Of a DNA stretch of 34,184 nt, positions 1 to 34,184 are shown piece after piece (position 1 is the stretch's first letter; each line of letters begins with the position of its first letter). This DNA comes from Ignavibacteriota bacterium. GTDB taxonomy: Bacteria > Bacteroidota > Ignavibacteria > Tepidaquicellales > Tepidaquicellaceae. The position numbers and the translations under genes are program-made. Under the pieces are notes generated by a model that did not search any database, was not told the origin of the DNA, and worked only from the letters and a program-made list of their open reading frames with translations. The stretch covers positions 1 to 34,184 of the forward strand of contig JAGQWH010000022.1 in NCBI GenBank assembly GCA_020437545.1, given 5' to 3'.

Positions 1-994
1 TCATGGCTGTAGTATTCATCATCAGTATTGCAAACAGCACAAGCCCGCAGTGACTTACTGAAGAGTATGCATTGATATATTTAAGATCTTTCTGAACTAT
101 CGCGCCGAATGCTCCATATACTATGCTGATCGATGTGAGTAGAATGAATATCCATGCCATCTCAGATGCGGCTTCGGGCATCAGATACATTGCAACTCTC
201 AGACATCCGTAGCCTCCCATTTTCATAAGCACGCCAGCATGAAGCATTGACACAGCTGTCGGCGCTGATGCGTGACCGTCAGGTGACCAGGTATGAAACG
301 GAAACAATGCCCCGAGCACTCCGAATCCGATGAAGACCATCGGGAAAAATGTCATCTGGGATGCTAATGGAATATTTATCTTTGCGATCTCAAGAATATT
401 AAATGTAAGCGGTCCGCCTTCGAAAGATGCTGAATTTGTATAAACTCCGAGAAGTCCGACTAGTAATACAGCCGAAGCTCCCATCAGCATCAGAGTCAGT
501 TTCATAGCTGAGTACTCTTTTTTACCGCTTCCCCATATTCCTATCAGAAGATACATTGGTATCACTGCTACTTCAAAGAACATGAACATTGTAAACAGAT
601 CAAGCGAAATGAAAAACCCGAATACACCTGTTGCTAAAATTATCAATGAAGCAAAAAATTCTTTCTGCATCTTTTCGACTTTCCATGAAGCAAGAACACC
701 CGTGAACAATATTATACCCGTCAGCACTATAAGCGAAACCGAGATCCCGTCAACTCCCACGGTGTAAAAAATATTGAGGGTCTGAAACCATACATAACTT
801 TTCATGAACAACATCTCGTCAATATTGCCCGAACTTCTTTCGCCGAGATATTCAAACAGCAATACAAATGTAAGTATAAGCTGTATGCCAGTTCCGATTG
901 CTGCAGCTATTCTTACCTGCTCTTTGCTTTTGCCTAATGCAAGAGCAATGACAGTTAAAAGAGGAACAACGATAAGTATGGTAAGAATATCCAA
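1..994 (-). CDS. nuoM: NADH-quinone oxidoreductase subunit M (C-terminal part beyond window)
   Basis: Proton-pumping antiporter-like membrane subunit of complex I. The frame stays open to the left edge, giving about 331 of roughly 500 residues. The protein begins LDILTILIVVPLL. The only start that fits NuoM homologues is TTG at 994-992, 26 bases downstream of the nuoL stop. Visible family marks are the membrane glutamate in MFFEVAVIPMYLLIGIWG and the discontinuous-helix region HTWSPDGHASAPTAVSMLHA followed by the lysine in VLMKMGGYG. It is the last gene of the minus-strand nuo operon seen here. nuoN would be expected beyond position 1, but this cannot be checked. Confidence 0.95.
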   Translation of the reverse strand, partial: MDILTILIVVPLLTVIALALGKSKEQVRIAAAIGTGIQLILTFVLLFEYLGERSSGNIDEMLFMKSYVWFQTLNIFYTVGVDGISVSLIVLTGIILFTGVLASWKVEKMQKEFFASLIILATGVFGFFISLDLFTMFMFFEVAVIPMYLLIGIWGSGKKEYSAMKLTLMLMGASAVLLVGLLGVYTNSASFEGGPLTFNILEIAKINIPLASQMTFFPMVFIGFGVLGALFPFHTWSPDGHASAPTAVSMLHAGVLMKMGGYGCLRVAMYLMPEAASEMAWIFILLTSISIVYGAFGAIVQKDLKYINAYSSVSHCGLVLFAILMMNTTAM

Positions 995-1020
995 TTTAAA
1001 AATTAATTAAATTCTTAATA

Positions 1021-2943
1021 TCAGTTTTTTAAAAAATAAAATATAAGCGCAATTATAATGATCATGCCCGTTACCATTACAAATGCATATTGCTGAAGTT
1101 GTCCGGACTGAAAGCGCTTTATTTTTTCCGAAACAAAATTCGTGACAGATGCTATTCCGTTCATTGTACCATCTACAACATTCCTGTCAAACCATGCAAC
1201 CGGCGTTGAGACCATATTGAATATTATCTTCTTCGTAACGAAAATATAGATTTCATCAATGTAAAATTTCTTATGAACAGTATTATAAAATCCTCCAAGA
1301 GATGCTGCCGCTTTATCAGACAGGTCACTTTCTTTTTTATAAAAAATGAATGCGGCGGTTATTCCGATCAGTCCGACTATAGTTGCAGGGATCGCTATAT
1401 CCCAGTGGATGTGCGAAATAAAAGGAATACCATCCGAAGTGACAAATTCACTAAAAGGTATGAATCCTGTAACTGCTGCCAGTATTGCTAAAATTATAAG
1501 CGGGATCTTCATACTCATTCCTGCTTCGTGAGGAGTGTGTTCATAGGTTGTATTCCTGTTCCAGAATATTCCAAAATAAAGTCTGAACATATAAAACGCC
1601 GATAATCCCGAAACGATTGATTCAAAGTAAAATAAGAAACTGTCCTTTTCCTTTACTGCAACAAGTATCTCATCCTTACTGAAAAATCCTGAAAACGGAG
1701 GTATACCCGATATTGCAAGACAGGCAACTAAAAATGTAATGTGAGTTACCGGCAGATATTTTCTCAGTCCACCCATGCCCGAGATTTCATTTGTATGAAC
1801 TGCGTGTATCACTGCGCCTGCTCCGAGGAACAAGAGTGCTTTGAACATTGCATGTGTGAACAGATGAAACATTGAAGCTGTAAATCCAAGACCGGTTTCA
1901 GCTGCATAACCCGAAACTCCTAGACCAACCATCATTATTCCGATCTGTGAAATTGTTGAGAATGCAAGAACTCTTTTTATGTCAGTCTGTGTGCAGGCAA
2001 TTATTGCAGCAAACATTGAAGTAAATGCGCCGACATAAGCTATCATCTCTAGAGCTACAGGTGCTGATAATGCATACAGCGGGAATAATCTAGCGACAAG
2101 ATAAACTCCTGCTACCACCATAGTAGCAGCATGAATAAGCGCTGATACAGGAGTCGGACCTTCCATAGCGTCAGGGAGCCAGATGTGCAAAGGGAACATA
2201 GCAGACTTTCCTGCGCAGCCTATAAAGACTAAGATCAGAGCCCATGTCATTGAAGACAAGCCCATGAATAAAACTGATGAACCGGCTGTGATCGCGGATC
2301 CGTTTACGTTTGTAAGTTCAACAAAATCAAAAGTACCTGTCAGGGATGACAGTAATAATATTCCGATAAGAAATCCAAGATCTGCAAAACGCGTGACAAT
2401 GAAAGCTTTTTTAGCAGCCGCAACTGCTGAAGGTCTGTTGTAATAAAATCCTATAAGAAGGTAAGAAGAAACACCAACGAGTTCCCAGAAAATATAGGTC
2501 TGAAAGATGTTGGTGGAAATCACTAGTCCCATCATTGCAAATGTGAACAGTGACAGGAATGAATAATATCTGGAAAATCCACCTTCGTTATGCATGTAAC
2601 CGAGACTGTAAATATGCACCATCAGTGAAACAGTTGATATCACGACAAGCATCATTACCGAAATAGGATCAAGAAGGATTCCCATTTTTATAAAGAGACT
2701 GTCCGTGAACCTCAGCCATTCGGCATCATAAACTATTATTTTACCAAATACACCGTCAACTTTTCCATTAACAAAAAAATAATCGTAAGCTGTTATATAT
2801 GAAATTATCGATACAACTGATAAACTTACAACACCGGTTATTCCTGAAATAATCGGCTTAAGTTTTCCTCCGGCTAAACCTATCAGAAGGAAAGTTGCAA
2901 AAAGTATCAGCGGTATTAATAGAGTAAAAGTATAACCTTCCAT
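1021..2943 (-). CDS. nuoL: NADH-quinone oxidoreductase subunit L
   Basis: Distal antiporter-like membrane subunit of complex I, 640 aa, a normal length for NuoL. It has many membrane helices. The conserved glutamate lies in IFWELVGVSSYLLIGFYY (E154), and the motif LHIWLPDAMEGPTPVSALIHAATMV is the core proton-channel region. The long C-terminal part, with a lateral amphipathic helix and a last membrane span near the end, is typical of NuoL and separates it from NuoM and NuoN. The ATG start at 2943 lies 5 bases after the nuoK stop, so translation is probably coupled. Confidence 0.97.
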   Translation of the reverse strand: MEGYTFTLLIPLILFATFLLIGLAGGKLKPIISGITGVVSLSVVSIISYITAYDYFFVNGKVDGVFGKIIVYDAEWLRFTDSLFIKMGILLDPISVMMLVVISTVSLMVHIYSLGYMHNEGGFSRYYSFLSLFTFAMMGLVISTNIFQTYIFWELVGVSSYLLIGFYYNRPSAVAAAKKAFIVTRFADLGFLIGILLLSSLTGTFDFVELTNVNGSAITAGSSVLFMGLSSMTWALILVFIGCAGKSAMFPLHIWLPDAMEGPTPVSALIHAATMVVAGVYLVARLFPLYALSAPVALEMIAYVGAFTSMFAAIIACTQTDIKRVLAFSTISQIGIMMVGLGVSGYAAETGLGFTASMFHLFTHAMFKALLFLGAGAVIHAVHTNEISGMGGLRKYLPVTHITFLVACLAISGIPPFSGFFSKDEILVAVKEKDSFLFYFESIVSGLSAFYMFRLYFGIFWNRNTTYEHTPHEAGMSMKIPLIILAILAAVTGFIPFSEFVTSDGIPFISHIHWDIAIPATIVGLIGITAAFIFYKKESDLSDKAAASLGGFYNTVHKKFYIDEIYIFVTKKIIFNMVSTPVAWFDRNVVDGTMNGIASVTNFVSEKIKRFQSGQLQQYAFVMVTGMIIIIALIFYFLKN

Positions 2944-2948
2944 TATAA

Positions 2949-3263
2949 TTAATATTTCATTTCATTTACTTTTTCGACGTCTATCATTCTTACTTTTCTG
3001 TAAAGACTTATTATTATAGCAATAGCGACTGCAACCTCGACTGCAGCAATTCCGATTACAAACATGGCAAAGAACTGTCCCTGAAGATTTTCCGGATAGA
3101 GAAATTTATTCACAGCCACGAAATTAATGTTGACCGAGTTAAGAATGAGCTCGGCTGACATTAACATCGTGATCAGATTCTTTCTAGTCAGGAATCCGTA
3201 AATACCCGTAAACAGCATCAGAGTGCTTACTATAAGAAAATGTTCTATGCTTATGTTTTCCAT
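2949..3263 (-). CDS. nuoK: NADH-quinone oxidoreductase subunit K
   Basis: Small three-helix membrane subunit of complex I (MrpC-like), 104 aa, the usual length. Both conserved membrane glutamates needed for proton transfer are visible, at E38 (MSAELILNSVNINF) and E76 (AAVEVAVAIAIII). It lies 18 bases after nuoJ and 5 bases before nuoL, inside the operon. Confidence 0.97.
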   Translation of the reverse strand: MENISIEHFLIVSTLMLFTGIYGFLTRKNLITMLMSAELILNSVNINFVAVNKFLYPENLQGQFFAMFVIGIAAVEVAVAIAIIISLYRKVRMIDVEKVNEMKY

Positions 3264-3281
3264 AAGAAAATTTAAAAAAAT

Positions 3282-3788
3282 TTAATTTTGGGTTTCTCTT
3301 TTTGCCAGTACTATCGCACCTATCATCGCTGCAAGAAGCAGAATACTTATCACTTCAAACGGCAGCACAAAACCGCCGTCACCATAACTCAGAAGATCCG
3401 TACCGATCTTGCTCATACTTGTATTTATTTCAATATCCGACTTTTCCTTAAAACCGTAATCCAGTATTGTCGAAATGCAGATCAGCGCTCCGGCTAAAAC
3501 TGCAACGAATGAAAAAAACTTTTTCCTGTTTCCGGTAGCTTCCAGCCTTTCATTAACATGGCTTGTAAGCATGATCGAAAAAATTATAAGCACAACTATA
3601 CCGCCTGCATATACTGTAAGCTGTACTGCTGCGAGAAAATTAAAATTAAGTAAAAAGAAAAAACCTGCTGTTGCCAGTAATACTGTTAAAAGATATACCG
3701 CAGCCCTCAGTATTTTTCGTGTCGTTACTGTTAACACTGAAAATATTACGATCATTGAAGCAAGTATGTAGAATACGATCTGTTCCAT
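3282..3788 (-). CDS. nuoJ: NADH-quinone oxidoreductase subunit J
   Basis: Membrane subunit of complex I, 168 aa with five predicted helices. The stretch QLTVYAGGIVVLIIFSIML is the characteristic NuoJ segment containing the pi-bulge helix used in coupling. The C-terminal helix ISILLLAAMIGAIVLAKR is also typical of the family. The gene sits between nuoI (7-base gap) and nuoK (18-base gap), the standard order. Confidence 0.95.
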   Translation of the reverse strand: MEQIVFYILASMIVIFSVLTVTTRKILRAAVYLLTVLLATAGFFFLLNFNFLAAVQLTVYAGGIVVLIIFSIMLTSHVNERLEATGNRKKFFSFVAVLAGALICISTILDYGFKEKSDIEINTSMSKIGTDLLSYGDGGFVLPFEVISILLLAAMIGAIVLAKRETQN

Positions 3789-3795
3789 TTAAATT

Positions 3796-4281
3796 TTATT
3801 TTATTCCCTGCATAATTTTCGATCCGGGTTTATTCAGTACTTTTGTTAACTCCGAACGGTCAAAGACCGAGTGTTCATATGTCTGAGCCATTTTGATGGC
3901 ATCAGTCGGACAGGCAAGTATGCAGAGATTACAAAAGGTGCACATCTGCAAGTGATATACAAAAGTATCAATGATCTTTTTTGGTTTGCCGGTTTCTTCA
4001 TCAATGGCTTTGTCGCTTATGATCTCAATAGTGCCGTTTGGACATGCAAGTTCACATGCAGAACATCCGGTGCATTTATGTTCATTATTCTCATCGTGAA
4101 TCAAAACGACTTCACCGCGAAATCTTTCAAACATTTTCAGCGTGTCCCTGTTCTCAGGATACTGCTGAGTAATGATCTCACTTGGATGTGTTACATAATG
4201 CCCGGTCACTTTCATCCCTGTGAATAGCGACTTTACTCCATTATATATATCCGAAAAATATTTTTTTATACTGCTTAGCAA
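3796..4281 (-). CDS. nuoI: NADH-quinone oxidoreductase subunit I (two [4Fe-4S] ferredoxin-like)
   Basis: Peripheral-arm iron-sulfur subunit of complex I, 161 aa. Two CxxCxxCxxxCP motifs are seen, CTGCSACELACPNG and CTFCNLCILACPTD, which bind clusters N6a and N6b. The start is TTG at 4281. The N-terminus it gives (LSSIKKYFSDIYNGVKSL) matches the usual NuoI start. The first internal ATG, at residue 23, would remove the amphipathic N-terminal helix. In mRNA sense the DNA just upstream is a period-7 AT-rich repeat that runs up to this TTG. Confidence 0.96.
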   Translation of the reverse strand: MLSSIKKYFSDIYNGVKSLFTGMKVTGHYVTHPSEIITQQYPENRDTLKMFERFRGEVVLIHDENNEHKCTGCSACELACPNGTIEIISDKAIDEETGKPKKIIDTFVYHLQMCTFCNLCILACPTDAIKMAQTYEHSVFDRSELTKVLNKPGSKIMQGIK

Positions 4282-4442
4282 ATTTTAAATTTTAAATTTC
4301 AAATCAATATGTTTCTATAATCATAATTCTCTATAAATGACAAAAACATGATTGCAATTATTTCAAAATAATAAATTCTATATTATTGCAATTATTCCAA
4401 AACTATTCATAATACTCATTCCAAAACATTCCAAATCATAGT
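4282..4442. repeat. AT-rich spacer between nuoH and nuoI with period-7 repeat
   Basis: This is the 161-base gap between nuoH and nuoI, where some operons of this kind carry only a few bases. The part next to nuoI reads as imperfect copies of AAATTTT/AAATTTC with a 7-base period. The remainder is low-complexity DNA rich in ATTCCAAA and CAATTATT. No open frame with subunit-like content was found, so no nuoE, nuoF or nuoG is hidden here. Confidence 0.6.
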
Positions 4443-5531
4443 TTAAAAGTGGAAATCGGTCAACACCACTATCGACATCAGAAGTATATTCATAATATTC
4501 AGCGGAAGCAGATACTTCCATTCAAGAGTAAGCATCTGATCGATCCTTAATCTCGGGAATGTCCACTTGAACCACATCAATAAAAATATTATTGCCGACA
4601 CTTTCATAAAGAACCATATAACCGGCGGTATCAGATCCATCGCATTATTAAAGAATTCAATGTTGCCGATATGCAGCGGCATCCATCCTCCGAAGAAGAT
4701 CGTTGCGCCGACTGCTGCTATTATGAACATATTCACATACTCAGCAAGAAAAAAGTATGCGAATTTAATACCCGAATATTCAGTATGAAAACCTGCAGTG
4801 AGTTCTGATTCAGCTTCTGCCATATCAAACGGACCCCTGTTACTTTCGGCAGTACTTGCAACAATAAAAATTATGAATGCAATTATCGCAGGAATGTGAC
4901 CTCTGAATATCCACCAGCCCTCGCGCTGACTTTCAACAATTACAGAAAGCTGAAGACTTCCGGAAAGAACTACAATCGTCAGCAGAGATAAAATAACAGA
5001 CAACTCATAACTCACGATCTGCGCTCCGCTTCTCATTGCTCCTATTAGCGAATATTTATTGTTACTCGACCAGCCTGCAAGCAGGATACCTGTAACTCCT
5101 ATTGAGGAAACTGCAACTATATAAAAAATACCTATATCAAAATCCACAGCCTGAAGACCTTTAGAGAACGGGATCAAAGAGATTGCCATTACAGGCGCAA
5201 TCATTACAATAAATGGCGCAAGGTTGAAAAGGAATTTATCGGAATCCTTTGTCATCAATGGTTCTTTGAAGATCAGCTTTATAATATCAGCAACAGTCTG
5301 AGCTGTGCCCCATTTACCGACACGCATCGGTCCGAGTCTCTGCTGGAATAAAGCGCACACTTTTCTTTCAATATATACCAGCGACAATCCAAGCAAAGCA
5401 ATAAATCCCAGGAAGCATGCAGCGACTATGACCATTCCAATTATATTGCCTGCAACAGGAGAGAATGTCTCACTTAGGAACGCATGTATGTTATTTATAA
5501 AATCCGAAAAGTCGTATATGCTGAATCCCAT
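4443..5531 (-). CDS. nuoH: NADH-quinone oxidoreductase subunit H
   Basis: Membrane subunit of complex I that forms the quinone chamber with NuoB and NuoD, 362 aa, about eight helices. The family marks YIERKVCALFQQRLGPMRVG and the acidic loop AEAESELTAGFHTEYSG, which links the quinone site to the membrane charges, are both visible. The gene follows nuoD directly, with 69 bases between. The usual nuoEFG genes for the NADH-oxidising module are missing from this position. Confidence 0.97.
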   Translation of the reverse strand: MGFSIYDFSDFINNIHAFLSETFSPVAGNIIGMVIVAACFLGFIALLGLSLVYIERKVCALFQQRLGPMRVGKWGTAQTVADIIKLIFKEPLMTKDSDKFLFNLAPFIVMIAPVMAISLIPFSKGLQAVDFDIGIFYIVAVSSIGVTGILLAGWSSNNKYSLIGAMRSGAQIVSYELSVILSLLTIVVLSGSLQLSVIVESQREGWWIFRGHIPAIIAFIIFIVASTAESNRGPFDMAEAESELTAGFHTEYSGIKFAYFFLAEYVNMFIIAAVGATIFFGGWMPLHIGNIEFFNNAMDLIPPVIWFFMKVSAIIFLLMWFKWTFPRLRIDQMLTLEWKYLLPLNIMNILLMSIVVLTDFHF

Positions 5532-5600
5532 TTTTGTAATTTTAAATGCGGAGAAAATTATTATTAATTATTTCCGCGGGTAAAAATTAATTATTAAAAT

Positions 5601-6716
5601 CTACCTGTCAATATCAGGTATCACAAGATCAAGCGTTGACATTATCGCTACAAGATCCGCTATCTTGAATCCTCTTGCCATTTTATCCAGAGCTGATAGA
5701 TTAGAAAAACCCGGTGATCTGAATTTCACACGATAAGGATTTTTCTTGTTATCGCTGATAATATAAACTCCAAGTTCTCCACGCGGAGTCTCCACTCTCT
5801 GGTAATACTCTCCGGGAGGAAGTTTAATGACGGCTTTTGTTTTTGCTTTATATTCACCTTCGGGAATGTTGTCTATAAGCTGCTCAATGATCTTCATCGA
5901 TTCCCACATCTCAGCTATTCTTGCCTGATATCTCGCAAAGCAGTCACCTTCCATGAAAAGTATCTCCTTAAAATCAACTCTGTCATAAGCGCTGTAAGGA
6001 TTTTTTTTCCGAACGTCACAGGAAAAACCCGATGCTCTGCCGGACGGACCGGTTACACCGTAAGAGATGGCATCTTCTTTTGATAAATATCCGATGCCTT
6101 TAGTTCTCTCAGTGAAAATTACATTACCCGTAAGAAGTTCGTCGTATTCGGGTAATTTCTTTTTGAAATGTTCTAAAAATTGTTTTGTCCTGTTCTGAAA
6201 GTTTGGATGAATATCAAACATCAGACCGCCCGGAACATTATAATTCATGGTAAGTCTTGCGCCGCAGGTCTCTTCAAAAATATCAGTGATCATTTCACGG
6301 TCACGGAATCCGTAAAGGAATGTAGTAATAGCACCGAGATCCATTCCCATTACTCCCCACCATAGCTGATGAGAAGAAAGTCGTGTTAATTCGGAAATGA
6401 TAGTGCGTATAACTTTCACACGCTCCGGAACTTCAAGCTCAAGACCTTTCTCTACAGTAAGACAAACAGCTTCGTTATTAATGTGACAGCCGAGATAATC
6501 CATTCTGTCAGTCAGATGAACCACCTGCTGATACGAATCCTTCTCACACATTTTCTCAATCGAGCGATGTATGAATCCGAGATGCGGTTCAACTTTTTTA
6601 ATGATCTCGCCGTCCAGAGTAAGCATAAGCCGGAGCACGCCGTGAGTAGAAGGATGCTGCGGACCCATATTAATGAAGTATTCCTGTGTTTCGATATTTT
6701 GTGCGACTTCTTCCAT
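5601..6716 (-). CDS. nuoD: NADH-quinone oxidoreductase subunit D
   Basis: The 49-kDa-type subunit of complex I, related to NiFe hydrogenase large subunits, that lines the quinone-reduction site. It is 371 aa, slightly shorter than many. The N-terminal signature NMGPQHPSTHGVLRLML contains the quinone-site histidine, and the C-terminus ends in IPDIDR as usual. It is a separate protein from NuoC, not a NuoCD fusion. The ATG at 6716 is 210 bases from the nuoC stop, a gap filled with repeats. Confidence 0.97.
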   Translation of the reverse strand: MEEVAQNIETQEYFINMGPQHPSTHGVLRLMLTLDGEIIKKVEPHLGFIHRSIEKMCEKDSYQQVVHLTDRMDYLGCHINNEAVCLTVEKGLELEVPERVKVIRTIISELTRLSSHQLWWGVMGMDLGAITTFLYGFRDREMITDIFEETCGARLTMNYNVPGGLMFDIHPNFQNRTKQFLEHFKKKLPEYDELLTGNVIFTERTKGIGYLSKEDAISYGVTGPSGRASGFSCDVRKKNPYSAYDRVDFKEILFMEGDCFARYQARIAEMWESMKIIEQLIDNIPEGEYKAKTKAVIKLPPGEYYQRVETPRGELGVYIISDNKKNPYRVKFRSPGFSNLSALDKMARGFKIADLVAIMSTLDLVIPDIDR

Positions 6717-6719
6717 TGC

Positions 6720-6806
6720 AGATTTATCTTGCCTCTAAGGCTCTATGTCTCAAAGCTTTTAACAACTAAGCTTTTAACCACTAAGACCTAAAGACACTAA
6801 GAAAAT
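6720..6806. repeat. Intergenic ACTAAG-type repeat element
   Basis: Between nuoC and nuoD, ahead of the heptamer array, is a stretch with recurring ACTAAG and GACxxxAAGACAC words (ACTAAGCTTTTAACCACTAAG and similar). On the minus strand it reads as repeated CTTAGTG/CTTTGAG-like words. It does not code for anything visible. It may be the remains of a dispersed short repeat. Confidence 0.4.
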
Positions 6807-6829
6807 TTTTGTTTTTTTTACTTCTAATT

Positions 6830-6926
6830 CTTAATCTTTTAACTTTTAACTTTCAACTTTCAACTTTTAACTTTCAACTTTTAACTTTCAACTTTTAACT
6901 TTCAACTTTCAACTTTCAACTTTCAA
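6830..6926. repeat. Heptamer tandem array (AACTTTC/AACTTTT)
   Basis: About a dozen copies of a 7-base unit, AACTTTC or AACTTTT on the plus strand (TTGAAAG/TTAAAAG in nuoC mRNA sense). The array starts directly after the TAG stop of nuoC and fills much of the nuoC-nuoD gap. Copies vary mostly at the last base. Confidence 0.9.
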
Positions 6927-7388
6927 CTAAAGCTCTACTATATTCACCGGATCCACATAATCTTTCCTCATCGGATATCCCACCCAGTCATCTTCGAGAA
7001 ATATTCTTCTGAGATCAGGGTGATTTAGAAATTTTATCCCGAAGAGATCATAGACTTCCCTTTCATGAAATTCTGCGGTTTTCCAAATATCACACAAAGT
7101 TTCAACTTCCGGATTTTCCCTGTCATCTATTTTAACTTTCATCACGACAGTATGGTCATTCTTTGTTGAATACAAATGATATACGACCATCATATGCGTA
7201 ACCCAGTCAACGCCTGTAAGACAGAACATGTAGTCAAAAGACAGATCCGGATCGGAATTAAATTGTTCGGCAAGTTTACGGAGATCCGCAGGTAAAACTG
7301 TTACATTAAGAAATTCATAAACGGGGTCAGTAAATTCAGCTGACGGGACAATGGTTAAAATTTTTTGTTTCAGATCGTCATTATTCAT
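6927..7388 (-). CDS. nuoC: NADH-quinone oxidoreductase subunit C
   Basis: The 30-kDa-type peripheral subunit of complex I, 153 aa. The C-terminal signature EREVYDLFGIKFLNHPDLRR, followed by GYPMRKDY, is diagnostic. It has no fused NuoD domain. The gene is 50 bases after nuoB. Its stop codon TAG touches a heptamer repeat array. Confidence 0.96.
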   Translation of the reverse strand: MNNDDLKQKILTIVPSAEFTDPVYEFLNVTVLPADLRKLAEQFNSDPDLSFDYMFCLTGVDWVTHMMVVYHLYSTKNDHTVVMKVKIDDRENPEVETLCDIWKTAEFHEREVYDLFGIKFLNHPDLRRIFLEDDWVGYPMRKDYVDPVNIVEL

Positions 7389-7438
7389 ATATCGTTGCTC
7401 TCAGGTAATTGTATTTTAATTTTAAGATTCACAAAAAA

Positions 7439-8023
7439 CTATTCATAATCTTTAGTGTGATCAACCGGATGCTTAATTGATTCTTTCTTTATCTTTTTCT
7501 GAAGCTGCATTATTCCGTAAAGCAAAGCTTCAGGTCTTGGCGGACAGCCGGGAACATACACATCCACCGGTATGATATGATCCGCTCCTTTAACTACTGA
7601 ATAAGAATTATAATAAAAAGGACCGCCTGATGTAGCACAGGCGCCCATTGCAATTACATATTTCGGATCAGCCATCTGATCATAAAGTCTTTTCAAAACG
7701 GGAGCCATTTTATTTACTATCGTACCGGCAATGACTATTAAGTCAGCCTGCCTTGGAGTAGCACGTGCAACTTCCGTGCCGAAGCGCGACCAGTCATGTC
7801 TTGAAGCTCCTGTCGCCATCATCTCAATAGCACAGCAGCTTGTACCGAATACTAATGGCCATAAAGAATTTGCCCGTGACCAGTTGATGATATCGTCCAC
7901 AGTTGTGACGACTATATTTCCCCCCGGAGTAGGTGTGACAGTTCCGGGAAATGCTTTTTTTTCCAATGTGTCCTGTAAAGTAGTATCTGTATTTTTATCG
8001 GCAGCAGTATCCATTAATCCCAT
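7439..8023 (-). CDS. nuoB: NADH-quinone oxidoreductase subunit B
   Basis: Peripheral subunit that binds cluster N2, the last electron carrier before quinone. The four ligands are visible in [19 protein letters not shown] and PGCPPRPE with the usual spacing. Three in-frame ATGs occur at 8044, 8023 and 8014. The one at 8023 is chosen for two reasons. AGGAG lies seven bases before it, and the N-terminus MGLMD matches the MGLxD start of related NuoB proteins. From here the protein is 194 aa and overlaps the end of nuoA by 10 bases. The start at 8044 would add seven residues. Confidence 0.93.
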
Positions 8024-8364
8024 TTCAATGCTCCTTTCTGCCATGCATAAAGTAATCCTAAAGAGACAATAATAAGAAAGATAAGAATCTCAATGAATGC
8101 AACCAATCCGAGTTCACCCATTACGACAGCCCAGGGAACCATGAAAATCGTCTCGACATCAAAAATTAAAAACAGGATTGCGAAAAGGTAGTAGCCAACT
8201 TTGAACTGAACCCAGGATTCACCTTTTGTAGGAATCCCGCATTCATAGGTTTCATCTTTGACTGCGTTTTTGGAAGTTGGTGCGACAAGCTCTGATACTA
8301 TAATACCACCGCCGACCATTACTACTCCGGCGATGAAAAAAACTATTAGACTTTCGGTGCTCAT
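8014..8364 (-). CDS. nuoA: NADH-quinone oxidoreductase subunit A
   Basis: Small membrane subunit of complex I, 116 aa, three helices. The loop between helices 1 and 2, with the segment [15 protein letters not shown], carries the conserved cysteine region near the quinone channel. The segment [16 protein letters not shown] is typical of NuoA helix 2. It is the first gene of the operon and overlaps nuoB. Confidence 0.96.
8031..8035 (-). promoter_or_regulatory. Shine-Dalgarno site that decides the nuoB start
   Basis: On the minus strand, AGGAG (inside AGAAAGGAG) lies seven bases upstream of the ATG at 8023. The site is inside the nuoA coding sequence. It is one of few clear ribosome binding sites in this window. 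Confidence 0.7.
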
Positions 8365-8392
8365 AATTTCCGGAATTTGATTTAAAGTAATA

Positions 8393-8400
8393 CAAAATTA
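8393..8400 (-). promoter_or_regulatory. Possible -7 element for the nuo operon
   Basis: On the minus strand, TAATTTTG matches the TAnnTTTG -7 consensus known from Bacteroidetes promoters. It lies about 30 bases before the nuoA start. No convincing -33 TTG is placed at the usual distance, so this is only a candidate. Confidence 0.25.
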
Positions 8401-8520
8401 ATCAAAGCAATCAATTAAATAAATGGAAATATTTTATAAGTTTGTAAAGTATATAATCTCAAAATGTAAGATGAAAATAAAAGGGCAAGAAAAAATATTG
8501 AGAAAAATATTATCTGAAAT

Positions 8521-8620
8521 TTATTTAGAATACCGCGAGACATACTGATCAAGTAAATTCCTTATTTTCAGAATATGATGTTTTGGAATCAGGAAGAAGG
8601 AAGAAGAAAGATCAATTCCC
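8521..8620 (-). pseudogene. Relic of a BrnA/CopG-like antitoxin gene (C-terminal end)
   Basis: Read on the minus strand, the frame ending in TAA at 8521-8523 gives KIRNLLDQYVSRYSK. This is almost identical to the C-terminus of the intact antitoxin-like gene at 13308-13547 (VIRNLLDQYVSRYSD). Upstream of this block the similarity fades, apart from a possible SSFF patch, and no start codon or N-terminal half remains. The relic overlaps the beginning of the DUF5694-like fragment on the other strand. It is read as a decayed second copy of the same family. Confidence 0.65.
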
Positions 8621-8914
8621 GATACAAATCTTCTTGAATATTTCAAGCACTCAAATTCCAAAGAATCACATCAATACGCTTATGGTGTTTATCTGACCGG
8701 AGATTTTAAATCAGATAAACAAAGAGGTGCAGATATAATTTCAATGTGGTGGTACAACAGGAATTTAAGAATTTTCAGAAATATACAGGACATGACAGAA
8801 GGTAAGGAAGACAGGATACTTTAGATTACAGGAAACAGGCATGCTTCTGTTTTGAGACAGCTTCTTGAATCTTCACCCGAATATGAATTTACAGAGTTTG
8901 ACAGTTTGGAATAG
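8612..8914 (+). pseudogene. Broken DUF5694-like gene (C-terminal fragment with in-frame stop)
   Basis: The frame reads SIPDTNLLEYFKH, then RGADIISMWWYNRNLRIFRN, then DRIL, a TAG stop at 8822-8824, then ITGNRHASVLRQLLESSPEY, ending with TAG at 8912-8914. The words RGAD..WWYNRNLRIF and GxxHxxxLRQLLExSP resemble the C-terminal part of the DUF5694 family (TraB-like, function unknown). That assignment is from memory of the family. The N-terminal half and a start codon are absent, and the usual GAGH motif is GNRH. It is a decayed gene, not a short functional one. Confidence 0.7.
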
Positions 8915-9098
8915 TATTATAAAAAATAATGAGTCACTTACTAACTTCATTCCACATTTATAAGATTTAGATCCATTCATGCAGAATTCAGAAAAAAGTT
9001 TTGAAAATTTGAATTTATTATTTTCATTTATTAGTATAAGTTCATATCAAAATTGAATCCCTGACCGGTATTTTCAATATTTTCTTTTCCGGAATTAA

Positions 9099-10685
9099 AG
9101 AATATTCTCAGCAGATATCAAAAAAAAACCTCTAATATATTTATCAGTATTCTTATTTGTAGTTTCTGCAAACATTTTAGTTTCTGATTATCTTTCAGAT
9201 GATGCATATATTTCATTCCGTTATTCCCAAAATCTCATTGAAGAGGGTTCTCTTTATTACAATACAGGTGAATCAGATCAATTCGGATACACAAATCCCG
9301 CATTCATATTAATTTTATCCTTTATCAGGATACTGACTTTTAATTTTGTCTCCTATGAAATTATTTCAAGAATAATAAGTTCATTAATTCTCACTTACTT
9401 TGCATATGTAATTTTTTCTCAGACGGCTTCTTCAGATGGAAAATATTTGCCGTATGTAAAAACATTTGCTTTATTTCTTTTATTGATAATATTTCCTTAC
9501 CTGCTGCCCAATTTTTTTAACGGACTTGAAACTGCAATATTTTCTTTTCTGATTTATTATATTTTGAAGGAAGCTTTTTCGGTTGAAAAAGATAATCCCG
9601 TAATTTACACTGTTGTCTTATCGGCAGCTCTTACGATGAGATTTGATTCGTTTATTTGTTTACTTCCTTTGTTAATCTTTGAAACAATTCAAATATTCAG
9701 AGGGAAAGGAAACTTAAAATTCAGGAATCTGGGGATAGCATTTTTCACGTCTGCAATTATTTTTTCAGCCAATTATCTCTTTACCGGTTACCTTGTACCA
9801 TTATCATTTGAACATAAATTAGATCACAACTTCAATACTGAAACATTATTTGATTATCTTCGCTTATATTTTCTGATAATTTTTCCTTTGCTTATATCCT
9901 ATATATTCATAAAGAACGAAAAATCAAAAGTTTATAAAGCATATCAATGTTTACTGGGATCAATATTCTATATTTATATTTCCGTATTTTACAGTTTCTT
10001 TGTTGAATGGATGTATTACAGATATGTGTTTCCATTTTTCTTTGCTCTCTTTCTTATTTTTTTATTAAATGTTTTAAAAAAGGAAATCAAAACTTCCGGA
10101 ATACTATATCCGGTATTTATTTATTTCTTATTTTTATTTTCAATATTAATGCCTGACAGTTATCAGTATGTATCAGGTTACAGAATATCAGGGATGCCGG
10201 CCGTCAGAGACCTGACTGACATTCTCAAAGAATCCAAAACAGATGAAAAATACAGGATAGTCGCTTCTGCTGATGCGGGGTATATTCCTTATAAATCCGA
10301 ATGGAAATTTTTAGACCTGAAAGGGCTTACTACCCCTGAAGTACTTCATGATAGGATTGGAAATGTAGTAAAAAAGATCAATCCAACTGTTTTGGTTATT
10401 TCCTGCGATCTTGGCCCTGAATTTAAAAGCACACTTATATCACAGTATCAAAACGGAAATGACAGCGTGCCGGATAATTATTTTCTTGTAAATGATATCC
10501 TGCTGACGAATAAGTATTTCGAGCCTGATTGGGATTATACTTATTATATATATTTAAATGAAAATGCAGATCCGGAACTAATAGAAAAACTTGGCAAACT
10601 CAGTGTTAATGCAGATGAAGAAATGGGTTATCAGAAATATGTTTACCTGTTTTTTAAGAATCTGAATGATATGATAAAATTATAA
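9099..10685 (+). CDS. GT-C-type polytopic membrane protein, 5' end probably frameshifted
   Basis: The open frame encodes a multi-spanning membrane protein with roughly nine or ten hydrophobic helices and a soluble C-terminal part. Near its beginning is SDYLSDDAYISFRYSQNLIEEG followed by FGYTNPAF. A little later come NGLETAIFSF and RFDSFICLLPLL. These match GT-C membrane glycosyltransferases of the AftB/GT39-related kind, where the paired aspartates are catalytic. No ATG, GTG or TTG exists in frame before the TTG at 9447, which would delete the DD motif. The frame is closed by TAA at 9096. In the neighbouring frame coding-like sequence (KIESLTGIFNIFFSGIKEY) runs into the A9 run at 9120-9128, so adding one A would join the two. 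A sequencing error or a real frameshift is likely. The DNA is clearly more AT-rich than its neighbours, which fits acquired DNA. Sugar substrate unknown. Confidence 0.7.
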   Translation, partial: RIFSADIKKKPLIYLSVFLFVVSANILVSDYLSDDAYISFRYSQNLIEEGSLYYNTGESDQFGYTNPAFILILSFIRILTFNFVSYEIISRIISSLILTYFAYVIFSQTASSDGKYLPYVKTFALFLLLIIFPYLLPNFFNGLETAIFSFLIYYILKEAFSVEKDNPVIYTVVLSAALTMRFDSFICLLPLLIFETIQIFRGKGNLKFRNLGIAFFTSAIIFSANYLFTGYLVPLSFEHKLDHNFNTETLFDYLRLYFLIIFPLLISYIFIKNEKSKVYKAYQCLLGSIFYIYISVFYSFFVEWMYYRYVFPFFFALFLIFLLNVLKKEIKTSGILYPVFIYFLFLFSILMPDSYQYVSGYRISGMPAVRDLTDILKESKTDEKYRIVASADAGYIPYKSEWKFLDLKGLTTPEVLHDRIGNVVKKINPTVLVISCDLGPEFKSTLISQYQNGNDSVPDNYFLVNDILLTNKYFEPDWDYTYYIYLNENADPELIEKLGKLSVNADEEMGYQKYVYLFFKNLNDMIKL

Positions 10686-10726
10686 AAACTATTTCCGGAA
10701 GAAAATTTTACCGGCGTTTAGTTTTT
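10684..10726. terminator. Bidirectional terminator between GT-C gene and asnB
   Basis: The arms AAAAACTATTTCCGG and CCGGCGTTTAGTTTTT can pair (AAAAACTA with TAGTTTTT, and CCGG with CCGG) around a 12-base AT-rich loop. There is an A-run on one side and a T-run on the other. It lies exactly between two convergent genes and overlaps the asnB stop. Confidence 0.65.
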
Positions 10727-12289
10727 TGTTAAGTCAGGTGATTTAGGAATTTCCTTTTTCGCATGAATGACCCTTTGAGCTGCAAATTCTGCATTTGAAT
10801 AATGCCGATAAAAAAGATCAAAACAATAAGCTTCTTCTTTGTTCTGAAGATAATACGAAGGGTTGTTTTTAATGATTTCAGAAGAATCTTTATCGCTTAA
10901 CCGGTTGCCGGCAAATTCATACAATATACCGCTTTCCTTTTCCACACTCCCTGTTCCGGCTCCTTCAAGCAAAGTCATTTTAGGTCTGTTATAAATATAT
11001 TCAGGAAGAATATCCTTGAATGCTTCTCTAAGAATTAACTTTGTAGTCAATTGACCGTTTTTATCTTCAGCTACTTTCATTTTCGGCTGTATATTCAAAG
11101 CAAATTCTACAAGCTCCCTGTCAAGAAAAGGCTCTCTGATCTCAAGTGAATAATTCATTCCGGTCCTGTCTATTCGTAACAACTGTGTTCTGTAAAGATC
11201 ATTCAGAAGAGCAAGTATCTTTTTTTGAAATTCATCAGCATTTTTTTCAGGATCAATAAATAGAAAATCTCCATAGCCGCCAAACACTTCGTCACTTCCC
11301 TCTCCGCAGATCGCGATCTTAAATCCGAGATCGTGTGCTGTCTTTGCAAGTTTCATAGAAAGCAAGGAACCTCTGACTACGTTTGGTTCAAATGTTTCCA
11401 CCGAATAAATAATTTCCGGTACATTTTCCAGAAGTTCATCTTTCTTTGAATTTACATGACAGTATTTCAGATCCAGTTCTTCACAAAACCGCTTTGCAAA
11501 TATAACATCATCTGATGATTCTTCTCCGATTATTATTCCCGTTACATTATTATTATATTTGGTGCAAAGCAAATGAACGATCGAGCTGTCGAGACCGCCG
11601 CTCAGAAAAACTGCAATTGGCAGATCGGTCTGAACTCTTTTCTTCACAGCCGCATCAAGTAGCTCCCGGACTTTCATCGCAACTGTTTCAATAGTATCTG
11701 TGACATATTTTGTTTCAGGGATTTTATAATATTGAAACACGCCATCATTGGATAAGTAATGTCCGGGTTTAAGTTCATTTACAGGACCACTATCAAAACC
11801 ATCAAAGGATTTCATTTCAGAAGAAATGAAAACAGTATCATTCTTTCTTAAATAAAAAAATGGCTTTACTCCGAAAAAGTCCCGTACTCCGTAAAATTCA
11901 TTCTTGATTTTATCAAAGATCAGAAATGCGAACATGCCTTCAAGCATTTCAATGAACTGCATTCCATACTCTTCATAAAGATGAGCAAGAATTTCGGTAT
12001 CGCAATCAGTTTTAAATATATGACCTTTCTGTTCGAGTTCAGATCTGAGCTCTTTGTAATTATAGATTTCGCCGTTAAAAACAACACCGGCAGTTTCATT
12101 CTCATTGAAGAACGGCTGAGTACCATGATCAATGTCCACTATCCTGAGGCGGACACTTCCGAGAATTGAATTTCCGAATTCCGTATGTATCGGTAAGGAA
12201 TCTCCGCGGTGAGAGATCTTATCAAGCATAGGTCCAATCAGTTTCTTATCCCGGGTTTCAGGATTAATTATCGCTGCTATTCCGCACAT
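10718..12289 (-). CDS. asnB: Asparagine synthase (glutamine-hydrolysing)
   Basis: Cytoplasmic enzyme that makes asparagine from aspartate, ATP and glutamine. The N-terminal class II glutaminase domain begins MCGIAA, with Cys2 as nucleophile, and contains SHRGD, FNGEIYNY and GMFAFLIFD (residues 1 to about 190). The synthetase domain carries the ATP pyrophosphatase loop SGGLDSS at 230-236 and REPFLDRELVEFAL further on. At 523 aa it is a little shorter than the E. coli AsnB type, closer to the compact B forms. The start is fixed by the need for Cys2. It is a single gene, convergent with the GT-C gene. A role in modifying a glycan or peptide rather than free asparagine synthesis cannot be excluded. 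Confidence 0.9.
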   Translation of the reverse strand: MCGIAAIINPETRDKKLIGPMLDKISHRGDSLPIHTEFGNSILGSVRLRIVDIDHGTQPFFNENETAGVVFNGEIYNYKELRSELEQKGHIFKTDCDTEILAHLYEEYGMQFIEMLEGMFAFLIFDKIKNEFYGVRDFFGVKPFFYLRKNDTVFISSEMKSFDGFDSGPVNELKPGHYLSNDGVFQYYKIPETKYVTDTIETVAMKVRELLDAAVKKRVQTDLPIAVFLSGGLDSSIVHLLCTKYNNNVTGIIIGEESSDDVIFAKRFCEELDLKYCHVNSKKDELLENVPEIIYSVETFEPNVVRGSLLSMKLAKTAHDLGFKIAICGEGSDEVFGGYGDFLFIDPEKNADEFQKKILALLNDLYRTQLLRIDRTGMNYSLEIREPFLDRELVEFALNIQPKMKVAEDKNGQLTTKLILREAFKDILPEYIYNRPKMTLLEGAGTGSVEKESGILYEFAGNRLSDKDSSEIIKNNPSYYLQNKEEAYCFDLFYRHYSNAEFAAQRVIHAKKEIPKSPDLTKN

Positions 12290-12510
12290 AGTTTTTACTT
12301 AATTGAATTTCAGAACCAAAATTATTTTAGTATGGAATAAAATAAAAGATGTGATGTATAATTTCAATGTTTTACATATAATTAAATAAAATTTTACAAA
12401 CCTTGTTGTCAGAGCTGAAATTTTTGCAGCTTTGTTCCGCCGAAGCAGTTTTCGGTTAATAAATTCTAACTTGCAATAATTACTTCAAATTACTTTTTTG
12501 AAAATTAATA

Positions 12511-13098
12511 ATGAAAAAGAAGATCATGCTGCAATACCTCATACATTACGAAACCGAAAAATTCATCGGGGAGAATTTCGCATTTCTGATCAAGCTGGCT
12601 GCTAAAAAAGATCCCGTAATGTCAAAGCGCGGGATCATAACTGCCATACCGCTTGAAGATTCATTCTTTCAGCATAAAGGAACTGACAAGAGAAACTACA
12701 TGATTCTGCTGTCAGATGATCCTTTATTCTGCAAATACATCAGAGTAAGCTATGTCGGCAATTATTATTTCGGATTCAGGATAAATGTCATGCACTTCAT
12801 AAAGACCTTTCTCGCAAAGGAAAAAAATCAAAGAAAATTCTCAGCGAATAAATTCATGTACAGCGACATGCTGAAAAATTATTTCAGAAACCGCTGGTAT
12901 GAAACAAAGGATGGCTACCTGTTTGAGAGCAGATACAAAGATCACAGAAAGAGTCAGGATATTGGGATCCTGATAGATGAAGACCGGAGGGATATGATAC
13001 TCAAAGATATGAGTGCATTTCTGAAAATGAGTATTGATTCCGAGAAAGAGCAGTTTGATCTTATAAAAATGTTTCTGAGGTTTAAGAAGGAGATCTGA
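12511..13098 (+). CDS. Unrecognised protein, 195 aa
   Basis: I do not recognise this family. The protein starts MKKKIMLQYLIHYETEKFIGEN and is rich in Lys, Phe, Tyr and Asp. It has no signal peptide or membrane helix, so it is probably a soluble cytoplasmic protein. The middle part (YMILLSDDPLFCKYIRVSYVGNYYFGFRI) looks beta-rich, while the last 50 residues look helical and charged. Upstream lies about 220 bases of AT-rich DNA. Downstream is a heptamer array and an antisense antitoxin-like gene. The ATG start is the first in frame. Codon use looks like that of the neighbours, so it is probably a real gene. Confidence 0.7.
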   Translation: MKKKIMLQYLIHYETEKFIGENFAFLIKLAAKKDPVMSKRGIITAIPLEDSFFQHKGTDKRNYMILLSDDPLFCKYIRVSYVGNYYFGFRINVMHFIKTFLAKEKNQRKFSANKFMYSDMLKNYFRNRWYETKDGYLFESRYKDHRKSQDIGILIDEDRRDMILKDMSAFLKMSIDSEKEQFDLIKMFLRFKKEI

Positions 13099-13214
13099 AA
13101 CGAGGAATTTATTTTACATTCTAAATAAAAATTTATTAAGACCGGTAAACAGAGCATAAAAAAATACCCCTGTGAAAAATTGCCGGGTACTCGGAAAGAG
13201 CATCCGCTTAAAGA

Positions 13215-13306
13215 GGGTTCAAAGGTCAAATGTCAGAGGTCATCTAAGTATCACATCTGACGTTTGACGTTTGACGTTTGTCGTTTGACGTTTGACATCT
13301 GACGGT
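13215..13306. repeat. Heptamer tandem array (GTCAAAT/GTCAGAG, then GTTTGAC)
   Basis: Two related 7-base arrays lie back to back. The first has copies such as GTCAAAT, GTCAGAG and GTCATCT. The second, longer one has CATCTGAC followed by several GTTTGAC copies and CATCTGAC again. It ends at the stop codon of the minus-strand antitoxin-like gene. Confidence 0.8.
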
Positions 13307-13307
13307 C

Positions 13308-13547
13308 TTAATCTGAATATCTCGATACATACTGATCAAGCAGATTCCTGATGACTTTCTGATACTGGCTTTTATTTTTACCCGCAAGTTCTTTGAAAAA
13401 ATCCACACTGGATCTGCTGAGATTCAGAGTAACTTTTACTGTATCGTCTTTTAAAACCAGTTCATCAGGAGACGGCAGGAAGTCCCTTACGACTTCAACC
13501 TTACCGAGATTTTCATTAGTGTATTTTATTTTCTTTTTCATAATCAT
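13308..13547 (-). CDS. BrnA/CopG-like antitoxin, apparently without a toxin partner
   Basis: A 79-aa protein whose second half, VTLNLSRSSVDFFKELAGKN followed by YQKVIRNLLDQYV, is a ribbon-helix-helix-type DNA-binding segment as in BrnA/CopG-like antitoxins. In the family these proteins repress their own promoter and neutralise a small RNase toxin, often BrnT-like. Here no toxin frame is found on either side. The DNA upstream on the minus strand (13548-13946) holds only repeats. The first ATG is at 13547, but the ATG at 13541, giving MKKKIKYTNE, may be the true start. A decayed second copy lies at 8521. It is either an orphan regulator or the survivor of a broken module. Confidence 0.75.
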   Translation of the reverse strand: MIMKKKIKYTNENLGKVEVVRDFLPSPDELVLKDDTVKVTLNLSRSSVDFFKELAGKNKSQYQKVIRNLLDQYVSRYSD

Positions 13548-13554
13548 ACTAATA

Positions 13555-13582
13555 GTCAGACGTCAGAGGTCAGATGTCAGAC
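13555..13582. repeat. Heptamer tandem array (GTCAGAC)
   Basis: Four perfect-length copies of a 7-base unit, GTCAGAC, GTCAGAG, GTCAGAT and GTCAGAC. The array lies just upstream of the antitoxin-like gene, so this gene has a 7-base array at both ends. Confidence 0.9.
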
Positions 13583-13607
13583 GGAAGATGAAATTAAGCT
13601 TTAAGAC

Positions 13608-13696
13608 TACTCGTTCCAATCCGCCGAGGCGGACATAGATTTGGAAAGTTGATTTAATGTGAAATTTCGTTACCAAGCTAAGGCTGGTAACGAGTA
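13608..13696. repeat. REP-like palindromic element with two hairpins
   Basis: An 89-base element bounded by TACTCGTT and its exact inverse AACGAGTA. Inside are two hairpins. The first (13614-13646) pairs TTCCAA with TTGGAA and contains the 14-base palindrome TCCGCCGAGGCGGA at 13620-13633. The second (13668-13692) pairs CGTTACCA with TGGTAACG around a 9-base loop. The layout resembles REP or MITE-like intergenic repeats. The same 14-base palindrome occurs again at 22752. Confidence 0.7.
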
Positions 13697-13787
13697 TGTT
13701 ATAAAAGACCATACGGATATACATACAATAGTATGGTTTTTCAAGACCGCTTAATTCAAATGTTATCGAAAAAGTATCAGGAAAATT

Positions 13788-13811
13788 TCTCTGCGTCTCT
13801 GCTTCTCTGCC
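13788..13811. repeat. Short direct repeat TCTCTGCN x3
   Basis: Three adjacent 8-base copies, TCTCTGCG, TCTCTGCT and TCTCTGCC. Together with the preceding element they account for much of the 400-base gap before the chitinase gene. I see no gene in the rest of 13697-13946. Confidence 0.6.
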
Positions 13812-13946
13812 TTAAAAAAACTCCACTTAATCCACGTTCCATTATTTGTCTAAAGACCGGGATCAGGATATCAAAATGACAATCTCCATTTTAAATAAAA
13901 ACCAATTAACTTATTTTTTCCTGCCCCAATTAAAAATAATTCCATT

Positions 13947-15557
13947 ATGAAAAAATCCTGTATCATTTTATTCAGTCTGTTTACTGTCTTTGTTGGTGAT
14001 TCCTTTTCACAGTCCGCCGCAGCGGATCCGGATCCTGCACTGATCGGGTACTGGCAGAACTGGAACGATTTTCAGTGTCCATACATCCCGCTGACTCAGA
14101 TCGATACAAGCTATAATATAATTCCTGTCGCATTTGCCGTTCCCGTGTCGGGGACATCATACAATATGACTTTTACTCCGGATGGTGTTTCACAACTTAC
14201 ACTTCAGAGGCAGATCGATACTATGCAGATGAGAGGAAAGAAGATCATAATTTCTATTGGCGGTGCAAATGATCCGGTTTCTCTGAATGATACTAATCAG
14301 AGGAATGTATTCATATCTTCTATGATGAATATTATAAATACATATGGATTTGACGGAATAGATATTGATCTTGAAGGAAGTTCGCTGTCGGTCTCCGGCG
14401 GAACGATCGCAAACCCGGTTGATGCAAAGATCATTAATCTGATCTATGCGATCAGAAAAATCATGGATCAGTACAGAACTCAATACAATAAAAAAATGAT
14501 CCTGACAATGGCACCTGAAACTGCATTTGTACAGGGCGGAATGTCAGCTTATGCCGGTATCTGGGGAGCGTATCTGCCTGTGATAGATGCGCTGAGAGAT
14601 TCTATAGAAGTTCTGCACGTGCAGCTATACAACAGCGGAAGCATGTACGGCATTGATGGTCATATTTATAATCAGGGAACAGTTGATTTTATTCTTTCAC
14701 AGACCGAAGCAGTCATACAGGGATTCAATACTGCCGGCGGATATTTCAACGGATTAAGGCAGGATCAGATAGCAGTCGGTCTGCCAGCCTGTCCGAATGC
14801 TGCCGGCGGAGGATACATTATTCCCGATTCGGTGAAAGCAGCTATTCAGTATCTCAGAGGACTCGCTCCGAAGCCTGCCGGTTACACCAAAGTGAGTTCC
14901 TACCCGGATCTCAGAGGAATGATGGACTGGTCCGTTAACTGGGATAAAGTCTCAACCTGCGGAGCCGTCTATGAGTATGCGAATAATTTTAATTTAATAT
15001 TCCGGCCATCTCAGACTTTGAGTTTAAATTTGTTCATTCAGGGATTTTATATTCAGGCGGCTGATTCAATGAGACGCGACACAGTAAGAGTAATTCTGCG
15101 TGATACTGTTTCACCTTATCCTATTGCAGATTCATCAGCAGCATTTATGAATTCAAACGGTTCGGCAGTTTTTAATTTCACAAATGCACAGAACAATCAT
15201 AGATATTACATTCAGATAAAACACAGGAATTCGCTTGAGACATGGAGCAAATCGGGCGGTGAGATTTTTCTTTCTTCGGTAATGAATTATGATTTAACTT
15301 CAGCAGCTTCACAGGCATTCGGAAATAATATTATTATTGTTAATACTTCACCTGTCAGATATGCCGTTTACAGCGGAGATGTAAATCAGGACGGAAGCAT
15401 AGATCTGTCGGATGTTGTGCTGGTCAATAATGACGCGTCTTTTTTCATTACGGGTTATGTGAATACCGATGTGAACGGGGACATGGTCACGGATCTCTCG
15501 GATCAGCTGATAGCTTTTAATAATGCGGGAGAGTTTGTGATGAAGGCGGTGCCGTGA
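13947..15557 (+). CDS. Secreted GH18 chitinase-like protein with dockerin-like C-terminus
   Basis: A 536-aa protein with a signal peptide (MKKSCIILFSLFTVFVGDSFSQS, cut near residue 21). Residues about 30-350 form a GH18 barrel: GYWQNWND near the start, KIIISIGGAN at 99-108, and the active-site motif DGIDIDLE at 136-143, with E143 as the catalytic acid. MMDWSVNWDK closes the barrel. GH18 enzymes cut beta-1,4-linked N-acetylglucosamine polymers. Residues about 355-470 form a beta-rich module with YYIQIKHRNSLETWS. Residues 477-519 carry two calcium-loop-like repeats, GDVNQDGSIDLSD and TDVNGDMVTDLSD, as in dockerins. The protein ends shortly after these, and no type IX sorting domain is seen. The same C-terminal module ends the BNR-repeat protein at 16788. 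Confidence 0.88.
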   Translation: MKKSCIILFSLFTVFVGDSFSQSAAADPDPALIGYWQNWNDFQCPYIPLTQIDTSYNIIPVAFAVPVSGTSYNMTFTPDGVSQLTLQRQIDTMQMRGKKIIISIGGANDPVSLNDTNQRNVFISSMMNIINTYGFDGIDIDLEGSSLSVSGGTIANPVDAKIINLIYAIRKIMDQYRTQYNKKMILTMAPETAFVQGGMSAYAGIWGAYLPVIDALRDSIEVLHVQLYNSGSMYGIDGHIYNQGTVDFILSQTEAVIQGFNTAGGYFNGLRQDQIAVGLPACPNAAGGGYIIPDSVKAAIQYLRGLAPKPAGYTKVSSYPDLRGMMDWSVNWDKVSTCGAVYEYANNFNLIFRPSQTLSLNLFIQGFYIQAADSMRRDTVRVILRDTVSPYPIADSSAAFMNSNGSAVFNFTNAQNNHRYYIQIKHRNSLETWSKSGGEIFLSSVMNYDLTSAASQAFGNNIIIVNTSPVRYAVYSGDVNQDGSIDLSDVVLVNNDASFFITGYVNTDVNGDMVTDLSDQLIAFNNAGEFVMKAVP

Positions 15558-15828
15558 ACATTTCGGAGTTATGATACCACTAACCTCCACAGCGGAACGA
15601 AGGCTCAAAGTTTATTAGTATGATCCTGTTTAAAAAATTTTGTTTTTATTTTATCTGAATATTGATATTTTCAGCAGGCTTTTAAAAACTGTTAGCATAA
15701 ACTTTAAAACAATTTCCAAAAAATGAAATCAACCAAAACGATCTCTTTACAATTGATAAGTTTTGGTTCATTCTGTGGTTAGTTGGAGAAATCACAAGAA
15801 TTTATTACAACAATCAAAACCATATACA

Positions 15829-16305
15829 ATGAACAACCAAAAAATCACCCCATGTCTCTGGGTTGAAAAAGACGCAAAAGCAGTAGCAGAGTATTACCTG
15901 TCCATATTTAAGGACGGTAAACTGAAAGACTACCGGTTATTTGAGAATATGCCGGACGAGAACGGAAATGGTAACTCCGGAAGTTTTGAAACTGCCGTAA
16001 TAGAGCTTGCGGGAATCGAATTTTCCATACTTGCCGCAGGACCGATGTTCAAATTCAATGAAGCAATTTCACTTGTCATAAACTGCAAAGACCAGAACGA
16101 AGTGGATTACTACTGGGAAGCGCTTACTACCAATGGCGGAGAGGAAGGGGTTTGCGGTTGGTGCAAAGACAAGTATGGTTTGTCATGGCAGGTTGTTCCC
16201 GTTGAATACTTTGAACTGATACACAGCGATGAACCTGCAGTCAGAGAAAAAGCTCTGAAGAATACTTTCAGGCAGAAGAAATTAATACTTTCAGATCTTA
16301 AATAA
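15829..16305 (+). CDS. PhnB-like VOC-superfamily protein
   Basis: A 158-aa cytoplasmic protein of the PhnB / 3-demethylubiquinone-9 3-methyltransferase-like group (glyoxalase/VOC fold). It shows ITPCLWVEKDAKAVAEYYLSIF near the start, VIELAGIEFSILAAGP in the middle, and the typical VDYYWEALTTNGGEEGVCGW followed by KDKYGLSWQVVP. The substrate is unknown, and despite the family name methyl transfer is not expected. An earlier in-frame ATG at 15763 would add 22 residues unlike the family, so the ATG at 15829 is used. It is followed 51 bases later by the DUF1905 gene, and the two may be cotranscribed. Confidence 0.88.
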   Translation: MNNQKITPCLWVEKDAKAVAEYYLSIFKDGKLKDYRLFENMPDENGNGNSGSFETAVIELAGIEFSILAAGPMFKFNEAISLVINCKDQNEVDYYWEALTTNGGEEGVCGWCKDKYGLSWQVVPVEYFELIHSDEPAVREKALKNTFRQKKLILSDLK

Positions 16306-16356
16306 ATGAATAATGGTGAAGAAGAAATAACCGGGGGATATAAATAAATAAGACAA

Positions 16357-16656
16357 ATGATCCGAAGAATAAAATACAAATTTACTGCAAAGGTCTGGCA
16401 GCATTCTACTCCTGCAGGCTGGCATTTTGTTTCGCTTCCGTTAAAAATATCCGCTGAGATCCGGGAAAATTTAAAGTGGCAGGAAGAAGGCTGGGGACGG
16501 TTGAAGGCAACAGCAAAAACCGGGAGCAGTGAATGGGAAACAGCAATATGGTTTGACACTAAACATAAAACCTATTTGCTTCCGCTAAAAGCTGAAGTAA
16601 GGAAAAAAGAGAAAATAGAATCTGATAAAGAAATAAAAACTACGATCTGGATCTGA
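16357..16656 (+). CDS. DUF1905 domain protein
   Basis: A 99-aa protein that is essentially one DUF1905 domain. It shows FTAKVWQHSTPAGWHFVSLP at the start, EEGWGRLKATAK in the middle and YLLPLKAEVRKKEKI near the end. The family is a small beta-barrel-like domain of unknown function, often found near VOC or YdeI-like proteins, which fits the PhnB-like neighbour upstream. The gene ends 73 bases before a strong terminator. Confidence 0.85.
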   Translation: MIRRIKYKFTAKVWQHSTPAGWHFVSLPLKISAEIRENLKWQEEGWGRLKATAKTGSSEWETAIWFDTKHKTYLLPLKAEVRKKEKIESDKEIKTTIWI

Positions 16657-16729
16657 TTTCCCGCGGTTGTTGGTGACCTTCAACGGCATAACATAAAATA
16701 ATTATTCCGGCATTAAGTCTTATAAAACC

Positions 16730-16764
16730 AAAAAGGGAACGGCAATTACTGCCGGTCCCTTTTT
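16730..16764. terminator. Strong bidirectional intrinsic terminator
   Basis: Two 15-base arms, AAAAAGGGAACGGCA and TGCCGGTCCCTTTTT, pair except for one A-G mismatch around the 5-base loop ATTAC. The A-run and T-run at the ends make it work on both strands. It sits between the convergent DUF1905 and BNR-repeat genes. Confidence 0.9.
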
Positions 16765-16787
16765 GTTATCATGAAAAAAAATTATTT

Positions 16788-19175
16788 CTATGGCCTCTGT
16801 ACACTAATGAATGCCGAGCTGTTGTTGAATGCCGGAATAATATCTGACAGATCAGCATAATGATCGCAGTTCAGATCGGTCACAAGATATGGTCCGTTCT
16901 CATAATTTGATGCAGCATTATAAATTATAAGAACATCTGCTAAATTAACCTCTCCATCCTGATTCACATCACCCTGATAAAATGACCAGAGCGAATTCGT
17001 ATTCTTCATATTATTTCCATAAGCCTGTGAAGCTGCAGTGGTAAAATCATAGTTCATGGCAAATCCTGAAAATGACAAAGGTGCCGAACTCCAGGTAGTG
17101 ATAGAATTACGGTGCTTTACAGCTATATAGTAAGGCGTACCGTTTGATGCTGAATAGAAATTAAAAAGACCTGATTCACCCTGACCTCCCAAACCTTTTC
17201 TTGATTCTATCAAATTGTATGGGGCAGTACTGCTCCGGATTTCAACAGTCAGAGTATCCTGATTCGGACACAGTTCAAAATTCATAGTCAGATTCATTTT
17301 AAAGCTTGAAGCAGGTCCGGTATATTTTACAATGTTTGCAAATCCGACTGCAATTGCTGTATCCGGATGAACGGCTTTTACACAAAATAAGGGATTGGTA
17401 CCTGCATTTATTATCTGCCATGAAGCTCCGCCGTTAGTCGTTCTCATCGCAGAACCAGGCACTGCAAACCCTCCTCCTGAAACAACGAATCCTGTGTTTG
17501 CATCTGCAAAATCCAATCCGGTAAGATTGTTAGGTATCTGAGAAGGCAGCTGATTCCAGTTAACCCCTCCGTTTGTTGTTTTAAACAAACTTCCCGACCA
17601 GCCGCATGCAAAACCGTTATTGCCATCGATCATATCAATTCTTAACAGAGTTGCAGTATGCGAATACTGCAAAGCCCAGGTCACACCTTTATCTGTTGTC
17701 TTAAGTATTTTTGAAGAACCAACAGCCCATCCTGTATTATTATCTACGAAACTGAAGTTCTGAAATGATATTCCGGCATTAATAAGACTGAAATTCAAAC
17801 CTGAATTTGTGGATCTTAAGTAAACTCCGTTATTACAGCCTGCCAGTACTACATTTTCGTCTACAGCAGCAATTGAATTAGCAGCCTGAATAGTTATTGA
17901 GGGAATAGTAGTCCAGTTCTGTCCGCTGTTAGTTGTTTTTATTATTGATCCGCCTTCACCGCATATATATCCTGTATTGTCATTAAGGAAATCAATGTCC
18001 CTGAAATTTGTATTGGGTGCGCTGCCAAAACTTGTTGACCATGTACTGCCGAAATCAGAAGAGTACAGCACAGAACTAGGTCCGGCATCACCAATTACCC
18101 ATATCTTTCGTGTGGATGAGTTAGCATAAATTCCCGAAAGAAAATAATTATGTTTTGCAGTTGTAATAGTTGACCAGCTATTTCCGTCATCAGTTGATTT
18201 ATATATAAGTCCTGTAAAACCTGTAATCACAATTGTATTTCCGGTCTTATCTATTGAATACATAGAGCTTGTAATATTGTCCGGAGGTGCGCTGCTGCTG
18301 AAATTCAAAATATCCCAGTTCAGACCATAATCTGTAGTTCTGTATAAATTGTTTTTATCACCTACCATAAAGAGTTCAGGATCATTGAACTGAATATCCT
18401 TCATAAGCTGATCAGTTGCTGGAGCAGGTCTTGAAGCCCACGTGCTTCCTCCGTCAGATGTAAAATAAAAAGAACCGGCATCACCTCCTATAAATCCTGT
18501 ATTGGCATCTTTAAAATAAACACTGAAATGAGAAGCATAATTAATGGTGGTCGCAATGTTTGTCCAGACAGTACCGCCGTCAGTGGATTTATAGAAATTT
18601 TTTCCTCCGACAGCATAGATGTTATTGGCATCAAGGGCAAATATATCCTGGAACTGATCAGTTCCTCCCATTGCCATTGCTGTCCAGTTTGCTCCGCCGT
18701 TAGTGGTTTTGTATCCGGATGAAAGATAGCTGCCTACAGCATATCCCGTGCTGTTATTCAGAAAATATATTGAAGTAATTGTTGTACTTGGCAGTATAAC
18801 ATTTGACCAGTTAGATCCGCCGTTGGTTGTTCGTGATATCACTCCGTTCAGACCCTGATCCCCTGCAGCAAAACCGTTATTGCTGTCAAAGAACCAGCCG
18901 TCTCTGATACGGGGAGGATTGTAGCCAGTGTAACTTGTCACATCCGATCTTGAGGTCCAGTTTAATCCGCCGTTAGTGGTCTTTATAAATCCGCCGTTAA
19001 ATCCCAGTCCTATCCATTCTGTTTGAGATAACATTTGAATGTATCTGATATCGTCTCCTGTGGGATTTCCCATGCTCCATTTCCAGTTCTGGTTCCATTG
19101 TGAAAATGCATTCTGATTGCCTGCGATCAGGATCAGGATGCCTGTAATAAAAAGTTTAATAAATAATTTTTTCAT
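16788..19175 (-). CDS. Secreted YCF48/BNR-repeat beta-propeller protein with dockerin-like C-terminus
   Basis: A 795-aa exported protein. The signal peptide is MKKLFIKLFITGILILIAGN and on to about residue 25. Residues about 50-640 contain 13 copies of a (K/R)(T/S)T(N/D)xGxxW motif such as KTTNGGLNW and RTTNGGSNW, spaced 40-45 residues apart. This is the pattern of YCF48-like / BNR / sortilin-type beta-propellers, which usually bind proteins or glycans. Residues about 645-730 match the beta-rich module of the chitinase (YYIAVKHRNSITTWS, then MNYDFTTAASQAYGNN). Residues 735-778 hold two dockerin-like loops, GDVNQDGEVNLAD and TDLNCDHYADLSD. A glycine of the second loop is replaced by cysteine. 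Its ligand is unknown. It is divergent from the next gene across 159 bases. Confidence 0.88.
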   Translation of the reverse strand: MKKLFIKLFITGILILIAGNQNAFSQWNQNWKWSMGNPTGDDIRYIQMLSQTEWIGLGFNGGFIKTTNGGLNWTSRSDVTSYTGYNPPRIRDGWFFDSNNGFAAGDQGLNGVISRTTNGGSNWSNVILPSTTITSIYFLNNSTGYAVGSYLSSGYKTTNGGANWTAMAMGGTDQFQDIFALDANNIYAVGGKNFYKSTDGGTVWTNIATTINYASHFSVYFKDANTGFIGGDAGSFYFTSDGGSTWASRPAPATDQLMKDIQFNDPELFMVGDKNNLYRTTDYGLNWDILNFSSSAPPDNITSSMYSIDKTGNTIVITGFTGLIYKSTDDGNSWSTITTAKHNYFLSGIYANSSTRKIWVIGDAGPSSVLYSSDFGSTWSTSFGSAPNTNFRDIDFLNDNTGYICGEGGSIIKTTNSGQNWTTIPSITIQAANSIAAVDENVVLAGCNNGVYLRSTNSGLNFSLINAGISFQNFSFVDNNTGWAVGSSKILKTTDKGVTWALQYSHTATLLRIDMIDGNNGFACGWSGSLFKTTNGGVNWNQLPSQIPNNLTGLDFADANTGFVVSGGGFAVPGSAMRTTNGGASWQIINAGTNPLFCVKAVHPDTAIAVGFANIVKYTGPASSFKMNLTMNFELCPNQDTLTVEIRSSTAPYNLIESRKGLGGQGESGLFNFYSASNGTPYYIAVKHRNSITTWSSAPLSFSGFAMNYDFTTAASQAYGNNMKNTNSLWSFYQGDVNQDGEVNLADVLIIYNAASNYENGPYLVTDLNCDHYADLSDIIPAFNNSSAFISVQRP

Positions 19176-19334
19176 TTTTGTTTAGTCTCTCTGATATTTA
19201 GTTAATATTACTTTAAGTTTTTATAAACATAGTCAAAGAGAATATTATGTTCAATTTGCAGATCCACAAATCTTCACCGGATATTTTTATTATATTATAT
19301 AAAAATGTTAATTTTATGATTATTTTCTCATTAT

Positions 19335-20807
19335 ATGGACATAAAATCTTCACCAGCAGTAAATATAAAACTTATTCAGGGATTGAGTTTAATTTCGCAA
19401 AAAGAATTCAATGAATTTGTATTCTTTTCAACTTCCAAATATTTTTCGGGGCAAAGAAGCTATTCCGGCATTTTAAAAATTCTTAAAGGTCTTCATAAAT
19501 CAAATTTCAAAGGTCATAGTAATAAAAGCATACTTGAACTTTTGATGAAAGATCTTAATCTAAGCAAGAACACATTACAGAACAGATTGTCTGAGCTATA
19601 CAAGATCTTTGAAATGTTCATTGTAATAAGGCAATTAAAATTTTTACCCATAGACAGAAACAAAATACTGATGAATTATTATTCAGAGAAAAACTCTTTC
19701 AGGTTATTTGAATATGTTTATAATTCTTCAACTGAATCCCTGAAAAAAGAAAAAATTTCTTCCCGTAAGATAAGATCTGAATTTTTGCTTTATGAACTTT
19801 CATCCGTAAAATTATTCCTGCAGGGTAAAAGCAGATCATTCACAGAGCATTTTTCATTAAAATCAGAATTTCATATTTACGGATTTTTGCTGGATCTCCT
19901 TAAGAATTGCATAGAACTTCAGCAGCAGAGATTCATGGGATCAGATCAGAACACTTTGCTTCCCATTATAACTTTGAAAAATCTGCCCGTAAATGAGATC
20001 CTTGAAAAGCTTAAAAAAACAGATCCGGAATACTGCGATCTCATCAGGATCTTTTACGAAATGTATCTTTCATTCGAAGATTATTCTGCAGATTTGCATT
20101 TTAAAAATGCAGTCGGAATACATAAAAAAATAAAGTCATCTCTTACACATGACGATAATCAGTTTATTTATTTACTGTTTATTACCTATTGCATTAATCA
20201 GACTCATTTCAACAAACCCGGTTTTTACAAACAATTATTCAGCATCATTCGGCAAAAGCTTAAAGACGGATATTTCATAGAACTCACAGAATATAATTTC
20301 CCAGTTAATAATTTCAGAGATTATGTATTCATCGGGCTCAGGGTCGGCGAAATAGAGTGGGTCAGATCTTTTATAAAAGATTATTCAAAATACCTTCCCT
20401 CTGATTACAGAAAAGATAACATCTTAATTGCAGAGGCAATGATAGCCGCGGAAGAAAGAAAGTTTGAAGATGCTCTCATACTTCTTAATAAGGTCACAAG
20501 GAAAAATTATCTTCATTATACTGATTCTTCATTTCAAAAATTAAGAGCATACTATGAGCTAAAGCATTATGTAGACGCTTTAACCGAGATAGAAAGAATA
20601 AAAAAATATTTTAAAACAAATAAAAACATACCGTCAATATTTCTGAAAAAATATTCACCTTATTTAAAAGATATTGAAATACTATTTAAATTTTCCGAAG
20701 GGAAAATTGACAGAAACGATTTTAATTTGTATTTCAAAAAACCCGGAAAAATTTCCGGAGATAACTGGGTTGGTAAAACCGTTAACAAGATCTTAAAAAA
20801 TAATTGA
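19335..20807 (+). CDS. Unrecognised helical protein, 490 aa
   Basis: I do not recognise a named family. The protein has no signal peptide or membrane helix, is rich in Lys, Leu, Phe and Ser, and looks almost entirely alpha-helical. The N-terminal part (LISQKEFNEFVFFSTSKYFS, then LLMKDLNLSKNTLQNRLSEL) recalls a class of long hypothetical proteins common in Bacteroidota that begin with an LSxKE..F..F..S.YF segment. The C-terminal half, with EDALILLNKVTRKNYLHYTD and YVDALTEIERIKKYF, looks TPR-like. It is possibly a helical-repeat scaffold. The DNA is AT-rich. Its TGA stop merges into a GATAATT heptamer array. Confidence 0.7.
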   Translation: MDIKSSPAVNIKLIQGLSLISQKEFNEFVFFSTSKYFSGQRSYSGILKILKGLHKSNFKGHSNKSILELLMKDLNLSKNTLQNRLSELYKIFEMFIVIRQLKFLPIDRNKILMNYYSEKNSFRLFEYVYNSSTESLKKEKISSRKIRSEFLLYELSSVKLFLQGKSRSFTEHFSLKSEFHIYGFLLDLLKNCIELQQQRFMGSDQNTLLPIITLKNLPVNEILEKLKKTDPEYCDLIRIFYEMYLSFEDYSADLHFKNAVGIHKKIKSSLTHDDNQFIYLLFITYCINQTHFNKPGFYKQLFSIIRQKLKDGYFIELTEYNFPVNNFRDYVFIGLRVGEIEWVRSFIKDYSKYLPSDYRKDNILIAEAMIAAEERKFEDALILLNKVTRKNYLHYTDSSFQKLRAYYELKHYVDALTEIERIKKYFKTNKNIPSIFLKKYSPYLKDIEILFKFSEGKIDRNDFNLYFKKPGKISGDNWVGKTVNKILKNN

Positions 20808-20840
20808 TAATTGATAATTGATAATTGATAATTGATAATT
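20803..20840. repeat. Heptamer tandem array (GATAATT)
   Basis: Five copies of the 7-base unit GATAATT, starting within the last codons of the upstream gene (AATAATTGA). It ends about 20 bases before the next start codon. Confidence 0.9.
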
Positions 20841-20858
20841 TAAAAAACCTTAACCATT

Positions 20859-21362
20859 ATGAAAGAAAAACTGAAGCGTGATATTGAAATAATACCATCA
20901 GTATATAAAAGTCCCGGGCAGGATGGTGATTTTGGCTGGATGATAGAGCAGGATGAATACAATGATGCGTTTTTTATTTTTAATGATAATGAAGATCAGT
21001 TTTTTGCTTATCAGAATTCTTCAGACGATAAAAAAAGCATTGGTTGTCAGCCGGGCGGAGGGAATGCAATCATCCGTCCATGGCAATGTAAAACTCCACC
21101 AAGAGCCGGTGGCATTCCTACCGGTACGACTGCCGGATATAAAAACCTTGATCAAAAAACAAAAGTTAAAAACATTACAGTCAGAGACCTTATCGATAAG
21201 GCAATTGATAACATTAAAATAACCGTTGAGGAAAATCAATATAAGAGAGTTTATTTCAGTTCAGAAAGTTCAGATGGTAAGATCATCGGGACAGGTATTT
21301 TTAAAGTCGGAGATGATGTAAAACTTTATATTGTAAAAAGGATATATTCCATTATTAATTAG
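20859..21362 (+). CDS. Unrecognised protein, 167 aa, with GGGN...PRAGGIPTG motif
   Basis: I cannot name this family. The protein is soluble and probably cytoplasmic. It has an acidic aromatic stretch (EYNDAFFIFNDNEDQFFAY), then a glycine-rich block, GCQPGGGNAIIRPWQ followed by PPRAGGIPTGTTAGY (about residues 63-98), and a C-terminal beta-rich part, YKRVYFSSESSDGKIIGTGI. The glycine-rich block looks like a conserved nucleotide- or ligand-binding loop. A relation to macro-like ADP-ribose folds was considered but not shown. It lies between a helical-repeat gene and the sigma-factor pair, all on the plus strand. Confidence 0.65.
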   Translation: MKEKLKRDIEIIPSVYKSPGQDGDFGWMIEQDEYNDAFFIFNDNEDQFFAYQNSSDDKKSIGCQPGGGNAIIRPWQCKTPPRAGGIPTGTTAGYKNLDQKTKVKNITVRDLIDKAIDNIKITVEENQYKRVYFSSESSDGKIIGTGIFKVGDDVKLYIVKRIYSIIN

Positions 21363-21468
21363 ATCCCCGAAATACAAACAAATCTTTTTTAATCAAAATA
21401 AATTTTTCATTTTATCTGTGATTATTTAATCCTTCCTGCGAATAATATTACAGAGATAAAAATTGACA

Positions 21469-22008
21469 ATGTCCGGTAATCAAAAAACCATAACCAATAA
21501 AGAGCTTTTTCTGAATCTGATGCAGCAGCACAGAAAGATCATATTTAAAATATGTAATTCTTATTGCCGGAACAAAAATGAACGGGAAGATCTGGCTCAG
21601 GAGATTCTCTATCAGCTCTGGAAGTCTTTTGAAACTTTTGACCCTGAAAATAATGATCCTGTAAAATTCTCAACATGGATGTACCGGGTTGCTTTGAATG
21701 TAGCGATCTCATTTTACAGAAAAGACAGGAAGGCAGACCTGACTGACAGGCTGGATGATAAGGTTTTTGAAATTGCATCAGGAGAAGATATTTCAGATGT
21801 CAGTGAAGCAGAAAATAATTTCAGCCTGCTTCAGAAATTCATTAACGAACTCAATGAATTGGACAGAGCGTTGATTTTACTGTATCTCGAAGAGAATTCT
21901 TATAAAGAGATCGGAGAGATTCTTGGAATTACAGAAACAAATGTCGCAACAAAGATCAGCCGAATCAAGGAAAAATTAAAACAAAAATTTAATAACGCAC
22001 AAAAATAA
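21469..22008 (+). CDS. ECF-family RNA polymerase sigma factor
   Basis: A 179-aa sigma-70 family protein of the extracytoplasmic-function type. The sigma-2 region covers about residues 20-85 (EREDLAQEILYQLWKSFETF, then STWMYRVALNVAISFYRK). The sigma-4 region is near the end (LDRALILLYLEENSYKEIGE, then ILGITETNVATKISRIKEKL). The ATG at 21469 is preferred over an in-frame TTG two codons upstream. Four bases separate its stop from the next gene, which is likely its regulator. Confidence 0.92.
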   Translation: MSGNQKTITNKELFLNLMQQHRKIIFKICNSYCRNKNEREDLAQEILYQLWKSFETFDPENNDPVKFSTWMYRVALNVAISFYRKDRKADLTDRLDDKVFEIASGEDISDVSEAENNFSLLQKFINELNELDRALILLYLEENSYKEIGEILGITETNVATKISRIKEKLKQKFNNAQK

Positions 22009-22012
22009 TCAT

Positions 22013-22681
22013 ATGGAAACATCAGACATAAAAAACATCTGGAAATCTCACGACGACCTGCTGGACAGATCAATGAAACTGAATATCCTTTGCCTGGAAA
22101 TAATACAGTCTCAGAAATCAAAATCCGGATTAAAGCCATTATTGTTTTTAAGAATATTTGAAACAATTGTACACATTTTTATAGCGTTCTTTCTGGGAAG
22201 TATCCTAGTTGAAGTTTCTTCCAATATAAACATTGCTATACTTTTGACTGCAGTATTAATGTTTGTGATCTATTCTTTGATTTTATGTATCAGACAAATA
22301 GTGATCATTGTTCAGATAAACTACAGTGATAGTGTCACGGATATTCAGAAAAAGCTGACTCTGCTTCAGACTCATATTCTGGATTATTTTAAATTAGTAT
22401 TTTTAGTGATCCCGTTCTGGTTCGTATATCCGGTCCTCGGGCTTTATCTGTTTGCAGATGTGGATGTCATAAGCGCGTTACCAAAAGAATGGTGGATCGG
22501 AAATATTATAGTCAGCTCAATATTTACTTTCCTTTCGATTTATGCCTATACTCAGGTATCATATAAAAACATGAACAAAAAATGGGTAAGGTTTTTTATA
22601 AATAATGCCGGTGGAAAATCTGTTACGAAAGCAATTCAGTTTTTGAATGTGTTGGATAGGTTTGAAGATGAAAAGCATTGA
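22013..22681 (+). CDS. Membrane protein, probable partner (anti-sigma-like) of the ECF factor
   Basis: A 222-aa protein beginning METSDIKNIWKSHDDLLDRS, a soluble N-terminal helix followed by four hydrophobic segments (about residues 47-70, 74-97, 127-147, 162-184). Similar small membrane proteins follow ECF sigma genes in Bacteroidota, with the same DIKxIWKxHDxxLDRSxKLN-like start. No zinc-binding HxxxCxxC anti-sigma motif is present. The role as an anti-sigma factor is inferred from position. The stop codon TGA runs directly into a heptamer array. Confidence 0.75.
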   Translation: METSDIKNIWKSHDDLLDRSMKLNILCLEIIQSQKSKSGLKPLLFLRIFETIVHIFIAFFLGSILVEVSSNINIAILLTAVLMFVIYSLILCIRQIVIIVQINYSDSVTDIQKKLTLLQTHILDYFKLVFLVIPFWFVYPVLGLYLFADVDVISALPKEWWIGNIIVSSIFTFLSIYAYTQVSYKNMNKKWVRFFINNAGGKSVTKAIQFLNVLDRFEDEKH

Positions 22682-22777
22682 GTTATGAGTTATGAGTTAT
22701 GAGTATTGAGATATGAGTTATGAGATATGAGTTATGAGATATGAGTTATGATCCGCCGAGGCGGAATGAGTTATGAG
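22682..22777. repeat. Heptamer tandem array (GTTATGA/GATATGA) interrupted by a palindrome
   Basis: More than ten copies of the 7-base unit GTTATGA, GATATGA or GTATTGA begin immediately after the TGA stop of the preceding gene. At 22752 the array is broken by TCCGCCGAGGCGGA and then resumes with ATGAGTTATGAG. Confidence 0.9.
22752..22765. repeat. 14-bp palindrome TCCGCCGAGGCGGA, second copy
   Basis: An exact copy of the 14-base palindrome at 13620-13633. It is GC-rich in an otherwise AT-rich array and forms a 6-base stem with a 2-base turn. Confidence 0.85.
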
Positions 22778-22840
22778 AAAATTGCAGGAAGGTAAATCAA
22801 AAATCAACAATCAAAAATCAAAGATCTTTTAAATCCCAAA

Positions 22841-24034
22841 TCAACTTAATTCTTCGTGATAAGCTATACTCGATCCCACCCAGGTCTGATTTTTGTTAAA
22901 ATCGACTCCCATCATTTTTCCTTTTGACAGACGGACAAGATTGTGTATTAGCTGAGGTTTGTCATTCCATACAAATAACAGTCTTAGTTCAGCTTTTGCA
23001 GGAATGTCAGGAGTGACAATTGAAGGTTCGTAGTTTACTTTTCTCTGAAGTATGTAATCTTTCTTTTTGTCTTCGGGTATGGCAACAAGATCTTCTTTTT
23101 TAAGATCAAAAATAACGCCTGCCCCGGCAAAAGAATAGAGTGGTTTTAAAACATAATTTTCAAGATCCTCGGGAATTTCTTTTACGTCACTGAGAAAATC
23201 TGTTTTCGGAACGTATTTATTTTTAAAAAAAGGAATTGAATATTTACTTATCTTGAAAAACCAGTTGGGATGCGCTACCCATTTTACATCAAGCTCTTCT
23301 GAGAATCTGAAGTCATATTTAATGTCAGATCGTTTTGCAAGTTCATCATAAATAACCCTGTTGTAAATCTTCTCGATCGGCGTTTTCTTTCCGTTATTAT
23401 CATAAAAAAGTTTTTTACCTTCCCTTTTTACTTTTGTGATACATACAGGTTTGACACCAATATATTTTTCCGTGCATAAAAAATCTATGTAAGTCTTTTG
23501 CTTTTCAGGTTCGATATCAAGCAGTATTACATTCTCAGGATCAGAATCTCCGACAATAGTATCTTTGACAATTTTCATATATGAATTCGGATTCAGACCA
23601 TTGAAATGAGTATATAGATTATCACCAATATCAAAGTGCGTTCTCATTTTAATGTTGAGCAGCTCCTGATAACAATAGAGAGAAGCAAATCCCTGAAGTT
23701 CGATCAGCTGAGGGATGAAATTTCCGTTTTCATCTTTACATATTGCAAAATCTATAGCAAGCAGCGAAGTATGCTCGTCTTCATTCGGAACTTCGAGTTG
23801 CCTGGGCAGACCGCCCTTTGAAAATTCTTTGAACTCTTTGCTTTGTAACGCAGTAGTAAATTCTTCCGCAGCGTTAGAAATTTCATTCATTAAATGTTTC
23901 GGAAGGAATATAGGTGTCTCAGCAATCCGGAAATCGATCTTATAATCAAATTCCGAATTCATGTCCTTGACAAAGTCTTCGTATTTGGACTGTGTGAATT
24001 CGGAAATATATTTTTCTCTGAGAGACTTAATCAA
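22841..24034 (-). CDS. Divergent ATP-grasp-like protein
   Basis: A 397-aa soluble protein with features of an ATP-grasp amide ligase. It has an N-terminal block with IPQLIELQGFASLYCYQELL (108-127), NRVIYDEL at 225-232, and VLKPLYSFAGAGVIFD at 295-310, which resembles the ATP-grasp lysine and glycine-rich loop. RLLFVW and NLVRLSKGKMMGVDFNKN follow near the end, where acidic and asparagine metal ligands usually sit. The substrate is unknown. The start is a TTG at 24034 that lies at the edge of a heptamer array. The next ATG, at 23962, would drop 24 residues. It follows the M29-like gene in the same direction but is separated by 235 bases of repeats, so cotranscription is likely but not certain. 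Confidence 0.7.
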   Translation of the reverse strand: MIKSLREKYISEFTQSKYEDFVKDMNSEFDYKIDFRIAETPIFLPKHLMNEISNAAEEFTTALQSKEFKEFSKGGLPRQLEVPNEDEHTSLLAIDFAICKDENGNFIPQLIELQGFASLYCYQELLNIKMRTHFDIGDNLYTHFNGLNPNSYMKIVKDTIVGDSDPENVILLDIEPEKQKTYIDFLCTEKYIGVKPVCITKVKREGKKLFYDNNGKKTPIEKIYNRVIYDELAKRSDIKYDFRFSEELDVKWVAHPNWFFKISKYSIPFFKNKYVPKTDFLSDVKEIPEDLENYVLKPLYSFAGAGVIFDLKKEDLVAIPEDKKKDYILQRKVNYEPSIVTPDIPAKAELRLLFVWNDKPQLIHNLVRLSKGKMMGVDFNKNQTWVGSSIAYHEELS

Positions 24035-24204
24035 AAGTTGAAAGTTAAAAGTTAAAAGTTAAAAGTTGAAAGTCAAAGGTCAAAAGTCAAAGGTCAAAGG
24101 TCAAAGGTCAAAAGTCAAAAGTCAAAGGTCAAAAGTCAAAGGTCAAAGGTCAAAGGTCAAAGGTCAAAGGTCAATGGTCAAAGGTCAAAGGTCAAAGGTC
24201 AAAA
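24035..24204. repeat. Long heptamer tandem array (GGTCAAA/AGTCAAA, with AGTTAAA end)
   Basis: About 24 copies of a 7-base unit, starting as AGTTAAA/AGTTGAA next to the ATP-grasp-like gene and continuing as AGTCAAA/GGTCAAA. It gives an open frame of monotonous Lys-Val-Lys-Gly-Gln-type sequence, which is not a real gene. Confidence 0.95.
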
Positions 24205-24210
24205 GCTCTT

Positions 24211-24264
24211 ATACTCAATACCCAATACACAATACACAATACTCAATACTCAATACTCAATACT
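24211..24264. repeat. Heptamer tandem array (CAATACT/CAATACA)
   Basis: Seven copies of a different 7-base unit, CAATACC, CAATACA or CAATACT, run from the previous array almost to the stop of the M29-like gene. In that gene's mRNA sense the array (TATTGAG) begins a few bases after its TAA. Confidence 0.9.
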
Positions 24265-24269
24265 AAGTA

Positions 24270-25292
24270 TTAAATAAGAAACTTCCCGCACTCCATAACT
24301 TTTTCATCTTCGAGCCAGATGTCCATGTCAATTCCAACACAGTCAATATGAGTAGTAGAAACCCAGTCAGCTCCGGTATGCTCTGAATACGGATGACCAA
24401 AAGCCATATGAATGCTTGGCAGTTTTTCATCCTGCAGGATCTCTCCGATCACTTTTGAGATAGCTATGTTTGTACCGATCGCAAATTCACCTACTCTGTT
24501 ACTGTTCTCATCTGTCATAGTGTACGCAGTGAACTCATCAAGAAGCGCAGTATTTTCACAGGTAAGTTTTTTAATTCTTGCATCTTCAATTTCAATAAAA
24601 AGAGGAGTATCTTTCAGATCCCCGTATTTCGGACAAAGATAATCTCCAACAACGCCGTCTACAACAAACAGACCTTCAACATTAAGCGGTGAAGTAAAAA
24701 TCTCTCCGCCCGGAAGGTTACCCCATTTATCAACTGATATAATTCCGCTTGTCTTCAGCCAGTTGAGTTTGTGAGAAAACTCTGCTACGACATCCGTTCC
24801 GCCTTTTGATTTGCATTTTATGTATCTGGCTTTCCTTGCCTTTTCAATAAGCTTCTGACTCAATTTATCAATTTCAAGGAAATCAGCTCTCATAGCTTCT
24901 TTCATAATTCTCTTGCTGATGTTAACCATGTGACCATGACGGATCTTATGTCTGTTAACGACTGCAGTCATTTGTATTCTGGAACTTAGTTCTCCTGTCT
25001 GAGCCTGTGCGCAAAATATACTAACCTGAGATTTAGCAAGATCTTCAAGTATTGGTTTTGGCATATTCGGAGTTGGTCTAGCTACATAATCCTCGATCAC
25101 CATGAGACTGAACTCTGACCCTACTTTTTTAACTTCACTTACAATTGAAGTAGCAATTTCAAGTGAATCATTGTCGGTAATAATAGTAATTCTTTCTTCA
25201 GGTTTTAGCCTGAGACATGAATTGATTGCTTTCTCAGCACCTATGCTCAATTCTTTATCAAAATCAATCTCAGTTATAAAAGAATTTTTCAT
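24270..25292 (-). CDS. M29-family aminopeptidase-like metalloenzyme
   Basis: A 340-aa cytoplasmic protein of the M29 (AmpS / aminopeptidase T) fold. The metal ligands of the family appear in order: E197 in LPGGEIFTSP, E269 in RVGEFAIGTN, H295 in IHMAFGHPY, and H315 with D317 in STTHIDCVG. Family members cleave N-terminal residues from peptides with two metal ions. A related branch (NicX type) is a ring-opening dioxygenase, so a non-peptidase role is possible. The protein is shorter than the 400-aa classical enzymes. Its ATG overlaps the stop of the upstream GCS2 gene by 4 bases (ATGA), so the two are translationally coupled. That fits a role in trimming or recycling the product of the ligases. 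Confidence 0.85.
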   Translation of the reverse strand: MKNSFITEIDFDKELSIGAEKAINSCLRLKPEERITIITDNDSLEIATSIVSEVKKVGSEFSLMVIEDYVARPTPNMPKPILEDLAKSQVSIFCAQAQTGELSSRIQMTAVVNRHKIRHGHMVNISKRIMKEAMRADFLEIDKLSQKLIEKARKARYIKCKSKGGTDVVAEFSHKLNWLKTSGIISVDKWGNLPGGEIFTSPLNVEGLFVVDGVVGDYLCPKYGDLKDTPLFIEIEDARIKKLTCENTALLDEFTAYTMTDENSNRVGEFAIGTNIAISKVIGEILQDEKLPSIHMAFGHPYSEHTGADWVSTTHIDCVGIDMDIWLEDEKVMECGKFLI

Positions 25293-26674
25293 TTTCTATT
25301 GGTATTTTTTTGTTTAATGGATTTTGTTGATTTAATAGAAGGGGTGATTTTCTTTTTTGTTTTTTTTACAACAGCTTTCTTTTGTTTCTTAGCTGCCGTT
25401 TGTTTTTTTGATTTTTCATCAAGATCAATTTGTTCAGAAGTCAGAATTGATACAGGATTTTTAACCGGTTTTTCCTTTAATTTTATTCCGGTCTCGATTT
25501 TTTTATTATCTTTATCGCTGTTACTATTATCATCTTTTATGATAATATTCTTTGGCTGATAAGTGAGTCCGAGATTAGTCTCATCAATAATGTAATCTAC
25601 CAGTTTTTCATAATTCTGATCACTCTCATAAAATACTCTGAGCTGTCTGTCTGCACCGGTTCCTTTATCCAGCATTCTGAAAATATAATTGATCTCTTCA
25701 CGACTTCCGAGTTCATCAACAACATCATCAATAAATTCAAGAAGTTCTTTCATTAGTTCAGTAAACGGCACTTCCTCCTGTTTACCAAAATCAATGAGCT
25801 TACCGCTGATACCGTATCTTGAAGCTCTCCATTTATTTTCCATCATAAGAGCTCTTTCATAGATCCTGAATCCAAGATTCTGCTGAATGAGTTTGTGGAG
25901 TTTTACCACAACTGCCTGTATCAGTGCAGCCAGTGCAATTGTCTCATCTACTCTCATCTGTACATCACAGATCCTGAATTCTAAGGTATTAAAGAAAGGA
26001 TGAGCCCGTATATCCCACCATACTTTCTTTGCATTATCAATACAGTTTGTCTTGATAAGAAGATTAATGAAATTATCATATTCAGCAAGACTGCTGAAAA
26101 AATCAGGAATACCTGTTCGCGGAAATTTATCAAAAACTTTTACTCTGTAAGATTTAAAACCGGTATCTCGACCAAGCCAGAATGGTGAATTCGTTGACAA
26201 GGCAAATATGTGAGGAAGAAAATATCTTGCGGCATTCATTATGTGAATACCTATCTCCCGGTTAGCAATTCCGACATGTACATGCATTCCGAAGATAAGA
26301 TTAGCTCTTGCGGTTTCCTGCATTTCGTTTATGATCTCAGTATATCTCGGATGATCGGTGATCCTCTGATCACGCCAGTGTGAGAATGGATGAGTACCCG
26401 AAGCGGCTATTCTCAGACCGTGATGGTCAGCAAGCATAGCAAGTGAACTCCGGAGATTTATTACTTCTGTACGGGCTTCCTGAATATTTTTGCAGATGTT
26501 TGTACCTGTCTCTATGACAGAAGCATGCATTTCAGGTTTGAAATTTTCCTTAAGTAATAATTTACCTTCATCAAAAATTGTCTGAATATGAGACTGCAGC
26601 TCCCGAGAAACGGGATCGATTATCATAAACTCTTCTTCGATCCCTAAGGTATATGTTTCCTGATTTTCCAGCAA
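25289..26674 (-). CDS. GCS2/YbdK-type carboxylate-amine ligase with lysine-rich tail
   Basis: A 461-aa enzyme of the glutamate-cysteine ligase 2 / YbdK family, which joins a carboxylate to an amine with ATP. The catalytic start YTLGIEEEFMIID is at 8-20, HVHVGI at 131-136, and WWDIRAHPFFNTLEFRICD at 219-237. The ligase part ends near residue 370, where homologues normally end. Residues about 376-461 are an added low-complexity tail, first acidic and Asn-rich, then strongly basic (AAKKQKKAVVKKTKKKI). The gene lies 6 bases after the ATP-grasp gene and overlaps the M29 gene by 4 bases. The amino acid substrates are unknown, and a glutathione-like gamma-glutamyl product is only one option. Confidence 0.85.
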   Translation of the reverse strand: MLENQETYTLGIEEEFMIIDPVSRELQSHIQTIFDEGKLLLKENFKPEMHASVIETGTNICKNIQEARTEVINLRSSLAMLADHHGLRIAASGTHPFSHWRDQRITDHPRYTEIINEMQETARANLIFGMHVHVGIANREIGIHIMNAARYFLPHIFALSTNSPFWLGRDTGFKSYRVKVFDKFPRTGIPDFFSSLAEYDNFINLLIKTNCIDNAKKVWWDIRAHPFFNTLEFRICDVQMRVDETIALAALIQAVVVKLHKLIQQNLGFRIYERALMMENKWRASRYGISGKLIDFGKQEEVPFTELMKELLEFIDDVVDELGSREEINYIFRMLDKGTGADRQLRVFYESDQNYEKLVDYIIDETNLGLTYQPKNIIIKDDNSNSDKDNKKIETGIKLKEKPVKNPVSILTSEQIDLDEKSKKQTAAKKQKKAVVKKTKKKITPSIKSTKSIKQKNTNRK

Positions 26675-26680
26675 TATAAA

Positions 26681-27754
26681 TTATTTAGATTTTTCTTTTT
26701 TTGGTTTAGCTTTTGCTTTTACAGTCTTTGCTTTTTTTACTATTGATCCGTTTTTTGATTCAGCTTTTTTTTTTGTGTCATTATCATTTGTTGAATCATC
26801 CAGCAATGAACCTCCTGCGGAAAAATTCTTTACAAAAGTTCCCCAGGTAAGATTATTCAAACCGTCTTTATGAGTCTTAGCTCTGTTGATAGCCATATTA
26901 GCAGCTGCCTCAACCACCCAGTCAAAATTTTCCTGACCGACAGAGTTCACGTCTGCATCAGGCGCAGGGTTACAGAAATCAATTGCATATGGTATGCCAT
27001 CTCTCACAGCAAATTCTACTGTATTAAAATCATAGCCTAATGCATTATTCAGTCTCAAAACATAATCTTTAATAAGATCAAGCATTTTCTGTTCAGCAGG
27101 TGCTGCATTCGATACATATCTTAAATGATGAGGATTTCTCGGCTCGTAAGGCATGATAAGAACATCTTTTCTGTCTATGCAATAACATCTGAAATACAGA
27201 TCAAAAGTGATCTCTTCCTGAAGCATCATCACAAGTTGCTCTGTTTCCTGATATTTATTAAAAAAATCTGCAGCATCTTCCACTTTATATACACTCTTCC
27301 ATCCGCCGCCTGAAAAAGGTTTGAAGTAAGCCGGGAACCCGACGTATTCGAACATTCCTTCCCAGTCCAATGGGAATGCAAGATTTCTGAATGATTCGCC
27401 TGTTGTGTCTGTAGGATGCTGGTTTGATGGCAATAAAACTGTTTTTGGAACGGGTACGCCTACTTTTGTTGCAAGCGCATTATTGAAAAACTTGTCGTCT
27501 GCTGCCCACCAAAAAGGATTGTTGATAACTGCTGTTCCGCTGATAGCAGCATTTTTCAGCATGCCTCTGTAAAACGGTACGTCCTGTGAAATACGGTCGA
27601 TGATCACGTCATAACCGCAGAACTCACCCTGTTCAACTTTGTCAATATTTACAAATTCCGCTATGATGTCTTTTTCATTCTTTTCATTAACTCTGTCAAC
27701 GAATGCCTGTGGAAAGGTATTTTCCTGTCCGAATAATATTCCGATTTTTTTCAT
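26681..27754 (-). CDS. ATP-grasp ligase (RimK/GshB-like) with lysine-rich tail
   Basis: A 357-aa cytoplasmic ATP-grasp enzyme, first gene of the putative ligase operon. It begins MKKIGILFGQENTFP. DDKFFNNALATKVGVPVPKT at 86-105 and YFKPFSGGGWKSVYKV at 143-158 form the ATP-binding lysines and glycine loop. VEFAVRDGIPYAIDFCNPAP at 246-265 carries the metal-binding acid and asparagine. The family activates a carboxylate as acyl phosphate and couples it to an amine. From about residue 318 the protein ends in a charged tail, DDSTNDNDTKKKAESK then VKKAKTVKAKAKPKKEKSK, similar in kind to the tail of the next gene product. Substrate unknown. Confidence 0.85.
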   Translation of the reverse strand: MKKIGILFGQENTFPQAFVDRVNEKNEKDIIAEFVNIDKVEQGEFCGYDVIIDRISQDVPFYRGMLKNAAISGTAVINNPFWWAADDKFFNNALATKVGVPVPKTVLLPSNQHPTDTTGESFRNLAFPLDWEGMFEYVGFPAYFKPFSGGGWKSVYKVEDAADFFNKYQETEQLVMMLQEEITFDLYFRCYCIDRKDVLIMPYEPRNPHHLRYVSNAAPAEQKMLDLIKDYVLRLNNALGYDFNTVEFAVRDGIPYAIDFCNPAPDADVNSVGQENFDWVVEAAANMAINRAKTHKDGLNNLTWGTFVKNFSAGGSLLDDSTNDNDTKKKAESKNGSIVKKAKTVKAKAKPKKEKSK

Positions 27755-28104
27755 TTAACTTTTATACTCCTTAATTTTTTAAATTTATTGTTTTTATAAA
27801 ATGATTTACAGCCAACTTTTAAACAAACCTGATAATTACTCCCTAAACTGGAATACAATTTGATTTATTTTTTATAAAATTGAAATGTCGGGTAATTTAA
27901 CAAAATTTTGCTTAAAATTATATGGAGATTTTTGTTCTTTTTCTTAAAGTTTTCATTTCCTAAGATACTTTGAGTATTTATTATAAATTCTTTTCCGGTT
28001 ATTAAATTGAAAACCCCTTAAAAAGTCTTAAAAACTGATTAAGGGGTTTAACTTATTAAATTCAGAATTAGATTCGGAAAATTTAATATTTTATTTAAAA
28101 ATTT
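27755..28104. other. Intergenic region without a visible gene
   Basis: About 350 bases between the TonB receptor gene and the ligase operon, both on the minus strand. It is AT-rich and holds one inverted repeat (28011-28049). It must contain the promoter of the ligase operon in its first part, but I cannot point to a convincing one. Confidence 0.5.
28011..28049 (-). terminator. Probable terminator after the TonB receptor gene
   Basis: Perfect 11-base arms, AAACCCCTTAA and TTAAGGGGTTT, around a 17-base AT-rich loop. On the minus strand the hairpin is followed by a short T-rich stretch. It lies about 55 bases after the stop of the receptor gene. Confidence 0.55.
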
Positions 28105-30399
28105 TTAAAACTGCAGACTGAAACCTCCTACTGGAAAGAATCCCCAGTTTAGGATCTTTCCCGTTGTATCCCTGTCCTCATCCCAGTAATACTCACTGAT
28201 GTTTTCTTTATTCAGAAGGTTCTGAAATTCTATATATCCTACTATACCGATATTGTTAAATGTAAAATTTTTATCAATTCTCAGATCAATTCTCTGATAA
28301 TCCGGGATCCTTAAAGCGTTATATCTGCTCATATCATAAATACCCCTGTCAGCAGCAATAGAAGCTTCCGTATCAAATGGAGTATAAGGTTTTCCTGTAG
28401 CATATTTGTATTTTAATCCGATGAGCCAGTCTTTTGCCACCTGATAACCAAGTGTAAGTGTGATCTGATTTGTCTGATCAAATGCACCCGGAACTTTACC
28501 GCCTGCAAGCGCCTGGAATTGTGAGTTCATATATGAATAATTCAGCATCCCGTAAATACCGTTTCCGGAAAGCTTTTTCTGAATTGAGATGTCAAACCCG
28601 TCGACTGTTCCATATCCGTCACTCACCGCGCTTCCTACAAGATTCGGACCGTATTCCGAACCTCCGTTAACAAGTATATATGTCGGATTATTAACACTGA
28701 CAGGATAATTTGAATAATTCTTTCTGTAAACCTCGGCAGTAGCCCTGATGTCCGGCGCGAAGTAATGCTCAATTCCGAAAATGTAATGTTCCGCCTTTAT
28801 CATTTCAAGATTCTTGTTTGATTCATCGGATGCAAGCCAGATATATTCAGGATTTTGATAGAAAATTCCCGCGGAAGCGTTTATTGTTGTAACAGGTGTA
28901 ATATTATAACTTGCTCCTATCCTTGGAGAGAAATTACCTTTGTTATTTAAATATCCGAAATAGTCATATCTCAAACCGGCATTGACTGTTAATCTTTCAT
29001 TAAACAATCTTGAACTGAGATTACTGTATCCGTATAATATTGCCGAACTTATGTCATTGTCAAACCTGAGTTCGGGTGTAATATAGCCTGTGTAAGAAGT
29101 ATCACTTTTATTATAAATATTGTAATTATTCAGTACCATTTTACCTCCGATCCCGGAAGTCAGATTCAGTTTATTATTCAATTGTAAATACAGATCTGAC
29201 TTGAGTAAGGTCTCGCTTTCAAGTGATTTATTGCTGTAGATGACCGAAGTATTATCTTTATTATTCTGTACCGTATTGAAGTCAGTTATATTGGTTGATA
29301 ATACATTTTGTATATAACCGTTTTTAATAAAATATTTGTGTGTAAATCCGCCGCCATAGAACTGCCTGTCGGAAGTCGCATTCTGAAAAGGATTTGCGTT
29401 TTCATCAGTAGTGTCACGCTTACCAAATTCTATGTTATCAATTGCGGAAAATCCTACAAAACCCAGAGAATTTTTTTCATTAAGATCAAAACTGAGTTTC
29501 ATGTTCAGATCCCAGTATTTCGGTACAGCTGATAATCTTATCGCATTCTGTATCAGATCAAGATAACTTCTTCTTACAGATACAAGATATGAACTGTTTT
29601 TTGACAATGCTCCTTCAAACAATCCGCCGAATCCCTGCAGTGAAAGATCCAAATTGTTATAGTAATATTTTCTGCTGCCGTTTCTGAATTTCAGATCAAC
29701 AGCTCCGGATAATTTATTTCCATACATCACCGGAAACCCGCCTGTGTAGATGTTTGCATCCTGCAGAAATTTGAGATTGATCAGACCAATGGGTCCCCCC
29801 GTAGAACCCTGACTGCCGAAATGATTTAAATTCAGGATCTCAACACCGTCAATAAGAAATAAATTTTCGGAAGCCGAACCACCTCTGATAATGAGATCAT
29901 TCCTCTGATCATTTGATATTGAAACTCCCGGACCTGACTGTATCATTCTTGAAATATCCTCTGCAGCACCCGGCGCTCGTCTGATCTCTTCATAATCAAG
30001 ATTTATTGAGCTGACATTTATATCCTGATCCTTCTGAAAATAATTTGATTCAACTTCAATTTCATTTGTAGTTATTGAAGTTGTATTCATTTCAATTATG
30101 ATCTCAAGAGGTCTGTTTGGATAAAGAACAAGATCAGTTTTTAATAAATCAGTGTATCCTATATATGACACTTTCAATTCTATGTTTGTAATCTCAAGAT
30201 CATCAAATGTAAAATAACCTTCAGAATCAGTTCCCGTTTTCTCTCCTGTATTTATAACTTCTATGACAGCATCAGGAAGCGGACTCTGAGTAACTTTATC
30301 AATTACTCTTCCTTTCAGAATACCTTTATTATTCTGAGCAAAGGAAAAATTTGAAGACATTAGAAAAATTAGCAGTGTAAGATAAATTGATTTTTTCAT
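28105..30399 (-). CDS. TonB-dependent outer membrane receptor
   Basis: A 764-aa outer membrane protein. Signal peptide MKKSIYLTLLIFLMSSNFSFAQ. Residues about 26-108 form a carboxypeptidase-regulatory-like beta domain (GRVIDKVTQSPLPDAVIEV, then TDSEGYFTFDDLEI). Residues about 115-240 form the plug (GPGVSISNDQRNDLIIRGGS, then ENLFLIDGVEILNLNHFG). The rest is a beta-barrel ending in phenylalanine (GGFSLQF), as expected for outer membrane insertion. Such receptors import large or scarce ligands with energy from TonB. No SusD-like partner is next to it, so the ligand is unknown. Its promoter region carries the same palindrome as that of the adjacent TetR gene, which suggests control by that repressor. 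Confidence 0.93.
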   Translation of the reverse strand: MKKSIYLTLLIFLMSSNFSFAQNNKGILKGRVIDKVTQSPLPDAVIEVINTGEKTGTDSEGYFTFDDLEITNIELKVSYIGYTDLLKTDLVLYPNRPLEIIIEMNTTSITTNEIEVESNYFQKDQDINVSSINLDYEEIRRAPGAAEDISRMIQSGPGVSISNDQRNDLIIRGGSASENLFLIDGVEILNLNHFGSQGSTGGPIGLINLKFLQDANIYTGGFPVMYGNKLSGAVDLKFRNGSRKYYYNNLDLSLQGFGGLFEGALSKNSSYLVSVRRSYLDLIQNAIRLSAVPKYWDLNMKLSFDLNEKNSLGFVGFSAIDNIEFGKRDTTDENANPFQNATSDRQFYGGGFTHKYFIKNGYIQNVLSTNITDFNTVQNNKDNTSVIYSNKSLESETLLKSDLYLQLNNKLNLTSGIGGKMVLNNYNIYNKSDTSYTGYITPELRFDNDISSAILYGYSNLSSRLFNERLTVNAGLRYDYFGYLNNKGNFSPRIGASYNITPVTTINASAGIFYQNPEYIWLASDESNKNLEMIKAEHYIFGIEHYFAPDIRATAEVYRKNYSNYPVSVNNPTYILVNGGSEYGPNLVGSAVSDGYGTVDGFDISIQKKLSGNGIYGMLNYSYMNSQFQALAGGKVPGAFDQTNQITLTLGYQVAKDWLIGLKYKYATGKPYTPFDTEASIAADRGIYDMSRYNALRIPDYQRIDLRIDKNFTFNNIGIVGYIEFQNLLNKENISEYYWDEDRDTTGKILNWGFFPVGGFSLQF

Positions 30400-30439
30400 G
30401 ATATTTTTTTGTTTAGTTTAATGAACAGTTAATTTATAA

Positions 30440-30452
30440 TGAACAATGTTCA
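30440..30452. promoter_or_regulatory. Palindromic operator before the TonB receptor gene
   Basis: TGAACAATGTTCA, a perfect 6-1-6 inverted repeat 41 bases upstream of the receptor start codon. On the minus strand it is followed after one base by TATAAA, a plausible -10 box. A bound repressor would block RNA polymerase. With its flanks (ACTGAACANTGTTCATT) it matches the site before the TetR gene. A half site, TGAACA, is seen at 30422. Confidence 0.8.
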
Positions 30453-30471
30453 GTGTGATGTTAAAAAAATT

Positions 30472-31092
30472 TTACTTCTTGTTTTGTTTCTTCAAATTCT
30501 CAAAGAAGAATTTCATGCTTTCGGACATCATATGTCTGACATAATTTTCCGGGATCATCGCAAGCCTGTTCCTTATATAAAGTGATACTATCCCGTGAAC
30601 AAGAGACCAGGTCGCAATTGTAGCAGCCATAACGTCATCGCCTTTAAAATATCCGGCATCAAAACATTCCTGTACATTTGATTTTAAATAATCAAATGTC
30701 CTGAATCCGACTTTCCATTCTTCCTTTTTGGCTATTTCAAAACCGGTAGCATTCATGATAAACATTAGATCATAATATTCAGTATTTTTCAGGGCAAAGT
30801 CTATGTATATTTCTCCGTGTTTTATCAGTTTTTCCATTGGATCCTCAATATCTTTTATTTTCATCTGCTCCGAATAAAATTTATCAAATGCAATATTATG
30901 CAGTTCGTATAAAATTTCATCCTTATTCTTAAAATAAAGATAAATAGTACCCGGACTGTATTCCATTTTAGATGCGATCTTCCTCATGGATACTTTTCCA
31001 AAACCTTCCTCTGTAAATAATTTAAGTGAAGTATCGAGTATAAGCTTTTTCATTTCTTCACGGTCGCGGTCTTTTCTTTCTTTGATACCCAT
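30472..31092 (-). CDS. TetR-family transcriptional repressor
   Basis: A 206-aa regulator. The N-terminal helix-turn-helix domain (about residues 12-60) shows LILDTSLKLFTEEGFGKVSM, then RKIASKMEYSPGTIYLYFKN and KDEILYEL, the TetR signature. The C-terminal part is all-helical and ligand-binding in the family (YYDLMFIMNATGFEIAKKEE, then VHGIVSLYIRNRL). It lies directly upstream of the TonB receptor gene. Because each gene has its own promoter with the same palindrome, it probably represses both the receptor and itself. The inducer is unknown. Confidence 0.93.
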   Translation of the reverse strand: MGIKERKDRDREEMKKLILDTSLKLFTEEGFGKVSMRKIASKMEYSPGTIYLYFKNKDEILYELHNIAFDKFYSEQMKIKDIEDPMEKLIKHGEIYIDFALKNTEYYDLMFIMNATGFEIAKKEEWKVGFRTFDYLKSNVQECFDAGYFKGDDVMAATIATWSLVHGIVSLYIRNRLAMIPENYVRHMMSESMKFFFENLKKQNKK

Positions 31093-31135
31093 TTTAGAAT
31101 TTTATAATATCTTACTAAATTTTCTGAACGGCATA

Positions 31136-31164
31136 AAAATACTGAACACTGTTCATTTTGTCAA
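31136..31164 (-). promoter_or_regulatory. TetR promoter with embedded palindromic operator
   Basis: On the minus strand: TTGACA, a 17-base spacer, then TATTTT, 44 bases before the TetR start codon. The spacer contains TGAACAGTGTTCA (31143-31155), the same 6-1-6 palindrome as before the TonB receptor gene, again one base from the -10 box. This is the expected layout for autorepression. Confidence 0.8.
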
Positions 31165-31352
31165 GTAAAATTTTTCCCCTCTTTAAATAATTAATTTTGA
31201 TATTCGGTATCGGTCAGACTTGAAAGAATTAATTCCTTGTAAGGTTTGAATAATATAGATTTTCCCTTGCTTGTTTATTATTTTTAGTAAATGTTTTCAT
31301 TCAAAATTTAGGGATTATCTTTTTATGTTTAAAATTTAAATATTTAAAATTT

Positions 31353-32126
31353 ATGACAGATCAGGATTTAGAAAAACTCAGACAAGCTAAGAAATTACTT
31401 GAAAACCCGGCATTTCTCATGGAGATATCAAACGTTATCGGTAAGCCGGTCGAAATGATATATACTTTTTTACCGGAAAAATTTCAGGAAGGTGTTGGTG
31501 ATCTTGCAAAAAAAGTACTTCTCAAGTCACTGGACATTCTGGTATCAAAAATGGATAACCGCAGCAATATGAAACCGAATAATCTATTTCATAAAATTCT
31601 TGTCACCGGTACCGGAACAGCCGGAGGATTTTTCGGACTGGCGTCTCTTACCATAGAACTTCCGGTCACCACTACTATCATGCTTCGTTCGATCGCTGAC
31701 ATAGCAAGAAGCAAAGGTTTTGACATTAATGACACAGAAACCAAGCTTGCCTGTTTAGAGGTCTTTGCGCTGGGTGGAAATTCGAAACGGGATGATTTTT
31801 CTGACAGCGCTTATTACATAACAAGAGGAGCTCTTGCCGGTGCAGTGTCCGAAGCAAACAAATATCTGCTGAATAAGGGAATGGTAAAGGAAAGCGCACC
31901 AGCTCTAGTAAGTTTCATTTCAAAAATAGCTTCAAGATTCGGTATAATAATATCCGAAGGAGCTGCGGCTAAATCCGTTCCGGTGATCGGAGCCGCATCA
32001 GGCGGAGCTATCAATTTAGTATTTATGAATCACTTTCAGCGCATGGCAGAGGGACATTTTACGGTCATGCAGCTTGAGAATAAATACGGGAAGGAAAAAG
32101 TGATGGAGGTTTATAAGAATTTGTGA
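31353..32126 (+). CDS. EcsC-family protein
   Basis: A 257-aa protein matching the EcsC family over almost its full length. It shows VGDLAKKVLLKSLDILVSKM early, then GTGTAGGFFGLASLTIELPVTTTIMLRSIADIARSKG, given here as one continuous hydrophobic and glycine-rich core starting at about residue 87. LACLEVFALGG follows, and GAASGGAINLVFMNHFQRMA comes near the end. The family is named after a gene near the EcsAB transporter of Bacillus, but its function is unknown. No signal peptide is present, and the hydrophobic segments suggest membrane association. The gene is divergent from tetR. Confidence 0.88.
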   Translation: MTDQDLEKLRQAKKLLENPAFLMEISNVIGKPVEMIYTFLPEKFQEGVGDLAKKVLLKSLDILVSKMDNRSNMKPNNLFHKILVTGTGTAGGFFGLASLTIELPVTTTIMLRSIADIARSKGFDINDTETKLACLEVFALGGNSKRDDFSDSAYYITRGALAGAVSEANKYLLNKGMVKESAPALVSFISKIASRFGIIISEGAAAKSVPVIGAASGGAINLVFMNHFQRMAEGHFTVMQLENKYGKEKVMEVYKNL

Positions 32127-32391
32127 TTTATATTTAAAATTACTTTAAAATTATTTCAATTGTTAAAAAATCATTCATAAGAAATAACCTCCTCTTATTC
32201 ATATTTTACCGGCTTAAAATTACCAACTGAAAAAATCCGGAAAACAATTTTGTAATCATATTGAAAAGTTATCATTAATTTCTGAATTCTCTTGCTTTCA
32301 CATTTCAATAATATAAAAACTTTGTTAACTTAATTTTCTTAATTTTTTAAAGAATTTAAAAATACTTTTAAAATCAAATCAACTAATCTTT

Positions 32392-34184
32392 ATGGCTAAG
32401 AAAAAAATCTCCCCGAAGAAAGATTCAGCTAAAAAAACTTCCATCCAAAATGATTCAGTATTACAGAAAGATATTCACAGGACTATTCTTCCGATTCCGG
32501 ATGAACAATATGTCGGTCTTACTACTTACGATGCAAAAGACCCGAACACAAAATATCCGCCGATCAAAGAACTTCGTCCGCCTGCAGGTGCTCCAAATGT
32601 GCTTATTTTTTTAATTGATGATGCAGGATTCGGTTCATCCAGCGCATTCGGAGGACCTTGCTATACGCCGACAGCAGAGAAGCTTGCCGAAAATGGACTC
32701 AAATATACAAAATTTCATACAACGGCTCTTTGTTCACCGACAAGAGCAGCGCTTCTTTCCGGAAGAAATCACCATTCGGTCGGAATGGGTGCAATAACTG
32801 AAATGGCAACTTCAGCACCGGGAAACAGCAGTATCAGACCGAAGAATAAAGCACCGCTTGCAGAGACCCTGAAACTTAATGGATACTCGACAGCACAGTT
32901 CGGCAAATGTCACGAAGTGCCTGCATGGCAGGTGACTCCGATGGGACCTTTCCAGCAATGGCCGACAGGTTCAGGCTTTGAACATTTCTATGGCTTTGTC
33001 GGAGGTGAAGCAAACCAGTATTATCCGGGACTTTATGAAGGCACGACACCCGTTGAACCTGATAAAACCCCTGAAGAAGGTTATACTCTGAATGATGATC
33101 TTTCAAAACGTGTGTGCACTTACATTCGTCAGCAAAAAGTTCTGATGCCTGATAAACCTTTCTTTGTTTATTATGCCCCGGGTGCTACTCATGCACCTCA
33201 TCATGTTCCAAGGGAATGGTCCGACAAATATAAAGGCAAGTTCGATAAGGGATGGGACAAATTAAGAGAAGAGATTTTTGCACGGCAGAAGAAGCTCGGA
33301 GTAATTCCAAAGAATGCCAAACTTACTGACAGACCTGAAGAGATCCCTGCATGGAATGACATTGACGAAAAACTCAAACCCGTACTTGCAAGGGAGATGG
33401 AAATTTATGCAGGATTTATGGAACAGACAGATCACTGCATGGGAAAGGTTGTCGATACGCTTGAAGATCTTGGAATTCTGGATGATACTTTGATCTTCTT
33501 TATAGTCGGAGATAACGGTGCATCTGCAGAAGGGACACTTCACGGCTGCTTTAACGAAATGACAACTCTTAACGGGATACCCGGTATTGAGACAACCGAA
33601 TTCCTGCTCAGCAAGATAAACGATTTCGGAACTCCAAAAGCTTATAACCACTATGCAGTGGGCTGGGCTCATGCTTTGAATACACCTTATCAGTGGACAA
33701 AGCAGGTTGCATCACACTGGGGCGGAACAAGAAACGGGCTTATTGTTCACTGGCCGAAAGGAATTAAATCGAAAGGTGAAATGCGCACACAGTTCCATCA
33801 TGTGATCGATGTTGCAAAAACTATACTTGACATAGCAGGTCTCCCTGAGCCGGCAATTGTCAACAGCATTCAGCAGGCGCCTCTTGAAGGAGTCACAATG
33901 GCTGACAGCTTTGATAATCCCGATGCACCGGAAACTCATACAGTTCAGTATTTTGAAATGTTCGGAAACCGCGGACTTTATCTTAATGGGTGGACAGCTG
34001 TAACTAAGCATTCGACTCCCTGGATTGCAGGCAACCTGCCTCCGTTTGACGAAGACATCTGGGAACTTTATGGACCCGATGACTGGACACAATCCAATAA
34101 CATTGTAAAACAGAATCCGGAAAAGCTTAAAGAGATGCAAAGATTATGGCTCATCGAAGCAACCAAATACAACTGTGTACCCCT
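32392..34184 (+). CDS. Type I sulfatase (arylsulfatase family), C-terminal end beyond window
   Basis: The frame runs from ATG at 32392 to the right edge, giving 597 residues of an expected 750-800. The sulfatase signature CSPTRAALLSG contains Cys114, the residue converted to formylglycine. Metal ligands are visible as D76-D77 in LIDDAGFG and D374-N375 in VGDNGASAEG. ASHWGGTRNG is also typical. The family hydrolyses sulfate esters. There is no signal peptide. Instead the protein begins with a lysine-rich segment (MAKKKISPKKDSAKKTS), so it may stay in the cytoplasm. The frame is long and well conserved, and open frames on the other strand are shadows. Confidence 0.93.
   Translation, partial: MAKKKISPKKDSAKKTSIQNDSVLQKDIHRTILPIPDEQYVGLTTYDAKDPNTKYPPIKELRPPAGAPNVLIFLIDDAGFGSSSAFGGPCYTPTAEKLAENGLKYTKFHTTALCSPTRAALLSGRNHHSVGMGAITEMATSAPGNSSIRPKNKAPLAETLKLNGYSTAQFGKCHEVPAWQVTPMGPFQQWPTGSGFEHFYGFVGGEANQYYPGLYEGTTPVEPDKTPEEGYTLNDDLSKRVCTYIRQQKVLMPDKPFFVYYAPGATHAPHHVPREWSDKYKGKFDKGWDKLREEIFARQKKLGVIPKNAKLTDRPEEIPAWNDIDEKLKPVLAREMEIYAGFMEQTDHCMGKVVDTLEDLGILDDTLIFFIVGDNGASAEGTLHGCFNEMTTLNGIPGIETTEFLLSKINDFGTPKAYNHYAVGWAHALNTPYQWTKQVASHWGGTRNGLIVHWPKGIKSKGEMRTQFHHVIDVAKTILDIAGLPEPAIVNSIQQAPLEGVTMADSFDNPDAPETHTVQYFEMFGNRGLYLNGWTAVTKHSTPWIAGNLPPFDEDIWELYGPDDWTQSNNIVKQNPEKLKEMQRLWLIEATKYNCVP

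What the first reader, a model, noticed from the sequence alone, without database searches (positions are those of the whole stretch)
22841..27754. Four-gene ligase-peptidase cluster: ATP-grasp, GCS2/YbdK ligase, M29 metalloenzyme, second ATP-grasp
Seen: three minus-strand genes packed with a 6-base gap and a 4-base ATGA overlap, followed by a fourth ATP-grasp-like gene. Known: ATP-grasp and GCS2 enzymes both form amide bonds, and M29 enzymes cleave N-terminal residues. Comparative studies of amidoligases have pointed to such neighbourhoods as unexplored small-peptide or peptide-tag pathways. Inference: the operon makes, and trims or recycles, an unknown amide-linked metabolite or adds residues to a protein. 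No NRPS, carrier protein, transporter or precursor peptide is nearby.
Basis: partly seen in the sequence, partly recalled or inferred. Interest (0 to 1): 0.75.

Follow-up and report, generated by a model that had tools for sequence, protein, structure and literature searches.

The report
Conserved triple-ligase peptide operon
These four neighbouring genes are one version of a widespread, unstudied bacterial operon that probably builds a small gamma-glutamyl-type peptide with three ligases and then trims it; in this lineage an aminopeptidase-like enzyme sits in the place held by an unrelated hydrolase elsewhere.

Summary
In detail: A (RimK-like ATP-grasp), B (YbdK/GCS2 ligase), C (M29-like metallopeptidase) and D (second ATP-grasp) lie on the minus strand with the stated 6-base gap, ATGA overlap and 235-base gap. 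The set keeps together. In 247 genomes of the phylum A occurs in 86, B in 79, D in 74, all three in 65, often unlinked yet still together. The third slot is the new point: it usually holds a class-I glutamine-amidotransferase-fold protein with intact Cys-His-Glu; in the window's lineage it holds the M29 protein, with M29 metal and catalytic residues kept. The two never share a genome (43 against 23 of 245, overlap 0). D's model (pLDDT 95) matches E. coli peptide-spermidine ligases YgiC/YjfC, eukaryotic glutathione synthetase and glutathionylspermidine synthetase (Z 24-25). A matches RimK and LysX/ArgX. None is an ordinary glutathione enzyme by curated cut-offs; the genome carries bacillithiol synthase. 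Best reading: B makes a gamma-glutamyl amide, A and D extend it, C or the GATase removes a residue. The product is unknown. It is a new variant of known amidoligase neighbourhoods, not a categorically new system.

The parts
26681..27754 (-). Gene A: RimK/LysX-fold ATP-grasp ligase, 357 aa, with Lys/Ala-rich unstructured C-terminal tail (about residues 310-357)
   Evidence: TIGR00768 E=2.8e-7; AF2 pLDDT 84.5; VIA Z 21.5 to RimK 5zct and about 20 to ArgX/LysX; homologue in 86 of 247 phylum genomes
25289..26674 (-). Gene B: YbdK/GCS2 carboxylate-amine ligase, 461 aa, with a Lys-rich C-terminal extension not seen in the 89 relatives checked
   Evidence: NF010039 542 bits, above its cut-off of 371; 30% identical to E. 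coli YbdK over 346 aa; tail comparison
24270..25292 (-). Gene C: M29-like metallo-aminopeptidase, 340 aa; E197, E269, H295, Y302, H315, D317 match the M29 ligand and catalytic positions
   Evidence: PF02073 E=3.4e-15; invariant in 7 sequences; aligned with AmpS 1zjc; 43 of 245 class genomes
24035..24269 (.). C-D intergenic gap made of heptanucleotide tandem repeats, (GTCAAAG)n and (ATACTCA)n
   Evidence: Tandem Repeats Finder, sequence
22841..24034 (-). Gene D: ATP-grasp ligase of the eukaryotic glutathione synthetase / glutathionylspermidine synthetase / YgiC fold, 397 aa, TTG start
   Evidence: AF2 pLDDT 94.7; VIA Z 24.9 to YgiC and YjfC, 24.1 to human glutathione synthetase, 23.9 to GspS; D95, E112, Q114, K264, K297 invariant in 60 sequences
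28008..28049 (-). Terminator-like inverted repeat (AAACCCCTTA...TAAGGGGTTTT) between the TonB receptor gene and gene A; read by eye, not scored
   Evidence: sequence

Best explanation
The genes form a biosynthetic cassette for a small peptide-like metabolite. Most likely B uses ATP to join glutamate (through its gamma-carboxyl, as known GCS2 enzymes do) to an amine or amino acid; A and D, two ATP-grasp ligases of different subclasses, each add one more amide bond, D by activating a peptide carboxylate and joining it to an amine or amino acid, as glutathione synthetase and YgiC do; and the third-slot enzyme (GATase-fold Cys hydrolase in most lineages, M29 metallo-aminopeptidase here) cuts one amide bond, most simply removing the N-terminal or gamma-glutamyl residue that served as handle or protecting group. 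Shown here: operon, co-occurrence, folds, kept catalytic residues, slot replacement. Inferred: substrates, order of steps, and that the hydrolase acts on the ligases' product.
For: A-B pairs are adjacent in 77 loci and GATase-D in 66 (median gap 4.5 bases, 25 overlapping). A, B and D co-occur in 65 of 247 genomes, including genomes where they are unlinked. D has the fold of enzymes that act on gamma-glutamyl peptides and keeps ATP/Mg residues. B is a full-length GCS2 ligase. The hydrolase slot is filled by two unrelated folds that exclude each other (43 versus 23 of 245 genomes, overlap 0, P=0.009 without regard to kinship), with swaps inside families f1 and f12, and at least 3 changes forced on the D tree. 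GATase Cys, His and Glu are invariant in 78 of 78. Swapping a Cys enzyme for a metallo-aminopeptidase argues that the slot needs amide hydrolysis, not ammonia supply. Other peptidase-like genes sit beside the cassette in some lineages: M17 aminopeptidase in Flavobacteria, isoaspartyl peptidase in several.
Against: No substrate is identified; gamma-glutamyl chemistry is assumed from family precedent. D lacks the Arg two residues before its Mg-binding Asp that Cp1B needs (R139, PMC12568646) and has Gln in place of Asn, so its acid substrate may differ. Of the 65 A+B+D genomes 21 have neither hydrolase, so trimming is dispensable or done by another protein. In part of the lineages B is missing (Saprospiraceae: A-GATase-D) or B and D are absent and a circularly permuted ATP-grasp is present.
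Confidence: 0.5

Rival explanations
1. Protein modification: A (RimK/LysX-like) and B add residues to a protein terminus and C or the GATase trims them.
For: A's closest folds are RimK and LysX/ArgX, which act on protein termini; A often has a Lys/Ala-rich tail like a nucleic-acid- or protein-binding tail.
Against: No LysW-like carrier or conserved target gene was seen to recur in 160 neighbourhoods; D belongs to a fold whose known members use small molecules or short peptides; esterase genes accompany the operon.
Confidence: 0.15
2. Catabolic gamma-glutamylation: B attaches glutamate to an imported amine, and the third-slot hydrolase later releases the product, as PuuA and PuuD do for putrescine; A and D serve salvage.
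For: The GATase fold is that of PuuD-like hydrolases (family knowledge); a Na+/solute symporter gene is next to, or in one open frame with, D in Thermochlorobacter-like genomes; a YtcJ-like amidohydrolase gene precedes D in another family.
Against: Three ATP-spending ligases are costly for salvage; no aminotransferase or aldehyde dehydrogenase was seen to recur next to the operon across families.
Confidence: 0.15
3. The GATase-fold protein is a true glutaminase that feeds ammonia to D to make a terminal amide; M29 in this lineage is an unrelated addition.
For: GATase triad and GGPG motif kept; the gene is translationally coupled to D in many genomes.
Against: M29 takes the same position and excludes the GATase gene genome-wide; an aminopeptidase cannot supply ammonia from glutamine; D is kept in 21 sampled genomes with neither gene.
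Confidence: 0.1
4. Ordinary glutathione or another main thiol of the cell.
For: GCS2 plus a glutathione-synthetase-fold D look like GshA and GshB.
Against: A and B fall below all glutathione cut-offs; the genome has bacillithiol synthase BshC and no GshB-like hit; a third ligase and a hydrolase are not part of that pathway.
Confidence: 0.07

Closest known systems
E. coli YgiC / YjfC peptide-spermidine ligases and glutathionylspermidine synthetase (GSP_synth, PF03738)
   Same: Whole-length fold match to D (Z about 24-25), Mg-ligand pattern D...E-x-N/Q, two conserved Lys
   Different: About 10% identity; Gln instead of Asn, no Arg at the position before the Asp; D sits with a GCS2 and a RimK-like ligase
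Eukaryotic glutathione / homoglutathione synthetase and fungal Cp1B (E-64 pathway, PMC12568646)
   Same: Same fold (Z 22-24); joins an acid or gamma-Glu-Cys to an amino acid without NRPS
   Different: D is shorter (397 aa), substrate unknown; neighbours differ
E. coli YbdK carboxylate-amine ligase (weak glutamate-cysteine ligase; own knowledge)
   Same: B is full-length homologous, 30% identical
   Different: B belongs to the PRK13515 subgroup and to a conserved operon; E. coli ybdK has none of these partners
RimK, LysX and ArgX ATP-grasp ligases
   Same: Fold of A (Z 20-21.5)
   Different: A is below the rimK_fam cut-off, has a Lys-rich tail and no LysW or S6 partner seen nearby
M29 aminopeptidases (AmpS, AmpT, PepS)
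   Same: C keeps E253, E319, H348, Y355 and the H-x-D motif equivalents
   Different: C is shorter (340 against about 410 aa) and is embedded in a ligase operon
Amidoligase-peptidase gene neighbourhoods predicted by Iyer and colleagues, 2009 (recalled; paper not held)
   Same: ATP-grasp and GCS2 ligases with peptidases, predicted peptide or tag pathways
   Different: Whether this exact cassette, or the M29-GATase swap, was described there could not be checked

Membership tests
YbdK / GCS2 carboxylate-amine ligase (gene B) | Match above curated family cut-off over the full domain | tested here: met
   PF04107 209 bits against 21; TIGR02050 298 against 176; NF010039 542 against 371
YbdK / GCS2 carboxylate-amine ligase (gene B) | ATP-dependent gamma-glutamyl amide formation | not testable with these tools
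   needs enzyme assay
RimK alpha-L-glutamate ligase family (gene A) | Curated cut-off of TIGR00768 | tested here: not met
   30 bits against 143.4; filed only as RimK-fold ATP-grasp
RimK alpha-L-glutamate ligase family (gene A) | RimK-type ATP-grasp fold | tested here: met
   Z 21.5 to 5zct, 262 residues, rmsd 3.1
M29 aminopeptidase (gene C) | PF02073 above cut-off | tested here: met
   56 bits against 27
M29 aminopeptidase (gene C) | Metal ligands and catalytic Glu and Tyr | tested here: met
   E197, E269, H295, Y302 align with AmpS; H315-x-D317 by motif; ligand identities in AmpS from own knowledge
M29 aminopeptidase (gene C) | Aminopeptidase activity | not testable with these tools
   needs enzyme assay
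Glutathionylspermidine synthetase / eukaryotic GSS-type ATP-grasp (gene D) | Fold over the whole length | tested here: met
   Z 24.9 YgiC/YjfC, 23.9 GspS, 24.1 human GSS
Glutathionylspermidine synthetase / eukaryotic GSS-type ATP-grasp (gene D) | Sequence above PF03738 cut-off | tested here: not met
   no hit for the window protein; 17.9 bits against 29.3 for a relative
Glutathionylspermidine synthetase / eukaryotic GSS-type ATP-grasp (gene D) | Catalytic Arg-x-Asp and Glu-x-Asn motifs | tested here: not met
   Asp and Glu invariant, Arg replaced by Gln/Ala/Val, Asn by Gln; residue roles from PMC12568646
Glutathione biosynthesis pathway | GshA and GshB equivalogs | tested here: not met
   B and A below the glutathione cut-offs; no TIGR01380 hit in the genome
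Class-I GATase-fold hydrolase in the third slot of relatives | Cys-His-Glu triad | tested here: met
   invariant in 78 of 78; PF00117 43 bits against 22.8

The most novel reading that the evidence does not exclude
A so far unknown small peptide or peptide-amine conjugate, made by a glutathione/glutathionylspermidine-like three-ligase route, is common across Bacteroidota, and its trimming step has been taken over repeatedly by two unrelated hydrolases.
Probability: 0.35. Interest if true: 0.85.

Novelty: new variant of a known kind. Interest (0 to 1): 0.6.

Why it matters
A compact operon with three amide-forming enzymes and a trimming enzyme is present in roughly a quarter of sampled genomes of a major environmental phylum, including culturable genera (Spirosoma, Chitinophaga, Hymenobacter, Dyadobacter, Arenibacter), yet its product is unknown. 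The natural replacement of the hydrolase gives a functional clue that is directly testable: both enzymes should act on the same substrate.

Tried and rejected
Ordinary glutathione pathway: rejected. D as RimK/GshB-like ATP-grasp: rejected by the structure model (bacterial GshB only Z 7.8 against 24-25). Precursor peptide in the C-D gap: the gap is a heptanucleotide repeat array. RNA elements and tRNA genes in the window: none at Rfam gathering thresholds or by ARAGORN. Plasmid carriage: no match to A or D in the plasmid collection. Literature: no paper on this operon was found in the held library; Iyer 2009 is not held. Saprospiraceae gene upstream of A as a substitute for B: its start reads as a secreted protein, not a ligase (by eye). 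Lys-rich tails as a general feature of B: only the window's B has one. hhalign of the D and A profiles with single E. coli sequences was weak.
Full report
OBSERVATION. On the minus strand the order of transcription is A (26681-27754), B (25289-26674), C (24270-25292), D (22841-24034). The A-B gap is 6 bases, B and C overlap by 4, and the C-D gap of 235 bases is a heptanucleotide repeat array. Upstream of A a terminator-like inverted repeat (28008-28049, by eye) separates it from a TonB-dependent receptor gene (28105-30399) and a TetR gene (30472-31092). B passes the YbdK/GCS2 cut-offs and C the M29 cut-off; A is only distantly RimK-like by sequence; D has no family match of its own, and only a relative gives a weak hit to GSP_synth.

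CONSERVATION. With A as query, 86 of 247 genomes of the phylum have a homologue; B gives 79, D 74, one of them a 25-residue fragment. All three occur in 65 genomes; pairwise Fisher P is 1e-35 to 1e-42 (kinship not corrected). In 160 neighbourhoods (80 around A, 80 around D, with a few shared) A precedes B in 77, the third-slot gene GAT precedes D in 66, and B directly precedes D in 20. In several families the three genes are unlinked but still co-occur, which is stronger evidence of a shared pathway than adjacency alone. Named loci are Ignavibacteria, Melioribacter, Cyclobacteriaceae, Spirosoma, Hymenobacter, Dyadobacter, Chitinophaga, Lewinella, Saprospiraceae, Arenibacter, Gelidibacter, plus MAGs labelled Verrucomicrobia/Opitutaceae, Calditrichaeota and Cloacimonetes.

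THE THIRD SLOT. In most genomes the gene between B and D is not M29 but a class-I GATase-fold protein of about 278 aa, with Cys, His and Glu invariant in 78 sequences. M29 fills the slot in the window and in L036, L081, L164, L165, L166, L168, L175, and in one Opitutaceae bin, L185; L167 and L169 are partial. In 247 phylum genomes GAT occurs in 58 and the C orthologue in 4, never both. In 245 genomes of the window's class C occurs in 43 and GAT in 23, never both (P=0.009 by simple sampling), although both go with the same cassette. Family f1 (the window's) has C in 13 genomes and GAT in one without C; f12 has both kinds in different genomes. On the D tree the M29 label needs 4 changes, of which starred branches force 3. 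This is non-orthologous replacement, possibly helped by transfer of the gene. Since an M29 enzyme cannot do the ammonia-donor job of a GATase, the shared job is most simply hydrolysis of an amide. C keeps the M29 residues E197, E269, H295, Y302, H315, D317; the M29-fold dioxygenase NicX, also matched weakly, does not show the two Glu in that alignment. Some genomes (21 of 65) have neither gene, and in family f3 the GATase gene is present but unlinked.

STRUCTURES. D, from 60 sequences, is predicted with pLDDT 94.7 and matches over its full length E. coli YgiC and YjfC (Z 24.9), human glutathione synthetase (24.1), glutathionylspermidine synthetase (23.9), trypanothione synthetase (21.9) and fungal Cp1B (22.2); bacterial GshB and RimK reach only 7-8. 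Invariant D95, E112, Q114, K264, K297 fit the ATP/Mg site, but the Arg two positions before the Asp, which Cp1B needs together with Asp, Glu and Asn (PMC12568646), is Gln, Ala or Val, and Asn is Gln. A (pLDDT 84.5, tail disordered) matches RimK (21.5) and ArgX/LysX (about 20).

MECHANISM. Proposed: B forms a gamma-glutamyl amide; A and D add further units; C or GAT removes a residue. The known logic is glutathione/glutathionylspermidine synthesis (ligases) and gamma-glutamyl protection followed by hydrolysis, as in PuuA/PuuD (own knowledge). Shown: conservation, folds, kept catalytic residues, slot exclusion. Inferred: substrates, order, that the hydrolase acts on the ligases' product. The window genome has bacillithiol synthase and no glutathione synthetase hit, so this is not simply its main thiol pathway.

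CONTEXT CLUES. An alpha/beta-hydrolase (esterase) gene directly precedes A in 55 loci but not in the window; the window genome has only a 29% relative elsewhere. Flavobacterial cassettes are followed by a third ATP-grasp, an M17 leucyl aminopeptidase and an esterase; one genus has a cyanophycin synthetase, a cyanophycinase-like protein and an isoaspartyl peptidase beside it (assignments mostly by eye). In Thermochlorobacter-like genomes D adjoins a sodium symporter gene, in one case in a single 867-codon frame. In other families B and D are absent and a circularly permuted ATP-grasp stands between A and the GATase gene.

VERDICT. Real, widespread, unexplained; a new variant of a known kind of amidoligase neighbourhood.

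Noticed in passing
window 6836-6928, 13258-13304, 20800-20840, 22679-22751, 22794-22826, 24033-24203, 24211-24264: Arrays of 7-base tandem repeats with varied units, several of them between genes. In 132 kb of this genome there are 22 period-7 rows against about 21 in nearly 3 Mb of other loci, and several sit at contig ends.
   Followed up: partly
window 25292-25560: Gene B of the window carries a Lys-rich C-terminal tail of about 90 residues not seen in 89 relatives; A has tails of 20 residues or more, on average 29% Lys/Arg, in 48 of 122 sequences.
   Followed up: partly
L153:5137-7740: Sodium:solute symporter and D ligase in one 867-codon open frame; the two are separate neighbouring genes in L155 and L201.
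   Followed up: partly
L068:13285-17965: Cyanophycin synthetase-like, cyanophycinase-like and isoaspartyl peptidase genes directly beside the A-B-GATase-D cassette in one genus (three genomes).
   Followed up: no
L185:2198-7169: Complete M29-type cassette in a contig labelled Opitutaceae (Verrucomicrobiota), 62-65% identical in A, B and C: transfer of the cassette or a mis-binned contig.
   Followed up: no
L098:9159-13534: Variant cassette: A, then a circularly permuted ATP-grasp (PF14403) where B would be, then the GATase and another esterase; no B or D nearby.
   Followed up: partly
window 28105-30399 and 30472-31092: TonB-dependent receptor gene with a TetR-type regulator gene upstream of the cassette on the same strand; not found to be a conserved part of it.
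   Followed up: no
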